DNA from: Gordius sp. MW1
Taxonomy: Eukaryota; Nematomorpha; Gordioida; Gordea; Gordiidae
DNA length: 64,000 nt
Assembly: GCA_964036665.1 (NCBI GenBank)
Contig: OZ038527.1
Span: 26,564,901 to 26,628,900, forward strand
Direction: 5' to 3'
The position numbers and the translations under genes were made by a program. A model generated the notes under the pieces. It saw only the letters and a program-made list of their open reading frames with translations, did not search any database and was not told the DNA's origin. Position 1 is the stretch's first letter. Each line of letters starts with the position of its first letter. Below are positions 1 through 64,000 of the stretch, one piece after another.

Positions 1-91
1 GGGGGGGGGGTGGAGCTGGAGATATAACTATAATATTTGCGATACTAAAATTGTATAGTATATAAAAAAAGGTTTTGAAAGAAATAAACAC

Positions 92-3000
92 CTCCATAAG
101 AAGCAATTTCTGCATTAGAGGCTGCTTCGTTTTTTCCTCGATTTTGCAGTATTTCCAAGGCGTAAGCGTGGAGGTCTGGTGCTGGGGTGCTCAAACCCAG
201 CCAAATGGCCAACCTGGGGTTCGGACCCCGGGCTGTGGTCGTTCTGAGGCAAAAGACTTGAAGATCTTTAACGAGGAAAGCATCTATGGCACCTAGGTCG
301 TACATCTGACCCACTAAACGCACCAAACTTTGCTGATTTTTAGTGCAAACCTCTTGGGGACACTGGCCCGAGCAAGTTGCCTCCACGCACATTTTGATCA
401 AATTTACCAAAGCTTTACCATATTCGACAGTCCTGCAAAAATGATATAAAAGATGTGAAAGTTCACAATATTCCGCTGAAGGTTTCTTTTCAAAATTTAC
501 TTTATTACAAGTAGAGAACTGCAAAGTTACTTCTTTCAACCCGAACCCGACCCAAAAGCATTTCAAAATTTTAAACCCGAACCCGACCCAATGTCGGGTC
601 GGGCAGGTCACCCGCGCAAGTCTCTAATTTCTGGGGTAATAATTATTTTATGGGAGACTTTTGCTCTCCCCCCCCCCCCCCCCCCCCTAATGCTGAGTTT
701 TAATTTTCCTCAATAGATTCAGGTGCAATGGGTAATGTAAAATTGCTTTTAGATGCTTGATGACAGAAATAACTTGAAGAACTTCAAAAATAATATTAGC
801 TATTTTAGACAATTAACATAGGTTTCACTTTTTATGAACAATTCAATATCAACATGGACGTAGCCAGGGGAAGAGCAGGGAGGGGCGCCTGCCTCCCTCT
901 AAATCCCAAAATTTGGTGAAATTTATTAAAATTATGGCTAAAATTTTGAAAAATGATCATTTTGCCCCTATATAAATTATTATTGCCTCCCCCTAATTCT
1001 AATGCTGGCTACGCCCATGAATATCAATTTTAAATATCCCAATATCAAAACATCTAGCCATAACTATACAATAACTAAGGTCCTGAGCGTAGCCATAAGC
1101 CCAAAATTTCTGTTATAATATGAAATCCAAAAATTTCCCGCATTTACTCCCACGAAAGCAACCTTAACGTGCGATGATATTGTAGAGCGCCCCAATGAGT
1201 GCTATAAAAACGACTGAGTTTTGTTTGGTCGACTGTCTGTTTTTCAAATTTCGACTAAGCCTAGTGGTCGACTAAGAAAAGTAGACCAAAAAAGCGTTGG
1301 TCCGTTTATGTTTACTCGACTAAAACCAAAGGCCGACCAAACAAAACCCAGCCATGCCAAAATAATCGGCCAAAATTATTCAAAAATAACACTGACTGCC
1401 TCAGAATACTAATAAAAAAATCAGATCAGACTAAAACTACTTATCGTAGAGTACCCATAAATGTTTATCCATTCCAATGCTAAGTTGGCGAAAGAATAAA
1501 ACGTGGCGAAAGCTTTTCCATCTCCGATCATTTTGCAAACTTCGCTCGATTCAGACAAGGATTGCACCAGGAATTGCAATAAATCTTTTCTAATCTCGGG
1601 ATCCATTATGGTTTGGGATGAAACGTTAAATTTGTGATCGGGCGAAAAAGTAATACAAATTTGAGCACAGTGAGCATTGACCCTTTCCACAGTTGTATGC
1701 GCGATGCCCAACAAAATTTGTTGAAGTTTAAGGGCTGTGAGGTAAAATGATAGTACTAAAGCATCCCCTTCTTCGGCACCAACATCCAATAAACGCTAAA
1801 ATTTATATAAAAAAAATTAAATATTATTAAAATAATAATAAAAAATTTAATTTTATATCGTAAATTTAATAAAACTAACTTGACGCATAATTTCTAGCCC
1901 TCTTATCCTCACACTCAAATCTATCTTCTCGCTTAATGCAAATTTTGTGAGGAAAAGAAAATTAAAATCTTCGCTAGATGGCGCAAATTCAAGAGTATTT
2001 GCCAAGGATGTTTCCCAATCTACTCGATATTTCTTCAAGTACGTTTTTTGATGCCTATACAGCATTATCATATCAACAATTAAGCATGGCGAAAATTATG
2101 ATAAATTAATTACAAATCATATAATAAGGCCATAAACTAGCAAAACCCAAATTTTTTAGAAAAAATTATTAAGATTTATTAAAAATCATAGACTACATAG
2201 ACTGCTTATGTCATAGGTTTCATGTGGCAATATGTGTACCATTAAATGGTGCCCTATCAACTCGCCGAAAACAATCTTGCTGAATTCACTCTGGAACATT
2301 AACAACCATCTCCCCATTATCATAAAAAAGGCCCTAACTTGAGTATCTTTTAACATAATTATCATTTTTATTATTAAAAATACCTAAACTATAACTTTAA
2401 TCCGAAATTGAAAAATTAATATGCTTTTTTGTTGGGGGACATTTTTTAATTGGGGGACATTTTTTAACTTTGGGACATTCAATTCGGCAAGATGGTTTTC
2501 GGCAAGTTGACGAGCCACCCTAATAAATCCATCATTCTTTTTCAACTATTTCCCATGTCTTTCTGCAGTGTACCCCATTGTTAAAATACAAAAAGTCAAT
2601 TTACCTTCCTCATTAGTCAATAAATAAAAAAGAAGGTTAACAAATGATTATTTTATAAAATGCAGATGGCACTTTAACATCACATGATCACAGTATTTTT
2701 GTTTTTTATTATCATAAGTAAATGATATACATTCTAAAATGTTGTTTTAATGTTTAACTAGTTCAATATTTTTTATTTAGTTTTAAAAACACTTACCAAA
2801 ATTACTATAATGTATATGTCCTTCCCTTTTTTGTGCACATTTCAAAATGGCGGAAAAAAGCTACACTTGTTTATAGTTAATGAGCAGTCTATCTAGTCTA
2901 CTCAAAATCTAACAAATATGCATATATATACCTTAAAGAATCGATAATTTCTTCCATAATTTTGGTGCATATATCTTCGAAGATGAAAGGTTCTGTACTA

Positions 3001-4112
3001 TCGACCCAAGGGGATCGCGCATCTATATCACCGCGTATTTCTAGCATTTGTTCATTCGCGAATTCCAAAAAGGCATTAAACAATGTTTCTTCAACTCCGT
3101 TGACAATCATATCAGCTAATATGTTACCGACCTAACTCCAAAAAACAATTTTTATTTAAATTCGTTTAAAAAATTATTTGTAGGGAGACAACTAAAAAAA
3201 AGATCTAAATCGTTATCATTCAAAAGGGGCCAAGAGTCTGCAAAAGTCTTAAAGTTATATATCGGATTATGAAAATCCCAAGTTGTTGTCTGATTAAAGG
3301 ATGAGTAGAGTATCTAGATTTCGGGGAAGGTTTTGCTATTTATGTTAATAAAAATTATGGCTTGTTAACCGAAAGTAATAGAGTATGGTAATAACGGGAA
3401 TAAAAATATCTCAACACTAAAAATTTGATCAGATTCATATTATTAAGACAGTTATAAATATAATTACATCCTCAATTTTCATCTACTAACTATTGGAATG
3501 ATGTTAGACAATATTGAAACATTTTAATTTTTGATTTAAAATCTATTTGTCTTAGGCTTGTCTTCATATCGGATTTTGCTGCGCAGCGAAAATCGTCGTA
3601 CGGATTATATTACCCGTGTCTTAATTTCGAATTCACAGCAGCAGATTTGCATTTCAGACGCCTAACATAACAGCGATTTTGTAAGATGCAAAATTTTTCC
3701 TAAGTTTAAATGTTTTATGTTTTTTAAATTTTTAGGTATCAGCAAAGTTTAGATTTAGTCTCAAGAGTTGAAATAAACAAAAAAAAACGCTTTTAACTAT
3801 CAAAAAATAAAATATTAAAAATTATAATCGAGTTTGACCCATGAATTGAATTGGATATTTAGACAAAGACAAATTCGCGCGATTTGAATCTGATTCCGGT
3901 AGTAAGACAAGTCCCTATTCTAAAATGCTATTGAGATATTTACAGGTTCGTAAAGACCTCGGGAAAGATCGTAAAGTGTTTCGTAAGCTGGTATGCCCTT
4001 AACTAGAGAAGTTTTTAAACACATTAATATGTTGGCATCTAAGGACTCCAGGTGGCGTTTCAATTTATCCATACTCTGTATAATGGCGTCGTAAGTATGA
4101 TCTTCAGGTCCC
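92..4112 (-). CDS. NBAS: NBAS C-terminal exons (truncated by window edge)
   Basis: Exons, 5' to 3': 4112-3944, 3131-2932, 2054-1880, 1795-1455 and 432-92. The first contains the YETLYDLSRG block, which aligns with the family HLYDLSR motif; the others align more weakly with the C-terminal helical region. The last exon ends at a GT donor (91-90), so at least one further exon lies outside the window. The intron separating this group from the preceding exon (4113-8381) is the longest of the gene and is almost wholly filled by the fold-back element. Confidence 0.85.
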
Positions 4113-7100
4113 CTGTCGTCATATATGTACATTTTATTTAATAACATTTAATCTAAATATAATTATTAAATTTGATAAAGAGCGTTTATTAAATTTCACA
4201 CCTTTAGGATATAACAGATTGAAAATGTTGTCTTAAAGTATATATTAGTTCTTTCGAGTAATACATATAACTTTTTGACCTAAGTTATCAGTAAAATGTT
4301 TAAATTTCACTTCTGGTTGTCGATTTTATAAGAATTAAAGTTAAAAGCCATAAGATAAATAAAGTGTCTAAAATATTGCAAGATGTACTTCATGTTATTT
4401 GTAGCGTCAAATTGACAAATATATAAAAAGAAACTCGGGCCTTCGGCCCTCGTGGGAAGGGGGAGAAGGGAAGGGAAGAGGGGAAGGGAAGGGGGGACGA
4501 CTCATCTGTACTTCGTATAAATGTATCATATTTGCTATGCAATTTATGGGCGAGAAAGGTGGGAAGGGGCGAGAATGCCTATGGGGGTATTAAATGCCTA
4601 ATGATTAATTAATTATTTATACAAATTTTCCATTATAGGCAAAATGATATAGGCAAAATGTAATATAGGCAAGGGTTAGGGTTAGATTTAGTGTTTGCAT
4701 CTAGTTGTGTATTACATTAGTTTTTATTGATTATGGGTCTAACAAACATTATATTATAAAACAACACAATGTTAAGAATTTGCAGAATTGTTGGGAGAAA
4801 TGTTTAATTTGAACAATTTTTAATTAAAAAAATTAAAAATTTGGCCAATGGTCACTTTTTCTCTATTGGTCAGTACCAACAGATACTCTATAAGTCAATG
4901 ATAGCCAAAAAATGGAAAAAAAACTTTTGATGCTCACTTTGGCCAATGGTCATTTTTTTCCATTGGTCAGCAGCCAGGACACGGTAAAAGTGGATATAAA
5001 TTCATAAGAGTAAAAAAAAACGAAAAAAAAATTTCCAAATCACATTTTGGCCAATGGTCCTTTTTTTCCATTGGCTAGCAGCCAGGACACGGTAAAAGTG
5101 GATATAAATTCATAATAGTCAAAAAAAACGAAAAAAAAGTTTTCGAATCACATTTTGGCCAATGGTCATTTTATTCCATTGGTCAGCAGCCAGCGGACGG
5201 CCAAAAAGTGATAATAGCAATGGTAGGAACAGGAACAATCATAATAGTCAAAAAAAAAACGAAAAAAATATTTTCGATTCACATTTTGGCCAATGGTCAT
5301 TTTTCCATCGGTCAGGAGCCAGCGGACGGCCAAAAAGTCATAATAGCAATGGTAGTAACAGGAACAATCATAATAGTCAAAAAAAAACGAAAAAATAAAC
5401 TCGGATTCACATTTTGGCCAATGGTCATTTTAAAGTCTTATTATCAATGATAGTAACAAGAACAATCATAAAAAACCCGGGATTCTAACCCAAAAACTAG
5501 TTAAATTGCATAGCAATTAAAAGTAAACAACTTTTATTTATGTTTATTATATAACGGCCAAAAAGTCATAATAGCAATGGTAGAAACAGGAACAATCATA
5601 ATTGTCAAAAAAAACGAAAAAAATAATTTCGATTCACATTTTGGCCAATGGTCATTTTTTTCATTGGTCAGCAGCCAGCGGACGGCCAAAAATTCTTATT
5701 ATCAATGATAGTAACAAGAGCAATCATAAGAGTCAAAAAAACTCGGGATTCTAACCCCAAAACTAGTTAAATTGCATAGCAATTAAAAAGTAAACAACTT
5801 TTATTTATGTTTATTATATAACTAGTTAAATTGCATAGCATTAAAAGTAAACAACTTTTATCTATGTTTATTATATAATAGATAATTTAACAAATCTTAT
5901 ATATAACACACCGAGGGAGATAGAGATGAGGGGTGGGGCACCTCTTTCTCATGCATTAATTTAAAAAAGCGATAACCTAATATACCCAATGCAAATAGAT
6001 AGGGAGGGTAACGGACAACGGACGGACGGACACCAAAAAACGAGCCCATAAATTGCATAGCAATTAATAATTATTATCTAGCATAATTGTGAGGATAATT
6101 CCTTAACCCCCATAAGAATGGGTTTAATCTAATTTGGCCTTATTTATACCCTCGCTTATGTGACCTGAAAATTAACTATGACATACTGATGAGCTCCAAT
6201 AAGAACGAAAATGTTATATGCCTGTTATCATTTTCCACATGCTAAAAAAGATAGGGATATATATAGTCAAATTAGTCTCTAACCAAAATTGCCTCTAGAT
6301 GGGGCTTAACATTTAAGTTAATTGAGGCACTTATGAATGGGGTTATTATTATCTTCTTCAAAATAGTTCTATTTTTAATTGCTATGCAACTTATGGGCTC
6401 GTTTTTTGGTTGTCCGTTGTCCGTCCGTTGTCTACCCTCCCTATCTATTTGCATTGGGTATATTAGGTTATCGATTTTTTAAATTAATGTATGAGAAAGA
6501 GGTGCCCCACCCCTCATCTCTATCTCCCTCGCTGTGTTATTTTTTAAATTAATGCATAAGAGGTGCCCCACCCCTCATCTCTATCTCCCTCGCTTTCGGG
6601 CGGGGTCGGGTTTTAATTGCTACGCAATTAATTAATGCATAAGTATATCTATTCGTTTTTGAATTGGGTAACATTGATATTAATTGCTATAATTACTCTA
6701 TGCCCTCCACTACAAGGGTTTGGGTTAGAATCTCGGAGTTTTTTTAGACTCTTATGATTGTTCTTGTTACTACCATTGATAATAAGACTTTTTGGCCGTC
6801 TGCTGGCTGCTGACCAATGAAAAAAATGACCATTGGCCAAAATGTGAATCCGAGTTTATTTTTTCGTTTTTTTTGACTATTATGATTGTTCCTGTTACTA
6901 CCATTGCTATTATGACTTTTTGGCCGTCTGCTGGCTGCTGACCAATGAAAAAAATGACCATTGGCCAAAATGTGAATCCAAGTTTATTTTTTCGTTTTTT
7001 TTGACTATTATGATTGTTCCTGTTACTACCATTGCTATTATGACTTTTTGGCCGTCTGCTGACCAATGAAAAAAATGACCATTGGCCAAAATGTGAATCG

Positions 7101-10100
7101 AAGTTTATTTTTTCGTTTTTTTTTTGATTATTATGATTGTTCCTGTTACTACCATTGCTATTATGACTTTTTGGCCGTCCGCTGGCTGCTGACCGATGGA
7201 AAAAATGACCATTGGCCAAAATGTGATTCCAAGTTTTTTTTTCGTTTTAGTTTTGACTATTACGATTGTTCTTGTTACTATCATTGATAATAAGACTTTT
7301 TGGCCGTCCACTGGCTGCTGACCATTGAAAAAAATGATTGGCCAAAATGTGAATCCGAGTTTATTTTTTCGTTTTTTTTTTTGACTATTATGATTATTCC
7401 TGTTACTACCATTGCTATTATGACTTTTTGGCCGTCCGCTGGCTCCTGACCGATGGAAAAAATGACCATTGGCCAAAATGTGAATCGAAATTATTTTTTT
7501 CTTTTTTTTTTACTATTATGATTGTTCCTGTTCCTACCATTGCTATTATGACTTTTTGGCCGTCCGCTGGCTGCTGACCAATGGAATAAAATGACCATTG
7601 GCCAAAATGTGATTCGAAAATTTTTTTTTCGTTTTTTTTTGACTATTATGAATTTATATCTACTTTTACCGTGTCCTGGCTGCTGACCAATGGAATAAAA
7701 TGACCATTGGCCAAAATGTGATTTGAAAATTTTTTTTTCGTTTTTTTTACTCTTATGAATTTATATCCATTTTTACCGTGTGCTGGCTGCTGACCGATGG
7801 AAAAAAATGACCATTGGCCAAAGTGAGCATCAAATTTTTTTCCCCGTTTTTTTGGCTATCATTGACTTATAGAGTATCTGTTGGTACTGACCAATGGAGA
7901 AAAAATGACCATTCGCCAAATTTTTGATTTTTTTAATTAAAAATTGTTCAAATTCAACAAAAAATTTCTCCCAACAATTCTGCAAATTCTTAACATTGTG
8001 ATGTTTTATAATAAAATGTTTGTTAGACCCATAATCACCAAAGGCCGTAAAAACTAATGTAATACGCAACTAGATGCAAACACTAAATCTAACCCTAACC
8101 CTTGCCTATATTACATTTTGCCTATATTACATTTTGCCTATAAATGGAAAATTTGTATAAATAATTAATTAATCATTAGGCATTTAATACCCCCCTATAG
8201 GCATTCTCGCCCCTTCCCACCTTTCTCGCCCATAAATTGCATAGCAAATATGATACATTTATACGAAGTAAAGATGAGTCGTCCCCCCTTCCCTTCTCCC
8301 CTCCCCCTTCCCACGAGGGCCGAAGGCCCGAGTTTTTTATTATACTATCGATATAAATGAATAATACACGTTAAAACGTACTGTCCGAATCCCGAGATGA
8401 AATCTTTCAGGGTTTGGCAACAGACTAGACGCGCCTCTAAACTCATGACAAGCGGAGTTTGGGGGTTAAACAAGATGCTTTCTTCTAAGAATCTCTTTAG
8501 CTCAGCCGGCTCGAGCTGGGGTAGGTAGATAAAGCATGGTTTAAGGCACAACAATGCACTTTCAGGGTCTAGCAATCCGCTTTTATTAGGGGGAGTGTCC
8601 ATTTCTTTCCCCACTTCGGCCCAAAACAATTGCTCAGCTCGGGCTAGGTAGAGCAAACTAGGCCCAATTTTCAGATTTTTAGGACCGCTCAGTACTTCCT
8701 TCAAGTAAGACTCTTCAGAACTAACTTGCTCCACGATTTGTGATTCCAGTAGTTTCGCAATCCGTTCAATGTCTTTGTCATTACGTTTAGCGATAACAGA
8801 TTTCAGGTTGGTTATCGCGGCCCTATAACAAAGATCATCGCCGCTACTAGTGGACGAGGGTTCGACGTTTAGAAAGAGAGAGCCATAATCTAGGCCCGGA
8901 CAAAGCTCACTAATAAAACCCAGCCGAGCAATGTGTTTATTCAATAGATTAATCAGGTTTGGACATCTTTGAGAAATTATAAATTTTAACGCCGTCATGA
9001 GGGTACCGAGGCGTTTGTAATCGTCACCGGCTATTAGAGGTAAGGTATTTCGAACTATTCTATTGGCCATATCTATTATATCACCCCCTCGGTCACCACA
9101 CATTTCCAGCATGGGAGGTATCAAGTCGATTCGAATTCTTCTCAAATTATCCTCCACGTTACTCGACCTGTTATAATACGCACGGCGTTTAAATTAATTC
9201 TTATGGCATCATTGAATAAAAGATGAAAAATAACAAAAAAATTTGTTCAAAACTTAATAATGAATAAAAATTTAAAATATTTCAAATAATATATATATAA
9301 ATTACTCGTTATCCGTTAGCAGAAACTCCAAATGGTTTATGTAAATTTCCAATGGTTTTACATCGAATTGCTGAGCAATCTTTAAAGTATCGACAAACAC
9401 TTCGGGCTTTGAGGTCAAAGCCAGCCCGTTTAACGTATCAGCTCTATACTCTCCGGACGTTATGAATTGATCTACGTTTATGTCTAATAAATTTTTAAAA
9501 TTAATAAAATATTTAATATCAGCTAATATTTAACTTTAAATCTAGATGCTTTTTACAATATAAGAAAGACTTGGCATTCTTATTATCAAATACAACTTTG
9601 AATGAATTCTTGGTGACTTTAGGATGGCGATTATTTTGTATTTTAGTTTTCGCAAATAAAGTTTTTATGCATATTTTTATTATGGATATCAATAATAATA
9701 ATTCAATTTGCTTTTTAAATATAATTACATCGTTATTTATAACAGATAATACTACAAATATTATAATAAAATTTATCACTTTCATCTTCGCAAAATTATT
9801 ATTTATTTAGAAATAATAAATGAATTTCAATATTACTAAAAATAAAAATGTTTTGCCTTTATTCATCGATGAAATAGCCAAGGCATTTCTGTAATGGATT
9901 AAGCGATCGTAGCATTTGGAAAGGAGCTCAAACAATACTTTCAAACGATTTTTGTTTTCCTCGGGGATATTTTTGGCGTAAGCAAACGATAATTCACAAT
10001 TTTCCAATACAGAACGGGCCAATATCATTTGTTCGAATGGAGTATGATGTGTTTTGTAGATTTTAACCGTTATATTGATGCTGAGGGAATAAACTAAAGT

Positions 10101-13100
10101 TTCAACGATTAACGATTTCAATATATTCCTAGAAGATGGATCGAAATTGGAGGTGGCCGCTGTCATAACATCACTCAAATCCAATTCTTTCAAAGATTCA
10201 GCCTAAAAAATATTTTTAGAGGTTGTTATAGACATGAGAGCAGCCAGGGGGGGGGGCAGAGAGGGGCGGCTGCCCCCTCTATATATATCCAAAAAATTTG
10301 TTAAAATTCATTTAAATTATGGCTAAAATTTTAAAAAATAATCATTTTGCCACTCCTTAAATCATTATTGCCCCCCTCTAATTCCAAAGCTGATTACGCC
10401 CATGCTACACAAGTTTACATTTCATATTTATAATTTGTTATTAAAATAAAAAGACTTTTGGGATAGATGAATTACCGTAAATATGTGTTGGAGGAGATGG
10501 AGAAGCAATAAATTCAAGTGAGCTATTTTATTGCCATAACACGAGTCGTAAGATCTCGAAAGGAGCAAAATTACGATTTTTTCATTGATCGTCCTTTGCA
10601 AAGTTCCGTCTTGAACAACGCTAGCACACGATGACAATTTGGATAAGGCCGCTAATAATTCTGTAAAGAGTCTTGAACACGGACCAGGATTTAAACGTTC
10701 TTGAGCATAGCTTTCGTAGAAACCACATTTAATGGGCAATAATATCCCATCTCCACCATTTACGACGAGTTGTCTGTATTCATTATTCATGATGGTAACC
10801 AAGGTAGCCAGGTTTTGCTACAACATTTACCGGTGAAACGCCAAGAAAAAATCAATTAAAAAATTGTATTAATTTCAAGACACGTTAAAAAACTAAGTCT
10901 GGCTTAGACGAGATATTTCTTATTAGTATATTATTATTATTATTATTTTAAGTATTTAAATATGAAAAACACCTGATACAACTTTTATTTTCAAATAATG
11001 CCATTTCGCTATTATAAAATAATGAGAAAAAGGCCAACGATTTTAACAAATTTTGCAATTATTTATAATAATTTGTTTTACTATCAAAATATAATTAAAT
11101 TTATATATAGTAATAGATAACAAACACTTAAATTACCTTTATATCAGTACTTGAAGATTTGCCATCTTTAATGTTACCAACCATTTCAGCTACATACAAT
11201 AAAAAAAATTTTAAGCGTTTTAAAAATAATTATTTATAGAATTGCTTAAATAGCGAGCGGAATACATAAAGTTTATATAATAACCCTTTAACTCTTTCCC
11301 AAAGGCTTTCGTAAAAACACTTTAAAAACAGTGATACTGATCAATTTTTAATTTATTACTGAGCAATTAAAAACATCCTTTAAAAAGCAAGGAAACAAAT
11401 CAAATGTCATACCTTCGAGCCTAGTTTTTTCGTTCAAGACCATTGCGATACGGTCGGGTGGACATGTGGCCAAGGCGAATGCGATGAAGCGGTCAAAATA
11501 GTGGTCCTCGTCCGTCTTGTCCACACCTATGCTTTGGCACAATTCTAAAGCGGTAGACCAAAAATCGAAAGCGGAACTTGAAGCAACATCGCCATTGTCG
11601 TGAAGATGATCTGAGGAGTCGTATAACTTCAGCATTTGCGAGCCGTACTTGAGGGCAAGCCTGTGGTCGTGCGAGGATAAGGCTTTGGAGCATAGGTAAT
11701 TATACAGCCGACACTTGGAGCGTGATTTAGAGGAAGTTGCTCCTTGATGTGGTGAGTAACGGGGTTCCAGCAAGCTAAACAATTTCTCCAGCGGGCCAAC
11801 CGATTTGTAGAGATGCGGCGAGGGAAGGATCAAAAAGGTATTCACCATTTCTAAACGTGCATAAAGTGCGTACTAGTGTTGTAAAAAAGGTGGGGGGGGG
11901 GGTTTGTTTGGTCGACCTTCGGTTTAACTAAGACTAATTGATCGACTCAGGTCTGTCTTTGTCAAATTTGGACTAAGCCTAGAGGTCGACTAAGAAAAAT
12001 AGACCAAAAACCTAGCCAAAAGTTGATTAAACAAAACCCAAGCTTCTGACCAAAATGGCTGGAAGGTGGTCACATTTTTCTGCCCGAAACCGTTCGGGTC
12101 CGAATTTTTAGCTAGCCCGGCCAAGCCGAAATCATTAGAGCTGACCAGCCCGAAATGATGATTTTATCTTTTTACCACTAATTTTGCTATAAACACGTAA
12201 ATAATTGTTAAATCAATATCTCAATTTTTTCGTTTAGATGAGAACTAAAGTTAATAAATAATATACAATCAAATCAAAAAAGTGCCAAAGTAATATACGA
12301 AAACAAAATAATACACTATATAAAAAAATCTTAAGGCGCCCTAATTGCCCGAATCTTGTTGTGGTGCCTACCCGGGCCCCACCCGCTAGTCTGATGCCCT
12401 ATCAAAAAAAGAGGTTTTTTATGGAATTCACCTCTAAAATCAAAAACCTTCATGAGGGACGCAACGATAAAACTTTATTTTCTCTCAAATTGAGAGTTCT
12501 CGATGCTTACAAACTCTTATCAGAATTTAAACGAGGATAAGAGGCTTCGCAAATTTATTGACTTTTATATATTTTTCAAAGTCCTGCACCGGGCAGCTTT
12601 AATAATTCGCGAAAGGCGGGGCGGTGCTTAGAGCTTGTTTCACTAAAACTAAACACACGCCTAGGACAGGCCGAACTTTTCAAGTCTGTGATAGTTAATA
12701 AAAATAGTTTCATCTAACCGATGAAATCTTTTTCACAAGCTAGTCGCAATTGAAGTGGTACACAATCCTTCCTCATCTCCTGTATTATGGCCAAAGCTTC
12801 TAAAAAATCCACCTCGGCCTCGAAATTATCATCAAGTTCTGGAGCATCATCCACAACGACTATTGGCTTGAACAATTGCACGCACAACCTAAGAAGGCAT
12901 AGCCATAGCATATGAAATAATGATTACAAATCAAATATTTAGCCAGTTTCGCAATTGACCATTATAAAGCCATAACCTAGACAAATTGCCAAAAGGAGTT
13001 TATATATAAACGTAATCAGTCGGGCCCATAAACAATCTTCAAATTTAGGCTCGGGCGAGGTCGAAAAAAGTAAAGCCAACCAGCGGTCATTAGCTAGTTT

Positions 13101-16100
13101 GCGAAAGCAAAATAAAAATCTTTTACAGGAGCATAAGTCCACAGCCTTAAAAACCCGTATAAGTTTCCCCAGATTGAAAGATTACGAGTTGGACAGGATG
13201 AAAAACCAAAACGAGTCCATAAATTGCGTATGAATTAATAAGTTTACGTTTTGTCGGAAATAAATATTCAATCCTCCCCTCTCTCTCTCTTATATTTACG
13301 CGTAACGATTGGTGTTTTACAAAGGGCTGGGTTCTGTTGAGTCGACCTCAAGGCCTAGTCGAAATTTGAAAGACATACCAGAGTCGACCGTTTCTTAGTT
13401 GAAGGTTGGCCAAACAAAACCCAGCCGTTTTTACGACACTAGAAAATAAAAAATCATGGTTTTTGTAAAACCTTACACATTATTATTTTGTTTACGCATT
13501 TTTCCTTTTATATATATATTAAAGTAAAGGAAGGAAAGTATTGTTTAATTTTATATACTTCGCGTATTGGATATAGAGAGAGGCAACTAAGAGAATTTAT
13601 AGTCGTTTCAGCCGTAATTATAATAAATTTTGAAGAATTTTCATAGTTAGAAAGGGGCAGCCGCCCTTCCCTGCCCCCCCCCCTGGCTACGCCCATGAAT
13701 TACCGAGCCCAATAGAGTTGAACATCGAGGGTATCGACGGCAGAATTAACGTATTCCCCAATAACGTCAACCAAAACAGATCGCAAATCCCTTTTCAGAG
13801 TGCTGCTGGAATCATCGTCGTGGAAATCTTTCAAGTGCCATTTTAAAAGAGCTAGGCCGTGTTGGATCAAAATTTGGTCTGAAGAGGCGAGCATGTATCT
13901 CAACAGAGATTCCAAACAAGGTGGCAAAGAATGACTAGCTGCACTATGCCCGAAAGATAGCTTTTGTAAATCCAACACATCTAAAGGTCAAATAATGTAT
14001 GGCAAAATTTGAGGTTAGTGGTCGATCGAAAAAGGTAAATTAATGATTCAACATGTTTTATATATCATTTGGGTGTTTTTTGGGAACGCACTTATGATAG
14101 CCTAGGGTTGTAAAAACGGATGGGTTTTGTTTGGTCGACCTTCGGTTTAACTTGTCGACTAAGAAAAACAGACCAAAAACTTTTGGTTTCTTTATGTTAA
14201 GTCGACTAAAACTAAAGGCCGACATTACAAAACCCAGCCGTTTTTAACATAACTAGGTATGGTGAAAAACTTGATATGTTTAAGTGTCTAAAGTTATTAT
14301 ACCGTTATAAATGATTTGCCAATGGTTTAGGGAATGGGCTAGGGGGAAAGAACGCGCTCTATGCGACACTTTACATATGATTTCTCTCAATTCTTGCGGA
14401 TTTTCATTCAATTCTCTAAGCTTGGCAACCGTTACATCTAGTCCATACTTATGTAGTATCTCTATCGACCTTTCATGAATAACAAAATTCATTATCAAAT
14501 ATATAGATACTAATGGCATACTTCATATGATCGCGGATGGTTCTTATCATTCGTCGCAACTCGTTAATGTGGGAAGTAGTAGGGAAGTGTTTGTAAGACA
14601 AAGTGCGGGTCGCGAGACTGCTAGAAATTTTGTCCCCTTTAAGCATTTCATCGGATGTGGCACCATGGCTTTCGCGGTCCAAATACTTTTCCAACAATTT
14701 TAGGGAACTTTCAATTTTTTTGGACGTATCTTGACGACAACACAGCGTTAGGGCGATCAATAAATTGCTAGCGAAATCGTAAAAAAGTTGATTTTCAGGC
14801 TCAGTAGTATCCTGAGAAATGGGTTTAATTCCGTTAATAGAGGTAGGGGCAAAAACGCGTTCTTCCAGCAATAGAGCTCCATCCTTCAGTAATTCCTCAG
14901 AAAACTAATATTTCAAATTTAAAAACAATTTAGACCTTTTTAATGTAGCGAGAGATGAACATGATTATCATGGACGTAGCCAAGGAGGGGGGGGGGCCCT
15001 CTAAATCCTAAATTGTTGAAATTTATTAGAATTATGGCTAAAATTTGAAAAATGATCATTTTGCCCCTCCTTAAATCATTATTGGCCCCCTCTAATCCCA
15101 ATGCTGGCTACTCCCATGATGATTATACTTCTATGTGTGAGAAAGACATTAGATTAACTAATTTACTATTAATTGGCTAGCGATAGACTTCGAATTAATA
15201 TGCAATTTATGGGATCGTTTTTGGTTGTCTGTCCTGTCTAACTTGTAATTTTTCAATAATTGCTGTGAAAACTTATGAGTTTATGGCTGTGGACTTATGC
15301 TCCTGTAAAAGACTTTTATTTCGCTTTCACAGATAGACTAGCTAATGACCGCTGGTTAGCTTTAATTTATTTTAGCAATATATCGAAGTTCCTCATTAAA
15401 CTTTATAAATAATCGCTTAATTAGAAAGAGTTGTGATTTTTAGATCAAAAAATTTTTTGTTTTGGTAGCAATTTTTATTCCATAGGCTTAGCAAGTGTAC
15501 TATGTAAATACTAGATTAAGGAGGGCGAAATGATATTTTTTAAACATTTTAAGTCTGATTCTTTCAAAAATTAAAGATTTTTAGATGTAGCGGGTATGGA
15601 TAATAAAATCTGACAATAATATTACCATAATTTTCTCTGATACCCATGCTCTAATCATAGACTAGATAGAACCATTTTTCCGCCATGTGCACAAGTTTTG
15701 GAAAGGCATATAGATTAAAGTAAATTGGGTTATTTTTAGCGTTTTTAAACGTGACAAAAAAATATTGAACTAGATAAACATTAAAAACATCATTTTGAAA
15801 GATATATCATTTACAAAATTCATAAAAATAATAATGCGATTTTAAAGTAATTTAGTGCCATCTGAATTTTATCAAAAATCATTTATCAACATTATTTTTT
15901 ATTTATTAACTAATGAGTAAGTTAAATTATTCACTTTTTGTGTTTTAACTCTGGGATACACTGCAGAAAGGCATGGGAATTCAAAATGGCGGATTTAATG
16001 GTACACATTTTACCATATGAAAAATAGGGCATGAGCCGTCTATTTAGTCTGTGGATATAATATAACGAGAAAAGTCAAGGATATCGCTTTCAAAAATATT

Positions 16101-19100
16101 TCACCATTCGTAGCGAGGCTAAATGACCCGTATTTCCAAGGGATAATAAAAAGGCGTTTAGCAGGGTAGATTTATAGCCGGGTCGGGCTTCGACTTCAGC
16201 TTTCAAGTGTTGATCTCGATCCAATAACTCGAGAATTTTGGTGAAATTTTTGCGAAAATTTAGCTTGACACCACCGTTATTCCCTTCCCCCGACCCCTTG
16301 CCTCCCCCTTCGTCCCCAATCTTGGCTGCCATATTCAAAATGGCGTCGTGTGATAGGCGAGAGATCGCTGGCAAATTCAACCAATCACTGGTTTGCGTGA
16401 TCGATGCATGGGCTAGCGAATCGCATTCTATTTGACAATCGTATACCAGAGTTTCCAATATACGAAATTTTACCAAGAATGGATTCAAACCCTGTAATGG
16501 TAAAATATTAAAAGATATTAATTTTTAAAAACAAACGTTTAATATATACTGATCATGCACATGGGCGTAGCCAGCTGTGAGATTAGAGGGGGGCAATAAT
16601 GATTTATAAAGGGGCGAAATTATGATTTTCTAAAATTCTAGCCATAATTTTTATATATTTTAAAAAAAATTTGGATTTAAAGGGGGGCAGCCGCCCTTCC
16701 CTGCCCCCCTCTTGGTCACGCCCATGATCATACAGGTTTCAAAGCAATAATTAATCTGTTTGAAATAGAATGGAAAACTATAATAAAACTATTGTTTTAC
16801 ATTATAATTTAATACATAATCAAGTATTTATGCAAGACCACCTGGTGCGCCCATGCAAAAATAAACTTCAAAAATTAGAGTATGATTTACAAAAATTATG
16901 ACACTTTCAGGCCGGGCAACTGTCTTAAGTTTTACTTTTCGGACGGGCCCGGGCGGGCACGCTGATAAGATTCGGGCAATTCGGGCATGCCAAAAATTTT
17001 ATCAAATTGATTTTCCTCGAAAAAAGAAAAATTCGCTTATAAACAATTTTGGGCCATAATAAATTTGACTAGATTTTTTTCTATCGCTTAAATCCTTATC
17101 GTACGTTTATATAATGTCCTAAATCCTAATTTTACCTTCTTCAGAATTAAATTTTGTTTTATTTCGAATAAATTAGTTTAATTGGTTTATCTCAAGATCA
17201 AAAATTTTTAATTTTCATATTATATTATAAAAGAATAAAATGACGTATCAAAAAACATATATTAAAATAAATATATTTATTTATATATTAAGATAAATAG
17301 ATTTATAATGTAAAATTTCTTTTAACTGATAAATGACAAAATTTATTATTTTAACTAATGGCGTAAATGACGGGGGGGGGAACGGGAAATTCCCTCCCCA
17401 CAGATTTTTTATAAAAAAATTATTTTAGATCTAAAGTTTATATTTTATAGTTGTGCAACGTAACTGACCAAGTTAATTATTTATAATGACTTTCTTTATG
17501 TTTTATACCAGATTTTATAATTTTAATGTTGAAATAAAAATGTTATAAAATATGCCATTATTTAATGCTTATTTTGTAATAGTGGTTAAAAAATTTTGGG
17601 ATTGGATAATTTCTAGTCTAACGGGCAAATTTTATTAATAAGGCCGGGCAGCTCTAATGGTTTGGGCATGGCTGAGCGGACACTTATAAGGGTTCAGGCG
17701 GGGAATTTAGTTAAAAATTAACACCGGGCCGGGTTTGGGCAGAAAAATTTTAACAAATCCGACCTCTGTTTGCGACCTCACAAATTCGGGACTAACGGGC
17801 AAATTTAATATTTCGGGCCGGGCAATTCGGGCAGCTTTAACGATTCGGGCGGGCCCGGGCGGACACTTAGATGGGTTCGGGCGGGCTCGGGCGGGCAGAT
17901 TAATTATAAAATCGGGCCGGGCCGGGTTCGAGCAGAAAAATTCTAACAAATCTGACCTCTGGTTGTAATAACGGCTGGGTTTAGTTTGGTCGACCTTCGG
18001 TTTTAGTCGACTAAACATGAACAGACTAAAGGTTTTTTGGTCGGTATTTCTTAGTCGACGACCTGTAGGCTTAGTCGAAATTTGAAAAAACAAACCAGAA
18101 GTGACCGGCCTTAGTAGAACCAAAGGTGGATTAAACTAAACCCAGCCCTTTTTACATCACTATTATACACCTTCGATACTAGGATATTAAATTTCAATAG
18201 CTTTGCAGTATTACCTTCAAGCAATTATCCATCCCATACTCCAAAACTTGTGTGGAGTAGTCTACGAGCCGAGTTCTTTCTTCTATCGCCAGTGCCCTGG
18301 CCCTGAGATAGCTTTCCAGCGTTTGGGCACTAATAGGATATCCGCTACACGAAAACATTCATTTATTTATTATTAAAAGCCGGGGGGGGGGGGGCAAGTA
18401 GGGTGGGGGGCAGGGAGCCCTCTGAATAAAGAAATTGATTAAAATATTGAAATTATAGCTCTAAATCATTATTTCCCCCTTCTAATTCCAATGCTAACTA
18501 GGCCCATGTGAGCTACCGAAAACTTCAACGGAAACAAAGGCTTATTATATAACATTAATTTTACAATATTTTTTTTATAAATTTATATGGGTTTAAATTT
18601 AAAAAAATCGAGATTAAAATAGCTTATTTCTTGCCTGAATCGTTTAAGTTCCTCATTAGGACCTTCGTACAAAACAGATGGATCATCCAGGTCTCGCAAT
18701 TCAACCCCCTTAACATCGCCTTCAATGTCGATCTCTTTTATCGTGGGATTTACAATAATGTTTCCATCCGTGTCACTACGCAATAAATAAATAAATAAAT
18801 AAATAATTAAAATAAATAAATAAATAAAAATTTGTAGGAAAATATTTAGCTAGTTTCGCAATTTTATCCGTTATAAAGCAACAACATAGACAAGTTGCTA
18901 AAATTCATAAATAATGGTAATAATTAGTTGGGCACAAAGACAATGATGGAATTTGAACTCGGGCGAGGTCAAAAAGGGTAAAGCCAATCAGCGGTCATTC
19001 ACTAGTCTATTTGCGAAAGCAAAATAAAGTCCACAACCATCAAAACCCCGTATAAGTTTCGACAGCAATTATTAAAAAATTACAAGTTGGACAGGACAGG

Positions 19101-22100
19101 ACGGACGAACAACCAAAAACGAGCCCATAAATGCCTAACAATTAATAATTAATTAATAAATAAATTACAAGTGACATTGGGGTAGTAGTGGTAAATATAG
19201 CCCGGGTTCTAGGCTTTCGGGTAGATTGTACAGCAAGGGTAACCAATGTTGAAGCATGGGCGGACCTATGGCTTGGGCTAAAACTGCCAGGGCTTTGGGT
19301 TCTCCCGCTCGGCTATAGTGTAGGGCCAGTTGGAAAGCATTGAGCCTCAAGAACTTGCAGAAAAATGCGGGCTCATACGTTATTTTGTGAGATCTACACA
19401 CTTCCAAGATCCGCTAAACACATAAAATGCGAGGAAAAATACGGTTATATTTTCTTTGAAATAGCGCTGTTGATTTTAGCATTAAAATTTATTTCAGTAA
19501 CAGAGTCCGCCATTTTGAATGGGGTTTTTCAACATACGCAATTGTACAATTAAAAATTGCAAAGGTTACTGCAGGAAGGCTATAATTTGAACATCAAAAG
19601 ATTATTGTACTATTAATGTTGTGAAAACCGGCTGCGTTTTGTTTTGGTTTTAGTCGACTACACATAAACAGACCAAAGAGTTGACCAAAAAACTTTTGGT
19701 CTACAACACTATGTATTATATAAGCGTAAGTTCAGCATTCAGTTATTGAACGAAATGAAGAGTGTTCCGCGGGATAACAAGTACATCAAACATGGCGGTC
19801 TCCATCCTTACTTAATATTTATCTAAAGTTTATCCTATAATTAGTCTAATTACAAATTTTTTCCTTATAACTTGGGCTGTAATATTTTAGATATATGTGG
19901 AGTTGTTATTGCTCGCGTGAGCAATGCTCACTATGTGCTTTGCTCAAGCACGCACTCTCACCTATTTAGTATGTTCGTAAGCAAAATGAGTGCTCTCTGG
20001 CACTAAGCAGAACAGTTGCATATAAAAACGCTCGAGCGGCGAGTCGAGAGCAGATTGCCCGAGCAGTAAACTAGAGCAGATAGCAGATTTATTGGAAGCA
20101 ATGGCTATTTCAAAAACTCTAGATATTTGTCTAGTTATGAGGTAGTAATAGTAACACGTTAAATAAATGGCTAGAGGATGCTATAAAACCGTAGTAGTTG
20201 AGGAAATATATTATTTAAGGTGAGATTAATTAGTTTTTAGAAATGATCAAATTACTTTGTAGCAGTCAAGTCTGGAGAGGTATCGTTCAAAAATATCACT
20301 AAAACCTCGTATTTTCCTATCCTTGAGTTGGCTGGAATGGCTATATTCATTTGAAAAAATAAAATTTAATTTTAATTAAATAATAATAATAAATAATAAT
20401 AATTATAATTAAGGTATTTACCCAATTTTATTGGTTTCAGCTTGACCATATAGTAAAAGGCCTTCGGCGTCTGACAACGTTGGGGGTGCACATTCCAGAA
20501 TTTGTGTAATGACCCAGTGGCGATCGTTTATTTTATCCTAAAGGGGTCAAAACGCAAATATTGTTAAGACCAAATGTGCTACTACATTATACAAATTAGT
20601 TTCCAATTTCCATAAACTATAAATAATTTGTCAAAATAAGGCAGAAAAAATAAAATTATTAATTTTATAAAATGGTCGACACATTTGAATGACGGGAAAA
20701 TGCGTTTAAAACTGTAGAATATGTAAAGAGAAAATATATCCCACGTATAAATATGGATTTAAAACTAAACTGCCTTCAAATAAATAGACTTTGAAAAATG
20801 TGATAAAAATAAAATAAACCAAATAAAGGCGAATATTGTTGATGTTTTTATCGCTGTTCTGCCATTGAACTTGATATACACGATCAGTGTTTAGGTTGTA
20901 TTTCTCAGCTAAAGCCAATGCTTCCACAAATTCTCCATCTCCTATCTAAATTCATAAAATATTTTAAATATTTCCACTTTTAATAAATTTTTACTTTTAT
21001 TAAAGAGTAATTTCAATAGGGGGTTGTAAAAAACCTTTATAAAAAGTTTTACAGTTTTATTATTGAAACAAAGCAAATATATTCGATAGTAATAAATACA
21101 TGGGCGTAGCAGAAGGGGGGGGGGCAGGGAGGGGCGGCTGCCCCCCTCTAAATGCAAAAATTTGTTAATATTTATTAAAGTTATGGCTACATTTTCAACA
21201 AATGTTCATCCCAAATCATTATAGCCCCCCCCCTCTTATTCCAATGCTGGCTAGTGGCTACGCTCATGAATAAATAATCATTATCTATACAAAAAAAATG
21301 TATGTTTCATTAATAATTTAGGCTAAAAGGTTCAAAAAAATTGATAATTTAGCAAATCATGCTATATTTCAAGCTTTTATTACCTAGAATAGTGTTGTAA
21401 ATACGGTATCGATTAAGCTTAGAGGTCGACTGAGCATAAATAGACCAAAACTACTTTCTGTTTATGTTTAGTCGATTAAAACCATGTCGACCAAACAAAA
21501 CCCAGCCGTTTTTACAACACTAACCTCGAAGCAATAAGGCAAGAAAATTGAAATTCGACCTTTTTATCATAGAGCTGCTCCGGGGTGGTAGCTTCAACTA
21601 GGAACAACGTATGTGTGGTACATTGACTTTTTCTAAATTTATCAAATATATGTGTATTTATTAAAAAAAAACAAAAAAAATATTTTGGATGCATATGAAT
21701 TTTAAACTACTAATGCGTTCAAAATAAAATTTTTAACATAAAAAATGAGTTAAGCTTAGTTACACACATTCCTATACCACTTACAAAAAGCCTGTATTGA
21801 CTAAAAAAAATTACAATATTTTTCTTAACTTTTTTTATTTATTTCCATCATCTTCACAAAATATGTTTATTTAAAAATAATAAATGAGTGATTAATTAAA
21901 GAAAAAAATCAAATATATTCAAAAAATGTGATTTTTGTGGTTTTTTAGATTAAATTTTTTTAAAATATACGTAATTGTTTACTTTTGCATTTCATTTTGA
22001 GACCACGAGCTCGAATTTCCAACCCAACCCGTGGGCAAAAATTTTAAAAGTTGCCAATTTATATTGAAAGTCAATACTAACCACTGCCCCAATTTGAGGT

Positions 22101-25100
22101 CTAAACTTCGCATAAGCGACCCAGAGGCCGGGTTTACTCGTTGAATTTCGCTTTGATTCACCTTTTTCCATTCAACTTCACACTGTTCGATTTCAATTAA
22201 TGCATGAAACATAAAAATTAATGCAATAATAAAATTTAAATTTTATCCCTCGTTAAGAATACTTTTAAGAGATTTGTTTGCAGGAGCATTAGAGGGAGTT
22301 AAAAACAAATTATAATTATTATAATAATGTTTCGTCCTATTCAAGGACATCATTGGATTAAAACAAAATTGAATTGATAAATAAAATAAAAAAGCAATAA
22401 TAAAAGTGTTTGAAAACAAAACATAATGTGTATAAAGCTAATCAGTTGGGCACAACAACAAATAATGAAATTTGGGCTCAGGTGATCGAAAAAATTTAAT
22501 CCAACCAGCGGTCATTAGCTAGTCTATTTGCGAAAGCGAAATAAAAGCCTTTTACACAAGCATAATTCCACAGCCATTAAAAACCAGTATAAGTTTCCAG
22601 GGCTTGAAACATTAAGAAGTTGGACAGGACAGCGAGCGCATAAATTTCATAGCAATTAATAGACATAATTAAAATACCCCTAGCACGGCCATCATGCCAT
22701 AGCTCAATCGAGCTAGAGAAATGCCAGGACATGGTAGTACGGCTATCGTATTGTTATGCTCATTTCCATTATGATCACCGAGCTTTTCCATTTTTAAATC
22801 ACCATTCCCATATGAAATAACCAATTTCTCTTGGTCCCACCAACATACATCTTCGAATGGGCCATCTTGCCACTATAATATAAAGATCACAATCGTTAAA
22901 TACAACATGATTTCCATACAGGGATCAATGCTACCCGTTTAGTTTTAGCGCGTTGATATAGTTTTTTAGTCGCGAATGTAATTTTTTTATAATCTATTTA
23001 ATTATAAATAAATATGCCTTTTCCCCATACAATACACCAAATTGAATAAGCTTATAAAGTTGTAACACACAAAATGTATAGGGCTTTTAAGAAATTATCA
23101 ATTTAACTTTTTTTGCAGAATTCTATAATTTTACCATATTTAGTGCCTTAAATGACCTGTTAGAAAAACTTGAATGCCCTAATTTAGCTATAGAAGAAAG
23201 CATTATCATGCGAATATACTTTTGGTCGATGCTATTAATACCTCTGAGTGATATTTTAAACAACCTTCTTCCTAATGAAATTCTGTCATTCATTTTATAT
23301 ATGAAAAAGTTTTTTTTTCAATTAAAATGCATTCATTAGGGAAAAATGATCCATAAAATATACGATAAACGAGCACAGAATAATATAAATAAAAAAGAAT
23401 TCATCAGATTGGTCATCAGAGTCATGGGCGTATAGCCAGCATTGGATTAGGGGGGGGGGCAATAATGATCTAAGGAGGGGCAAATGATCATTTTTCAAAT
23501 TTTAGTTATAATTTAAATAAATTTTAACAAATTTTTGGATTTAAAGGGGGGGAGGCAGGCCCATGTGTCAAAGAATTATATATATTTTTCTATTAAAACG
23601 CCCATTTGACATAAAATAAAGCTGAGTGAATATTTGGCTTTAGGGGATATTTTTTTATCGATTTAAAAAATGCCAATTCTTTCTCGCCTAAAAGAATGCA
23701 ACTAATGGAATAAAAATTTTAGATTGAGCAATAACACTGAATTTAAGCGTTATACGATCTTCCGCACAAAAAAGTGGACAAAATTATATGCAAGACATTA
23801 CAATAAAATCAGGGGTTTAGTCAGGGGGGCAGGGAGGGGCGACTGCCCCTGCCCCCCTCTAAATCCAAAATTTGTTAAAATTTATTAAAATTATGGCCTA
23901 AATTTCGAAAATTTTTCATTTTGCCCCTCCCTAAATCATTATTGCCCCCCCCCCTATTCCAATGCTGGCTACGCCCATGAATAAAATATTAAAAAATTAA
24001 TGGTTGGGAAAGAGGAACAACCAAAAACGAGCCCATATATTGTGGAGCAATTAATAATTTTAAGCTTTACACAGGAAGCATGGGCGTAGCCAGCATTGAG
24101 ATTAGAGGGGGGCAATAATGATTTAAATGAACATTTTTTGAAATTAAGCCATAATTTCAATAAATTTAAACAAATTTTTGGATTTATAGGGGGCGGCCGC
24201 CCCTCCCTCTTCCCCCCCCCCCTTGGCTACGCCTATTACTTCTGACAAGATATTTAACTTCCAAACTCTGGAAATTGCAAACTGATTGTTAGAGTCCTTA
24301 GAAATTTTAAGAAATAACGAAATATTTACTTATCGCTACAATTAGGTTTGCTGACAAATTATCTAAATTCCAAAACTTTTATTATTGTTTCTTGACAAAA
24401 ATTTCAAAAGCAATTTTAAATATGTAAAAGCATCCAATATTTCAATGGACGAACAACCCCTGGTGGGATATTATGATTGATTATAAAAGAAAATCAAAAG
24501 ACTTTTATATAGGAAATATGGGTAGCAGCAATTAGGTTAGGGTACATTATGACTTTTAATATTTATAAGCTTCCCTCCTATCTATTATTATAAAAGTTAA
24601 AACACTTGGTTTTATTCATATGCATTAGAAACCAAAAACAAAACTAACCCCTCGATTATTCCAATTTTTAGAGTCTCCGCCAGATGGCGCTATACACTTT
24701 TGAATTTTTAAGGATGGTATTGTCCTAATGCATAATTTATCCCATTCTAAGCTAGCCATGTGATTGCATTCCTCGAGGGATAGTGTCATAAGTAGAATAG
24801 GTCCGCCATCTTGTCCCTTACCGTCCCCGTACCACCGCCAAATCAGCTGTTCCATAGGATTACCAATCGACGCTTTTCTCGGCGTCGGCTAAAATTTATT
24901 TAATTTCGTTTTTTACAAATAATGCATCCCATTTACGTTGTGAATTATTAAAAAGTAACTTTAATACAAGACAACTTATAATTAGTAAAAACGCAACTTT
25001 TAATCCAAATGATTATGAAAATATTTTTAAAAAAAATTTAATTGACTTTATGTTATCTATTATCTTAAAAAATCAATCAATAATCGAAATTAATAACAAG

Positions 25101-27280
25101 ATATACAAATTAAACTACTACAATTCTGCCCCAGTTTAACAGTAATATAGCAGAAGTCAATTCTAAGCCATGACAATTATAATTTTTGTGACAAAAAAAC
25201 AAAAGTTAGTGTAAAAAGGACTGGGTTTTCTTTAATCGACCTTTGTTTCAACTAAGACTTAGGGTCGACTCCTTGAAAAACAGACCAGACCAAAAAACCT
25301 ATGGCCTGTTTTAATATGTATAGTCGACTAAAACCAAAGTTCGACCATACAAAACCCAGCCATTTTACAACACTAACCTATTTATATTTTTTTCTAAAAA
25401 TTTGTTAAACACGAACGGGAAAATGTGCCTTGACATCCAATATATCAATTTGCTGTAGGGAAGGTTGCCCATCGCACGTAACTTTCTTCCACACAGATAT
25501 ACCTTGGTTGGCATCGGTTTGATAACCTATAAGTAGAAGCAATGAACATTTCCAAGTAAATGATTCCCAAGTTTGGTTTAATTTTTGTAATTTATTTTTT
25601 TTAGTAATTATTAAGATATGATGGCTAATTTGATATTTTATTCAATTAAAAACTTTAATTTTTTATTATATCTAGACTTAAAATAGATGATTTTAAAAAA
25701 TATATTTTTAAATCCAACCTTAGTATTTAAGAACATTACCAATTAATTTTGGCCAATTTTTCATGTAGTTCATTAAAACATAGTAATTATGGCTAATTCA
25801 TTGTAAAATAAAAGATAAAAAAAATAATTTTGAAGAAGTTCTATAACACATTGAAAGTAGATGTAATTTGGATGTAAAAAACAATTTTAAAATATATAAA
25901 CTCTCACGTTTTTCTCATTCAACTAAATCAAACTTGGCAAAAAAAGTCTGGATTAGCTTTTAAAAATAATTTATTTAGAATTAATGTAGTGTAAAACATC
26001 AAACGTTTTTCACCAATAAAAATATTTTTTGATAAATAAATAATCATGCTCACAATACAAACATATATTAATAATAAATGTTGTTTACTTCCGATTAATA
26101 GTATCTCACGGTTGTAATCATATGTTGCAGAAAATATTGGATGTTCAAATTTGAATGCAAAGTTAGGTTTAAATGAAATGGCAGGCAACCTAAAAAGGAT
26201 ATAAAGTTATTTATGTATATATATAAATATTTTGATCAATAAGGCTAAACATCATTGAAAAAATATATTATTAACAAGTTTGAATCTAAAATTAAATGGT
26301 AAAGTTAAAAAATTTTTATCTTACGTAATAATTATTGAAAAGAGGTTTCCATTAAACGTAATAATCCACAGTTCAAAAATACTAAAAAAATGAACAAAAA
26401 TAACAATCAATATGCCAATACTTTTGATCTATATAATTTTCCTCCAAATTAGAAGATTTTGAAATTTTGGCAGGATCTTTTGTATTTAAAAATATCATTT
26501 CTACTACACAATCAGTTATTGTATTACTCAATCTAACTTCATCACCAAAAAGATCAACCTAATAAATTTATAATAAATATAGAACAAAAATCATAATGAT
26601 GTATTTGAACATAAATAATTCCCATTAACAAATTTATAATTGTAGCATATATTACATCAATTTCAAAAGAACAAATTTCAGATCCATCTAAACCATAAAC
26701 ATAAAATGAGTTTTGTATTGACGTTGACAAAATCAATATTCTTTCCTCTGGGTTAAGTTGATGTTCATTATATTGTGCAGGGCATATAGCTATTTTATAA
26801 TAAATTTTTCTTTCTTCATTTATCATATTAGGTACTAAAATATTAATTATTTTGTTTTAATAAAATCTAATTAATATGCTATAAATACATTCTATTTCGG
26901 CAAGGGAAGTTGTAAATTTGTCATTCAAAGATCTGTTAAAATTATACATAATGTATTGTATTTATGTATGACAAACCAAGATTACACATGTATAATAATT
27001 GTAATATAGGGTGTACCTTATATCAATCTTTGTATTTTGCAAGATAAAAAGCAACTTAGATGAACTGAAAATATAATAAGAAATAACATATTTATTTAAT
27101 AAACCTATCAAATGCCAATGACCACTTTCTTTCTTTTATGATTCTGGTAATATTTAAATTTGTTTTTGGGATACTAAAATGTAAAACATTATTAAAACTT
27201 AAAGATTACTTAATAATTAAATTTCTGGGATTATATTGCTGCCATAGCCTCCATAAAATATCTAAAACTCTTACATGTAA
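92..27280 (-). CDS. NBAS: NBAS orthologue (NRZ tethering complex subunit), 35 exons, both ends incomplete
   Basis: NBAS family proteins join RINT1 and ZW10 in the NRZ complex at the ER membrane. The complex tethers COPI vesicles in Golgi-to-ER transport through ER SNAREs, and NBAS is also linked to nonsense-mediated decay. Thirty-five minus-strand exons form one uninterrupted frame of about 2,375 codons, near the full length of human NBAS (about 2,370 residues). Every junction is phase-consistent. Recognisable blocks in family order include TTPEQLY, EALALAEKYNL, VYQVQW, the YINHLEFLLTD stretch of the Sec39 region and FALATCPPDRI. The first coding exon upstream of 27,280 was not identified, and the C-terminal end lies left of base 92. 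The first seven introns are only 36-135 bp, while later ones reach 4.3 kb and hold most of the repeats. Family identity is secure; individual borders are predictions. Confidence 0.93.
511..628. mobile_element. TAGAGA..TGCA MITE with CCCGACCC core
   Basis: Ends TAGAGAACTGCA and inverse GCGCAAGTCTCTA; inside, ACCCGAACCCGACCC occurs twice. Confidence 0.6.
853..1019. mobile_element. GGGCGTAGCCAG MITE
   Basis: CATGGACGTAGCCAGG to GGCTACGCCCATG with GCAGGGAGGGGCG and an ATTTGGTGAAATTTATT centre; member of the most abundant MITE family here. Confidence 0.85.
1202..1354. mobile_element. GGTCGACC MITE
   Basis: GTTTTGTTTGGTCGAC to GACCAAACAAAACCCAGCC. It lies in the NBAS intron between 1455 and 432. 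Confidence 0.75.
2187..2901. mobile_element. CATAGACTA MITE copy, inverted orientation, with nested insertion
   Basis: Same family ends (CATAGACTACATAGACTGC and GCAGTCTATCTAGTCTA). It is interrupted at 2249-2520 by the CAACTCGCCGAAAA element. The right end lies 30 bases from an NBAS donor. Confidence 0.75.
2249..2520. mobile_element. CAACTCGCCGAAAA transposon nested in a MITE
   Basis: Inverted ends GGTGCCCTATCAACTCGCCG and CGGCAAGTTGACGAGCCACC, with GGGGGACATTTTTTAA subrepeats. Flanking octamers cattaaat and taataaat look like a mutated 8-bp target duplication within the surrounding MITE. Confidence 0.75.
3553..3917. mobile_element. AGGGCTTGTCTTA MITE
   Basis: TAGGCTTGTCTTCATATCGG and the inverse TAAGACAAGTCCCTA enclose TTTTGCTGCGCAGC and TTGTAAGATGCAAA. 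It ends 27 bases before an NBAS exon. Confidence 0.75.
4840..5710 (+). repeat. left array of ~115-bp tandem units
   Basis: About seven diverged units. Each carries TTTTGGCCAATGGTCATTTT, a CATTGGTCAGCAGCCAG segment, GGACGGCCAAAAAGTCATAA and GGAACAATCATAATAGTC, followed by a poly-A/CGAAAAAA linker. Short open frames across them are repeat shadows. Confidence 0.85.
6167..6235 (+). ncRNA. type I hammerhead ribozyme (schistosome/Penelope type)
   Basis: The catalytic core is complete: CTGATGA at 6186-6192, then a stem II hairpin (GCTC/GAAC, one C-A mismatch, loop CAATAA), then GAAA at 6207-6210. A minimal stem III (6210-6215) leads to the expected U-H cleavage position, predicted after A6216. Stem I is well formed: CATA (6182-6185) pairs with TATG (6217-6220), then an internal loop, then TAAC with GTTA and GAAAAT (6167-6172) with ATTTTC (6230-6235), with a 2-nt bulge. 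An outer stem I with an internal loop plus a very short stem III is the layout of hammerheads in Penelope-like retroelements and schistosome repeats. It lies in the asymmetric centre of the fold-back element, antisense to NBAS, inside an NBAS intron. Confidence 0.75.
6720..7930 (-). repeat. right array of ~115-bp tandem units (inverted)
   Basis: The same unit as the left array in opposite orientation, about ten copies. They give overlapping, mutually similar short open frames with repeated MANGHFFH and ASGRPKSHNSNG peptides, which I regard as non-coding shadows. Confidence 0.85.
8382..22182 (-). CDS. NBAS: NBAS central exons including the Sec39 region
   Basis: Exons, 5' to 3': 22182-21983 (least conserved, borders least certain), 21632-21560, 20945-20820, 20537-20422, 20340-20256, 19413-19169, 18775-18635, 18344-18215, 16491-16105, 14904-14522, 14469-14303, 13980-13704, 12888-12719, 11850-11413, 11189-11137, 10817-10476, 10202-9857, 9483-9306 and 9167-8382. 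The series follows the order of human NBAS, from the TTPEELY motif through the helical Sec39 domain. Two introns appear to be GC-AG, with donors at 18634-18633 and 9856-9855. The intron between 14,522 and 14,469 is only 52 bp. Transposon copies sit in nearly all the larger introns; one MITE ends 4 bases from the donor at 13,703-13,702. Confidence 0.88.
10233..10405. mobile_element. GGGCGTAGCCAG MITE
   Basis: CATGAGAGCAGCCAGG to GCTGATTACGCCCATG, 30 bases upstream of an NBAS exon. Confidence 0.8.
11874..12041. mobile_element. GGTCGACC MITE
   Basis: TAGTGTTGTAAAA start followed by a G run. It begins 23 bases upstream of the NBAS exon starting at 11,850. Confidence 0.75.
12080..12385. repeat. 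cgggcc-rich dispersed repeat
   Basis: CTGCCCGAAACCGTTCGGG at the left and TACCCGGGCCCCACCCGC at the right flank an A+T-rich core; related GC-rich motifs recur at 16.9, 17.7, 29.9, 31.8 and 41-42 kb. Confidence 0.5.
12930..13235 (+). repeat. AGCTAGTTTCGCAATT / GCCCATAAATTGCA dispersed repeat
   Basis: Runs from TTAGCCAGTTTCGCAATTGACC through AGCGGTCATTAGCTAGT and a GACAGGA element to a degenerate GAGTCCATAAATTGC end. The open frame across it (minus strand, 13142 down) repeats in other copies and is not an exon. Confidence 0.65.
13312..13441. mobile_element. GGTCGACC MITE
   Basis: GGCTGGGTTCTGTTGAGTCGACC to ACCCAGCCGTTTTTACGACACTA. Confidence 0.75.
13575..13697. mobile_element. GGGCGTAGCCAG MITE abutting an NBAS splice donor
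   Basis: The right half is well preserved (GGGGCAGCCGCCCTTCCCTG, GGCTACGCCCATG); the left end is decayed. The terminus lies 4 bases from the donor GT of the exon ending at 13,704. Confidence 0.7.
14102..14256. mobile_element. GGTCGACC MITE
   Basis: GGGTTTTGTTTGGTCGACC to AAAACCCAGCCGTTTTTAACA. Intronic in NBAS. Confidence 0.75.
14969..15119. mobile_element. GGGCGTAGCCAG MITE
   Basis: CATGGACGTAGCCAAGG to GCTGGCTACTCCCATG, a short copy. Confidence 0.8.
15190..15385 (-). repeat. AGCTAGTTTCGCAATT-family repeat
   Basis: Inverted partial copy: TGCAATTTATGGGATCGTTTTT, then CTAGCTAATGACCGCTGG. Confidence 0.6.
15652..16058. mobile_element. MITE with CATAGACTAGATAGA ends (uninterrupted copy)
   Basis: Inverted ends CATAGACTAGATAGA and TCTATTTAGTCTGTG, with an A+T-rich centre and no coding capacity. 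It lies in the intron between the NBAS exons at 16.1 and 14.9 kb. Confidence 0.75.
16560..16726. mobile_element. GGGCGTAGCCAG MITE
   Basis: CATGGGCGTAGCCAGC to CTTGGTCACGCCCATG, in the NBAS intron before the 16.5-kb exon. Confidence 0.85.
16905..17960. repeat. cluster of cgggcc-rich repeats
   Basis: GGCGGGCACGCTGATAAG..TTCGGGC motifs at 16910-16990 and 17640-17950 enclose an A+T-rich stretch. Several diverged or nested copies of one element, all in an NBAS intron. Confidence 0.5.
17962..18162. mobile_element. GGTCGACC MITE
   Basis: GGCTGGGTTTAGTTTGGTCGACC to AAACCCAGCCCTTTTTACA. It adjoins a cgggcc-rich repeat on the left. Confidence 0.75.
18377..18508. mobile_element. GGGCGTAGCCAG MITE, degenerate
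   Basis: G-run then GGGGGGCAGGGAGCCCTCT, ending GCTAACTAGGCCCATG. Confidence 0.65.
18838..19146 (+). repeat. AGCTAGTTTCGCAATT-family repeat
   Basis: Long copy ending ACGAGCCCATAAATGCCTAA, preceded by a (TAAA)n run at 18781-18829. Confidence 0.65.
19617..19712. mobile_element. GGTCGACC MITE, internally deleted
   Basis: Starts TGTTGTGAAAACCGGCTG and ends CTACAACACTA. Confidence 0.65.
19897..20230 (+). repeat. possible solo LTR in NBAS intron
   Basis: A self-complementary GCTCGCGTGAGC stretch precedes GCATATAAAAACG, a TATA-like box followed by GAGTCGAGAGCAG. This resembles an LTR promoter. No second LTR or target duplication was found. Confidence 0.25.
21098..21268. mobile_element. GGGCGTAGCCAG MITE
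   Basis: CATGGGCGTAGCAGAAGG to GGCTACGCTCATG with a small internal duplication at the right end. Confidence 0.8.
21390..21522. mobile_element. GGTCGACC MITE in NBAS intron
   Basis: TAGTGTTGTAAATACGG to ACCCAGCCGTTTTTACAACACTA, with flanking octamers acctagaa and acctcgaa (7 of 8). It ends 38 bases from an NBAS exon. Confidence 0.85.
22430..22662 (+). repeat. AGCTAGTTTCGCAATT-family repeat
   Basis: Copy lacking the left part; it contains CAGCGGTCATTAGCTAGTCT and ends next to an NBAS donor. Confidence 0.6.
22678..27280 (-). CDS. NBAS: NBAS N-terminal beta-propeller exons
   Basis: Exons, 5' to 3': 27280-27210, 27173-27105, 27064-27017, 26932-26889, 26834-26656, 26558-26422, 26381-26325, 26189-26089, 25526-25411, 24888-24649 and 22872-22678. 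They match the N-terminal WD-repeat-like propeller of NBAS. Examples are KLLFILQNTKIDIR against the family KLLAAVQ..CVEIR, ELWIITFNGNL against ELLVINYRGEL, and the WWDQEKLVISYGNGDL block against VNWWADSAVTL. Most donors are GT and all acceptors AG, and the phases join without a frameshift. The introns here are unusually short (36, 40, 84, 54, 97, 40 and 135 bp), then 562, 522 and 1,776 bp. The start codon was not found; an initial exon probably lies in 27.3-28.3 kb or further upstream. Confidence 0.88.
23423..23565. mobile_element. GGGCGTAGCCAG MITE
   Basis: CATGGGCGTATAGCCAGC to GGAGGCAGGCCCATG; the right end is deleted. Confidence 0.75.
23808..23979. mobile_element. GGGCGTAGCCAG MITE
   Basis: Starts within GGGGTTTAGTCAGGGGGGC and ends GCTGGCTACGCCCATG. 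Confidence 0.75.
24079..24236. mobile_element. GGGCGTAGCCAG MITE
   Basis: CATGGGCGTAGCCAGC to CTTGGCTACGCCTAT. One of three family members within 0.8 kb in the same NBAS intron. Confidence 0.8.
25207..25375. mobile_element. GGTCGACC MITE
   Basis: TAGTGTAAAAAGGACTGGG to ACCCAGCCATTTTACAACACTA. It ends 36 bases from an NBAS exon. Confidence 0.8.
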
Positions 27281-28362
27281 CTACAATTTAAATACCGGTG
27301 GCGTACAATGGTAATATAAGATCTGCCTACATAAAAATATTAGATAAATTTATTTATTTGTACGGATTTTATATTTTTCCAAGCCTTAAATGGGGTGACT
27401 TGATACAACGTGCACTTTTGTTTTTTATTTTCCATATCCATATGAAAAACAACTGTTTTATAAAATCGTCAATATGTTTTTATTCAATAACACTACGATA
27501 CCTGGATTTAGATCTAATATACATTATTTTTAGGCTAATAATATTAGTAGAATTAACCATATAAACTGGAAATAATTTTCTAAACGGCTTAAAAAGTTCT
27601 ACACTTGCCAAAACAAAATAAATCTTTATGGACCTCTTTTAATAATAAATTTTAATACTTTATTAATTTTATTCATATGCTGATAATTAAATTTAATTTA
27701 AATAAAACACTAACTAAATTAAATATTCTAGTAGATTTTATGGTTAATGGGTAAAGAATGGGATGCCTTTTTTTACTAATTTTATATTATAGCATTATGT
27801 GCAAGGACGTAACCAGGGAAGGGCAAGGGCGGTGCCCTATCAACTCGCCGAAAACCATTTTGCCGAATCAACACTGGGACATTTCCGACCATCTCTCCAT
27901 TATCATAAAGAAGGCCCTAAATTGAGTATCTTTTGTAATAATTATAAATTTAACTAAAAAATATACCTAAATTTTAACTTTAATCCGAAATTGAATGATT
28001 AATATGCTTTATTGTTGGGTGACTCTAATTGGGGACATTTTTCAACATTGGGACATTCAATTCGGCAAGTTGACGGGCCACCGGCCAAGGCCACCCCCTC
28101 CCAAGAACCAAGCAATTATTTAATTTAACTCTAGTTAAAAAATGGCATTATAATTACTCTATTTATCCGTTTTTGAAAAAGTAATTCTTGTAATTAAGCT
28201 AACCTACTTTTTTATAATTAATTTTCGCTTTATTGTTTATTAGCATGCAAAGAAATAACAAGCAATTTCAACTTAACTTATTTTCAAAGCCCCTATCTCC
28301 AAACAATAACTTAAATCAAATATGTGTGGTATATTCTTTGGAATTAAGGCAATACCAAGATT
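27281..28362. other. presumed 5' region of NBAS, no exon assigned
   Basis: A+T-rich. The missing first NBAS exon may be here but no candidate was convincing. One CAACTCGCCG transposon lies at 27832-28083. A short plus-strand open frame (28245-28367) runs into the TRIM and is not recognised. Confidence 0.5.
27832..28083. mobile_element. CAACTCGCCGAAAA transposon copy
   Basis: Ends GGTGCCCTATCAACTCGCCG and GGCAAGTTGACGGGCCACC. It interrupts a decayed GGGCGTAGCCAG-type MITE whose pieces remain at 27803-27831 and 28084-28110. Confidence 0.75.
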
Positions 28363-28367
28363 CTATT

Positions 28368-29747
28368 TATCGTATCCGGAGATACGAAGATGAAGATATC
28401 TCCCCACACACCCCCCCCCCATCTCATCTTATTCAAAAATTAAAGTTAAGAGTTCAACACGCGGTACAACTCTTTTGATCTTACACGTTGTACACTCATA
28501 GCGTAGACCATTATTCTTTTACATTTAATTTCTAGTACGCGTATGTTACCCCCCCCCGACGCACTTATACGTTTGTGTTATTTATTTCTTCCCATATATG
28601 ATTGTTTATCAACATGAATACGGATGAGTGATTTGTAATAAGGAGATTGATACATTAATATGATTTTTCTTGTAATAAAATAGATTGGCGAAATGTAGAG
28701 CGGCAAAGTTATCTTTATTTAGTGGCTTTAAGCCAGGCCATCCCCCAATATTTATCTTTTTACGGCCCAATATTCCTTTAAATTCCCCCAATTAATTCCT
28801 AATAATTCTTCCTTCAAATATTTGTAAATCGTGTTCCGCCCGGAATCTTTTTTTATTTATTCCGCGCCGCAGGAACACGATATTTGGTGTCAGATATTCT
28901 ACTCACGCCCGAAGGAGGAAACCAGGAATTATTCTACAAAACGAAAAAGAAAATAATTTTTACAGAAAAATTAATTTGGAATTCAAATTGCCGCCCCCCC
29001 CCCCCTTTCTTCTGAATAGAATGGATAAAATTATTCCAGGAAACATCGCATTTGCCATGAACAACCGTCACAGCGCAGGGACATTGGATAAAATTATTCC
29101 AGGAACATCCCGTTTGCCATGAACAATCGTCACAGCGCAGGGATATTGGATAAAATTATTCCAAACTCGTTTGCCATGAACAACCGTCACAGCGCGAAAT
29201 ACATTAAGTCTTCGACTTTTCAATAAAAGGGAGAGGTATCGTATCCGGAGATACGAAGATGAAGATATCTCCCCACACACCCCCCCCCCCATCTCATCTT
29301 ATTCAAAAATTAAAGTTAAGAGTTCAACACGCGGTACAACTCTTTTGATCTTACACGTTGTACACTCATAGCGTAGACCATTATTCTTTTACATTTAATT
29401 TCTAGTACGCGTATGTTACCCCCCCCCCCGACGCGCTTATACGTTTGTGTTATTTATTTCTTCCCATATATGATTGTTTATCAACATGAATACGGATGAG
29501 TGATTTGTAATAAGGAGATTGATACATTAATATGATTTTTCTTGTAATAAAATAGATTGGCGAGAGCGGTAAAATTATCTTTATTTAGTGGCTTTAAGCC
29601 AGGCCATCCCCCAATATTTATCTTTTTACGGCCCAATATTCCTTTAAATTCCCCCAATTAATTCCTAATAATTCTTCTTCAAATATTTGTAAATCGTGTT
29701 CCGCTCGGAATCCTTTTTTATTTATTCCTTCTCGCAGGAACTCGATA
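28368..29747. mobile_element. TRIM-like miniature LTR retrotransposon with two complete LTRs
   Basis: Two near-identical direct repeats, 28368-28882 (515 bp) and 29237-29747 (511 bp), both start TATCG and end CGATA and are flanked by the 5-bp duplication CTATT (28363-28367, 29748-29752). Directly after the left LTR is TGGTGTCAG, matching the 3' end of tRNA-Leu as a primer-binding site. Directly before the right LTR is the purine tract AAAAGGGAGAGG. The 354-bp interior has no gag or pol. It carries three ~60-bp tandem units with GGATAAAATTATTCCA and GCCATGAACAA. LTR ends other than TG/CA are unusual. A partner autonomous element was not seen. Confidence 0.85.
29045..29195 (+). repeat. three ~60-bp tandem units inside the TRIM
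   Basis: Units share GCCATGAACAA, CGTCACAGCGC and GGATAAAATTATTCCA. They fill most of the space between the primer-binding site and the purine tract. Confidence 0.8.
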
Positions 29748-29844
29748 CTATTTAAAACCATCGATTATTATTTTTACGATTTGTACCATTTTACAATAAT
29801 GGCAAATTTTCTTTTTAATATACCATTTTCAGGCTTTTGCAATT

Positions 29845-30412
29845 TTTTTGTCGGGCTGCTCGGCCTGGCCGGGGCCTTGTAGGAGTTTAAGAACTCTACC
29901 CATGGTCCGGGCTTGGATGAGCTTTTGTTTTAAAAAACCCGCGGGATAGGCCTAGTGCTGTAATATATCTTAACGGACTCGGGGTCAGGCCTGCTACAAA
30001 ATTTTTCGATTTTTTTGTGATGTTGTATATTAATTAATAATAATTGTTTAATGTTTATAAAATTAATAATAAAAATTACATTTCCCATTTATAATTTATC
30101 AATATTTCAAACTGAACGCGCATTTCATATTGATGAGTGTTAATTAGAGACTATTTACAGACGTGGCTACTTTAATCATACCCTTTAAAATCTTTAAGTT
30201 AAGTATATTCACATGATTATTCCTAACATTTGTAACAATCATGTATATATTATTTAATAATATCTCAAACAAATCAACATAACAAAATAAAATTAATGAG
30301 GCCCGGGCTTAGCTCGGTCTTTATAAAAAAAATTATCAAGCCGCGGCCTATCATTTATTAACATAGTAGGCTCGAACCTGGCCAGGGCCTGTAGACCCGT
30401 TGCAAATCTCTA
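29845..30412. repeat. cgggcc-rich dispersed repeat
   Basis: Left part has GGGCTGCTCGGCCTGGCC; the right end GACCCGTTGCAAATCTCTA matches the inverted end of the AGATCTGCA element. Confidence 0.5.
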
Positions 30413-31163
30413 ATTTCTCTTCTCTAGCTCATAGTGTAAGTCGAGGGTAAACGAAAATAGAAGGTCTAAGATATTAATATAATATTGGTATTGATTTAAA
30501 AAAGTACGAGTTCAAGCATATTTCGAGAGAAAACTTACACAATTGAATATCTGACTATGAGTTAGAGAAACGGCTTTGGAAGAAAACATTTTCAATAGCA
30601 GTTGTGACCTAAGAGTTCGGCCACCGACGGAAAAATGCTAGAACAGGCATCAACAAATATTAGAAAGTTTCCACATAACTTCTCAATAAAAATAGCAACT
30701 ACTTTGCGATCTTTATACAAATTTAATAAAAAATTATCATTTAGGATATGGTAACACTTTATTCACTACATTTTGAATATTCTATCATACCGCTCTTTTA
30801 ACTTCCCTTATTATACATTTGAATATATAGAATCGCTCTATTCACAACCCTCATTATAATTTGAATTCACAAAAGACATTGAAAGATATTTGAATACCTT
30901 ACAATTTACAAAGGTTATTCATATTAATACTTATTTTATCTGAACACAAGTGTAAATAAAGACGAATACACAGCGAAATATATTCATTTCATTTATTGGT
31001 TTTAATAAATTATGTTGTTTGCCTCTACTTAAGCCCTTGTCTATTAGAATATTATATTTATTAATAATCACAGGGACGACTACAGCCAAGGATATATCCT
31101 GCATCAATTGGCCATTTTTTACCTTAAAGTTCAACATACTTTAAATTCCTATTATACAAATTA

Positions 31164-32365
31164 TCTATATATATAAATGTAGCTCGATTATCTTTGGCCG
31201 CTAAGATTTTGAAAAGTTCCTGGCCGATTGTTACGAAATTTGGCCACTAGGATTTATACATACATTTTGTACAGCTTGATAAGCGGGAACCATGTTTTTA
31301 AAAAATAAAACTACCTTCTAGCTGACGCTAAATCAAAACGTTTTTCCCTAATTATTTTTCGTTACAGTAACACTCATTGCCCTGAAAGTTTTTGCCTATT
31401 TTTTTGCCATTTGTTCCTCGTACTCGCAATTTTTGCCATTATATAAGTGTAAATAAGAAGTTGAATTTAAAACCATCACCATTTTGTTAATAAAAAAACA
31501 ACGCGCGCTTTTACCAATTTTCTCCCCTTTCGAGGTTTTTTCAAGCACGGATCTGATACCACATGTCAGTTCACAAGGGGGGGGGGAGGGGTTTTAGAAA
31601 TTTATAAATCAATAAGCCCTTTTATATTAACATTACCTTGAATACCAATCATATATATTTACATTATATAACATTATGATTTTTTTATCTTTAAGTCTTT
31701 ACATATGATCCCAATTTTATAGCAAATATCCTACTATTACGTACTAATTATTATTCTGGTTGAGGACTATAGGTCTGCATGAGTCGGGCCAGCCCGTGGC
31801 CAATAGGTCCAAGTTTGGCGAACTGTGTAGGGGCTAAAATAAGACTGTTTAAAAGGGCAGGCCGGGCTTGGGCTTATATAAGAAAAAATAGGATTTTATT
31901 TTGCTCACTTTCAAATAATGAATATAAAAACTAAGAAATGCATGTAGTACTATAGGAAAATAAAATTTGGTTTAGGATTTTAAATTATAACATAGTTAGT
32001 AATTTATAGAGAATTATGATTTAGTGAGGTTAGTCGTCTTATGAAAGAGAAAAGGACCAAATTAAAGCCCCAATAAAATAAAGGTCTTTTATTTTTAAAA
32101 CACAATTTTAATTGTAATTTTGTTTGTGACGAGTAACTTTATATACAATGTTTTTAGTATACTAATAGAAATTTTGAAACAATGTGGGACTGTTCTTAAT
32201 TAATGCGGGAATGGTGCCGCGCAATTTCATAGTTAAATATGCTGGCTAAGTGCGAGCCGAAAAAATATATTTAAGCTGGTGTGAGCCGCCTTAACTCAAT
32301 ATTTTGGCCTTTGCAGATCTCTATAGAGGACTATGTCAAAGCAACGCCTGGTAGGGCCCAGCTAG
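31164..32365 (+). mobile_element. non-autonomous Helitron (1.2 kb)
   Basis: Starts A|TCTATATATATAAATG and ends CCCAGCTAG|T, matching Helitron 5'-TC and CTRR-3' termini inserted between A and T. A cgggcc-rich repeat occupies its right half (about 31770-32330). No Rep/helicase coding region. Confidence 0.6.
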
Positions 32366-32987
32366 TTTTTAATATGAAGCATGCTCTATGATAAATCCAC
32401 ACAAAATAGCAATTTACCATTAATTCAATTTTTTTTATATATTATTTTTGCATAAGGAATTAATAGTAAAACAAAAGTAAGCAATATAAACAGTAAGGTG
32501 GTATATGAGCATAAAATTAAATTTATCATCACTTCTTTGCTTTGCCAATTTTTAACAGTATATCTAAACAGTAACTAATCGTTAATTGACTTAATCGTAA
32601 ATATAATTTCTTTAATAGCTCGCGGTACATAAATATTAAATTCACTTATTCAAACTAACTTCTCAGCACCATTATAAAGCGATTGTTTGCGCTTACTTAC
32701 TCACTGACTCGCTTACTCTCTTATATCCATTACATTAAATAAAGTTTAATGCGTCCGTCGCGGGTTTTAGCTTGCACTTTAGGAATAGCACAAATTGGGT
32801 TATAATTACTTCAATGTTATTATCAAGCTTATACTTCTGCAGACGCTACTGTTGTGGTGTGCTATAATATTATAATCAACGTTGAGAAGGGGTATAGATA
32901 AAACCGAAAGATGATTAACGTACCTACAGAAACGAAGATATAGGATGGAACCAATTAACGGTAATTTAATTGTCACTCAAGGCATTA

Positions 32988-33119
32988 GGTGGCCCGTCAA
33001 CTTGCTGAAAATCATCTCGCCGAATTTAATGTCCCCCAGTTAAAAATGGTCCGGGGAACTTTTTTAATTGGGGGACATTAAATCGGCGAGATGGTCTTCG
33101 GCGAGTTGATAGGGCATCG
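32988..33119. mobile_element. 132-bp CAACTCGCCG MITE with exact 8-bp target duplication
   Basis: Near-perfect hairpin with ends GGTGGCCCGTCAACTTGC and GCGAGTTGATAGGGCATCG. AGGCATTA flanks both sides (32980-32987 and 33120-33127). An 8-bp duplication fits hAT or P-type elements. Confidence 0.85.
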
Positions 33120-33975
33120 AGGCATTACTACTAACAATCTACAATTCTGTAATTTAGATATCGCCCGAGGCACGCACTCCTATGACCTCTCTACACATAA
33201 CTATACAGAATTATATTAAATTAGCTAGTAATCACAGATATGATCAATCTTGTGTATGGTATAGAATGCTTTAAACTTACTGATGAATAGTCTAATATTG
33301 CTTATACTAATGAAATACTTTAAACTTTTTATTCGTTCTCGTATATTTTTATTCTAATAATATTGCATTTAAATATTAAATCTAATCATTTAGTTCTAAT
33401 AAACTAATTGCGATGTATTGTAAAATATATATCAGACTGAGTAAAGTTACGTACGTTTTTATATTTCATCACTTGATTTATAAGGGGTTATGTGATTGAA
33501 TAAATTCACATACGAATATCGCAATCATAAAAATGGGCTCTTTTAATTTTACTAACAATACTATTAGATGGTTATTTTTTTAGTTTTCAGAACAATTTTG
33601 TATTACTTCCTTGTTCTCAAATCATTTAATTGATTAATATGTTAGCTTGTTAGTAAAACAAATAGACTTCAAATAAATTTATCCCATTTATTATATTTAA
33701 ATACAATAACCAAAGCAATATTCCATATTTTATATTAATTTGTTTATATTAGTTCAATGATATTAAATATTTAAAAAAAACCACGGTTATTATCTAAATA
33801 AATATATAAGTTGTCATTAACAAAATATTTAATGCATTAAAACTATATTGATCTTACCCTCTTCTATCTATAATTTTTAAACATATAATCTGTTTATTTA
33901 TATTAAAAGCTATAGCCAGTGACGTATTCAGCATCCTGTTTAAAATAATTTATAATAAAAAAAACTTATATTTTT

Positions 33976-34076
33976 GGTGCCCTATCAACTCGCCGTAAAC
34001 CAGCTTGCCGAATTCATCCTGGGACATTAAGGACCAATCTCCTCATTATCATAAAGAAGGCAATATAGTGCCTACA
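33976..34076. mobile_element. partial CAACTCGCCG transposon
   Basis: Only the left end and about 80 bp of interior remain (GGTGCCCTATCAACTCGCCG). It stops where the 34.08-kb element begins. Confidence 0.6.
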
Positions 34077-34639
34077 TTAGTCTAGATAGACTGCTCATCA
34101 GCGCGCAAAATGTGTACCCTTTTTCCACCATTTTAATGTTAACATGGTAGAGTAGCGATCATATAGAAATTAGTAATTTTCGCAAATTAAATAATCTTAA
34201 AAAGGTAAATAAAAAAATATTGAATTGGGTAGATATCAAAAACACCATTTTAAAAGGGATATAGGCTAAATCCCGAAAAGGCACAATCCCGAAGCTACAA
34301 TAATGCTACTGCTACGATTTTCAAATTTCCATATGTTTTTTAATTTTAAAGTTTTATCCATAATCAAGAGCAAGATTTGGGTGCCCCTTTACAATTTACT
34401 TATGTAAGAATCACATTTAATTAACCTCTGCACCAAGTAACATAATATAGCTTTATTTACAGATCACTGATGAGTATTAATATTTAGTGACAAGGTATAA
34501 ATTAAAGGATGCCATTAATAATAATCGTTTGGAATCAATATCTAAGGTAATTTTAACGTATTTAAAATCAGGGAATCATTAATCCTATTAGGTATACAAT
34601 AATGTTTGGGTATTATGTACTCAAGAGCTATATTTGGGT

Positions 34640-34872
34640 GGAACCTTTACAATTTACTTATGTAATAATCACATTTATATTGTTAAATTTATACAATTTA
34701 GTACACTAATCTCTTCAAATATTAATTATAAATTTATGCAATAAACCATTTAGTACACCCTTTACAATTTACTTATGTAATAATCTCATTTAAGTTGTTT
34801 AATTTATACAATTTAGTACACTAATGTCTTCAAATATTAATTATAAATTTATGCAATAAACCATTTAGTACA
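34640..34872. repeat. two ~118-bp direct repeats near MULE 3' end
   Basis: Two units containing TTTACAATTTACTTATGTAATAA and ATTTATGCAATAAACCATTT, mirrored at 39535-39765 in the right arm. Next to them (34440-34610) is an inverted, decayed fragment of the element's own FLYWCH exon, so the 3' end was rearranged before the palindrome formed. Confidence 0.75.
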
Positions 34873-34913
34873 CTATATCTACAAACAATGCAGTCTTAAT
34901 AGAGTTTATTGAT

Positions 34914-37497
34914 TTACATATTAATATAATTACAAATGGAATCTAAAAATTCAAAACAATCTATTTCATCTCTTTTATAATGTAATTGTAAACACCTAAT
35001 TCTTTGGGCTTTAGCTTCCAGCTTTCTTTGAACTTGATATAAAATATTGCCATTGTTTATTTGTATAATTTTTGTTTCCATATTCCTTTGGTGTTCTTTT
35101 AAAGTTTGGATAAAACTATAAATATTTGGATGTGGCTGCTTTACTAATTTCTTCATGGCATTATGAAATCCTTCCAGATGGTTATTAGTACTCATACCAG
35201 GAGCTTCATACTTTTGCCATAAATTATATGGAAATTTTGCATTATCATCCACCCAAACATTTTTAACGTATCTCAAAAATCTTTTCAAATTGACATTATT
35301 GAGATTTTTTGAGGAAGTCATACATTTGTTATAAACTATATCAACATCTGTTTTCCTGAGATATGGTGTATTGCATATTTCCTTGATAACTGTTCTGATT
35401 GTTTTGTCTTCAATGTATAGTTTAGCAAGGCCCAATTTCTTAGCTTTGCCAATTACAGCCTGGGAGAAGTGGAAGTAGCAACCTAGTAAGAATTTATTTT
35501 ACTACATAATGTATAAATTTTACCTTGAATTATAATGTCAGGGAATATGATTTTTAGGGCTTTAATGGAAGCCATCTCAAAATCCACTTGCCAAAACATA
35601 GGATTAAATGTAAGTCCTATAGAACTGCACACTTGTCTAAGGCTTGTAAGAAATTTTACGTATGTCTTTGAAAATTTATTGGGGAGAATACCATAAATTG
35701 TTGGTATCATGTGGTTCTTATAAACAACATGAATAGTGTACACCTAAAATGTGTGAATATAAAGTTTAGTTTATGTACTTGATAAAAAAGGTCAGGGGTT
35801 ATATAGAAGGTTCCATCTGAATAAACTTTGTTGGCATCACACATAATCTTCAAAAATTTAGGTGTTCCAAATATAAACAAGCTATTGTCCAAATTTTCTA
35901 ATAAAAAGGGAGTTCCATTCTTCAGATAGTGGCAGTCTAGGGGCAATATTATCTCTTCAATAGTTCTTGGAATTTTGGGTCTATTTTTATGCAATGTTCT
36001 CTTCATTGTTCGTTTCATTGACTTAAAAGATGGTAGAGCATGTGGATATTGCCATATATCTTCCACTTCTTCACGTCTTTGGTAAAGTACATCATTGTAT
36101 ACCTAATTGGATTAATGATTCCCTGATTTTAAATATGTTAAAATTACCTTTGATATTGATTCCAAAGGATTATTATTAATGGCCTCCTTTAATTTATACT
36201 TTGTCACTAAATATTGAATCTCATCAGTTTCAGGTTCATGGTTATGATTGTTTTTTAATTTAGCTATATTTTTACAATATATTAATCTGCAAGGACATTT
36301 TGAATTTCTGCATCTATAGTAAGTTGTAATTTTTGTAGTTTTGTCAACGACATATAGATAATCATTGAGCCTCAAGATTGTTTTTCCTTTTTGGGATGGG
36401 ATAAATTGTATATCTAAAATATTTGGGGGTTATACTAATTAAAACTAAACAAATCTACTTTGTGAATTTTCAGCTAGCGCAGGGGTTGGTTCATCATCAC
36501 CCTGTTTAGGGGTCTCCTTTGTTGGCATCACACATAATCTTCAAAAATTTAGGTGTTCCAAATATAAACAAGCTATTGTCCAAATTTTCTAATAAAAAGG
36601 GAGTTCCATTCTTCAGATAGTGGCAGTCTAGGGGCAATATTATCTCTTCAATAGTTCTTGGAATTTTGGGTCTATTTTTATGCAATGTTCTCTTCATTGT
36701 TCGTTTCATTGACTTAAAAGATGGTAGAGCATGTGGATATTGCCATATATCTTCCACTTCTTCACGTCTTTGGTAAAGTACATCATTGTATACCTAATTG
36801 GATTAATGATTCCCTGATTTTAAATATGTTAAAATTACCTTTGATATTGATTCCAAAGGATTATTATTAATGGCCTCCTTTAATTTATACTTTGTCACTA
36901 AATATTGAATCTCATCAGTTTCAGGTTCATGGTTATGATTGTTTTTTAATTTAGCTATATTTTTACAATATATTAATCTGCAAGGACATTTTGAATTTCT
37001 GCATCTATAGTAAGTTGTAATTTTTGTAGTTTTGTCAACGACATATAGATAATCATTGAGCCTCAAGATTGTTTTTCCTTTTTGGGATGGGATAAATTGT
37101 ATATCTAAAATATTTGGGGGTTATACTAATTAAAACTAAACAAATCTACTTTGTGAATTTTCAGCTAGCGCAGGGGTTGGTTCATCATCACCCTGTTTAG
37201 GGGTCTCCTCATTAGCATCTAGTAACAATTCTCAGTAATAAAATTTCAACTTCTTAAGAATAATTTATAAAATGTTTTTACTTTGTTGATCCCTTATAAT
37301 TGTAGAGATGTTTTTAACAAGTGTGGTATTTGTTCCATTTAGTTTTTCATTTGATGCTAAATTTTATAAATAAAGCTATATTATGTTACTTGGTGCAGGG
37401 ATTGGTTGATCATTACCCTGTGTAGGGGTCTTATCATTAGGTTCTAGTAAGCAATTATCAGTAATAACTCGACTTAGTTTTTCATTTGATGCTAAAA
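34914..37497 (-). pseudogene. MULE transposase, left-arm copy with internal tandem duplication
   Basis: Mirror image of the right-arm gene, with identical predicted peptides for the FLYWCH exon (36375-36112), the first MULE exon (36066 downwards), the middle exon (35743-35483) and the C-terminal exon (35435-34914). A second copy of the FLYWCH exon and part of the first MULE exon occurs at 37066-36803 and 36757-36506. That duplication stops the first MULE exon inside the DANK motif, so the normal mRNA order is broken unless the extra exons are skipped. Confidence 0.82.
35827..37208. repeat. 691-bp direct tandem duplication in left arm
   Basis: 35827-36517 is repeated at 36518-37208 at a constant offset of 691 bp. 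The two copies encode the same 87-residue FLYWCH peptide. The right arm has only one copy, so the duplication arose after the arms formed, or was lost from the other side. Confidence 0.9.
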
Positions 37498-37611
37498 TTT
37501 TATAAGTAAAGCTGTATTATGTTACCTTGAATACAATTTTCAGAATGCTCAGTTGTGACTTTGAAATTACTATTCTTCAGTATACCCCAGCTTTACTTAT
37601 AAAATTTTAGC

Positions 37612-39497
37612 ATCAAATGAAAAACTAAGTCGAGTTATTACTGATAATTGCTTACTAGAACCTAATGATAAGACCCCTACACAGGGTAATGATCAACCAA
37701 TCCCTGCACCAAGTAACATAATATAGCTTTATTTATAAAATTTAGCATCAAATGAAAAACTAAATGGAACAAATACCACACTTGTTAAAAACATCTCTAC
37801 AATTATAAGGGATCAACAAAGTAAAAACATTTTATAAATTATTCTTAAGAAGTTGAAATTTTATTACTGAGAATTGTTACTAGATGCTAATGAGGAGACC
37901 CCTAAACAGGGTGATGATGAACCAACCCCTGCGCTAGCTGAAAATTCACAAAGTAGATTTGTTTAGTTTTAATTAGTATAACCCCCAAATATTTTAGATA
38001 TACAATTTATCCCATCCCAAAAAGGAAAAACAATCTTGAGGCTCAATGATTATCTATATGTCGTTGACAAAACTACAAAAATTACAACTTACTATAGATG
38101 CAGAAATTCAAAATGTCCTTGCAGATTAATATATTGTAAAAATATAGCTAAATTAAAAAACAATCATAACCATGAACCTGAAACTGATGAGATTCAATAT
38201 TTAGTGACAAAGTATAAATTAAAGGAGGCCATTAATAATAATCCTTTGGAATCAATATCAAAGGTAATTTTAACATATTTAAAATCAGGGAATCATTAAT
38301 CCAATTAGGTATACAATGATGTACTTTACCAAAGACGTGAAGAAGTGGAAGATATATGGCAATATCCACATGCTCTACCATCTTTTAAGTCAATGAAACG
38401 AACAATGAAGAGAACATTGCATAAAAATAGACCCAAAATTCCAAGAACTATTGAAGAGATAATATTGCCCCTAGACTGCCACTATCTGAAGAATGGAACT
38501 CCCTTTTTATTAGAAAATTTGGACAATAGCTTGTTTATATTTGGAACACCTAAATTTTTGAAGATTATGTGTGATGCCAACAAAGTTTATTCAGATGGAA
38601 CCTTCTATATAACCCCTGACCTTTTTTATCAAGTACATAAACTAAACTTTATATTCACACATTTTAGGTGTACACTATTCATGTTGTTTATAAGAACCAC
38701 ATGATACCAACAATTTATGGTATTCTCCCCAATAAATTTTCAAAGACATACGTAAAATTTCTTACAAGCCTTAGACAAGTGTGCAGTTCTATAGGACTTA
38801 CATTTAATCCTATGTTTTGGCAAGTGGATTTTGAGATGGCTTCCATTAAAGCCCTAAAAATCATATTCCCTGACATTATAATTCAAGGTAAAATTTATAC
38901 ATTATGTAGTAAAATAAATTCTTACTAGGTTGCTACTTCCACTTCTCCCAGGCTGTAATTGGCAAAGCTAAGAAATTGGGCCTTGCTAAACTATACATTG
39001 AAGACAAAACAATCAGAACAGTTATCAAGGAAATATGCAATACACCATATCTCAGGAAAACAGATGTTGATATAGTTTATAACAAATGTATGACTTCCTC
39101 AAAAAATCTCAATAATGTCAATTTGAAAAGATTTTTGAGATACGTTAAAAATGTTTGGGTGGATGATAATGCAAAATTTCCATATAATTTATGGCAAAAG
39201 TATGAAGCTCCTGGTATGAGTACTAATAACCATCTGGAAGGATTTCATAATGCCATGAAGAAATTAGTAAAGCAGCCACATCCAAATATTTATAGTTTTA
39301 TCCAAACTTTAAAAGAACACCAAAGGAATATGGAAACAAAAATTATACAAATAAACAATGGCAATATTTTATATCAAGTTCAAAGAAAGCTGGAAGCTAA
39401 AGCCCAAAGAATTAGGTGTTTACAATTACATTATAAAAGAGATGAAATAGATTGTTTTGAATTTTTAGATTCCATTTGTAATTATATTAATATGTAA
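37612..39497 (+). CDS. MULE transposase, right-arm copy (5' truncated, otherwise intact)
   Basis: Cut-and-paste transposase for the MULE element. Predicted exons: about 37612-37712 and one or two further acidic N-terminal exons to about 37948, then 37998-38263 (FLYWCH zinc finger: GKTILRLNDYLYVV, YRCR..KCPCR, HNHEPE), 38309-38632, 38668-38887 and 38929-39497. The MULE catalytic domain is spread over the last three. The first Asp is in YSDGTFYI, the second in QVDFEMAS, and the Glu is in the NNHLEGFHN motif, after the CYFHFSQA Cys/His motif. Introns are 35-50 bp. No start codon lies in this arm; the first exons appear on the opposite strand at 40.2-40.4 kb. Without them this copy is probably not autonomous. 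Confidence 0.85.
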
Positions 39498-40156
39498 ATC
39501 AATAAACTCTATTAAGACTGCATTGTTTGTAGATATAGTGTACTAAATGGTTTATTGCATAAATTTATAATTAATATTTGAAGACATTAGTGTACTAAAT
39601 TGTATAAATTAAACAACTTAAATGAGATTATTACATAAGTAAATTGTAAAGGGTGTACTAAATGGTTTATTGCATAAATTTATAATTAATATTTGAAGAG
39701 ATTAGTGTACTAAATTGTATAAATTTAACAATATAAATGTGATTATTACATAAGTAAATTGTAAAGGTTCCACCCAAATATAGCTCTTGAGTACATAATA
39801 CCCAAACATTATTGTATACCTAATAGGATTAATGATTCCCTGATTTTAAATACGTTAAAATTACCTTAGATATTGATTCCAAACGATTATTATTAATGGC
39901 ATCCTTTAATTTATACCTTGTCACTAAATATTAATACTCATCAGTGATCTGTAAATAAAGCTATATTATGTTACTTGGTGCAGAGGTTAATTAAATGTGA
40001 TTCTTACATAAGTAAATTGTAAAGGGGCACCCAAATCTTGCTCTTGATTATGGATAAAACTTTAAAATTAAAAAACATATGGAAATTTGAAAATCGTAGC
40101 AGTAGCATTATTGTAGCTTCGGGATTGTGCCTTTTCGGGATTTAGCCTATATCCCC

Positions 40157-40387
40157 ATTTCCTGCACTTGTAATACACCTGTCCAAGTTTTCCATCTTTA
40201 ATTTTGGTATAATCCAAGTCTTTATGGGTCAGAATCAAATTTTTTCTACTCGACTTTTTAAATTCTAAAGATAATTTATAAATATTTAGATATTAAGCTT
40301 ACTTATACTTTCTGTATTATCTTGATTTGTTCTCTCAACCAAATATTCATTAAAAGCTTGACTATATGATTGCATATTTTTTACCAT
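40157..40387 (-). CDS. 5' exons of the MULE transposase (first FLYWCH finger, cut by the palindrome)
   Basis: An ATG at 40387-40385 opens an exon starting MVKNMQSYSQAF, followed by a GTAAG donor, a short intron and an exon ending in the FLYWCH-type YYKCRKWG at the palindrome border. The spacer at 37588-37515, read on the same strand, continues this finger in frame and ends at a GT donor. The fragment therefore looks like the original N-terminus, separated from the rest by the inserted inverted copy. Confidence 0.6.
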
Positions 40388-41173
40388 ATGTTAATTGCCG
40401 TAAAAGTGTAGCATTAAAATTCGGGATTGTGCGCTTTCGGGATTTAGCCTAGGAACCTTTTAAAATAAATATCATTTACACAACACATTAAAATTAAAAA
40501 TGTATTGATGAAAGTTTTTTTTAATAATATAGCGTCATCTATATTTTGTATAATATTAATTTATTGACGTTCGTTGAAATTTATAAACTAGTGAGGAAGA
40601 TAAATTGACTGTTATATGGCAAAATTACATAATTAATATACACCCGTTGCACTCTTCAAAATGGAGGAAAATTCGACACACATTATACCATACGAAACAT
40701 ATGGCATGAGCAGTCTATCTAGTCTATGAGTGCTTTTTATAATATATATGATTTGATTTCAAAAAACTTAAGTTTCGATTTTAATCTAAATGATTAATAA
40801 GCTTTTTTGCTGGTCGACATTTTCAAATTAGGGGGGGGGGGCATTTTGAGATGATGTTCGGTATTTTGACGGGCCATCATATTTATTTTTTAGATTGAAT
40901 ATCTAAAATCAGTTGCAATCGATTGATAAAATATGTTATTGCATATTTTTTCTGTCTAGTTCTTTGTAATTAAAAAATGGATCGCTTTTACTCATTTAAA
41001 TGTTAGTGAATTATAGCATACACAGTTTAAATAGTTACATGATTGTTCAAAGTTTAAGGTTAAAGGTTTATAAAGATGACATTTTATAGCATATTTAACC
41101 AAAGTCTTCAAATTTTTTAAACACCATCGCAAATTTGGTAGTATTAAAAAAATCAACGAAGAAATTTTAATTA

Positions 41174-42079
41174 AAGATCTGCAACTGGCCGTTTTTGGGA
41201 GGTCGACTTACCCGTACCCGTTTTGAAAATTTTTAGGCCCGCCCAAGTCTATTCGTATTTTTTTGTGACTTCAGGCCCGCCCGTATCTAAAACCTTCAAG
41301 CCCGCTCTATCAGGAGAATTTCTTGATTAGTAACATCAAATGTCGTGTGTGTTCAACATCAAAATATTATACCCATAGTATTAGTCTATGATTATAATCT
41401 AATTTTATTGTCTAAAAATGGGGTGGTAGTAAAAACTTTCTCGAAGGTTATTCTATAAAATCACATACGTGGTAAGCAATATCGCATGTCAATAGTTAGA
41501 CACACAGTCCTTAATTTTTATTTGAAAATGATAAAAATCAATTAAAATGCAATAAAGTCCTAAAATACTAAATCTAAAAGTTAGGATTGTATACTTAAAT
41601 TTTGAAATGCAGTAATAACAATTAGTTTAAAACAGAGAAGCAATTTTATAAGTTATGTAAAAGTAGTCATATAATAGGAAATAAAATAAAATAATAGCGA
41701 ATTGTTTAATATTAATATAGCATGAAATGCAAAATGAAAGGGTGTGATATGTAAGAATATACTGAAATAAGTGTCATAAATATATATAAACACCATTTCC
41801 ATTTTAATATATGGATTAAGACAATCTCATTAAAAAATTTCTGTTTTATATATTAAAGATACATATAAAAAATAATCTCCAAAATCCCGTTTGGTGTAAA
41901 CTTATAATATATATTTCATAGCTGTTTACAGATTTTTTACCCGTTCTAACGTCTATGGTTCTAACCCGTTATTATGAACTTATTTTGCCTACCCGAGCTC
42001 AGTTCGTTCTAATTCCTTATTTTCAAAGCCCGTCCGTATCCACCCCACGGGCCAGGGCAGCCCGTGCAGATCTCTAATT
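41174..42079. mobile_element. AGATCTGCA..GGGCC element (0.9 kb)
   Basis: Ends AGATCTGCAACTGGCC and GGGCAGCCCGTGCAGATCT are inverted repeats; CCCGTACCCG and AGGCCCGCCC motifs lie inside. No coding region seen. Confidence 0.6.
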
Positions 42080-42241
42080 TGAATACGATATGCCATTGAT
42101 GTCAGTTCAGCCTGGAAGAAGGTTGGCGTAAATATTGCATAGCAATTAATGCAAATATTGAGTCAAATGTGCATTAACAAACATCTCTAAAATGGGGCCT
42201 TTTAAATATAAGATTGCAATATATCTTGACATATTAGTAGT

Positions 42242-43787
42242 AACTCGGGCCTTCGGCCCTCGTGGGAAGGGGGGAATGGGAGTAGGGGAAGGGGGGAAGG
42301 AAAGGGGGAACTTCTATACTCCGTATAAACGTAGCATATTTGCTATGCAATTTATGGGCGAAAAAAATGGGAAGGGGCGAGAATGCCTGTAGGGGGGTAT
42401 TAAATGCAAAATAATTAGTTAATTAGTTATAAGCCCTTGTAGGAGAGGCCATGGGGTAATTATCAATGTTAACCAATTCAAAAACGAAAAAAAAATTCGA
42501 TTTATTTGGCCAATGGTCATTTTTTCCAATGGTCAGTAGCCAGCGGACGACCAAAAAGCCATATTATCAATGGTATTAACAAGAACAAAATATTAATTTA
42601 ATTTAAAAAAAATAACTTTGCCCTCTCCGGGATTCGAACCCACATTAGTAAAGGCATAGGCTTTTGTAGGGGCACAGGGACCCCAGTAGAGGCATAGGCC
42701 CTGGTAGTGGAGGGCATAGGGTAATATCAATGTTAACCAATTAAAAACGAAAAAAAAATTTCGATTTATACTTTAGCCAATGGTCATTTTTTTTAATGGT
42801 CAGTAGCCTGCTGACGGTCAAAAAGTCATATTATCAATGTTATTAACAAGAACAAAATATTAATTGAATTTAAAAAAAAATAAAAATTTTGCCCTCTCAG
42901 GGATACGAACACACATCAATAGAGGCATCTGTTTACTAGCCGTGCGCTATAACCCGTCACACCATGCTGGTATTAAAATAGTAGAAGTTTTTATGTTATT
43001 TATACAGATAATGAAATAATAAAGTTGTGCTAATACCGTTTTCCTTTATAAAAATAAAAATTTGGGGCTAGGTGTGAGATACTTCTAAAAGCATAAAAAG
43101 GATTTATTATTTAATTAAAATTGGCCAAGATATTACTACGATATTATATTTATTTTAGTTTATAAAACTAATTATCTATTAGAGCAAGATTTTTATAAAT
43201 TATATTTTATGCAAAATCCGATTAAACAACAATTGTTTTGCTTTCAAGTTGCGTTTTACAATAATTATATACTTTATACTCAAGCAATTTATTTACTTAA
43301 ATTAAGTAATAAAAGTAACACATGTCGATAACGAGAGAGAGATGAGATTCGAACCCACATTAGTAAAGGCATAGGCTTTTGTAGGGGCACAGGGACCCAC
43401 ATTAGTAAAGGTATAGGCTTTTGTAGAAGCATAGGGACCCATATTAGTAGAGGCGTAGGCCCTTGTAGGAAAGGGCATAGGGTATTTATCAATGTTAACC
43501 TAATATACCCAATTCAAAGACGAAAAAATAAAATTTCGATTTATTTGGCCAATGGTCATTTTTTTCATTGGTCAGTAGCCAGCGGGCGGTCAAAAATTCA
43601 TATTATCAATCTTATTAACAAGAACAATATATTAATTTAATTTAAAAAAAATAAATCGTCCTCTCCTTGGCTTGAACTCAAGACCTCCAGGTCATAAAGC
43701 TGGCGCCAATAACTTGGAGGGTAACCGACGGACAACGGACGGACAACAAAAAACGAGCCCATAAATTGCATAGCAATTAATAAACGT
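42242..43787. mobile_element. relative of the fold-back element
   Basis: Starts CTCGGGCCTTCGGCCCTCG and ends GAGCCCATAAATTGCATAGC. The interior has TGGCCAATGGTCATTTTT units and repeated GATTCGAACCCACATTAG segments that look tRNA-derived. The right half is not the inverse of the left, unlike the 4.4-8.3 kb element. Confidence 0.65.
42895..42970 (-). repeat. tRNA-derived fragment
   Basis: Minus strand GGTGTGACGGGTTATAGCGC followed by TGTTCGTATCCCTGAG resembles the A and B boxes of the fragment at 49.0 kb. The acceptor stem is not complementary, so it is not a functional tRNA. Confidence 0.45.
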
Positions 43788-44371
43788 AAAAGTAACAAAG
43801 AGTCAAAAAAATATAATAGCATGTGTGCTTATAAAAATGATATTTTTTGTAAAATAATTTTCATTTTATCTTAACCTCAACACAAGCTAAATAATCTACT
43901 ATTGCTTAAATTTAAACAAAAATATAGATTATAACAAAATGTTAAACATATGCCCAAAATAGGTCATAAATACGTTACTAGTCTTTTACTACGTTATTAA
44001 TATCACATTAAATTTATATTATCATTTATTCTTTTAACTTTATTATTAATTTATCATAATTCATAATAATTATTTTTATGGTGTATTTCCCTTCATGTAT
44101 GCCGCAAACTAAATTTATAACCTAATCAAGATTTAAATGACATCTTAACTATGGGGATACAATTATTATAGAACTTTTCTTTGATAGGCGTTACTTCAAA
44201 TCCATCTTTTTTTTAGGTTTAAGGGTTTTTTGCGAAAAAATAACCAAACAGAATTAAATGGCGAAGTACGTCTTAGTTGGTTCAATATCAACATAAATAA
44301 AAAGGTTAGTAAATATGCTATATATGTAATGCAAATTTAAAGATTTTAATTAAATAAAAGAATGGATTACT
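43788..44371. other. A+T-rich stretch downstream of the micro-exon gene
   Basis: Presumed 3' region of the micro-exon gene at its upper end. No other gene or repeat family recognised. Confidence 0.5.
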
Positions 44372-45132
44372 TCATTCGTCATCTATAAATTGAATAGCAT
44401 AAGTAATATTGATCCTAAATCAATTGATAACATTATTAAAAATAATGCTTACCATCATCATCTCCTAATTTTTAATTGTTATTAATATAGATCAATCGTT
44501 AATATTTTAATTACAATTAGTATTATTTTAACATAGGGTATTGTGTAAATTTAAAATACCATCACGGTCATCTAAATAAATATGTGAAAATATTTGAAAT
44601 TATAGAAATATGCGTAATATACAATTACCCAAATCATTATCATCGTCTCCTAGGTAAGCTTTAAATCAGTAATTTTTTTATTTAAATATAAGGTAATACG
44701 AGTAGATAATTAAAATACCATCATTAGGCACCATTGTTATTTAATTTGTTGTGCTTGGAAAAAACTTAAGTGTTGAAACAAAGTTTCAAAGTATGCTCAT
44801 GAATGTTTTATTATTGTATTTTGAAGTTTTAGGTTTTATGTAACATTTTGAGTCGCTGAAAACATGGGTTTGGTCATGAACAAACTGCGCAAAGAGAGAA
44901 GTCTTGATAAATAATTCGTATAAATATTTAATTAATTAACATAATCGGTGGTTAAATGTCATCAATTAGAAATTTTTAGTGATTTTTATAAGTTGTGATG
45001 TAAAAGCTTTTATTTATAATTTATAATGTAAATTAATTGTGTGGTATATTTGTCTGGCTCATTACCTTTTTCAAGATAAGCCATGGTTAAAGCAATCATG
45101 AAAAGCAGGATTAACAAATGAAAGATTTTCAT
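44372..45132 (-). CDS. micro-exon gene encoding a small secreted Asp-rich peptide (predicted)
   Basis: Five predicted exons: 45132-45066, 44649-44629 (21 bp), 44571-44560 (12 bp), 44464-44453 (12 bp) and 44382-44372 (ending in TGA). Exon 1 encodes MKIFHLLILLFMIALTMA, a classic signal peptide, followed by YLEK. Every internal exon starts and ends in phase 1, is flanked by AG and GT, and adds a few residues rich in Asp and Gly (GDDDNDL, DDRD, GDDD), ending DDE-stop. The product is about 40 residues, with a mature acidic peptide of about 22. Introns are 416, 57, 95 and 70 bp. This is the architecture of the micro-exon genes described in parasitic flatworms: signal exon plus symmetric micro-exons that can be skipped without a frameshift. 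A decayed extra micro-exon may lie near 44,717-44,735. Function is unknown. With so little coding sequence, chance is the main alternative. Confidence 0.62.
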
Positions 45133-46411
45133 TTTTTATACTTTCCCTTTATCAAATCTCTGGAAACATAAAAAGAATATTATCTATTCTTTTTTTATAT
45201 TTATTTAATTATTTTTTAAATGTAAGCTGTAACAATTGTATATACATTATGATCGCACTATAAAAAGTGATTAATTAACGATGACAATAGCTATTTTAAA
45301 TTCATTATATGCATTAATTTCACGCATAAATTTAGTTTAGTTCTTTAAATTTATATAATACTAATCATGACTTACGGTTTAAAATTACGGGAACTTGGCA
45401 GGTAAGTGTTTTACTACATATTTAGGTTTATAGATAGCCTATAATTTGCTTAATAGGTTTATAATTTGGCAAGCTACATAGATAGTAGTAATTATTGGCA
45501 TGTAATATAAAAATATAACCTAAAATCCCAATTATGTGTTGTGCTTATATATGTGACTTTCGTACAAAAATATCAAACAAATTGAAAATTTTAAATCTGT
45601 GAGCATGGTTTAGACTTTTTCATGGATACCATTTTCCAGAAAAAGACTACTTTAAAAAAATAGAATTATAGTTAGTTTTTCATATGCGTGGAGTTTGTAA
45701 TTTTTTAATCATCTCGCAATTTGTCTGAAACAGTAGTTTATGAAATTCTGGTTAAACAATAATAATTCATTGAAAAAATAACGGGGAATATGTACATAAT
45801 ACATATTACCATTGGTTGTTATGTAAATCCCATAAACCTATTTGCTCCATACAAATAGGTTTGTATATTAATGACGGTTATAAAAACATCTAGTGTAGTG
45901 TTTTAATACCACGCTTATTATAGGGATGAGTGATAAAATATAGCGTTTCCAAATCTGGCTTTCATTTTTATAATTATATAAGAGATGCATAAGCTTATCG
46001 ATACTATTGTTCCCTTCACGTTGCTGATGCTATTCATTCTTATAGGAATGGCGGGTAAAAGGAATGATCATATGGCGCTTAGCACTTAGCTAGACTATAA
46101 TTCTATATACTCATCATTCTAGTCTAGATGTTAGCTAATAGCTCTTTCTTATTAGATAGTTAACCATAATAAACTTATAATATGCAAACTTTCTTACAAA
46201 TTAAAACTTTTCATTAAATGATCCTAATCAAAGATGGCATTTGCACTTCAAGCAAAGCACTTAATTGATGCCAGCTCATTAATTTAATATATTTTAGCAT
46301 GCAACGTACATAATTATTTGGAAATAAACTTCTATCGATTAAAAAAAAATTTGCACTTATATTTAAATACTTTTCTGCATAGCTAAAAAATTTAAATTTA
46401 AGATTAACATC
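45133..46411. other. upstream region of the micro-exon gene
   Basis: A+T-rich, no open frame or known repeat. Would contain the promoter of the predicted secreted-peptide gene. Confidence 0.45.
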
Positions 46412-46764
46412 TTAGGGCTTGTCTTAATATTAAATTCAGATTCAAATCGCGCGAATTTATTTATATCAGTTTCAATTCATGCGTCAAACTCTGTTGTGAT
46501 CAATAATATTTTGTTTTTTGATACTTAAAAAACGTTTTTTTTGTTCAACTCTTGAGATTAACATTAAATCTAAACTTATGCTTAAAAATTTAAAAACATA
46601 CAACATTTAAGCTTAGGAAAAAGTTTGCATCTTACAAAATCGCTGCTATGTTATGCGTCTGAAATGTAAATCTGCAGTGAATTCGAAGTTAAGACATGGC
46701 TAAGTTATAACCCTTATGATGATTTTTGCTGCGCAGCAAAATCCGATATTAAGACAAGCCCTTA
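46412..46764. mobile_element. AGGGCTTGTCTTA MITE
   Basis: Opposite-orientation copy of the 3.55-kb element: TTAGGGCTTGTCTTAATAT to ATATTAAGACAAGCCCTTA. Confidence 0.75.
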
Positions 46765-48877
46765 CATTTAAAGGCCGCTTCAATTATTTGCATCAAACAC
46801 TATCTAAAATTGACATATTACGGTTTACATTTTTCTCTGAATCAATAATTATAGTTTTAAATTAAATATTCTTTATAGTTTTGGAGCAAGGTAATCATAG
46901 TGTATATTGTATTTAATTCGAACTCACTACTACTTGAAATGTGTGCATTCAATCTTGGCATGTGTCAAGATTAAATGTACTCAGATCTGATTTTAGCGAA
47001 TTCTATTATATGATCTTTATTTATACATTTAATACTCTTTATTATAGTAACATTGTTCCATGATAACGACGGTATATCATAAAACTCCTCTACAATAATA
47101 AATTTTCTATTAGAACCTTCAGTATAATGTCATGGATGGGATGTTCTTCAATAAATGCATTGGGGATTATAAATACATTGTTGGATTTAAAATATTTCTC
47201 AAATATGTTCAGCTACTATTGAAAAATGTTTGAACTTGAGGGTTTAATAAAAGAGATACTTATAAAGCAACTTTCTAATATAATAGAGATATGAGTTATA
47301 AAAGATGAAACTTGAAAAAACTATTACATCGTATGAAACATATATATAAAGGGGCAATAGCTTTAAGATTAATAACAAAACTTGAGTTTCAAGCACCGCT
47401 TTAATACATTATCCGAATCTAAATTACTTTTACGCTAAATATTGTAAACGAACCACAAATTAAGTCAGATGGCATATAAAAGCATATGCAAGTGTGTTGT
47501 GAATAGGATTGTTTTTAGTTTTGCTCACTACCAATTAACTCTTTTATTATACAAAAACTTTTACGGCTAAATGTAAAATATTTTTTTAATGCATAAAACT
47601 AGACAATTAATAAATTAGGTTAAACTTGCTTTTTAAAAGATAGTTTATGGCAAAATGGCTGTAAAGCCAAATAAAAACTTAAACTTTATAAATGAATATA
47701 AATCGCAACATTTTTTGAACTTTTATACCATATCATACACGTTATATTTATTTTAAAACGAATTCTACAATTACATTAAAAGGTTTTTCATTGTGGTTAA
47801 GTCTAAAGTTCCAAAGTTATACCACATTAAATGTTAAAATTTATTAAATAAAGATGTAATATTACTTATAAATTTCAAAACAATATCTTAATTTTCATAT
47901 ATTTTCATTAAAAAATCAGCTATGTTATTAAGAATTTTAATGCACAAGTTAAAAAAGCAAAATTTAATATAAAGACTAGAAAGTAGATAAATGCCCCCAG
48001 ACCGAAAGTGTCTTAATTTTACCCGCCCCATCGACTATGCGTAAGATTCATTTTACTATATAAAGCCCTTCAGGCCCGATATAAAAAAATGCTTATATGT
48101 TTAAAAAAAATTATACATGTTTTTTTATTAAAACAATTATGAATCAATTTGATGATTATGATTTGAAATTAGTCATTTATTAAGTCTTACATGGGCCGCT
48201 TAAATAAAAATAAGACGTGTAATGGTCTTTATGTTTTAGGGTTTTCAATTTGAACTAATTTAAATAATGTTTTTTGAAAAATAGAAATTGTTTGATAATA
48301 ACTTTTATTTTTTAATAGAATAAGGCTAATTATACAGGTTTTAAAGGCAAAAATCCCATAATCTGGCAATTAGTTATACTTTTTTTTTAGCTTGTTTATA
48401 GGTTTTTTCAAATCCTCTAGATTTAGATGACGAAAAAGATGTAAAAATGGCAATCTTGACGTTTTTTGAAGGTAAATTCCCTTTTTAATTCTATATTCAT
48501 ATGATCTATGGACCATTGAATAATCTACATAACAAAAAGTTAAAAAATAGAAGAAAAGATAATCTAGGAAAATTATTAGTTTAAATTAAAGTATCTAAAT
48601 TCTACACTGATATTTCTCTTAATTAAGTTTTTCCCGATAAATATTGTAATAATATTGGTCATATCTCATAATACATAATTTTAACTTCGGCGAGACTTAA
48701 AAGTTACCACAAAATATAAGTAAAGTCAAAAATCAACGAGATTTTTACAGAAACGATTTTTCCTTAAACATAAGTAGGCTAATCTAGAAAATGATTATCT
48801 GCACCTGCAAGCGGCATTTCACAGATCATCAAATATACTAAGCAGGAAAGGAAAGAGGGAGAGAATGAGAAATTGTG
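46765..48877. other. A+T-rich intergenic region with one exon-like segment
   Basis: Mostly featureless. On the plus strand 48402-48470 is flanked by a pyrimidine-AG and an AAG|GTAAAT donor and could encode FSNPLDLDDEKDVK. No partner exons were found. Confidence 0.4.
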
Positions 48878-49004
48878 GTCTAGTGCAGTGATTCTTAACC
48901 TGGGGGTCGCGACCGCCTAGGGGGCCGCGAGAAGTTTGCCGGGGGGCCGCCAATTTTTTTTAGAATAAAATGAAAATATTCAGAAAAGCTTTAGAAAAAA
49001 TACT

Positions 49005-49085
49005 CACCAGGGGATTCGAACTCGTTGCCTTCTGTTTGTTTACATTTACAAGACGTTCGCTATAACCACTCACACCCTGCTACTA
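49005..49085 (-). repeat. tRNA-derived fragment inside the hAT element
   Basis: Minus strand carries a B-box-like AGTTCGAATCCCC and an A-box-like GTGAGTGGTTATAGCG, but no cloverleaf with a paired acceptor stem. Probably a SINE head or tRNA pseudogene. A related fragment is at 42895-42970. Confidence 0.45.
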
Positions 49086-49337
49086 TTAAAATAAGCTGTG
49101 AAACTTATTATTTATAATGAAAATAATTTTTTGAATGGTAGATTTTTTTTGCTGTTTCATAATTTATTCATTTTTTAATCTTTAAAATAATTATCTTCAT
49201 TTAATTTTACAATTCAACAAATTTAACTTCTAAATTTTAAAAATAAAGCGAACTTCTCACCACCGACTTTGGATCGCAAAATAGTGCATTATTTCTTATA
49301 TTGTTTGTTTATTTTAAATAGTTATTATATTCTATAT

Positions 49338-49558
49338 TATGAGCAAAAAGCAGAAAGAAACATTGGAAAAATTTTTTAATCTAAATTCGCGGACCAGGAA
49401 CTTCAAATATTAGTGAAAGTTCCGATGATGATACAGTGAAAAATGAAACGGAAAAAACCAATAGATTGTCCTAAAACTAAAGGTATAAACCAAAGTAACG
49501 ATAAAATTAGAAAATACTATCGTGATTATATTAAATATGGGTTTGTAGCATAGAAGTT
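49338..49558 (+). pseudogene. hAT transposase N-terminal remnant
   Basis: Opens MSKKQKETLEKFFNLNS and is then broken by stops. Further on, RKYYRDYIKYGF resembles the conserved start of the hAT dimer/ZBED transposases. The catalytic part is deleted. Confidence 0.55.
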
Positions 49559-49756
49559 CGAGGAACTACAAAACCACAATGTGTTATAATGTAGTGTAGT
49601 TCTCTCTAAATAGATAATATAACAAATATAAATTATTATGAAAAAATGGGGGGCCGCAAACAAATTATAAAATATTTGGGGGGCCGCGTGTATAAAAAGG
49701 TTAAGAACCACTGGTCTAGTGCATTGAACCCACAACATTTCAATACTATAATATTA

Positions 49757-50188
49757 CTAGCTGACCCGGCAAACGTTGTTTTGCCATATTAAAAATATTA
49801 AAAAAAAAAATTAAAAAATTTAAATAAGAAAATTTAAAACTACCAAAAAAAAATTTAAAAACTCAACTAAACGAAAAATAACAAATAATTGATATTTTTA
49901 AGGGTGGTTAAAAACACAAAATTTTACCTCAATAATGTTCGAATTCAAATTTTCATGAAGCAAATTTTTTTTAAGTCAAATTTACCTATAATCAAAAAAA
50001 ATATCGCGCCTGGCCTTTATGATAAAATATAAACAAAAGGCGGATACGGATACGCCTATAGGTTATTTAACGAAAAATAACAAATAATTGATATCTTTAA
50101 GGGTGGTTAAAAACACAAAATTTTACCTCAATAATGTTCGAATTTAAATTTTCATGAAGCAAATTTTTTAAGTCAAATTTACCTATAA
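49757..50188 (-). mobile_element. Helitron 3' end with duplicated interior (5' end not found)
   Basis: Read on the minus strand it ends GGCAAAACAACGTTTGCC-GGGTCAG-CTAG|T, the same 3' hairpin and terminus as the 62.25-kb Helitron. A ~190-bp interior segment (ACGAAAAATAACAAATAATTG to TCAAATTTACCTATAATC) is present twice in tandem at 49871-49993 and 50069-50188. Confidence 0.65.
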
Positions 50189-50842
50189 TCATGGGCGTAG
50201 CCAGGTTTTGGATTAGGGGGTAGCCAGGTTTTGGATTAGGGGGGGGGGCAAAACGTTTAAAAGTTCAATTAGAGGGGGGCAAAACATAAATTTTTAAAAA
50301 TTTTCAATGTTTTTGCATTGAAAAAAATTTGGTTTCGCAAATTAGGGGGGGGGGGGGGCAGCCGAGGATTTCAATACAAAAACCCTTAAAAATTAAAAAA
50401 AAATTATGTTTTGCGCCACCCCCTAATTAGCCAGGCAGGCGGGGGCAGGGCGCGGCTGCCCCCCCCCCCCCCTATTTGAACTTAACTCCATTAATACAGA
50501 TGCTTATTAGCGAATTTACACAAAAATAAAAGATCACTGTGGAAATCGTCAAATCTAACACGATTTCCATACACGGATCAATGCCATCCAATTAGATTTT
50601 AACGCGTTTTCTTTTTAATATTTTATTTACCAATGTATTTTACCCATGTGATTATTAGAATAAACTACTATTTGTTTAAAAAAAAATTGTTTTGGTAAAA
50701 TAAAATTTAAATTACGGTTGCATGAAAATTTTTGGATAGTCGAGACCTTTTTTTTTTTTGCTCTCAGGAAAATTGTTGGGTAGTCAAGACCTTTTTTTTT
50801 AATCTGCCCCCCCCCTAATTCAAAACCTAGCTACGCCCATGG
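50189..50842. mobile_element. composite of GGGCGTAGCCAGG-type MITEs
   Basis: Starts CATGGGCGTAGCCAGGTTTTGG and ends CCTAGCTACGCCCATGG, with internal G and C runs, a duplicated GTAGCCAGGTTTTGGATTAG, and TTTTAAAAATT palindromic pieces. This is a subfamily distinct from the CAGCATTGG type, apparently with nested copies. Confidence 0.65.
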
Positions 50843-51002
50843 ATATATCAACATTTATTGGCACTTTGTTAAAAGTATTTTCATTTTTCTCCTTGTTTAA
50901 CGTGCAAAAAATGACAAAATTAGATTTTTTAATTTATTTAGCCACGCAGGAGGGGGGGGGGGACACGACCGTCCTATAATAATACGCCCTTCGGGCGTAA
51001 CT

Positions 51003-51136
51003 GGGGGCTTCGCCCCCAGACCTCCTTGGGGGCTTCGCCCCCAAACCCCCTGCTGGGGGCTCCGCCCCCAGTCCCCCGTTGGGGGCTCTGCCCCCAAACC
51101 CCCATCTCCTGGGGGCTCCGCCCCCAGACCCCCGGA
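51003..51136. repeat. array of five GC hairpins
   Basis: TGGGGGCTTCGCCCCCA and variants with TCC or TCT loops repeat five times in about 130 bases, separated by short CCCC or AGACC linkers. Confidence 0.9.
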
Positions 51137-51544
51137 GAAGGGGGAGAAGGGAAGGGGGGGAAGGGAAGAGGGGACGACTCATCTATTCTACGTATAAATG
51201 TAGCTTATTTGCTATGCAATTTATGGGCGAGAAAGGTGAGAAGGGGCGAGAATGCCTATGGGGGGGGGGGGGGGTATTAAATGCAAAAGAATTGGACTGA
51301 CGGGCATAGGTAGGTATCAATGTTAGCCAAAAAAACGTAAAATTTTATTTTGATTTACAATTTGACGAAGCGGGAAAATATAAATGAGTTAAGTGTATAA
51401 ATATCGGCTGGATAAAGTATATAAATATCATCTTTATTTTTTATTTTTTAATTAATGAAATTAGGTTAAACATTTTAGGTTAGGAGGGTGAAGGGGCTAA
51501 AATGTAACTCTTGGAGGAAGCTTTATTGAAATTTTTTGTCATTT

Positions 51545-51742
51545 AGTGGGGGGGGGACTAGTTTTGCCTGGGTTTTGCTTGGTCGACCTTTAGTTCAAAT
51601 AAGAAAACCCCCCTAAATGACGAAAATAAAATTTTTCAATGAAAAAACCCGTAAAAATTAAAAATTGTAGGTTTGGCCCCCCCCCTGATTGAAATTTTAA
51701 ACGTTTCGCCTCCCCCCCAAACCAAAACCTGGCTACGTCCAT
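51545..51742. mobile_element. GGGCGTAGCCAGG-subfamily MITE with GGTCGACC fragment
   Basis: GGGGGGGGGACTAG start and CCTGGCTACGTCCATG end, with a short GGGTTTTGCTTGGTCGACC piece inside. Confidence 0.55.
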
Positions 51743-52799
51743 GTCCCTGCCTGATCAATTAAATTTCATTTTTGATAAACATATTTTTACGATAAAATGT
51801 TTTTTAAAAGTGTACTGAATTATAGAGTTAGACGTCATTTATAATAGGTTCATATGGAAAACATAACATTATACAAAGACATTTAAAATATATTAAAAAT
51901 GTATTTAAAAAGGAGAGATTAATGTTTATTAAATGAAAGATTAAATTATTGAAGGAGAGATTAATGTTTATTAAATGATAAAAGAGAGGTTAAATAACAG
52001 AGATTAGATAAGGTATATACATAAGAAGTGGGGTCAGCATAAGGAGGCTGGATTATTACCAAAAGTTCCGAGAAGATTGAATACATTAAAATATAAAGCT
52101 AGAAAAAATGCAACCATTTCATTTTTAAGTTAAACTGATTGAACCAAAACAAAATCTAGTGGAACGTTATTGTAAGTAAAGGAAACCTTTAAATTAGTAT
52201 GCCCTAATTCGCAGTTAATTAAATTAAAGATTAATTTTCTAATTTAAAAATAAATAGCCCTATAAATATTTGAGTGATATAAACAGCTGACTTGGCGCTC
52301 TAAGTGTATTTGCCTGAAGTGAGGGGGAATAGAAGAGTAACTACCTCCTTCCCCCCCTTTCCCTCCGTTAAAACTAAACGCGCACACTATCCCCCCTTTC
52401 CCTCCGTTAATTTGCCAAAAGCATATAAAAATCAATAATAATAAAAAGGGGTTGAGGGATGATCTCCTCCACTCCCGCCCCCTAATAATACCAACTCAGC
52501 GGTGGAAGGGTAAGATAGGGAGGGGTAGGGGTTTAACGTATAATCAATATTGGTTTTAGCAGTAAACAAGCCGAAGTCATTCGGGTGCGTGACACGAACA
52601 GCGTGACCGAACAGCGTGACAAAACAAATTGGAAAGTGAGCCCATAAATTGCATAGCAATTAATAATAATTGAAGCAAAAAATGGCTTTGATAGTGCGTA
52701 AAAAGTTTTCATTTACCGCAACACATGCCTACTGCATTTATCACCAGACTACCTACATGATAGTAGATAGATAAGATACGCAGCAGTACGTGATGAGGG

Positions 52800-52995
52800 C
52801 AGGGCGTTTGACTGACGTTCGATACCGCGTCAAAACGCATAAAACCCAATATCTCAAAAACTACTCAACCGATTTGGCTGGAACATTTATTAAAACACGC
52901 TCCGGAGTGGCGGGAATAAACTGTGAAATTTTGAGCCAAATCGGTCTGGTAGTACTCCAAAAAAGGTGGCGCCATACATATATATATACACACAT
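52800..52995 (+). repeat. dispersed-repeat-like segment ending in TA/CA dinucleotides
   Basis: Contains CTCAACCGATTTGGCTGGAAC and a terminal ATATATATACACACATACATA. The wording resembles ends of non-LTR or Helitron repeats, but the class is not clear. Confidence 0.35.
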
Positions 52996-53102
52996 ACATA
53001 GTTTCATTTTTATACTATAATATTATTTCTTTTGCTTTTCTATACTTATAAATAGATTCGTGTTAATCTGAACCCCTTGCCCTTATCAATCAACATTCGA
53101 AT

Positions 53103-53218
53103 CCAGGCCATAAGGCGAAAATCCTAAAAGGGGAAAATAAAATAGTATATAATAATTACGTTAGATATAACCCTAACCCTGACCCTAACCTATTATTGGA
53201 TTTCGCCTTATGGCCAGG
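53103..53218. mobile_element. short palindromic MITE with telomere-like core
   Basis: Inverted ends CCAGGCCATAAGGCGAAAATCC and GGATTTCGCCTTATGGCCAGG; the middle contains AACCCTAACCCTGACCCTAA. Confidence 0.75.
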
Positions 53219-53644
53219 AGCGCAACATTATTTTAACCTTTTTAGGGGTATACGGCGTAGGCTTATATAGTATTTGTGGTGTGTTTACCATCAATTCACT
53301 CTCTCTCTCTCCTTCTCCACTCCCGCAAGCGAAATAAGTGGCCCTTTCGATTAAGTTTAATATGATTATATTTTATAAAACAACCTTGATAGTTAATTAA
53401 AGACACAAATTTAATGATCAAAAATGTTATGGAGGCATGGTTGTGATATATTGGCTAATCATTTTTAAAAATTCATGAAGTTAATTTTCGTGGATGGACC
53501 GATGCTTTTTAATATAGAGAAACATTTTAAGCGACATTTATTAAGGCAAACAAAAATGACTAAGGCACCTAATTATAAAAAAAAGAATTATGGCATGAAT
53601 ATGTTCGCATAAATCAAGAAAAATGTTGCATTTAAATGTTACAG

Positions 53645-53786
53645 GAACTAGAAGGGGGCAAATGCTTTAGGGAGAGGCGAAATGATATTTTTTAAATTTA
53701 AGTCATAATTATATTCAATCATGAAGAATTTCTAAATTTAGAGAGGGGCAGCTGCCCCTACCTGCCACCCCGTGGCTAGGCATATG
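53645..53786. mobile_element. GGGCGTAGCCAG MITE, degenerate, downstream of IMP4
   Basis: GGGGGCAAATGCTTTAGGGAG to GTGGCTAGGCATATG. Confidence 0.6.
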
Positions 53787-53896
53787 CAATTAGTAGATAA
53801 ATATAGGAATATTAAACACTCAGTTTTATCAATAATAATTCCTAACATGACATTCACAACATCTTAAAGTTTTTTAGGTATTGTGCCAGCTCAATA

Positions 53897-56800
53897 TCAT
53901 TCGGTGCTTAAAAATTGACGCTTTTTAGAGGTGTTCATGTATGGTTTGAGACTCCATTCGGATTCAGAAATTGCAGCGGTATCAAGCGTACCCAATTTGA
54001 TTTCGTACACTAAAGTTTGTCGTAAAAAGTTATATAAACATAATGCATTTTTAAATTCATCTCTCATATATCCAAGTTATTATAGAAAAAGTAAAGTCTT
54101 GCACGGTTAATTTTCAAAAAAAATTAGGCCTTAAGCAACTTTGTAAGAAATGTCATATTTATCTAGATCAGAACAATCTTTATTTTATCGTGAATATAAT
54201 CGTTATTTCGAAAAGATCACGTAAATGTGGTATAATTAAGGGAATCACGATTTTCTAAATTCTTCAGTAACACGCCTTTAAAACCTATAAAGCATTTTAA
54301 TTGTTATGCAATTTATGGGTTCGCTTTTGGTTGTGCGTCCATCCGTCCTGTCCAACTTGTAATTTTTAAACAACTGCCGTCGAGACTTATACGGTTTTTA
54401 ATGGCTGCGGACTTTTGCCTCTGTAAAAGACTTTTATTTTACTTTCGCAAATAGACTAGCTAATGACCGCTGATTGGCTTTAAATTTTTGATCGAGAGAT
54501 CGATATAGGTAAAAGTAATTAAAATTAATAACGTCACTAACATTCCCTATTATTATTGTGGTCGTCAAATTCAAACGATAAAATAGTCGAGCCAAAAGCG
54601 GGTTAGCAAGACCCTCTCAAAAAATGATGAGAGACAATCGAATTAACGCATTTAAAAACCATTTATAACCATAGCTTAGCTAAGGTGTATATGTAGGTAA
54701 ACTAGTTTTGTCCAAACGGCTGGGTTTTGCTTGGTTAACTTGTCGACTCAAGTCTGTTTTCAAATTTTGACTAAGCCTAGAGGTCGACCAAGAAAAACAC
54801 AAAAAATTTTTGGTCCGTGTATGTTTGGTCGACTAAACCTAAAGGTCGACCAAACAAAATCCAACCCTTTTTACGATACTAACATGCACATATAATGAGG
54901 CTAATTGAAAAAAGCGCACAATCTGACACCTACATTTCATTTCGAATCGCGGTCCGACCTCGTTCAATTGCACAACGCCTTCGTTCCTCGTGTAAACGTG
55001 ATGTCTAAAAGGCAGTTCCCAAAAAACCAAACAAAATCAATAAAAATAACACATCATAAAATTATATTTCCCCAGGAATTCAACAATATACTAGCATTAG
55101 GTAAAAAGCAAGACAAACTCAATAACAAAGTAGAGGGGAAAGGACTGCAGGTAGTGTTGTAAAAACGGCTGTGCTTCGTTTGGTCGATCTTTAAGTGGCA
55201 TAAAATGTTTAGTCAACTAAAACCAAAGATCGACCAAATCAACCATACTACAAATTAGGTGAAAACGAGACAAACTTAATAAGGCCTGAAGGTATTGTCG
55301 TAAAAAAGGCTAGGTTTTGTTTGATTGACCTTCGGTTTTGGTCGACTAAACGTAAACAGGCCTCCGTTTATGCGACTAAGACCAAGAAAACCCAGCAGCC
55401 GTTTTTACGAAACACTACCTGAAGGAAATGTAGTCGTTTTGGTTGTAGAAAGTAACGATTCTTTTGCTATCTTCCTTGGGTACGGGGAATAAATGTTTCA
55501 AGATGGTTGTCACACGCTTGCCCAAGACACTTTTAAAATTGTGAAATATGAGGTGAGGATAGGCCTCCGACATGGGGGCCATGTTAGGAATATCGTGTCT
55601 CATAACCACGTTTGACAAGTTGAAGTATGCCGTGGGACCGAAGGGCAAGTGACATATTTGTACGTTATCTGATGAAAATAACAAACACAATAAAATTTAT
55701 GATAGTGAAACATGATCATAAAACTAAAGCTAGTAGATTTACTTTTTAAATAAGATTTAAAGTATAAAACTTTTAATGACTAGATCTAATTTGAAAGATC
55801 AAAGTGTAACAAGTTGTTGAAATGCAATCAAACATATGAGGCAGTCATGTGCCGTTGTAATAGCATTGTAAAAAGGGCTATGTTTTGTTTGGTCGACCTT
55901 TGATTTATGTTGACTAAACACAGGCAGACCATAGGTTTGACCAAAAAGTCTTTGACCTGTTTATGCTAACAAAAATAGATTAAAAAACCTTTAGTATGTT
56001 TATGTTTAGTCAACCAAACTAAAGGTCAACCAAACAAAACCCAGCCCTTCCTACAACACTACTTTGTAATGTCGTATTGTTAAAACATGTTATAGTATAG
56101 ATGGTGTGAAAAGGCACCAGTATTACATAATCTTATATATGTTTGATAATTTGCAAATGAGCTTTGCTATAAAAGTGAGATGATACCTGGTTGTCCACGG
56201 GTTTCGTGAACTAATATGAAGTCTGTCACTTGGTTTTCCTTGCAGGCATCCAACAAATTTTTCAGCTCGTAATGGCCTCGATTTATTCGTTGAGAATTGG
56301 GGAACAAAAGTTTTAGTTCCTTTGTGCATAACACCAAAATATAATTATGTTTTGGCTACTTCATTTAATTCCACATGAAAAATGAATTTTAATAGGATAT
56401 TATATGTAAAATGTTTAAAAATTGATAAAAAATTAGAAAATCACTCACATAAACTAAGTAACTTCTGAATATTTGGAGAATTTTTATAGGATATTTAAAT
56501 TAAATAATGACATTAAATTACAACTAATATTACTTTGGTAAATTGTTTTAGCTTGGAGCTAGGATCTCTTGAAGTAGTTATGACAATCTTTGGGTCCTCA
56601 ACTCCTGCAAACCTATACTCATCGTCAATATCTACACCTTTACAAATAATAAATATATTAGAAGCAGACATTAAAATGGCATAGGGCAAATTTAATTAAT
56701 ACAAAATATTCATTGATTTGAAGGATAAAATACCAACTAGACTTAGTATTATAGCTATGCTGAATATTATTAATTTTAAAACTATATGCAAAATAAGATT

Positions 56801-58244
56801 TTATATGATTTTGCTTATGACACTGGAAAATATTTATATTTTAAATCTTCTAAAGAAATTTTATTTGCTCTTCATGTCATTTTGATTTTTATCACAAGCT
56901 AATGAAATTGTAATTCTTAACATAATTGTTATGCTCATCATTTATAATTAAATGATAGCCCCTTTTCTCCAAATCTAGTCTTTTAAAATTTATACTATCT
57001 ACTAATTGTTTAAACCAACTTATGGAACAGAGATAATAGGAGGAATAAACATTAATTTCATTTTGATTGTGAGTATGTATATAAATATAAATGTTGTTGA
57101 ATATAAAATTCCGCCCTAACAATCTTAAATATAAACTTATAATTAATTTATATAGGATATTAAGAGATTTATCTTAAAAATAGATTAAACGCTAAAAAAA
57201 TTAATATAATGCGAATATTTGCATGGTTAAAACTTGTTATCATATTTGACCATGTAATCTCTTTGAATTACAAAGTAGTTTTAAAACAAAACATTAATGA
57301 GCTTTTTAACATTTAAAAGTGTGATCAATTTTATTCTATATAATATTTATTAAAAGCCCTTCAAATTTCATATATATTATAAAAAATATTAAATAATCCA
57401 CTATCAATCAAGGAATGATTCCTCTTATCTAATAGCTATATTATGATTATCATGGGTATAGCCAGAGGGGGGGGGGGAGGCAGGGAGGGGTGGCTGCCCC
57501 CTCTAAATCCAAAAATTTGTTGAAATTTATAAAAACTTATGGCCAAAATTTCATAAAATGATCATTTTGCCCCTCCCAAATTCCTTATTGCCCCTCTCTT
57601 ATTCCAATGCTGGCTAAACCCATGATAATTATCCTATATAGCCAAACATATGTTTTAAATATATATAATTATTAACAATATTAGAAATAAAAAATCAGAA
57701 GAAAATATATTTGCATAAATGTAATTTATTTTACATTTAAGGCTATAAATGTTTAGTAAAATTCACCAGTTAGATCCAACTTCACTTAAAAGTCTACTCT
57801 ACGAATACTCATGCAAGTATATATAAATGTACTTATATAAAATAAAAATATTAAACATTCATACAAAGTTGCAACATTTAAGTGTTGGAATATTTCAATT
57901 TAAATACTTAAAATTATACATTCTAAAAATATTGACTATTAGAGTGTATATGTAAAGTTTATATATATTAAAACAATAACAGTAATTTCAATATTTTGAT
58001 ATGCCTACTTTTAATGTTTTCATTTTCCCATTGCAAAGACTTTTCTAAATAGAGAGCTTGATTTTTGATGTCTGAATCAATAACATGATTTTCTTCGATG
58101 CATGTCTTAAGCTTTGCTTTCTTTTCTTTAATTGATTGTATTTTGTTATCTATTGATTTTCGATAAAGATACTCCCTTCTTAGTCTTATATTCCGCCTAA
58201 ACTTTATCAAAAATAAATTTTAAAATATCTAGATTACATACCAT
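53897..58244 (-). CDS. IMP4: IMP4, U3 small nucleolar ribonucleoprotein (Brix domain), complete
   Basis: IMP4 binds IMP3 and MPP10 in the U3 snoRNP and is needed for the early cleavages that release 18S rRNA in the nucleolus. Seven exons: 58244-58242 (start codon only), 58201-58009, 56637-56534, 56319-56187, 55668-55419, 55004-54934 and 54009-53897 with the stop. They total 867 bp, or 288 residues, against 291 in human. The N-terminal helix carries RLRREYLYRK; the Brix domain carries VDIDDEYRFAGVEDPK, TTSRDPSS, HLPFGPTAYF and RHDIPN; the C-terminus is KRQFLSTE followed by stop. Intron 1 is only 40 bp and directly follows the ATG. The donor after exon 5 is formed at the edge of an inserted MITE. 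All phases agree, so the gene looks functional. Confidence 0.95.
54296..54490 (-). repeat. AGCTAGTTTCGCAATT-family repeat in IMP4 intron 6
   Basis: Inverted copy starting TTGTTATGCAATTTATGGG. Confidence 0.6.
54702..54881. mobile_element. GGTCGACC MITE in IMP4 intron 6
   Basis: Ends GGCTGGGTTTTGCTTGG and CCAAACAAAATCCAACCC. It starts 53 bases beyond the exon-6 donor. Confidence 0.8.
55151..55248. mobile_element. GGTCGACC MITE in IMP4 intron 5
   Basis: Shorter copy starting TAGTGTTGTAAAAACGGCTG. It shares the same 414-bp intron with the donor-forming copy. Confidence 0.8.
55293..55417. mobile_element. GGTCGACC hAT-like MITE forming the IMP4 intron-5 donor
   Basis: Best-defined copy of an abundant family with ends TAGTGTTGTAAAAACGGCTGGGTTTTGTTTGGTCGACC and inverse. 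It is flanked by exact 8-bp duplications CCTGAAGG (55285-55292, 55418-55425), which places the family with hAT-type elements. Its last base supplies the T of the IMP4 splice donor. Confidence 0.9.
55861..56061. mobile_element. GGTCGACC MITE in IMP4 intron 4
   Basis: Inverted ends with flanking octamers cgttgtaa and ctttgtaa (7 of 8 identical), supporting an 8-bp target duplication. Confidence 0.85.
57451..57624. mobile_element. GGGCGTAGCCAG MITE in IMP4 intron 2
   Basis: CATGGGTATAGCCAGAGG to GCTGGCTAAACCCATG. Confidence 0.8.
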
Positions 58245-59675
58245 TTTAAATAATTTAAAATTGATTACAAATGGACTTCGACATTAAGTCCGTTTAAACT
58301 CGTTAAAAATATAAAGGGTCCTGTTATTACAAATACCATCAAAATGTTGCAGGTATTTCATTCTTATCCCTGGCAAAACTCTGATTAGAAGAGTAACAAC
58401 CGATTTCAAGCTTATGTGTACTGTCGAGCCTTCTTAAACTTCCTAAGGGGAAATTAGGCGATGAGACACTCTAATTGATGAAATAATATAAAAAACAAAA
58501 GTGGTTCTTTCAAGTAATATTAAATACTAATTAAATAAGGTGGTAGTTAAGCTAATTATTAACACTGCCCAACCATGACCATGTCTGAGCTTGGTCCTAA
58601 CTTAAAATCAAATAATTAACAAAATATTATATTGCCCAAAAGCAAAAGACTCCAAAGATTAATGGCATAATTCGCCGTATCTTTCTAAGACATTTTTTGA
58701 TTTGACAGGTTTTAAAGCATTTGTAAAATTTAATAGTTTAACAACGTTCTATTTTGACATTGATCAAATAACCTATAAGGGTAACCGCTGAATCTGATGG
58801 TACATTCAAGCTTTCTTATAGTAGTCCGTAAAACCAAAAAATATTATAATTAAATGACTTGCTATAGGGCCTTTGATTATGAACTAACTAATGCTTGTAT
58901 GGGCCTGAGTTGCGTAAAGGAATTATTCATCAGTTTAGATAATATATATGTTATTTCACGAAAATCTATATGTCAAAGGTTTTGCATAAGACCTAATCGT
59001 ACTTAAAAGGAAGATCCTATAATATATAATAACTTGAGTTGAATTCAATTTTAGAGTTTAATTAAATTAATATTTTTTACAATATAAAAATTCGCAAAAA
59101 GCTGGTGATTTTGTTACCGGGGGATATTGCTGCACTTGATTTGAAGTGGTTATTTCATTTATTAGAAGAGATACTTTAGTAATCGAGTTTATTGGTAGTG
59201 TAAAGTATATGCAAAAAAATGAATAATGATCCTGTTAGTTTTAAAGGTTGTGCTTACGTAGCTGCGCGAGCCCATTATCATTTGAATAATCAGGCGATGG
59301 TTGAATACAAGCGAGGGGCTATTAAAATAAAAATAACGTGATGGTTAAATACAAGCGACGGGCTATTAAAATAAAAATAACGTGATGGTTAAGTACAAGC
59401 GAGGGGCTATTAAATAAAGTAACGTGTTAGAACTCGCCTAGACGGGGTCAAGGGAAAGTAGCGTGCGAAAGAAGGTTTTTGATTCCAATTAGCGCGTTTA
59501 ATTTAATTTGTAGCCTCTACAGATTCACAAATTTTAAACTCAAATAAAATTAAGAAAAGTGGATTTCCTTTAAACATAAACTACATATTTGAGACAAAAA
59601 AAAATTCGGCAATCATAAGCTACAAGTGAATACATATGCTATATTTAAAGTGTTCTACTAAAAATATTTTGAAAA
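58245..59675. other. upstream region of IMP4
   Basis: No gene recognised. Only the 53-bp tandem units near its right end stand out. Confidence 0.5.
59294..59432 (+). repeat. three ~53-bp tandem units
   Basis: Units contain GATGGTTRAATACAAGCGA, GGGGCTATTAAAATAAA and TAACGTG; non-coding, between IMP4 and the Helitron. Confidence 0.85.
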
Positions 59676-61441
59676 TCTATATATATAAAGTAAAGTGTAT
59701 GTATGTATGTATGTATGTATGTATGTATGTATGTATGTATGTATGTATGTATGTATGTATGTATGTATGTATGTATGTATGTATGTATGTATGTATGTAT
59801 GTATGTATGTATGTATGTATGTATGTATGTATGTATGTATGTATGTATGTATGTATGTATGTATGTATGTATGTATGTATGTATGTATGTATGTATGTAT
59901 GTATGTATGTATGTATGTATGTATGTATGTATGTATGTATGTATGTATGTATGTATGTATGTATGTATGTATGTATGTATGTATGTATGTATGTATGTAT
60001 GTATGTATGTATGTATGTATGTATGTATGTATGTATGTATGTATGTATGTATGTATGTATGTATGTATGTATGTATGTATGTATGTATGTATGTATGTAT
60101 GTATGTATGTATGTATGTATGTATGTATGTATGTATGTATGTATGTATGTATGTATGTATGTATGTATGTATGTATGTATGTATGTATGTATGTATGTAT
60201 GTATGTATGTATGTATGTATGTATGTATGTATGTATGTATGTATGTATGTATGTATGTATGTATGTATGTATGTATGTATGTATGTATGTATGTATGTAT
60301 GTATGTATGTATGTATGTATGTATGTATGTATGTATGTATGTATGTATGTATGTATGTATGTATGTATGTATGTATGTATGTATGTATGTATGTATGTAT
60401 GTATGTATGTATGTATGTATGTATGTATGTATGTATGTATGTATGTATGTATGTATGTATGTATGTATGTATGTATGTATGTATGTATGTATGTATGTAT
60501 GTATGTATGTATGTATGTATGTATGTATGTATGTATGTATGTATGTATGTATGTATGTATGTATGTATGTATGTATGTATGTATGTATGTATGTATGTAT
60601 GTATGTATGTATGTATGTATGTATGTATGTATGTATGTATGTATGTATGTATGTATGTATGTATGTATGTATGTATGTATGTATGTATGTATGTATGTAT
60701 GTATGTATGTATGTATGTATGTATGTATGTATGTATGTATGTATGTATGTATGTATGTATGTATGTATGTATGTATGTATGTATGTATGTATGTATGTAT
60801 GTATGTATGTATGTATGTATGTATGTATGTATGTATGTATGTATGTATGTATGTATGTATGTATGTATGTATGTATGTATGTATGTATGTATGTATGTAT
60901 GTATGTATGTATGTATGTATGTATGTATGTATGTATGTATGTATGTATGTATGTATGTATGTATGTATGTATGTATGTATGTATGTATGTATGTATGTAT
61001 GTATGTATGTATGTATGTATGTATGTATGTATGTATGTATGTATGTATGTATGTATGTATGTATGTATGTATGTATGTATGTATGTATGTATGTATGTAT
61101 GTATGTATGTATGTATGTATGTATGTATGTATGTATGTATGTATGTATGTATGTATGTATGTATGTATGTATGTATGTATGTATGTATGTATGTATGTAT
61201 GTATGTATGTATGTATGTATGTATGTATGTATGTATGTATGTATGTATGTATGTATGTATGTATGTATGTATGTATGTATGTATGTATGTATGTATGTAT
61301 GTATGTATGTATGTATGTATGTATGTATGTATGTATGTATGTATGTATGTATGTATGTATGTATGTATGTATGTATGTATGTATGTATGTATGTATGTAT
61401 GTATGTATGTATGTATGTATGTATGTATGTATGTATGTATG

Positions 61442-61472
<31 letters not shown>

Positions 61473-62253
61473 GTGTGTATGTATGTGGGGGCTAAATTCT
61501 GAAACTACCGGCCCGATTCGCGCGATACCTTACCCGTAGGTTCGGCCAGGGGTAAAAAAGCTTTTTCAGATTCCTAAAATACCTTTTCGTTTCAAAAAAA
61601 TCGAACATTTTGTTTTAAAAAAGGGCTAAACTCTGAAACTACCGGCCCGATTCGCGCGAAAATTTAGCCGTAGATGCCCAGGGCGGCCAGGGGTAAAATA
61701 GCTTTTTCAGAATCCTAAAATTCTTTTTAGTTTTAAAAATATCGGACATTTCCCGTCCAGTTTTATTTATAGCATCATATACAATAGTGACGTCATACAT
61801 ACAAGGTTGAAGTTTTCTCGAATTAGATATTTAGAAATATAATAAAAATGTTACAGTATACGGTCAAAATTATTTTAAATTAAATAAATAAAATTTAAAT
61901 TATGCAATTTTTGCCATTATTATCACGTGGTCGATCTTTCATATTCCTAAAATACCTTTTCGTTTTAAAAATATCGGACATTTCGTTTTAAAAAAGGGTT
62001 AAACTCTAAAACTACCATCCCGATTCGCGCGAAAATTTAGCCGTAGTGCCCAGGGCGGCCAGGGGTAAAATAGCTTTTTCAGATTCCTAAAATACCTTTT
62101 CGTTTTAAAAATATCGAACATTTCCCGGCCAGTTTCATTTATAGCATCATATACAATAATGACGTCATACATACAAGGCTGAAGTTTTCTCGAATTTTAT
62201 TATATTAGAGAAAATTGTATTTTTAGCAAAACAACGTTTGCCGGGTCAGCTAA
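59676..62253 (+). mobile_element. non-autonomous Helitron carrying a giant microsatellite
   Basis: Begins A|TCTATATATATAAAG and ends GGGTCAGCTAA|T. Upstream of the CTAA end is the short hairpin GCAAA-acaacg-TTTGC (62226-62241). These are the diagnostic Helitron features: 5' TC, 3' hairpin, CTRR, A/T target. Between them are about 1.8 kb of (GTAT)n and three diverged units around ACTACCGGCCCGATTCGCGCG or its variants (from 61488, 61624 and 61992). Confidence 0.8.
59697..61471 (+). repeat. perfect (GTAT)n microsatellite, about 444 copies
   Basis: About 1,775 bp of uninterrupted tetranucleotide. It creates three overlapping frames of repeating MYVC, not genes. It starts 21 bases after the Helitron 5' end. 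Confidence 0.98.
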
Positions 62254-62289
62254 TTTTATATAAAAGTAGGAAATTAATTTCTTATATAC

Positions 62290-62442
62290 TTCTATCCAGC
62301 ATTGGAATTAGAGGAGGGCAATAATGAGAGGGACAATATGATCCTTTTTTGAAATTTTAGCCATAGTCGTAATAAATTCTAACAAATCTTAGAGGGGGCC
62401 GCCGACCCTCCTTGCCCCCCCCCTCTCTTGCCTACGCCCATG
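62290..62442. mobile_element. GGGCGTAGCCAG MITE
   Basis: CCAGCATTGGAATTAGAGG to TGCCTACGCCCATG, just right of the Helitron. Confidence 0.75.
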
Positions 62443-63067
62443 CTTATAAACATTCATTGTATTTTACTGGCGTCGTCTTTAATATATTGTGATTAATTCA
62501 GGTGAGAAATGCCGAGGTAGTGTATGACGTTCTGACCTGGGGAAAAATATGATTTGTATTTCATAATATTATTAACTATGCAAATCTAGGGTAAAACCCG
62601 AAACATATACTTAAGATTAAAAAATCAGAAAAATTGGTATTTTAGTTTACTTAATTTTTGCATCTAATAGCTTTGATATTAAAAACATTAGGAAACTAAG
62701 CCGGTAATATTTGATCTATTTCATTTCATTAGTAATGTCTAACATCGAAACTCTCAACGGCATTTAATAAAACATAAATTTAAAAAATTAAAAACATGCT
62801 TTTGTTATATAAATATTTGTCATATCCACAGTGTTTTAAATTTAGAGCCATCACTTGGTTATTAAAGCAATTAAGACAAATGCCTTCCCAGCCTTAATAG
62901 ATTTAATGAAAATTGTTATAGAAATACGATCTCATTATAGTTTAGTAATATTTAGCTATAATGGCTTTTGCTAATTTAATTTGCTTTGTTGAATTTGTAA
63001 CCAGTTATTAAACCTATTTCCAATATTTTGTAGGAGACAGCCCATGTTAAAACTTAGTTAAACTATC

Positions 63068-63240
63068 CATGGGCGTACCCAGCTTTGGAATTATAGGGGG
63101 GGGGGCAATAATGATTTAGGGAGGGGCAAAATGACATTCTTTGAAATTTTCGCCATAATTTTAATAAATTTCAAGAAATATTTGAATTTAAAGGGGGGCA
63201 GTCGCCCCTCCTTGCCCCCCCCCCCTTGGCTACGCCCATG
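63068..63240. mobile_element. GGGCGTAGCCAG MITE
   Basis: CATGGGCGTACCCAGC to CTTGGCTACGCCCATG; both ends well preserved. Confidence 0.85.
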
Positions 63241-63504
63241 TAACCATCAAAGAGGTTTCTAGTCATACAGATGGCTCTAAACTAATAGCCCTTCTCGCTT
63301 GTCACGTTAATGACTTGCCCAAGCATGTTTTGACATCCCTGACAACACCTATACTCTCTTCTATGTATCAAAAAAATTTATAATAGCTATTTGTCATAGA
63401 AGGTGGTCAGCTTCTTTAGATATTTGGATGAGGGGTGGCGCTCGGCTATCCAAGCCTGACAGCCGTGTTGACGATGTATACTATTTTAGATCTTTTGAGA
63501 GAAA

Positions 63505-63572
63505 GTGCCGAAAGCGGGATTTGAACACGCGAGCTCGAGTTTAAAGACAAAGCCTATACCAGCCTCCATGCC
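63505..63572 (-). repeat. tRNA-like sequence
   Basis: Minus strand reads GCTGGTATAGGC then GTGTTCAAATCCCGC, resembling A and B boxes with a long variable region, ending TTTCGGCA. No matching 5' acceptor strand is visible. Likely a SINE or pseudogene. Confidence 0.4.
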
Positions 63573-64000
63573 CCCCTCTCTTCTATGTATTAATAATATA
63601 TAACAAAATCATTCGTTAACTTCAACAATGTAGAGCATAAAATTATCTTTTTTATAAAATCATTTATAATGATTTCCTATGGCAGGAGTATCAAATCATT
63701 TCTTTTAAAGAAAAATTGGTAAAAAATCAAATTTTAAAAAAGGGGACGGGGCAAGGGGCTGAGGGAAGCTACTAAAATTTTAGTTTTCTGTTTAATATAA
63801 TAGAATTTAGGTGGGAACCAGCTGCCAATGTCCAACTCTTCCCGGCTACACCCATGAGTTAGATTGACTCGACGTCTAGAGATTACCTTGTTTGCATTAA
63901 TCTTGATAACAAACGAATGTCTTCAAGTTTGTGGAGGACATAGGTGTCTTTAAATGTTTAGAATACAATATGATTTAGACAAAACCATTAATTTTAAATA

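Follow-up and report, generated by a model that had tools for sequence, protein, structure and literature searches.

A candidate micro-exon gene of the hairworm Gordius sp. MW1 and its predicted secreted acidic peptide

Our analysis of 64,000 nucleotides of the Gordius sp. MW1 genome (the window, i.e. the whole stretch of DNA that was studied) points, with moderate confidence, to a genuine gene of the micro-exon type that would encode a secreted acidic peptide. Its plan would be convergent with that of the schistosome micro-exon genes (MEGs) and of the aphid cassette effectors. The coding strand of the locus is the minus strand (45132-44372). An earlier note on this DNA, which gave no strand, had proposed a micro-exon gene for a tiny secreted acidic peptide, and this is still the best reading of the sequence, with in-frame skipping of exons being possible. 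The exon plan given there, a signal exon followed by pieces of 21, 12, 12 and 11 coding bases that are all joined in phase 1, holds on the minus strand: the coordinates are correct, and every junction splits a codon between its first and second base. The joined exons E1 to E5 translate to MKIFHLLILLFMIALTMAYLEKGDDDNDLDDRDGDDDDDE, followed by a stop codon. Two of the features listed below, the upstream acceptor and the GTAATC after the stop codon, were absent from the earlier note.

45160..45161, minus strand: splice acceptor AG 5' of the ATG (TTTTTATGTTTCCAG); score 6.82, in the top 0.07% of background AGs
45133..45159, minus strand: 27 bases of exon 1 that are predicted to be 5' UTR, between the upstream acceptor and the ATG
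45066..45132, minus strand: E1, putative signal-peptide exon, 67 coding bases, MKIFHLLILLFMIALTMAYLEK plus 1 base; from translation, with a donor GTAATG in the top 1.2% and passing a simple signal rule
44629..44649, minus strand: E2, 21-base symmetric micro-exon, GDDDNDL; from translation, splice scoring and background comparison
44560..44571, minus strand: E3, 12-base symmetric micro-exon, DDRD; also one of 6 genome-wide matches to the acidic pattern
44453..44464, minus strand: E4, 12-base symmetric micro-exon with a weak acceptor, GDDD; also one of 6 genome-wide matches to the acidic pattern
44372..44382, minus strand: E5, final 11 coding bases, DDE and stop codon TGA; from translation, with an acceptor in the top 2.1%
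44365..44370, minus strand: donor-like GTAATC, one base past the stop codon of E5; score 0.19
44345..44350, minus strand: ATTAAA, a possible poly(A) signal 22 bases past the stop codon; a motif that is frequent by chance in the AT-rich DNA here

The AG at 45160..45161 is predicted to be either the end of an intron in the 5' UTR or a trans-splice site. The 3' border of E1 reads AAAAAG/GTAATG (the slash marks the end of the exon), and E2, E3 and E4 are all bordered by TAG acceptors and GTA donors. From E1 to E5, the introns have sizes of 416, 57, 95 and 70 bases; those of 57 to 95 bases are plausible since our hand-made model of a neighbouring gene includes an 84-base intron. The three symmetric micro-exons (21, 12 and 12 bases) account for 45 of the 123 coding bases, and all eight combinations of skipped internal exons stay in frame, as had been claimed. 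Since a donor-like GTAATC begins one base after the stop codon, E5 may itself be one more micro-exon of 12 bases, with the stop codon inside it.

To score the splice sites, we used a generic consensus that was typed by hand and not trained on this genome. A self-trained splice model was dropped, as it was captured by tandem repeats with a unit of about 107-129 bases that are located at 4938-5432 and 6739-7853 of the window. As controls for the consensus, we used 9 donors and 10 acceptors picked by eye from one neighbouring gene, which we take to resemble NBAS; pieces of this gene gave no Pfam family, and the one piece that was compared with the PDB gave no match. The control donors score from -1.1 to 4.8 and the control acceptors from -4.9 to 7.1, and the sites of the micro-exons lie inside both ranges. 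Among all GTs, the donors of the locus rank in the top 1.2%, 4.4%, 8.2% and 0.6%; among all AGs, the acceptors of E2 to E5 rank in the top 6.5%, 4.8%, 48% and 2.1%. The acceptor of E4 is thus weak, because 48% of the background AGs score higher.

The earlier note had called for a signal-peptide prediction on exon 1; the predicted E1 peptide passes a simple signal rule and is signal-like by eye as well. Only 9 of 2242 open ATG frames of the background pass this rule. A phase-1 donor follows in one of these nine frames, a strong upstream acceptor is present in none, and none of them precedes two or more micro-exons. By eye, cleavage is predicted after TMA (residue 18); the first possible site according to the simple rule is after residue 16, a discrepancy that counts against the proposed gene.

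The most serious alternative is that AGs and GTs happen to frame clusters of GAT and GAC codons in AT-rich DNA and that nothing is spliced here. To evaluate it, we used a background of 468,000 bases consisting of both strands of 17 loci and of the 64-kb window, from which the minus strand of the locus was masked out, and divided it into 2282 overlapping windows of 780 bases. The micro-exon thresholds were set post hoc, at a level that barely lets in the weakest site (E4). At these thresholds, the locus has three structural micro-exons; all three consist of at least 50% Asp and Glu, and two of them of at least 60% (E2 has 57%). Chains of at least three micro-exons that are not acidic do arise by chance, as they were found in 12 of the 2282 background windows, and this favours the chance explanation; a chain of three was present in none of 3000 dinucleotide shuffles of the region. 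Only 2 of 197 background micro-exons contain at least 60% Asp and Glu, and no background window has two of these; 13 of the 197 have at least 50%, and 12 of these 13 are exons of just two residues. A strict pattern for acidic 12-base micro-exons, YAGRWGAYNNYGAYGGTA, has 6 matches in the 212 Mb of the genome (2 for the reversed control), and E3 and E4 are two of these six, at a distance of 107 bases. A hand estimate of such closeness (15 pairs x 214 / 2.1e8) yields about 1.5e-5, a value that is indicative only as the pattern was written from these very exons. We give no formal probability because the tests were post hoc and the background windows overlap. In the 695-base stretch, the minus strand contains seven GAYGAY motifs, of which six lie within micro-exons or at their edges, and the plus strand contains none; the density in the window, 0.5 per kb and strand, predicts about 0.35 for each strand of the stretch. 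A search of the window for tandem repeats reported none at the micro-exon stretch, and the Asp codons of the micro-exons are a mixture of GAT and GAC. Chance is also favoured by the weak acceptor of E4, by the presence of the locus in a single copy and by the fact that the earlier note came from scanning much sequence for oddities. For the chance explanation to be correct, however, the acidity, the reading frame, the splice borders, the signal exon and the upstream acceptor must all coincide. Judging from the sequence, it is therefore unlikely that the exon layout is accidental, and we regard it as improbable that no splicing takes place at the locus.

It is also conceivable that E1 is real and not joined to the micro-exons, being either spliced to other exons or translated as an unspliced single-exon peptide of 40 residues (MKIFHLLILLFMIALTMAYLEKGNEPDKYTTQLIYIINYK). 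The unspliced frame is indeed open for 40 residues, and the self match in the protein search covers residues 1-27; however, the donor of E1 is in the top 1.2%, and the acidic array would be left without explanation, so that we consider this quite unlikely. Slightly less credit still is due to the idea that the acidic stretch is the pro-region of a longer precursor, with the mature peptide encoded by an unrecognised exon. Acidic pro-regions are common in precursors of secreted peptides, and this idea gains from the donor-like site after the stop codon in E5 and from three more open frames in phase 1 between E1 and 39768, each at least 12 residues long and behind a fair acceptor; the longest of these frames has 65 residues and is located at 40264. 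This 65-residue frame, however, weakly resembles a nearby FLYWCH transposon piece (34% over 35 residues, E 0.014 in a single comparison), and the 40 residues of the joined peptide contain no dibasic processing site, a finding that also speaks against a neuropeptide precursor. We therefore prefer the micro-exon gene with five joined exons to either of these explanations.

The surroundings of the locus have features of their own. An inverted pair of a FLYWCH-containing element (Pfam), presumably MULE-like, occupies positions 34644-39767 of the window; its open frames are the same on the two strands. Upstream of the locus there is an IMP4-like Brix-domain exon (55415-55696, minus strand), and a TGTA tetranucleotide array of about 448 copies with 99% matches extends from 59696 to 61486. 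The only match in an Rfam search, with an E value of 0.77 and below the gathering score, lies outside the locus.

As far as the searches show, the locus is single-copy in the genome. A DNA search of the whole genome with the full locus found the locus itself only, as did a protein search of the genome with E values up to 10. The earlier note had proposed to look for other loci with the same signal exon, and a DNA search of the genome with E1 returned this locus alone. Near the four matches to the acidic pattern outside the locus (L029-L032), there is no second acidic micro-exon of more than two residues within 1200 bases. One of these four, L030, has two near-identical 12-base micro-exon look-alikes (GALD and GDLD) about 700 bases apart in what appears to be a repeated unit. 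The 15-base version of the acidic pattern has a single match in the genome, which is not mainly acidic.

The 12-base exons had been described as resembling one another, and the likeness was attributed to exon duplication. They do have GAY codons in common, but their flanks align no better than shuffles. When E2-E3 were aligned with E4-E5 including the flanks, 179 of 300 shuffles scored as high; for single exons, this was the case for 94 of 300 (E2/E4), 204 of 300 (E3/E5) and 222 of 300 shuffles (E3/E4). Because the exons share GAY codons but not their flanks, exon duplication is not borne out.

The assembly comprises 12 contigs with a total of 211.8 Mb: eight have 21-37 Mb, three are small, and one is the mitochondrial contig of 14,798 bases. 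The mitochondrial COI gene, which is divergent, reads well with code 5; the flatworm mitochondrial code does not fit because AAA must encode Lys in the COI motif TGIKIFSW, where we take the Lys to be a conserved site. We identified many nuclear copies of COI: there are 24 matches including the mitochondrial one, and one of them (C8:2829490-2830827) spans nearly the whole gene model. A search for the arthropod cuticle family PF00379 gave no match, and its controls gave none either. The order of the mitochondrial genes is cytb, rrnL, nad1 (minus), cox1, cox2, atp6, cox3, nad3, nad4L, nad4, nad5, nad2 (minus) and nad6. Here, genes were named by eye from their translations, fragments of rrnL were identified by Rfam on the minus strand, and rrnS and atp8 were not placed on the contig. 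For hairworms, passages in PMC10380579 give the order rrnL-rrnS-nad1, an inverted nad2 away from cox1, a conserved nad4L-nad4-nad5 block and, except in Chordodes, a conserved nad6-cytb pair. Within the distance searched, the mitochondrial contig contains 28 inverted-repeat pairs with a minimum length of 16 bases and arms of up to 108 bases; 23 pairs are 100% complementary, and several pairs apparently lie inside protein genes, as judged from frames read by eye. Perfect inverted repeats within mitochondrial genes have been reported for Nematomorpha in PMC6649704, where genes with repeats are noted for a few other invertebrates as well, so that the repeats would not be sufficient proof by themselves; PMC10380579 calls perfect inverted repeats of this kind exclusive to Nematomorpha. 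The mitochondrial contig is of the hairworm type, and its gene order agrees with that outlined in PMC10380579. This points to a freshwater hairworm, probably one outside Chordodes.

If the micro-exon gene is real, the transcript of this apparently single-copy gene would be spliced on the minus strand as drawn, from E1 to E5, and the signal peptide would be removed, by eye after TMA at residue 18. The product would be a disordered, strongly acidic secreted peptide with YLEKGDDDNDLDDRDGDDDDDE as the full form and a net charge of about -12; of the last 18 residues of the joined peptide, 12 are Asp and one is Glu. Inclusion or skipping of E2, E3 and E4 may tune length and charge with the frame being kept: the possible forms have 7 to 22 residues past the presumed cleavage site and charges of about -3 to -12. 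The likeliest biochemical property of such a peptide would be the binding of divalent cations or basic surfaces. Of these, metal binding is the most concrete guess since peptides with short Asp runs and a Zn-enhanced antimicrobial activity are known, i.e. the surfactant-associated anionic peptides (SAAPs; PMC8267837). These are ovine lung peptides, and their likeness to the predicted hairworm peptide, in which E4-E5 would give GDDDDDE, is compositional only. Hairworms develop as endoparasites of arthropods (PMC6649704), and one might speculate that the peptide acts towards the arthropod host; it might equally act inside the worm.

We put forward only tentatively the wider idea that micro-exon genes for secreted peptides arose independently in hairworms and that splicing alone determines how long and how charged an Asp-rich peptide is, so that a locus of 0.8 kb would yield as many as eight graded forms. 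To our knowledge, this would be the smallest such micro-exon gene. If correct, it would be another origin of micro-exon peptide genes, beside those of schistosomes and aphids, in a host-dwelling animal. Such a gene may well escape automatic annotation. With four junctions and eight possible forms, the locus is a precise and cheap target for hairworm RNA. Hairworms are the sister phylum of the nematodes (PMC11603191). Among the literature matches listed, none joined hairworms and micro-exon genes.

The earlier note had compared the locus with the micro-exon genes of parasitic flatworms. The plan is indeed alike, but this is analogy only, as neither the mitochondrial code nor the gene order is that of a flatworm. 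What the Schistosoma MEGs and the hairworm locus have in common is a signal peptide, in our case according to the simple rule only, and tiny symmetric exons whose omission leaves the frame intact (sections of PMC4350168 and PMC10526429). In S. mansoni, the 35 MEGs have 10-20 short exons and introns of up to about 5 kb (from the same sections), whereas the hairworm locus has five pieces, introns of 57-416 bases and one copy as far as searched, and lacks the 10-20 short exons between long introns given in PMC10526429. MEGs are described as restricted to platyhelminths, and Gordius is no platyhelminth, as seen from the mitochondrial code and the gene order. More generally, the known micro-exon families have multiple members, in contrast to the hairworm locus, for which the genome searches returned neither a second copy nor a relative.

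Among the aphid genes, bicycle genes encode proteins with paired CYC motifs, which are absent from the hairworm peptide, a peptide without Cys. As in the locus, internal exons of bicycle genes, there almost all of them, start at codon position 2, and many are micro-exons; unlike the locus, they form large families in aphids, phylloxerans and scale insects (sections of PMC9168663). The KQY and KHI cassette effectors of the pea aphid also begin with a signal exon followed by miniature exons, but they comprise several genes with a conserved KQY or KHI signal motif, up to 37 exons over tens of kb and products of 9.2-24.4 kDa (passages of PMC7495047). As compared with Table 1 of that paper, neither signal motif is present in the hairworm signal MKIFHLLILLF. 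As each of these classes differs from the locus in phylum, in exon number and intron length, or in the signal motif, and as no second copy was found, we do not assign the locus to the MEGs, the cassette genes or the bicycle genes. From these comparisons, the locus is probably a convergent variant of the micro-exon gene plan rather than a homologue of any of these genes.
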